This document shows positions 1 through 6,288 of a stretch of DNA of 6,288 nt, piece by piece. Below the pieces are notes generated by a model. It did not search any database, had not been told where the DNA came from, and worked only from the letters and a program-made list of their open reading frames with translations. How positions within the stretch are numbered: position 1 is the first letter of the stretch; each line of letters opens with the position of its first letter. The DNA is taken from the NCBI GenBank assembly GCA_026706505.1, contig JAPOYQ010000091.1:1-6288 (forward strand), written 5' to 3'. The stretch is from Gemmatimonadota bacterium (GTDB taxonomy: Bacteria > Latescibacterota > UBA2968 > UBA8231). The position numbers and the translations under genes were made by a program.

Positions 1-98
1 CCTTGATGGCGCCATTGACTCAGCGTACCTCGCGTGGCGATCACAGCGAGTTCGGGGTCAGTCGTTTTATAATAACGATCAGGCTCAAAACGATACAT
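1..98 (-). CDS. Helix-turn-helix DNA-binding protein, N-terminal fragment (runs off left edge)
   Basis: The reverse strand carries a strong ribosome binding site, AAAAGGAGG (complement of 107-115), 8 nt before an ATG (complement of 96-98). An open frame then reads to the window edge; 32 residues are visible. The protein begins MYRFEPDRYYKTTDPELAV and continues IATRGTLSQWRHQ. The stretch 'DPELAVIATRGTLSQWR' resembles the first helices of MerR/excisionase-like helix-turn-helix proteins, where a short N-terminal region precedes 'xLAxxxxxSxxTLxxWR'. Such small proteins are often phage excisionases or regulators, which would fit the terminase genes at the other end of the window. Only the N-terminus is visible, so the DNA-binding call is an inference from about 20 residues. 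The ORF is real with good confidence because frame, ribosome binding site and composition agree. Confidence 0.68.
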   Translation of the reverse strand, partial: MYRFEPDRYYKTTDPELAVIATRGTLSQWRHQ

Positions 99-161
99 GA
101 GGTTTACCTCCTTTTCTGGCGCTGAGTTAAGCGTTCCAAGACTGGGTTGATCGTTTTTGGC

Positions 162-287
162 ATGACAGAACAACCAAACCTCGTCGCACGCAGCACACGT
201 GGGATTATGGTACGCCGCACAAAACTGGCCGGCGCACCAGTAGCTTATATACTTTCTATCGCTGACTATATTGGGTTAATCGGATAG
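162..287 (+). CDS. Possible 41-residue small protein, doubtful
   Basis: An ATG at 162 opens a 41-codon frame ending in TAG at 285-287, divergent from the helix-turn-helix gene on the other strand. The peptide begins MTEQPNLVARSTRG and ends in a hydrophobic stretch (VAYILSIADYIGLIG). No Shine-Dalgarno sequence precedes it: the ten bases upstream are T- and G-rich without AGGA. I recognise no family. It lies in what should be the promoter region of the minus-strand gene, so a chance ORF is the more likely reading. It is listed only because small divergent genes are common next to phage-type regulators. Confidence 0.15.
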   Translation: MTEQPNLVARSTRGIMVRRTKLAGAPVAYILSIADYIGLIG

Positions 288-326
288 GTCCGGCTGATGG
301 ATAGCATTAACGAGCCTTCAACCAGC

Positions 327-382
327 ATAGGCATAGATAGGATGAGTACTCGCTAATTTAGGAACAATCTATCCATACCTAT
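327..382. repeat. Imperfect inverted repeat within a cluster of GATAG motifs
   Basis: ATAGGCATAGATAG (327-340) and CTATCCATACCTAT (369-382) are inverted copies, matching at 12 of 14 positions, with 28 bp between them. Related words surround them: GATAGG at 283-288 and 336-341, GATAG at 300-304, CATAGG at 326-331 and CTATCC at 369-374. The pattern suits a binding site for a dimeric DNA-binding protein, or phage integrase/excisionase arm-type sites, given the excisionase-like gene at the left edge. The function is inferred; the repetition is directly visible. Confidence 0.4.
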
Positions 383-432
383 ATAGAAAACAACCACTTA
401 TGCAAGATGATTTGGTGGTGGGCTAGTACGAA

Positions 433-459
433 AAAAACCGCGTTTTTGGCACGGTTTTT
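433..459 (-). terminator. Terminator-like hairpin, weak
   Basis: AAAAACCG (433-440) and CGGTTTTT (452-459) form an 8-bp inverted repeat around an 11-nt loop. Read on the minus strand the stem runs straight into seven T's (complement of 431-437), the form of a Rho-independent terminator. The stem has only three G:C pairs and no confident gene ends here on either strand, so this could be a leftover or chance structure. Confidence 0.3.
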
Positions 460-784
460 GCCAAGAGGATTCCTGTCCATAAAAAGTTGATAGAAAGAGT
501 AAAACCTGGGACATTGTACGTTCTCTATAACTAAGAAGTGTGGATTCAACTCGTAAGCGCAATTTCGCAATGTTTAGGTTGGACTCCTGTTTCCTTGGGG
601 ACAATAATATTTCAAACGCAACTACTACCCAATCGGGAACCGTCCACAACCGCCGGGCGAGTTGATACGCCTCGGGCGCTGTCGCGTGCTAGCTTTTTTG
701 AGTTGTACAAGTTGGGAAGGTTGGAAGGTGGGGAACTGGTCGAGAAATCGCCGATGCATCAAGGCCAGCGATACTGCGCGATAA

Positions 785-1027
785 GATCAAACTGAAGGTC
801 AGCAAGGCCGACTAGGAGAGCCATTACAGAGCCGCGATAACTCGCCCTTATCAGAAGAGCACCGCATCTCCCTCATCCAAGTCTGGTTACCGCCGGGCAA
901 TCTCTATTTATTCTGCACCGAAAACATCCACAAAGTAGAACGCCTAGCAGGCCTGCGCCGCCGCGTCGTGTTGGCCCTCTTCTTCGCCATGTCGGCGGAT
1001 AAACCGGAAATTTTCGTCTGGTCCTAG
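785..1027 (+). pseudogene. 3' remnant of a protein gene, no start codon
   Basis: The frame is open from just after a TAA at 782-784 to a TAG at 1025-1027, about 80 codons, with no ATG, GTG or TTG before its last third. Codon choice is protein-like, with many C-ending codons over 851-1020. The peptide includes 'EEHRISLIQVWLPPGNLYLF' and ends 'SADKPEIFVWS'. A second frame, open 702-815 and overlapping the first, also looks protein-like, so the two may be parts of one gene broken by a frameshift near 785-815. I do not recognise the family. It could instead be a short gene with an unusual start, but no ribosome binding site supports that. Confidence 0.33.
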
Positions 1028-1141
1028 GGACTCTGATCTGATGGATTGGAACCCTCTTGCGCGAGATGCACTTTATGCATATGGTTTACATAACGTGGTT
1101 TTAGGGTTGGGTCCCACGCGAAAACATGTGTGTCCGACTGG

Positions 1142-1170
1142 TTTACTGAAATCGAAATCTGACGTATTAT
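1142..1170 (+). promoter_or_regulatory. Sigma-70-type promoter in front of leader copy 1
   Basis: TTTACT (1142-1147) and TATTAT (1165-1170) are spaced by 17 bp and match the -35/-10 consensus at 4 of 6 and 5 of 6 positions. Transcription would begin at about 1176-1178, exactly where the sequence shared with leader copy 2 starts (AGTGCCACT at 1175). This agreement supports both calls. The transcript would cover a leader RNA with no gene behind it. Confidence 0.5.
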
Positions 1171-1174
1171 TACC

Positions 1175-1366
1175 AGTGCCACTCAGTCTGTGCAGAGCCC
1201 ATGCAGGTCGGGTTATCTGCTAAATAAAATAGCCCGTAAAACGGTGCGGGGTCGCTCCCCGCACCAAGGGCGAATAGGCAGACTTGTCTCGCTTCTTTGC
1301 GCAGACTAGTGGCATGGCCCGGCACCCATTGGAGAGCTGGGCATCTTCCTAGTGCCACAAGGAGAT
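1175..1366 (+). promoter_or_regulatory. Structured leader RNA, copy 1 (orphan, no downstream gene)
   Basis: This is the first of three related riboswitch-like leaders. In order it holds: AGTGCCACT (1175-1183); a GCCC/GGGC closing pair (1232-1235 with 1268-1271); a perfect 9-bp hairpin (1243-1251 with 1257-1265) with loop TCGCT; the box GGGCGAAT (1268-1275); GACTTGTCTCGC (1281-1292); GTGGCA (1309-1314); a hairpin GCCCGGC/GCTGGGC (1317-1323 with 1336-1342); an anti-Shine-Dalgarno strand CATCTTCCT (1342-1350); TGCCAC (1353-1358), able to pair with GTGGCA; and AAGGAG (1359-1364). The 5' arm 1177-1193 can instead pair with 1299-1314 over 16 bp with one bulge. Compared with copy 2 it carries about 33 extra nt near 1200-1232 and about 9 extra nt at 1299-1307. 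No gene follows: after AAGGAG a short frame closes within a few codons and a mobile-end-like repeat begins. Confidence 0.6.
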
Positions 1367-1368
1367 GG

Positions 1369-1441
1369 GTATCCGTTTGAAATTTCCAGTCCTCTGATAA
1401 AGGGAAGAAACCCCCGAAAAAATTCAAACAGGTACACTACC
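1369..1441. mobile_element. Short remnant bounded by inverted TTCAAAC-type ends
   Basis: GTTTGAAATTT (1375-1385) and AAAAATTCAAAC (1418-1429) are near-perfect inverted copies. The right side continues as TTCAAACAGGTACACTACC (1423-1441), which matches the 3' end of the two 38-bp repeats at 2761-2798 and 4264-4301 (TTCAAAC-N6-ACTACC in all three). Read inward from the minus strand this is GGTAGT-N6-GTTTGAA, a form typical of insertion-sequence terminal inverted repeats. A minus-strand gene is cut exactly at 1441/1442, which is what an insertion or an adjacent deletion would do. No transposase gene is present, so this is at best an internally deleted or solo element. The mobile-element identity is inferred. 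Confidence 0.42.
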
Positions 1442-1527
1442 TTGATGCGAAGGCTGGCCTCGCTCAGCCTGGACAGACGGTCTCGGAGGATCTCTACCTG
1501 TGGGTTGCGTGGGTCGGCTTTCGTCAA
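1442..1527 (-). pseudogene. 5' remnant of a GAF-type sensor/regulator gene, truncated after 28 codons
   Basis: A strong ribosome binding site AGGAGG (complement of 1535-1540) lies 7 nt before a TTG start (complement of 1525-1527). The frame then reads LTKADPRNPQVEI followed by LRDRLSRLSEASLRI, ending at 1444. 'RLSRLSEASLRI' is, from memory, the characteristic lead-in to GAF domains in sensor kinases and response regulators of Chloroflexota and relatives, usually followed by NESLD. Here the match stops and the repeat GGTAGTGTACC (complement of 1431-1441) begins. The frame stays open on the minus strand to 1306, but only through the repeat and the reverse complement of leader copy 1. A matching promoter lies upstream (1631-1659). 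The gene was therefore probably functional before being cut. The start at TTG is chosen over an ATG at 1603-1605 because only TTG has a ribosome binding site. Confidence 0.5.
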
Positions 1528-1630
1528 CGTCTCACCTCCTATGGACTGCGTTCGACCTTCGGTCCAGGGTCGTCGGGCTCGACTGGACGGGGCCACGAGA
1601 TGCAAGGCGCAGTAGGCCCAGCCGGGGCTA

Positions 1631-1659
1631 ATTATACCTTTTCGGGCAAAATATCACAA
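1631..1659 (-). promoter_or_regulatory. Strong sigma-70-type promoter for the truncated minus-strand gene
   Basis: On the minus strand TTGTGA (complement of 1654-1659) and a perfect TATAAT (complement of 1631-1636) are separated by exactly 17 bp. Transcription would start near 1624 and give a leader of about 97 nt before the TTG start at 1527. That leader can fold a small hairpin (TGGAC with GTCCA) just before the AGGAGG. The -35 region overlaps one of the AATATCAC boxes, suggesting that binding there controls this promoter. Confidence 0.6.
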
Positions 1660-1690
1660 TAATATCACAGGAAAAAGCCTTGAATATCAC
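1650..1690. repeat. Three phased AATATCAC boxes, probable operator
   Basis: The octamer AATATCAC occurs exactly three times, at 1650-1657, 1661-1668 and 1683-1690. Starts are 11 and 22 bp apart, close to one and two helical turns, so all three lie on the same DNA face. Read on the minus strand they are GTGATATT. One box overlaps the minus-strand -35 element and another overlaps a candidate plus-strand -35 (1680-1685). Same-face spacing of exact direct repeats between divergent promoters is typical of a response-regulator or activator site. The bound protein cannot be named. Confidence 0.5.
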
Positions 1691-1722
1691 GTCTATGTCA
1701 TTCTATACCCTTAAATTAAAAT
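1680..1722 (+). promoter_or_regulatory. Promoter region for leader copy 2 and the PPC lipoprotein
   Basis: Two readings are possible. TTGAAT (1680-1685) with TATACC (1704-1709) has an 18-bp spacer. Alternatively the -10 is TAAAAT (1717-1722), which lies 3 bp before the AGTGCCACT of leader copy 2, much as TATTAT lies 4 bp before it in copy 1, but it lacks a good -35. An activator bound to the phased AATATCAC boxes immediately upstream could compensate for a weak -35. Either reading starts the transcript at or near the leader's first conserved bases. Confidence 0.35.
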
Positions 1723-1725
1723 ACA

Positions 1726-1879
1726 AGTGCCACTAAGTCTTTTGCAGAGGCCGTAAGACGGTGCGGGGTCGCTCCCCGCACCGCGGGCGAATGAGGCAGA
1801 CTTGTCTCGCTTCTTTAGTGGCATGGCCTGGCACCTATTGGAGGGTCAGGCATCCATCTTCTAAGTGCCACAAGGAGAT
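1726..1879 (+). promoter_or_regulatory. Structured leader RNA, copy 2 (riboswitch-like), in front of the PPC lipoprotein
   Basis: Parts in order: AGTGCCACTAA (1726-1736); a perfect 9-bp hairpin (1760-1768 with 1774-1782), loop TCGCT; GGGCGAAT (1785-1792); GACTTGTCTCGC (1799-1810); GTGGCA (1818-1823); hairpin GCCTGGC/GTCAGGC (1826-1832 with 1845-1851); anti-Shine-Dalgarno ATCTTCT (1856-1862); TGCCAC (1866-1871); AAGGAG (1872-1877), 7 nt before the ATG at 1885. GTGGCA can pair with TGCCAC beside the Shine-Dalgarno, or with the 5' arm through TGCCACTAA (1728-1736) and TTAGTGGCA (1815-1823), 9 bp perfect. ATCTTCT can pair with AGGAGAT (1873-1879), hiding the Shine-Dalgarno and enclosing TGCCAC in the loop. 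The second hairpin keeps its pairing relative to copy 1 despite base changes on both strands. This suggests control of translation by alternative folding. The ligand or trigger is unknown. Confidence 0.65.
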
Positions 1880-1884
1880 ACGTC

Positions 1885-2691
1885 ATGGCCTGTCGATTCG
1901 CTCTTTGGGCTTTATCTGCCCTTTTCGTCCTTTCCTGCTCCTCCCCAACAGCCCAAAACCCCGAAGCGGCCCAAGAAGAGATTGCGCCGTGGGAAACGGT
2001 GTCGATCAACGGGGCGGCCTACCGGCGCGTGGCGGCCAAGCCAACGGCCACACAGCAAGACTTAACCATTACCCTATCTATTCCCGTTTCTTTGTCGGGG
2101 GGCCAATTGATTCTTTCGGATCAAGTCACCATCGCCGGCCGCGTGTACAGGGCCGACTGCTCGTCTCCTGGTCCGACCCCGACGCCGACCCCAACCCCGA
2201 CGCCGACTCCAACCCCTCCTCCATCGCCCACCGGCGACGATGTAGGCAATACGCCTGCCACGGCCACGGCCCTTACCGTGCCCTATGCGCCGGCCGGATC
2301 GACCGCGGCCGTCATTTGGCGATCGCCGACGTATCGGCTAACGGCCCAAGACGTGGATTATTTTCGTCTGAACGTGACCAGCCCGGTCTGGCTAGGCGTG
2401 GGCTCTTGGGGACAGACGGACACAAAGGCAACGCTTTTTAACGCCAGTGGCGAGGTTTTGGATCGCAATGATGATGGTTTCAATCCCGGCAACCACAACT
2501 TTTTCTTGTTCGCGCGAGTCCAGCCAGGCACGTATTACGTAAAAGTGGAGGGATACTCTGCCGCTACCCAAGGCGACTATATCGTTGGGGTCTCTACCAT
2601 CCACGACCTGGACGCGGCATCAGCCGAAGACGCGACATCAGGGGACCTCGCCGCCTTTTATGGGGAACAACTCAAAGAGGCATTTCAATAG
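1885..2691 (+). CDS. Secreted lipoprotein with Pro-Thr linker and PPC domain
   Basis: The protein has 268 residues. Residues 1-18 form a lipoprotein signal peptide (positive Arg4, hydrophobic core, VLSC with Cys18 as the lipidation site), so the mature protein should be anchored by lipid outside the cytoplasmic membrane. Residues about 35-92 form a small beta-rich segment I do not recognise. Residues 97-110 are seven Pro-Thr repeats, a flexible spacer. Residues about 118-238 resemble the bacterial pre-peptidase C-terminal (PPC) domain, a beta-sandwich: DVDYFRLNV, then ATLFNASGEVL, an Asp/Asn-rich turn (RNDDGFNPGNHN) and PGTYYVKVEGY. In other proteins PPC domains flank secreted proteases and aid secretion, stability or binding; here there is no catalytic domain. 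The ATG at 1885 is fixed by AAGGAG 7 nt upstream, which is part of leader copy 2. A terminator follows 30 bp after the stop, so the gene is a single-gene unit. Function is unknown beyond a cell-surface binding or structural role. Confidence 0.85.
   Translation: MACRFALWALSALFVLSCSSPTAQNPEAAQEEIAPWETVSINGAAYRRVAAKPTATQQDLTITLSIPVSLSGGQLILSDQVTIAGRVYRADCSSPGPTPTPTPTPTPTPTPPPSPTGDDVGNTPATATALTVPYAPAGSTAAVIWRSPTYRLTAQDVDYFRLNVTSPVWLGVGSWGQTDTKATLFNASGEVLDRNDDGFNPGNHNFFLFARVQPGTYYVKVEGYSAATQGDYIVGVSTIHDLDAASAEDATSGDLAAFYGEQLKEAFQ
2173..2214 (+). repeat. Pro-Thr repeat tract inside the lipoprotein gene
   Basis: Seven consecutive Pro-Thr dipeptides are encoded by near-repeated hexamers (CCGACC, CCGACG, CCAACC and similar), followed by a Pro-rich run. 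Codons are mixed rather than identical, so the tract is kept at protein level. Such tracts act as extended linkers in surface proteins. They can vary in length by slippage, which would change how far the PPC domain stands off the membrane. Confidence 0.8.
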
Positions 2692-2720
2692 GGATAAGCA
2701 CAAGATTCGGCGACGCACAA

Positions 2721-2755
2721 CGGCGCGGGTGGATCGAGCACCCGCGCCGCTTTTG
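2721..2755 (+). terminator. Rho-independent terminator after the PPC lipoprotein gene
   Basis: CGGCGCGGGTG (2721-2731) pairs perfectly with CACCCGCGCCG (2739-2749) around a 7-nt loop, followed by CTTTTG. It lies about 30 bp after the TAA, is very G+C-rich, and has a short T tract. It closes a single-gene transcription unit. The 38-bp repeat begins 6 bp further on. Confidence 0.85.
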
Positions 2756-2760
2756 CATGC

Positions 2761-2798
2761 CTACACTCTCCTGTGTAATTTCAAACGAACACACTACC
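2761..2798 (+). repeat. 38-bp repeat, copy A
   Basis: It matches 4264-4301 at 33 of 38 positions, the last 26 being identical and ending in TTTCAAACGAACACACTACC. The five differences fall together in a short block between a conserved CTACAC and GTGT, which could pair as a mini-stem (ACAC with GTGT). The third, diverged relative ends at 1441. Both full copies sit a few bases after a terminator and are in the same orientation, so they flank the leader, protease gene and terminator module as direct repeats. The form suggests a mobile-element end or recombination site. A weak promoter, TTGCAT (2753-2758) and TAATTT (2776-2781) with a 17-bp spacer, overlaps it. Confidence 0.7.
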
Positions 2799-2824
2799 TC
2801 CTGCTGAATACAAGAGCCATTTAA

Positions 2825-2952
2825 GCCTGTTCGAGGGTAGCTCCCTCGTTAGCGCTCAGGTGAATAAGTAGGACTTCTCGCAGCCTCTGCGTGATGGCAC
2901 AAGGCCCGGCATCCCTGCGAGAAGTCCGGGTCTCCTTTCTATCACAAGGAGG
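2825..2952 (+). promoter_or_regulatory. Structured leader RNA, copy 3 (diverged), in front of the M8-like protease
   Basis: Sequence identity to copies 1 and 2 is low, but the parts come in the same order. GCCTG pairs with CAGGT (2825-2829 with 2857-2861). The hairpin CGAGGG/CCCTCG (2832-2837 with 2843-2848) has loop TAGCT, giving the same GGGTNGCTCCC core. Then come AGGTGAAT (2858-2865); GACTTCTCGC (2872-2881); GTGAT (2891-2895); a CCCGG/CCGGG hairpin (2905-2909 with 2926-2930); anti-Shine-Dalgarno CTCCTT (2932-2937); ATCAC (2941-2945), complementary to GTGAT; and AAGGAG (2946-2951), 6 nt before the ATG at 2958. All the helices proposed for the other copies can form here with different bases. 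A further 13-bp perfect helix joins 2871-2883 to 2915-2927 and would compete with the CCCGG hairpin, or form a pseudoknot with its loop. Confidence 0.6.
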
Positions 2953-2957
2953 CTGCC

Positions 2958-4217
2958 ATGTTCCGCGCTTTGTTGTCCCTCGCCCTTTTTGCGTCCGTCC
3001 TTTCCTGCTCAAAAGACGATCCTGTTTCCGCTCCTTCGCCAGCGGCCAAATATGTCATTGACGCTTGGCTGGTGCCTTCCCCGGCCAACGTGGACTTCAA
3101 GCCGGATGGTACGTGGTATCCGTTTCAGGTTCAAAGTAACCTTCCGGATCTGGATCAATTGCGGATCGTGATAAATCCAACGGGGCTTACAGCCGACCCC
3201 GTGCTGACCATAACCCACAGGAGGTCCACTACCAACTATTGCCAATGGGAGACGATGGCAAACAATTCGCTGACCCTGCCTCAAGGAGGCCGGTTTCACT
3301 TGGCTGCTTGTCGGCCCGGCACAGCCGCCGTGGTGATTCAGACGTATTCTGGAGTGCCTCTAGACACAATGCGTTTTGAGGTGAAAGCTCCTTCCGGGAT
3401 AGGCGGAAACCAACAGACCGAATCCGACTTCAACATCGAGCTGGTCTTCTTGAGAATGCCAGGCGACCCGATTTTGTCCCTTGAGCAAAAGAAAGTCTAT
3501 CGCAATGCCGCCGATCGCTGGGAAGAGGTCATCACAGGAGATGTACAGGACATCGACTTTACCTACGACCCAACAAACGACTGGAGTCCTCTTTTGGAAG
3601 CGAGCTATTCCGTGGACGATAAAGTGGACGATCTGAGAGTGTTCATACGAGTCATGGACCTTGAAGAAGACACAGCCGGTCTGGCGTGGAGACCTTGGGT
3701 GAGAAGTGTTGGTAAATTACCCATCATCGCAGAGATGGCTGTTGCGCCGGACTACAAAGACGATTTTTCGCTCATCATGCACGAGATGGGCCATTGCCTC
3801 GGATTCGATCTATCAAGCTGGGACCAACTCGGGCTTAGAAACAAGCGGGACAATACGTTCAAAGGATCCATAACGCGAAGTATTTTTCTCGCGTTGTCAG
3901 CAGGTGCCTATCCGGGCGGTTATGTGCCCATCGACGACGGCGGCGGCGCACACTGGAAAGACTCCGTCCTCGGTGATGAACTGATGATCTACGGGTGGGT
4001 TTGGCCTTACAAAACGCCCTTATCCATCATCACCGCGGCGGCCATGCTCGATTTGGGCTACCAAGTCAACCTCCAAGCGGCCGATCCCTATACCTTCCAG
4101 CAAAAAGCCGCAGCCAAGCCACATCCCCCAAAACCCCAGCCCCGATGTCATATCGTGCGCCGCCCCATCAAAGTAGCCGATGAAAAAGGACGCTGGATCG
4201 ACACCATTCAGCCTTAA
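2958..4217 (+). CDS. Secreted leishmanolysin-like (M8/metzincin-type) zinc metalloprotease lipoprotein
   Basis: The protein has 419 residues. Residues 1-17 are a lipoprotein signal peptide ending VLSC (Cys17), the same lipobox as the neighbouring lipoprotein, so it should be lipid-anchored outside the cytoplasmic membrane. Residues about 30-145 look like a beta-rich domain without a clear match. The peptidase region follows: YRNAADRWEEVI near 181-192, then HEMGHCLGFD at 275-284, giving the zinc ligands His275 and His279 and the catalytic Glu276. About 53 residues later comes HWKDSVLGDELMIYG (332-346), with His332 as the likely third zinc ligand and the ELM segment as a probable Met-turn, followed by ITAAAMLDLGYQVN. 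This HW...ELM...DLGY pattern is characteristic of leishmanolysin-related peptidases. The last 45 residues are Lys- and Pro-rich. The start is fixed by AAGGAGG in leader copy 3. A strong terminator ends the single-gene unit. Substrate unknown. Confidence 0.83.
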   Translation: MFRALLSLALFASVLSCSKDDPVSAPSPAAKYVIDAWLVPSPANVDFKPDGTWYPFQVQSNLPDLDQLRIVINPTGLTADPVLTITHRRSTTNYCQWETMANNSLTLPQGGRFHLAACRPGTAAVVIQTYSGVPLDTMRFEVKAPSGIGGNQQTESDFNIELVFLRMPGDPILSLEQKKVYRNAADRWEEVITGDVQDIDFTYDPTNDWSPLLEASYSVDDKVDDLRVFIRVMDLEEDTAGLAWRPWVRSVGKLPIIAEMAVAPDYKDDFSLIMHEMGHCLGFDLSSWDQLGLRNKRDNTFKGSITRSIFLALSAGAYPGGYVPIDDGGGAHWKDSVLGDELMIYGWVWPYKTPLSIITAAAMLDLGYQVNLQAADPYTFQQKAAAKPHPPKPQPRCHIVRRPIKVADEKGRWIDTIQP

Positions 4218-4221
4218 TAGA

Positions 4222-4259
4222 AAAAGGCCCTCTGGTCAGAGCGCACCAGAGGGCCTTTT
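4222..4259 (+). terminator. Rho-independent terminator after the protease gene (bidirectional form)
   Basis: AAAAGGCCCTCTGGT (4222-4236) pairs perfectly over 15 bp with ACCAGAGGGCCTTTT (4245-4259), with an 8-nt loop. The A tract and T tract at the ends allow it to act in both directions. It begins 4 bp after the TAA of the protease gene and is followed within 5 bp by copy B of the 38-bp repeat, the same order as after the first lipoprotein gene. Confidence 0.92.
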
Positions 4260-4263
4260 CAGG

Positions 4264-4301
4264 CTACACAACTCCGTGTAATTTCAAACGAACACACTAC
4301 C
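4264..4301 (+). repeat. 38-bp repeat, copy B
   Basis: It matches copy A (2761-2798) at 33 of 38 positions, with 26 identical bases at the 3' end, in the same orientation 1503 bp further on. The sequences on either side of A and B are unrelated beyond this unit, apart from both following a terminator. A possible inverted relative, TCCGTTTGAAGTTT (4510-4523), lies to the right and resembles the left end of the remnant at 1372-1385. Together they may mark an insertion-sequence footprint that once extended into 4300-4523. No transposase gene remains. Confidence 0.7.
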
Positions 4302-4319
4302 CTGGTCCCGTCCCTTTTC

Positions 4320-4487
4320 CTAGAGCGGCGCGATCAATGGCCGGCCATCTAACCGGGCTTTGAGTTGGGTCACAACCAACATGCGCCAGACCCCGGTTGT
4401 GTACGCGCTTGTCTGAGGGGTCCGCGCGACGCTTTTGGGACTATCCGTTGGAAACACATCTCTAAACATACATTCTAGCTCATCCAT
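4320..4487 (-). CDS. Possible 55-residue protein, doubtful
   Basis: On the minus strand an ATG (complement of 4485-4487), directly preceded by an in-frame TAA, opens 55 codons ending in TAG (complement of 4320-4322). The peptide starts MDELECMFRDVFPTDSPKS and ends with an amphipathic, protein-like stretch (WRMLVVTQLKARLDGRPLI). No Shine-Dalgarno precedes it, and I recognise no family. It runs opposite to the neighbouring genes and ends 18 bp before the 38-bp repeat. It could be a small phage gene, the remnant of a longer gene, or chance. The final 20 residues are the main reason for listing it. Confidence 0.28.
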   Translation of the reverse strand: MDELECMFRDVFPTDSPKSVARTPQTSAYTTGVWRMLVVTQLKARLDGRPLIAPL

Positions 4488-4525
4488 GCAGCGGCGTTAC
4501 CGTATTACGTCCGTTTGAAGTTTAG

Positions 4526-4559
4526 ACGCCCCGGTGGGAGCCCCGTACCGCTGGGGCGT
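4526..4559 (+). other. Stable hairpin in the upstream region of the terminase genes
   Basis: ACGCCCC (4526-4532) pairs with GGGGCGT (4553-4559), and directly inside it GGT (4533-4535) pairs with ACC (4547-4549), leaving a 3-nt bulge. There is no T tract on the plus strand, so it is not a normal terminator. It lies about 70 bp upstream of the terminase promoter, outside the expected transcript. Packaging (cos/pac) sites often lie near the small-terminase gene and contain dyads, so a packaging site is one possibility. This is conjecture from position. Confidence 0.35.
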
Positions 4560-4626
4560 TGGTGTGTTCTCGGCTTGGGCTTGACCCGGAAAAGGGCGAA
4601 AGGGTACGGAGGCCGTCCTCTGTAAG

Positions 4627-4657
4627 TTGATTTTTTTCTCTCTTTTAGTAAGATAAT
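4627..4657 (+). promoter_or_regulatory. Candidate promoter of the terminase operon
   Basis: TTGATT (4627-4632) is followed by a T-rich spacer and either TAAGAT (4649-4654, 16-bp spacer) or GATAAT (4652-4657, 19-bp spacer). Transcription would start near 4662-4664, giving a leader of about 35 nt that ends in the good ribosome binding site GAAAGGGG (4685-4692). The A+T-rich stretch 4622-4690 contrasts with the G+C-rich DNA on both sides, which supports a promoter here. It is the only promoter-like sequence between the preceding terminator and the terminase genes. Confidence 0.4.
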
Positions 4658-4698
4658 CCTGAACATTTGTGTATCGGCCCAAAAGAAAGGGGTAATAC

Positions 4699-5310
4699 AT
4701 GAGTGAATCTAAGGTAATTCCACTCCCAGACGACGAGGATGAGGCGGCGCATGAGGGTCTTTCCCTTGACAAACTCTCTGATGCGCAACTGGCGGCTCTT
4801 TCCAATGAAACAATACAGCGCCTCGAACTGGACCAGCGCAAGCAGCTCGCCTGCCGCTACTTAGTAGCCAACGAACAACGGGCGCGCAATGATCCCGAAT
4901 ACACAACCCTTGGATGGATTGCGGACCGGGTAGGCGTTGATGTTCGGGTGCTCTACCGTTGGCGCACGGAGGATTCTTCTTGGAATGCTCTGATGGAAGC
5001 CGAGCGCGAGCGTGCGGAATCGTACATTGGCGATCTGCCGCTGTCGAGCCGGAGAGGTCGTGCGAAGGCTCTACAAGAGATGTTTGATGATCCTAAAACA
5101 CCAGGGAGCGTGCGCCTCAAGATTTCCGAAAAGTTCGAGCGGTTTGAGGGAGACGGTGCCGCCGCCGTGAAGAAAGAAGCTGAAGGTGCCCGCGAACGAA
5201 TGCGTGAGAAGATATTGCAGGTAACCTCTAGGCTGTCGTCAGGCCCTCCCAGATCCCCAACCCGGCGGCATCCGTCGCCCAGCGAGCCCACAACCGATGA
5301 GCCAAGCTAA
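4699..5310 (+). CDS. terS: Phage terminase small subunit (putative, helix-turn-helix protein)
   Basis: The protein has 203 residues and lies directly before, and overlaps, a large terminase gene, the usual position of the small subunit that recognises phage DNA for packaging. Residues 1-45 are acidic. Residues about 68-95 contain a helix-turn-helix of the form TLGWIADRVGVDVRVLYRW, like the DNA-binding part of many small terminases (IAxxVGVxxRTLYRW). Residues 98-178 are charged and helical (MEAERERAES, KISEKFERFEG, EGARERMREKI), suited to oligomerisation into a ring. The tail from 181 is Pro/Ser/Thr-rich and disordered. The ATG at 4699 is chosen because GAAAGGGG ends 6 nt before it. The last 14 bases overlap the next gene in another frame. 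Family assignment rests on context plus the helix-turn-helix; I see no close named homologue. Confidence 0.72.
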   Translation: MSESKVIPLPDDEDEAAHEGLSLDKLSDAQLAALSNETIQRLELDQRKQLACRYLVANEQRARNDPEYTTLGWIADRVGVDVRVLYRWRTEDSSWNALMEAERERAESYIGDLPLSSRRGRAKALQEMFDDPKTPGSVRLKISEKFERFEGDGAAAVKKEAEGARERMREKILQVTSRLSSGPPRSPTRRHPSPSEPTTDEPS

Positions 5311-6288
5311 TCTTTCCCAGATTGTGCTGCTTGCCTACGCCTTCCGGCAGCAGGCACAGGACACCGGCCGTCCTATTGAGCAGCTCGTGGACGAGTGGCT
5401 CAACGAGGTGACCCCCGTGGAGGCCTTGGCTTTCCTGTATGATTGGGAGTCTTGGGCCAGACCCGACCAATTGCCGCCGCCGGGTGATTGGTCGGTGTGG
5501 TTGATTATGGGTGGTCGCGGTAGTGGGAAGACGCGACCGGGTGCCGAGTGGATTCTCCAAAAAGAACGGGAAGGGTACCGGCGGATGGCCCTTGTTGCGG
5601 AGACGGAAAATGATGGTCGCAAAATCATGGTCGAGGGCGAGTCTGGCCTCTTAGCGTGTGCCCCACCCGACAACCGCCCCGAGTATCATCCCGAAAACCG
5701 CGAGCTAATCTGGAAATCGGGCGCACGGGCTGATCTTTACTCTGGTGATAGCCCCGGCCAATTGCGTGGTCCGCAGCACGATGCCGCTTGGTGCGATGAG
5801 GTTGCCAAGTGGAAATATCCCGAGGAGGCCCTTGCTAATTTGGAGTTCGCGCTACGACTGGAAGAGAACCCTCAGTACGTCATAACGACCACACCGCGGC
5901 CGGTGGCCGCTTTGATTAAGCTGATGAATGATCCCAGCTGCGTCACCGTCCAGGCGGACACGTATGCGAATGCGGCCCATCTACCAGCCAAGTTCATCCA
6001 GCGAATAGAGCAACGCTACGCCGGCACGGAGCGTGGACGCCAAGAGATTGATGGCGAATTACTGGAGGACATAAAAGGGGTCCTGTGGAAATTGTCGGCT
6101 ATCAACGAAACGCGGATTCACAAGCCGGCGGAACAACCCACCTACTCTCGCAAAGTCATTGGCGTCGATCCGCAAGGCAACGAAGCATCAGGCATCTGGC
6201 TGCCCAATGAAGACGAGGGCAGCGAAACGGGCATCGTCGTCTGTGGGGAAGGCAGCGACGGGCGCGGCTATGTGCTCGACGACCGGTC
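5297..6288 (+). CDS. terL: Phage/GTA-type terminase large subunit, N-terminal 330 residues (runs off right edge)
   Basis: This is the packaging ATPase and nuclease that drives DNA into the phage head. Seen in sequence: an adenine-binding-type lead-in, RPDQLPPPGDW (55-65); Walker A GGRGSGKT (72-79) followed by GAEW; MVEGESGLL (111-119); YSGDSPGQLRGPQHDAAWCDE (148-168), containing the Walker B acid pair Asp167-Glu168; the coupling motif TTTPRP (197-202); GRQEIDGELLED (247-258); and the start of the nuclease domain VIGVDPQG (287-294), with Asp291 a likely metal ligand. This order and wording match the HK97/gene-transfer-agent type of large terminase (the Terminase_6 group). Two oddities are Pro81 where the family usually has Ala (GKTRAGAEW), and about 7 extra residues between the nuclease Asp and TGIVV. 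The ATG at 5297 lies inside the 3' end of the small-subunit gene with no strong ribosome binding site, implying translational coupling. The rest of the nuclease domain is outside the window. Confidence 0.93.
   Translation, partial: MSQANLSQIVLLAYAFRQQAQDTGRPIEQLVDEWLNEVTPVEALAFLYDWESWARPDQLPPPGDWSVWLIMGGRGSGKTRPGAEWILQKEREGYRRMALVAETENDGRKIMVEGESGLLACAPPDNRPEYHPENRELIWKSGARADLYSGDSPGQLRGPQHDAAWCDEVAKWKYPEEALANLEFALRLEENPQYVITTTPRPVAALIKLMNDPSCVTVQADTYANAAHLPAKFIQRIEQRYAGTERGRQEIDGELLEDIKGVLWKLSAINETRIHKPAEQPTYSRKVIGVDPQGNEASGIWLPNEDEGSETGIVVCGEGSDGRGYVLDDR

Follow-up and report, generated by a model that had tools for sequence, protein, structure and literature searches.

A family of structured leader RNAs with covarying stems and without a match in Rfam 15 is supported within the window, i.e. 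the whole stretch of 6,288 nucleotides that was analysed. These leaders are best read as a new family of leader RNAs that act in cis and hide the Shine-Dalgarno sequence (SD). The whole explanation, in which one structured 5' UTR RNA hides the SD of surface-lipoprotein genes and is switched by a trans-acting signal, is given a probability of about 0.5; our confidence is no higher because the computed ensembles seldom contain the SD hairpin, which in one of the copies (c3) is also incompatible with a full spacer hairpin.

Three leaders and their helices

The three homologous leaders are located at 1176-1366 (c1), 1727-1879 (c2) and 2814-2953 (c3), and lie on the + strand, like all features of the window given below. 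The preliminary description of this DNA had recognized the three-leader family, but its start of c3 at 2825 missed a strand of the outer helix and has to be moved to 2814. In two of the three copies the structured 5' UTR element is found directly ahead of a gene: c2 ends at the SD of the gene at 1885 and c3 at the SD of the gene at 2958. These are different lipoprotein genes, as described earlier, whereas the third copy precedes no gene. Copy c1 has an SD, yet no open reading frame of the window starts at the usual distance downstream, and the ATG at 1365 begins a frame of just 10 codons. It also carries a 34-nt insert (1198-1231) that, on sequence comparison, is missing from c2 and c3. The other indels between c1 and c2 measure 1, 4 and 9 nt, and those of 1 and 4 nt rule out a conserved leader peptide. 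Because c1 and c2 are close copies and all three stem from one window, the leaders represent about two independent sequences.

A consensus scan placed promoter-like sites before c1 (TTTACT-17-TATTAT, 1142-1170) and before c2 (ATGTCA-16-TAAAAT, 1695-1722), with the outer helix beginning 6 and 5 bases past their respective ends. Such sites are weak, as 7 were found in the window versus 3.6 +/- 1.9 in shuffles. The leader RNA probably begins close to where transcription starts and extends to the SD of a surface-lipoprotein gene.

Judged by sequence and covariation in the window, every copy has a closed domain, in which the outer helix P1 holds P2 and the apical stem P3, and a spacer hairpin (HP), and is able by complementarity to form an SD hairpin. 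In c1, P1 (1176-1183 with 1308-1315) is extended by 1185-1197 with 1295-1307, P2 (1232-1235 with 1268-1271) surrounds P3 (1243-1251 with 1257-1265, loop TCGCT), and HP joins 1317-1323 to 1336-1342. The corresponding elements of c2 are P1 (1727-1737 with 1814-1824) around P2 (1750-1752 with 1786-1788) and P3 (1759-1768 with 1774-1783), and HP (1826-1832 with 1845-1851). Those of c3 are P1 (2814-2821 with 2893-2900, one A.A mismatch), P2 (2825-2828 with 2858-2861), P3 (2832-2837 with 2843-2848) and HP (2903-2909 with 2926-2932). A perfect 13-bp helix of 2871-2883, which includes the GACTTNTC box, with 2915-2927 is particular to c3.

The named parts of the preliminary description were found in the copies. 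P3 reads GGTGCGGGG-TCGCT-CCCCGCACC in c1, is longer by one pair in c2 and becomes CGAGGG-TAGCT-CCCTCG in c3, with the loop T-N-GCT kept in all three. One conserved box reads GGGCGAAT in c1 and c2 and AGGTGAAT in c3, a further one GACTTGTC in c1 and c2 and GACTTCTC in c3; the GGYGAAT and GACTTNTC boxes are kept between c1/c2 and c3. The arms of HP are GCCCGGC/GCTGGGC in c1, GCCTGGC/GTCAGGC in c2 and GGCCCGG/CCGGGTC in c3. The closing GCC/GGC helix described earlier exists, although in c2 a G.G mismatch adjoins it. The stem directly 5' of AAGGAG (GTGGCAT/GTGCCAC in c1 and c2, GTGATGG/CTATCAC in c3) exists as well, but in c3 it is displaced by 3 nt relative to the outer helix. Repeated boxes were also seen nearby.

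Covariation and searches for further copies

The stems covary within the window, as had been proposed, with at least one doubly changed pair in every one of the five helices. In a hand-padded alignment of the three copies 97 of 102 cells are paired and 7 pairs are changed on both sides, where both the structure and the alignment were drawn by hand from the same three sequences and c3 accounts for only 3 of the spacer hairpin's 7 pairs. Slid-partner controls yielded 0-1 doubly changed pairs versus the 7 observed, and none of 500 shuffles of the 3' letters matched the percentage paired, the covariation score or the count of doubly changed pairs. By contrast, 58 of the 500 shuffles equalled the 14 pair types observed (shuffle mean 12.7). 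The folding z-scores of the three leaders are -5.56, -4.00 and -3.91. The occurrence of 9 G.U versus 2 A.C among the 102 cells favours the + strand, G.U having been permitted when the helices were chosen, and c1 and c2 differ in HP by four substitutions, all of which preserve pairing on that strand, partly via G.U.

Model R2, for which only c1 and c2 were used, recovers c3 over 2814-2953, from the first to the last model position, with E = 0.0063; its alignment of c3 fails to reproduce P1 or most of P3. With the sequence-only model R3, c3 was not among the matches at E <= 10. Because of the insert, models R1 and R2 match c1 from 1214/1215 only. The earlier statement that the leaders belong to no known class agrees with Rfam 15 (4227 families), in which no leader match reached the gathering cut-off. 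A scan of the whole window at E <= 1 gave one match outside the leaders (RF02113, 20.7 bits versus a cut-off of 70), and a scan of 1165-2970 at E <= 10 gave four, at 16.3-18.7 bits versus cut-offs of 57-80. The leaders share a GGGTGAAT-like box with the ydaO/yuaA c-di-AMP riboswitch (RF00379), and this family is absent from the matches to 1165-2970 even at E <= 10.

Five sets of viral contigs and one set of genome contigs were scanned with exact patterns, and no further copy was confirmed, with patterns derived from the three copies only and a taxon that possibly lies outside the coverage of the scanned contigs. Three of the viral-contig scans yielded zero loci. Three viral-contig loci (L092, L093 and L094) matched a pattern and were rejected, having neither an R1 match at E <= 5 nor an R2 match at E <= 1. 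The sole genome-contig locus (L014, from a Desulfomonile MAG) was taken as chance, because it is located within a 305-aa reverse-strand ORF and R1 covers only 11 P3 positions. As a control, R2 was run on 92 of 95 loci (all but L006, L038 and L095) and matched none at E <= 1. A search of 99 genomes of one phylum with R1, using stricter filters and scoring no more than 31 candidates in each genome, matched one genome at 18.5 bits (E = 0.032 for the genome; E = 0.00038 for the same match in a smaller search). This match was judged to be chance, as the three model copies reach 98-137 bits and two long reverse-strand ORFs run across the site. The matches listed in phage and plasmid DNA (6/6; 20 of 71 records) cover query positions of about 995-1079 only and not the leaders; these positions correspond to a repeat-rich stretch of lipoprotein 1. 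No description of these leaders was found among the open-licence papers listed.

A possible Shine-Dalgarno hairpin and its competitor

In all three copies, and in the same register, the SD AAGGAG can serve as the 3' side of a hairpin whose loop measures 8 nt, and in each copy this loop is complementary to one strand of the outer helix. The possible hairpin of c1 pairs 1342-1350 with 1359-1367 (8/9 columns, loop 1351-1358) and would compete with the helix of 1309-1315 with 1352-1358. In c2 the hairpin is 1855-1863 with 1872-1880 (7/9 columns, loop 1864-1871) and the competing helix 1818-1824 with 1865-1871, and in c3 they are 2929-2937 with 2946-2954 (9/9 columns, loop 2938-2945) and 2891-2897 with 2939-2945. 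The hairpins of c1 and c2 are imperfect, with G.U pairs and mismatches. Such pairing was equalled by 167, 1197 and 15 of 20000 base shuffles for c1, c2 and c3 (any loop of 4-12). P1 and the competing helix would exclude each other in all three copies, an arrangement equalled by 47, 32 and 21 of 3000 dinucleotide shuffles; in c3 the register of the competing helix is off by 3 nt, and 142 of 3000 c3 shuffles produce this helix on its own. The SD hairpin and the signal-peptide pattern treated below are additions beyond the earlier reading.

We infer that the RNA would hold the SD paired and keep translation low by default, and that a trans-acting signal (a metabolite, protein or tRNA) would shift the balance. 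The 3' strand of P1 could alternatively bind the SD-hairpin loop, such that formation of P1 would favour the hairpin and its loss would tend to break it. In the predicted ensembles at 37 C the core probability of the SD hairpin is 0.15 in c1, 0.00 in c2 (with 31 coding bases included) and 0.02 in c3. The SD is mostly paired in every computed ensemble (mean unpaired 0.24, 0.01 and 0.33 at 37 C for c1, c2 and c3), its main predicted partners being coding bases 1901-1906 or 1806-1812 in c2 and 2885-2888 in c3, and no ON state is predicted in these ensembles. The SD hairpin overlaps HP by one base in c1 (1342) and by four in c3 (2929-2932), so that the two cannot both form completely in these copies. 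The predicted energies disagree: P1 is the favoured helix in c1 and c2, whereas in c3 the competing helix is more stable than P1 by 17.5 kcal/mol. The earlier qualification of the leaders as riboswitch-like thus applies to their layout (outer helix, strand shared with a competitor, possible SD hairpin) but not to the predicted energetics, which differ between copies.

A leader bound by a protein, either a host regulator or a phage product, could co-control the lipoprotein genes without a small ligand, and the presence of the element on two different lipoprotein genes in the window as well as the invariable P3 loop are consistent with this rather tentative possibility. A metabolite riboswitch of a new class, in which the putative aptamer would be P1-P2-P3 together with its GGYGAAT and GACTTNTC boxes and the expression platform on the SD would be P1 versus the competing helix, would explain the layout in three out of three copies and the conservation of the boxes. 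Nevertheless, we consider it unlikely: the two genes encode surface lipoproteins instead of a metabolic pathway, the copies do not agree in their default state, one alternative of c3 (with the 13-bp helix) has every base of GACTTNTC paired, and the copies are known from one window.

The imperfect SD hairpins of c1 and c2 might also suggest an RNA thermometer, in which the SD pairing melts on warming. Such a thermometer is very improbable, considering that the predicted opening of the SD between 20 and 60 C is nearly flat in c2 (0.01 to 0.05) and c3 (0.33 to 0.29) and modest in c1 (0.18 to 0.39), and that the upstream domain would be left unexplained. At the level of DNA, the leaders could be repeat or recombination sequences that swap lipoprotein 5' ends, with the RNA structure being incidental. 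The gene-less copy c1, the repeated boxes nearby and the signal-peptide pattern in relatives are in line with such a module, but the pairing-preserving double changes in every helix, the ratio of G.U to A.C and the four pairing-preserving HP substitutions argue against it and make it quite improbable.

Lipoprotein genes and known systems

Lipoprotein 1 (1885-2691, 268 aa) has the signal peptide MACRFALWALSALFVLSC and a PPC-like domain at 24.3 bits (cut-off 25.9); lipoprotein 2 (2958-4217, 419 aa) has the signal peptide MFRALLSLALFASVLSC, an HEMGH motif and a weak leishmanolysin match of 16.3 bits (cut-off 21). Their genes adjoin phage packaging genes, and relatives of the lipoproteins occur in public assemblies. 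An alignment of lipoprotein 2 against viral contigs gave no relative, and the terminase relatives in viral contigs have a best segment at most 51% identical among the matches listed. Compared with lipoprotein 1, 20 of 41 relatives have a signal peptide that is 89-100% identical and a mature part that is 46-60% identical, while P0141 and P0142 display the reverse pattern. Among 861 pairs, 67 combine a signal-peptide identity of at least 90% with a mature identity of at most 60%, and 18 a mature identity of at least 80% with a signal-peptide identity of at most 60%, where retrieval with queries that included the signal peptide favours its sharing. The relatives thus combine a signal peptide that hardly varies with mature parts that have diverged, like a Borrelia-erp-like lipoprotein family, and common upstream DNA was observed between c1, c2 and c3 only.

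Promoter, leader and the coding start of the signal peptide may together act as a module to which various mature lipoproteins can be attached. The widest form of this idea is a plug-in 5' cassette of promoter, SD-hiding switch RNA (possibly a new riboswitch class) and signal peptide, which unrelated genes for surface lipoproteins would exchange at a locus of phage packaging in uncultured Gemmatimonadota-like bacteria; this would put different exported proteins under one post-transcriptional control. We regard this as speculative and rather unlikely, because the signal-peptide search was biased and the SD hairpin is predicted to be seldom occupied.

In translational riboswitches the outer helix and a competitor have a 3' strand in common and the expression platform sequesters the SD. 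The leaders resemble these in the shared strand and in the possible SD hairpin downstream, but differ in the lack of an Rfam match, the copy-dependent default states and the surface-lipoprotein targets. ROSE-type RNA thermometers place several hairpins ahead of the gene, the last of which is able to hold the SD. The leaders have a similar arrangement 5' of the gene; unlike ROSE elements, they gave no ROSE match in the Rfam scans and their predicted opening with temperature is small.

If the explanation is true, the leaders form a family that is new to Rfam 15 and is tied to surface lipoproteins instead of metabolism, and they add a leader-RNA family in a poorly known bacterial group. The closest comparison is with the erp genes (ospE/ospF/elp) on the cp32 prophages of Borrelia, which, in the portions of the sources consulted, are described as surface-lipoprotein genes with a common promoter region and leader peptide on unrelated mature parts, controlled by the proteins BpaB, BpuR and EbfC and not by a leader RNA (PMC10016077, PMC12018966). 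As far as those portions go, both systems comprise phage-linked surface lipoproteins with a shared or nearly constant signal peptide on differing mature parts; here, in another phylum, the shared 5' part (of c1-c3 only) includes a covarying RNA. The leaders would then do with RNA what proteins do in the control of the exchangeable 5' ends of the Borrelia erp genes.

Position of the leaders and their neighbours

On its forward strand the window carries three related leader RNA segments, c1 (1176-1366), c2 (1727-1879) and c3 (2814-2953), each ending in the Shine-Dalgarno sequence (SD) AAGGAG. The preliminary description had c1 and c2 placed correctly and began c3 11 nt too late. Its statement that two copies directly precede lipoprotein genes holds for c2, with AAGGAG 7 nt upstream of the ATG at 1885 that starts a 268-aa ORF (lipoprotein 1), and for c3, with AAGGAG 6 nt upstream of the ATG at 2958 that starts a 419-aa ORF (lipoprotein 2). 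For c1 no ORF starts at the usual distance from AAGGAG (the ATG at 1365 opens 10 codons only), and the segment is overlapped by other mechanically called ORFs, e.g. 1352-1615 (87 aa). The outer helix P1 begins 6 (c1) and 5 (c2) bases past the end of a promoter-like site. A reading of these sites as transcription starts is suggestive only, since the window contains 7 of them against 3.6 +/- 1.9 by chance and the scan listed none for c3.

The surroundings contain five copies of the box (T/A)TTCAAAC with ACTACC-like bases after it: four on the forward strand (610, 1422, 2779 and 4282) and one on the reverse strand (1382). Two of them come after terminator-like inverted repeats behind lipoprotein genes, and the boxes are possibly the ends of a small mobile element. 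The region immediately 3' of c1 (around 1366-1441) resembles a short element with inverted ends, and on the reverse strand at about 1441-1530 the sequence after an SD-like AGGAGG gives the impression of the start of a truncated protein.

Conservation of the structure

The analysis supports the view that, within this window, c1-c3 represent a structured RNA that has been conserved. In a hand-padded alignment of the three copies, 97 of 102 cells are paired in five helices, namely P1, the enclosed P2 and apical stem P3, a spacer hairpin (HP) and a hairpin with the SD as its 3' arm. The covarying stems proposed earlier were recovered as seven pairs changed on both sides, at least one per helix, in a structure that was drawn partly from c1-c3 themselves and is biased in its favour to that extent. 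None of 500 shuffles matched the observed number of doubly changed pairs, the share of paired cells or the score for covariation, 58 of 500 matched the number of pair types, and slid versions of the helices gave 0 or 1 doubly changed pairs versus the 7 observed. HP retains its pairing between c1 and c2, which are close copies, through four substitutions, one pair by double change; c3 contributes only 3 of 7 HP pairs, as some bases of its HP also belong to its SD hairpin. Folding z-scores were -5.56 (c1), -4.00 (c2) and -3.91 (c3) on the forward strand and nearly as low on the reverse strand of c2 (-3.13) and c3 (-3.48), so that energy gives a slight strand preference.

A fairer test than the three-copy alignment is provided by a structure model built from c1 and c2 only, which detects c3 from the first to the last model position (15.0 bits, E = 0.0063, the E-values being rough); its sequence-only counterpart did not list c3 at E <= 10. 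The structure model also lists the reverse strands of self-complementary P3 hairpins (E = 0.0094 and 0.035). In its alignment the SD hairpin of c3 is paired, the 3' strand of P1 is misplaced and P3 is largely out of register; the result thus supports the kinship of c3 more than the individual helices.

Pairing of the Shine-Dalgarno sequence

In each copy the nine bases that begin with AAGGAG lie opposite nine upstream bases across an 8-nt loop, with 8 (c1), 7 (c2) and 9 (c3) of the nine columns paired. Base shuffles in which the loop could be 4 to 12 nt long reached this pairing in 167, 1197 and 15 of 20000 cases, respectively; by itself, the complementarity is striking in c3, good in c1 and weak in c2. 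A 7-bp helix between the loop and the 3' strand of P1, or the sequence next to that strand, is also possible (GTGGCAT/GTGCCAC for c1 and c2, GTGATGG/CTATCAC for c3). This competing helix corresponds to the stem described earlier as touching the AAGGAG, and could form in all three copies. It excludes P1 and, as no linker separates the loop strand from the SD, should also rule out the full SD hairpin. Dinucleotide shuffles contained the competing helix in 232, 163 and 142 of 3000 cases (c1, c2, c3), and both it and P1 in 47, 32 and 21. Measured from P1, its 5' strand is set 3 nt further upstream in c3 than in c1 and c2, and the helix is therefore not homologous position by position.

The predicted energies differ between the copies. 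For c1 they are -94.6 kcal/mol unconstrained (with P1), -87.7 with the competing helix forced and -90.2 with P1 plus SD hairpin. For c2 the alternative states would be nearly in balance (-73.1 unconstrained, -72.1 with P1 forced, -71.3 with the competing helix, -72.0 with P1 plus SD hairpin). For c3 the values are -68.1 with the competing helix, -50.6 with P1 forced and -66.9 with the SD hairpin plus a perfect 13-bp helix. The latter (2871-2883 with 2915-2927), found in c3 only, brings the GACTTNTC box into pairing with the loop of the spacer hairpin; it is probably not due to chance, as shuffling c3 gave a perfect helix of at least 10 bp 105 times in 20000. At full length P1, HP and SD hairpin cannot coexist in c1 and c3. 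The SD-hairpin core is rare in unconstrained ensembles that include some coding sequence (0.15, 0.00 and 0.02 for c1, c2 and c3), yet the SD is predicted to be paired for the most part, with a mean unpaired probability of 0.24, 0.01 and 0.33 at 37 C. Predicted SD partners are coding bases 1901-1906 in c2 (with 66 coding bases, 1806-1812 plus the competing helix) and 2885-2888 in c3. In these models the common feature would be a hidden SD, reached through differing partners.

Associated genes and known systems

Lipoprotein 1 (1885-2691) matches a PPC-like domain below the cut-off (E = 5.8e-05), and lipoprotein 2 (2958-4217) contains an HEMGH motif and matches leishmanolysin weakly (E = 0.004). 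The two different genes share 15 identical lipobox bases (1926-1940 and 2996-3010), third codon positions included. As a rule, the mature parts of proteins change more slowly than their signal peptides. From 46 proteins (lipoprotein 1, P0141-P0175 and P0001-P0010) we compared the 42 with an LSCS or LACS box, leaving out P0007, P0010, P0172 and P0175, of which the last two have LSCA. Relative to lipoprotein 1, a signal peptide of 89-100% identity is joined to a mature part of 46-60% identity in 20 of the 41 others; P0008, which belongs to the other lipoprotein type, combines the same signal peptide with an unrelated mature part (25%). In P0141 and P0142 it is the mature parts that are alike (87% and 82% identity), the signal peptides being 50% identical. 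A signal peptide at least 90% identical with a mature part at most 60% identical was found in 67 of 861 pairs and the opposite pattern in 18, in a sample biased toward a shared signal peptide, as search words came from signal-peptide-containing queries and scoring covered only about 8000 candidates. Given the normally faster divergence of signal peptides, this suggests that the 5' end is either exchanged or under constraint. Better conservation of the signal peptide than of the mature part, with signs of swapping, was noted for 1885-1941 of lipoprotein 1, P0008 and P0141-P0175.

Downstream of the lipoprotein genes lie genes for the small and large terminase subunits (4699-6286). The sole named lipoprotein relatives (P0002 and P0142) and a named terminase relative (P0033) belong to Gemmatimonadota MAGs; more distant named terminases are from Thermaerobacter, Rhizomicrobium and Bacillota. 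Matching lengths of the longest contig give an indirect indication that lipoprotein and terminase genes occur together elsewhere (P0006/P0032/P0167 with 55189, P0002/P0033 with 23039 and P0039/P0160 with 10301), and likewise that both lipoprotein types do so in three cases (200078, 15988 and 29725). Among the matches listed for the terminases, 23 of the 80 viral-contig rows are contigs of 14.0-16.0 kb, a size reminiscent of gene transfer agents.

The earlier claim that the leaders match no known class agrees with Rfam 15, in which no family matches the window or the leaders. They probably constitute a new leader RNA family that keeps the SD paired, and a role in translational control is plausible. 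The riboswitch-like reading stands as to layout, which resembles that of a translational riboswitch; c1-c3 may be riboswitches, but we do not class them as such on this likeness. The nearest parallel is the erp family of the Borrelia cp32 prophages, described as carrying one promoter, leader and localization sequence on many diverse external parts, under the control of DNA-interacting proteins (PMC10016077; also PMC12018966).
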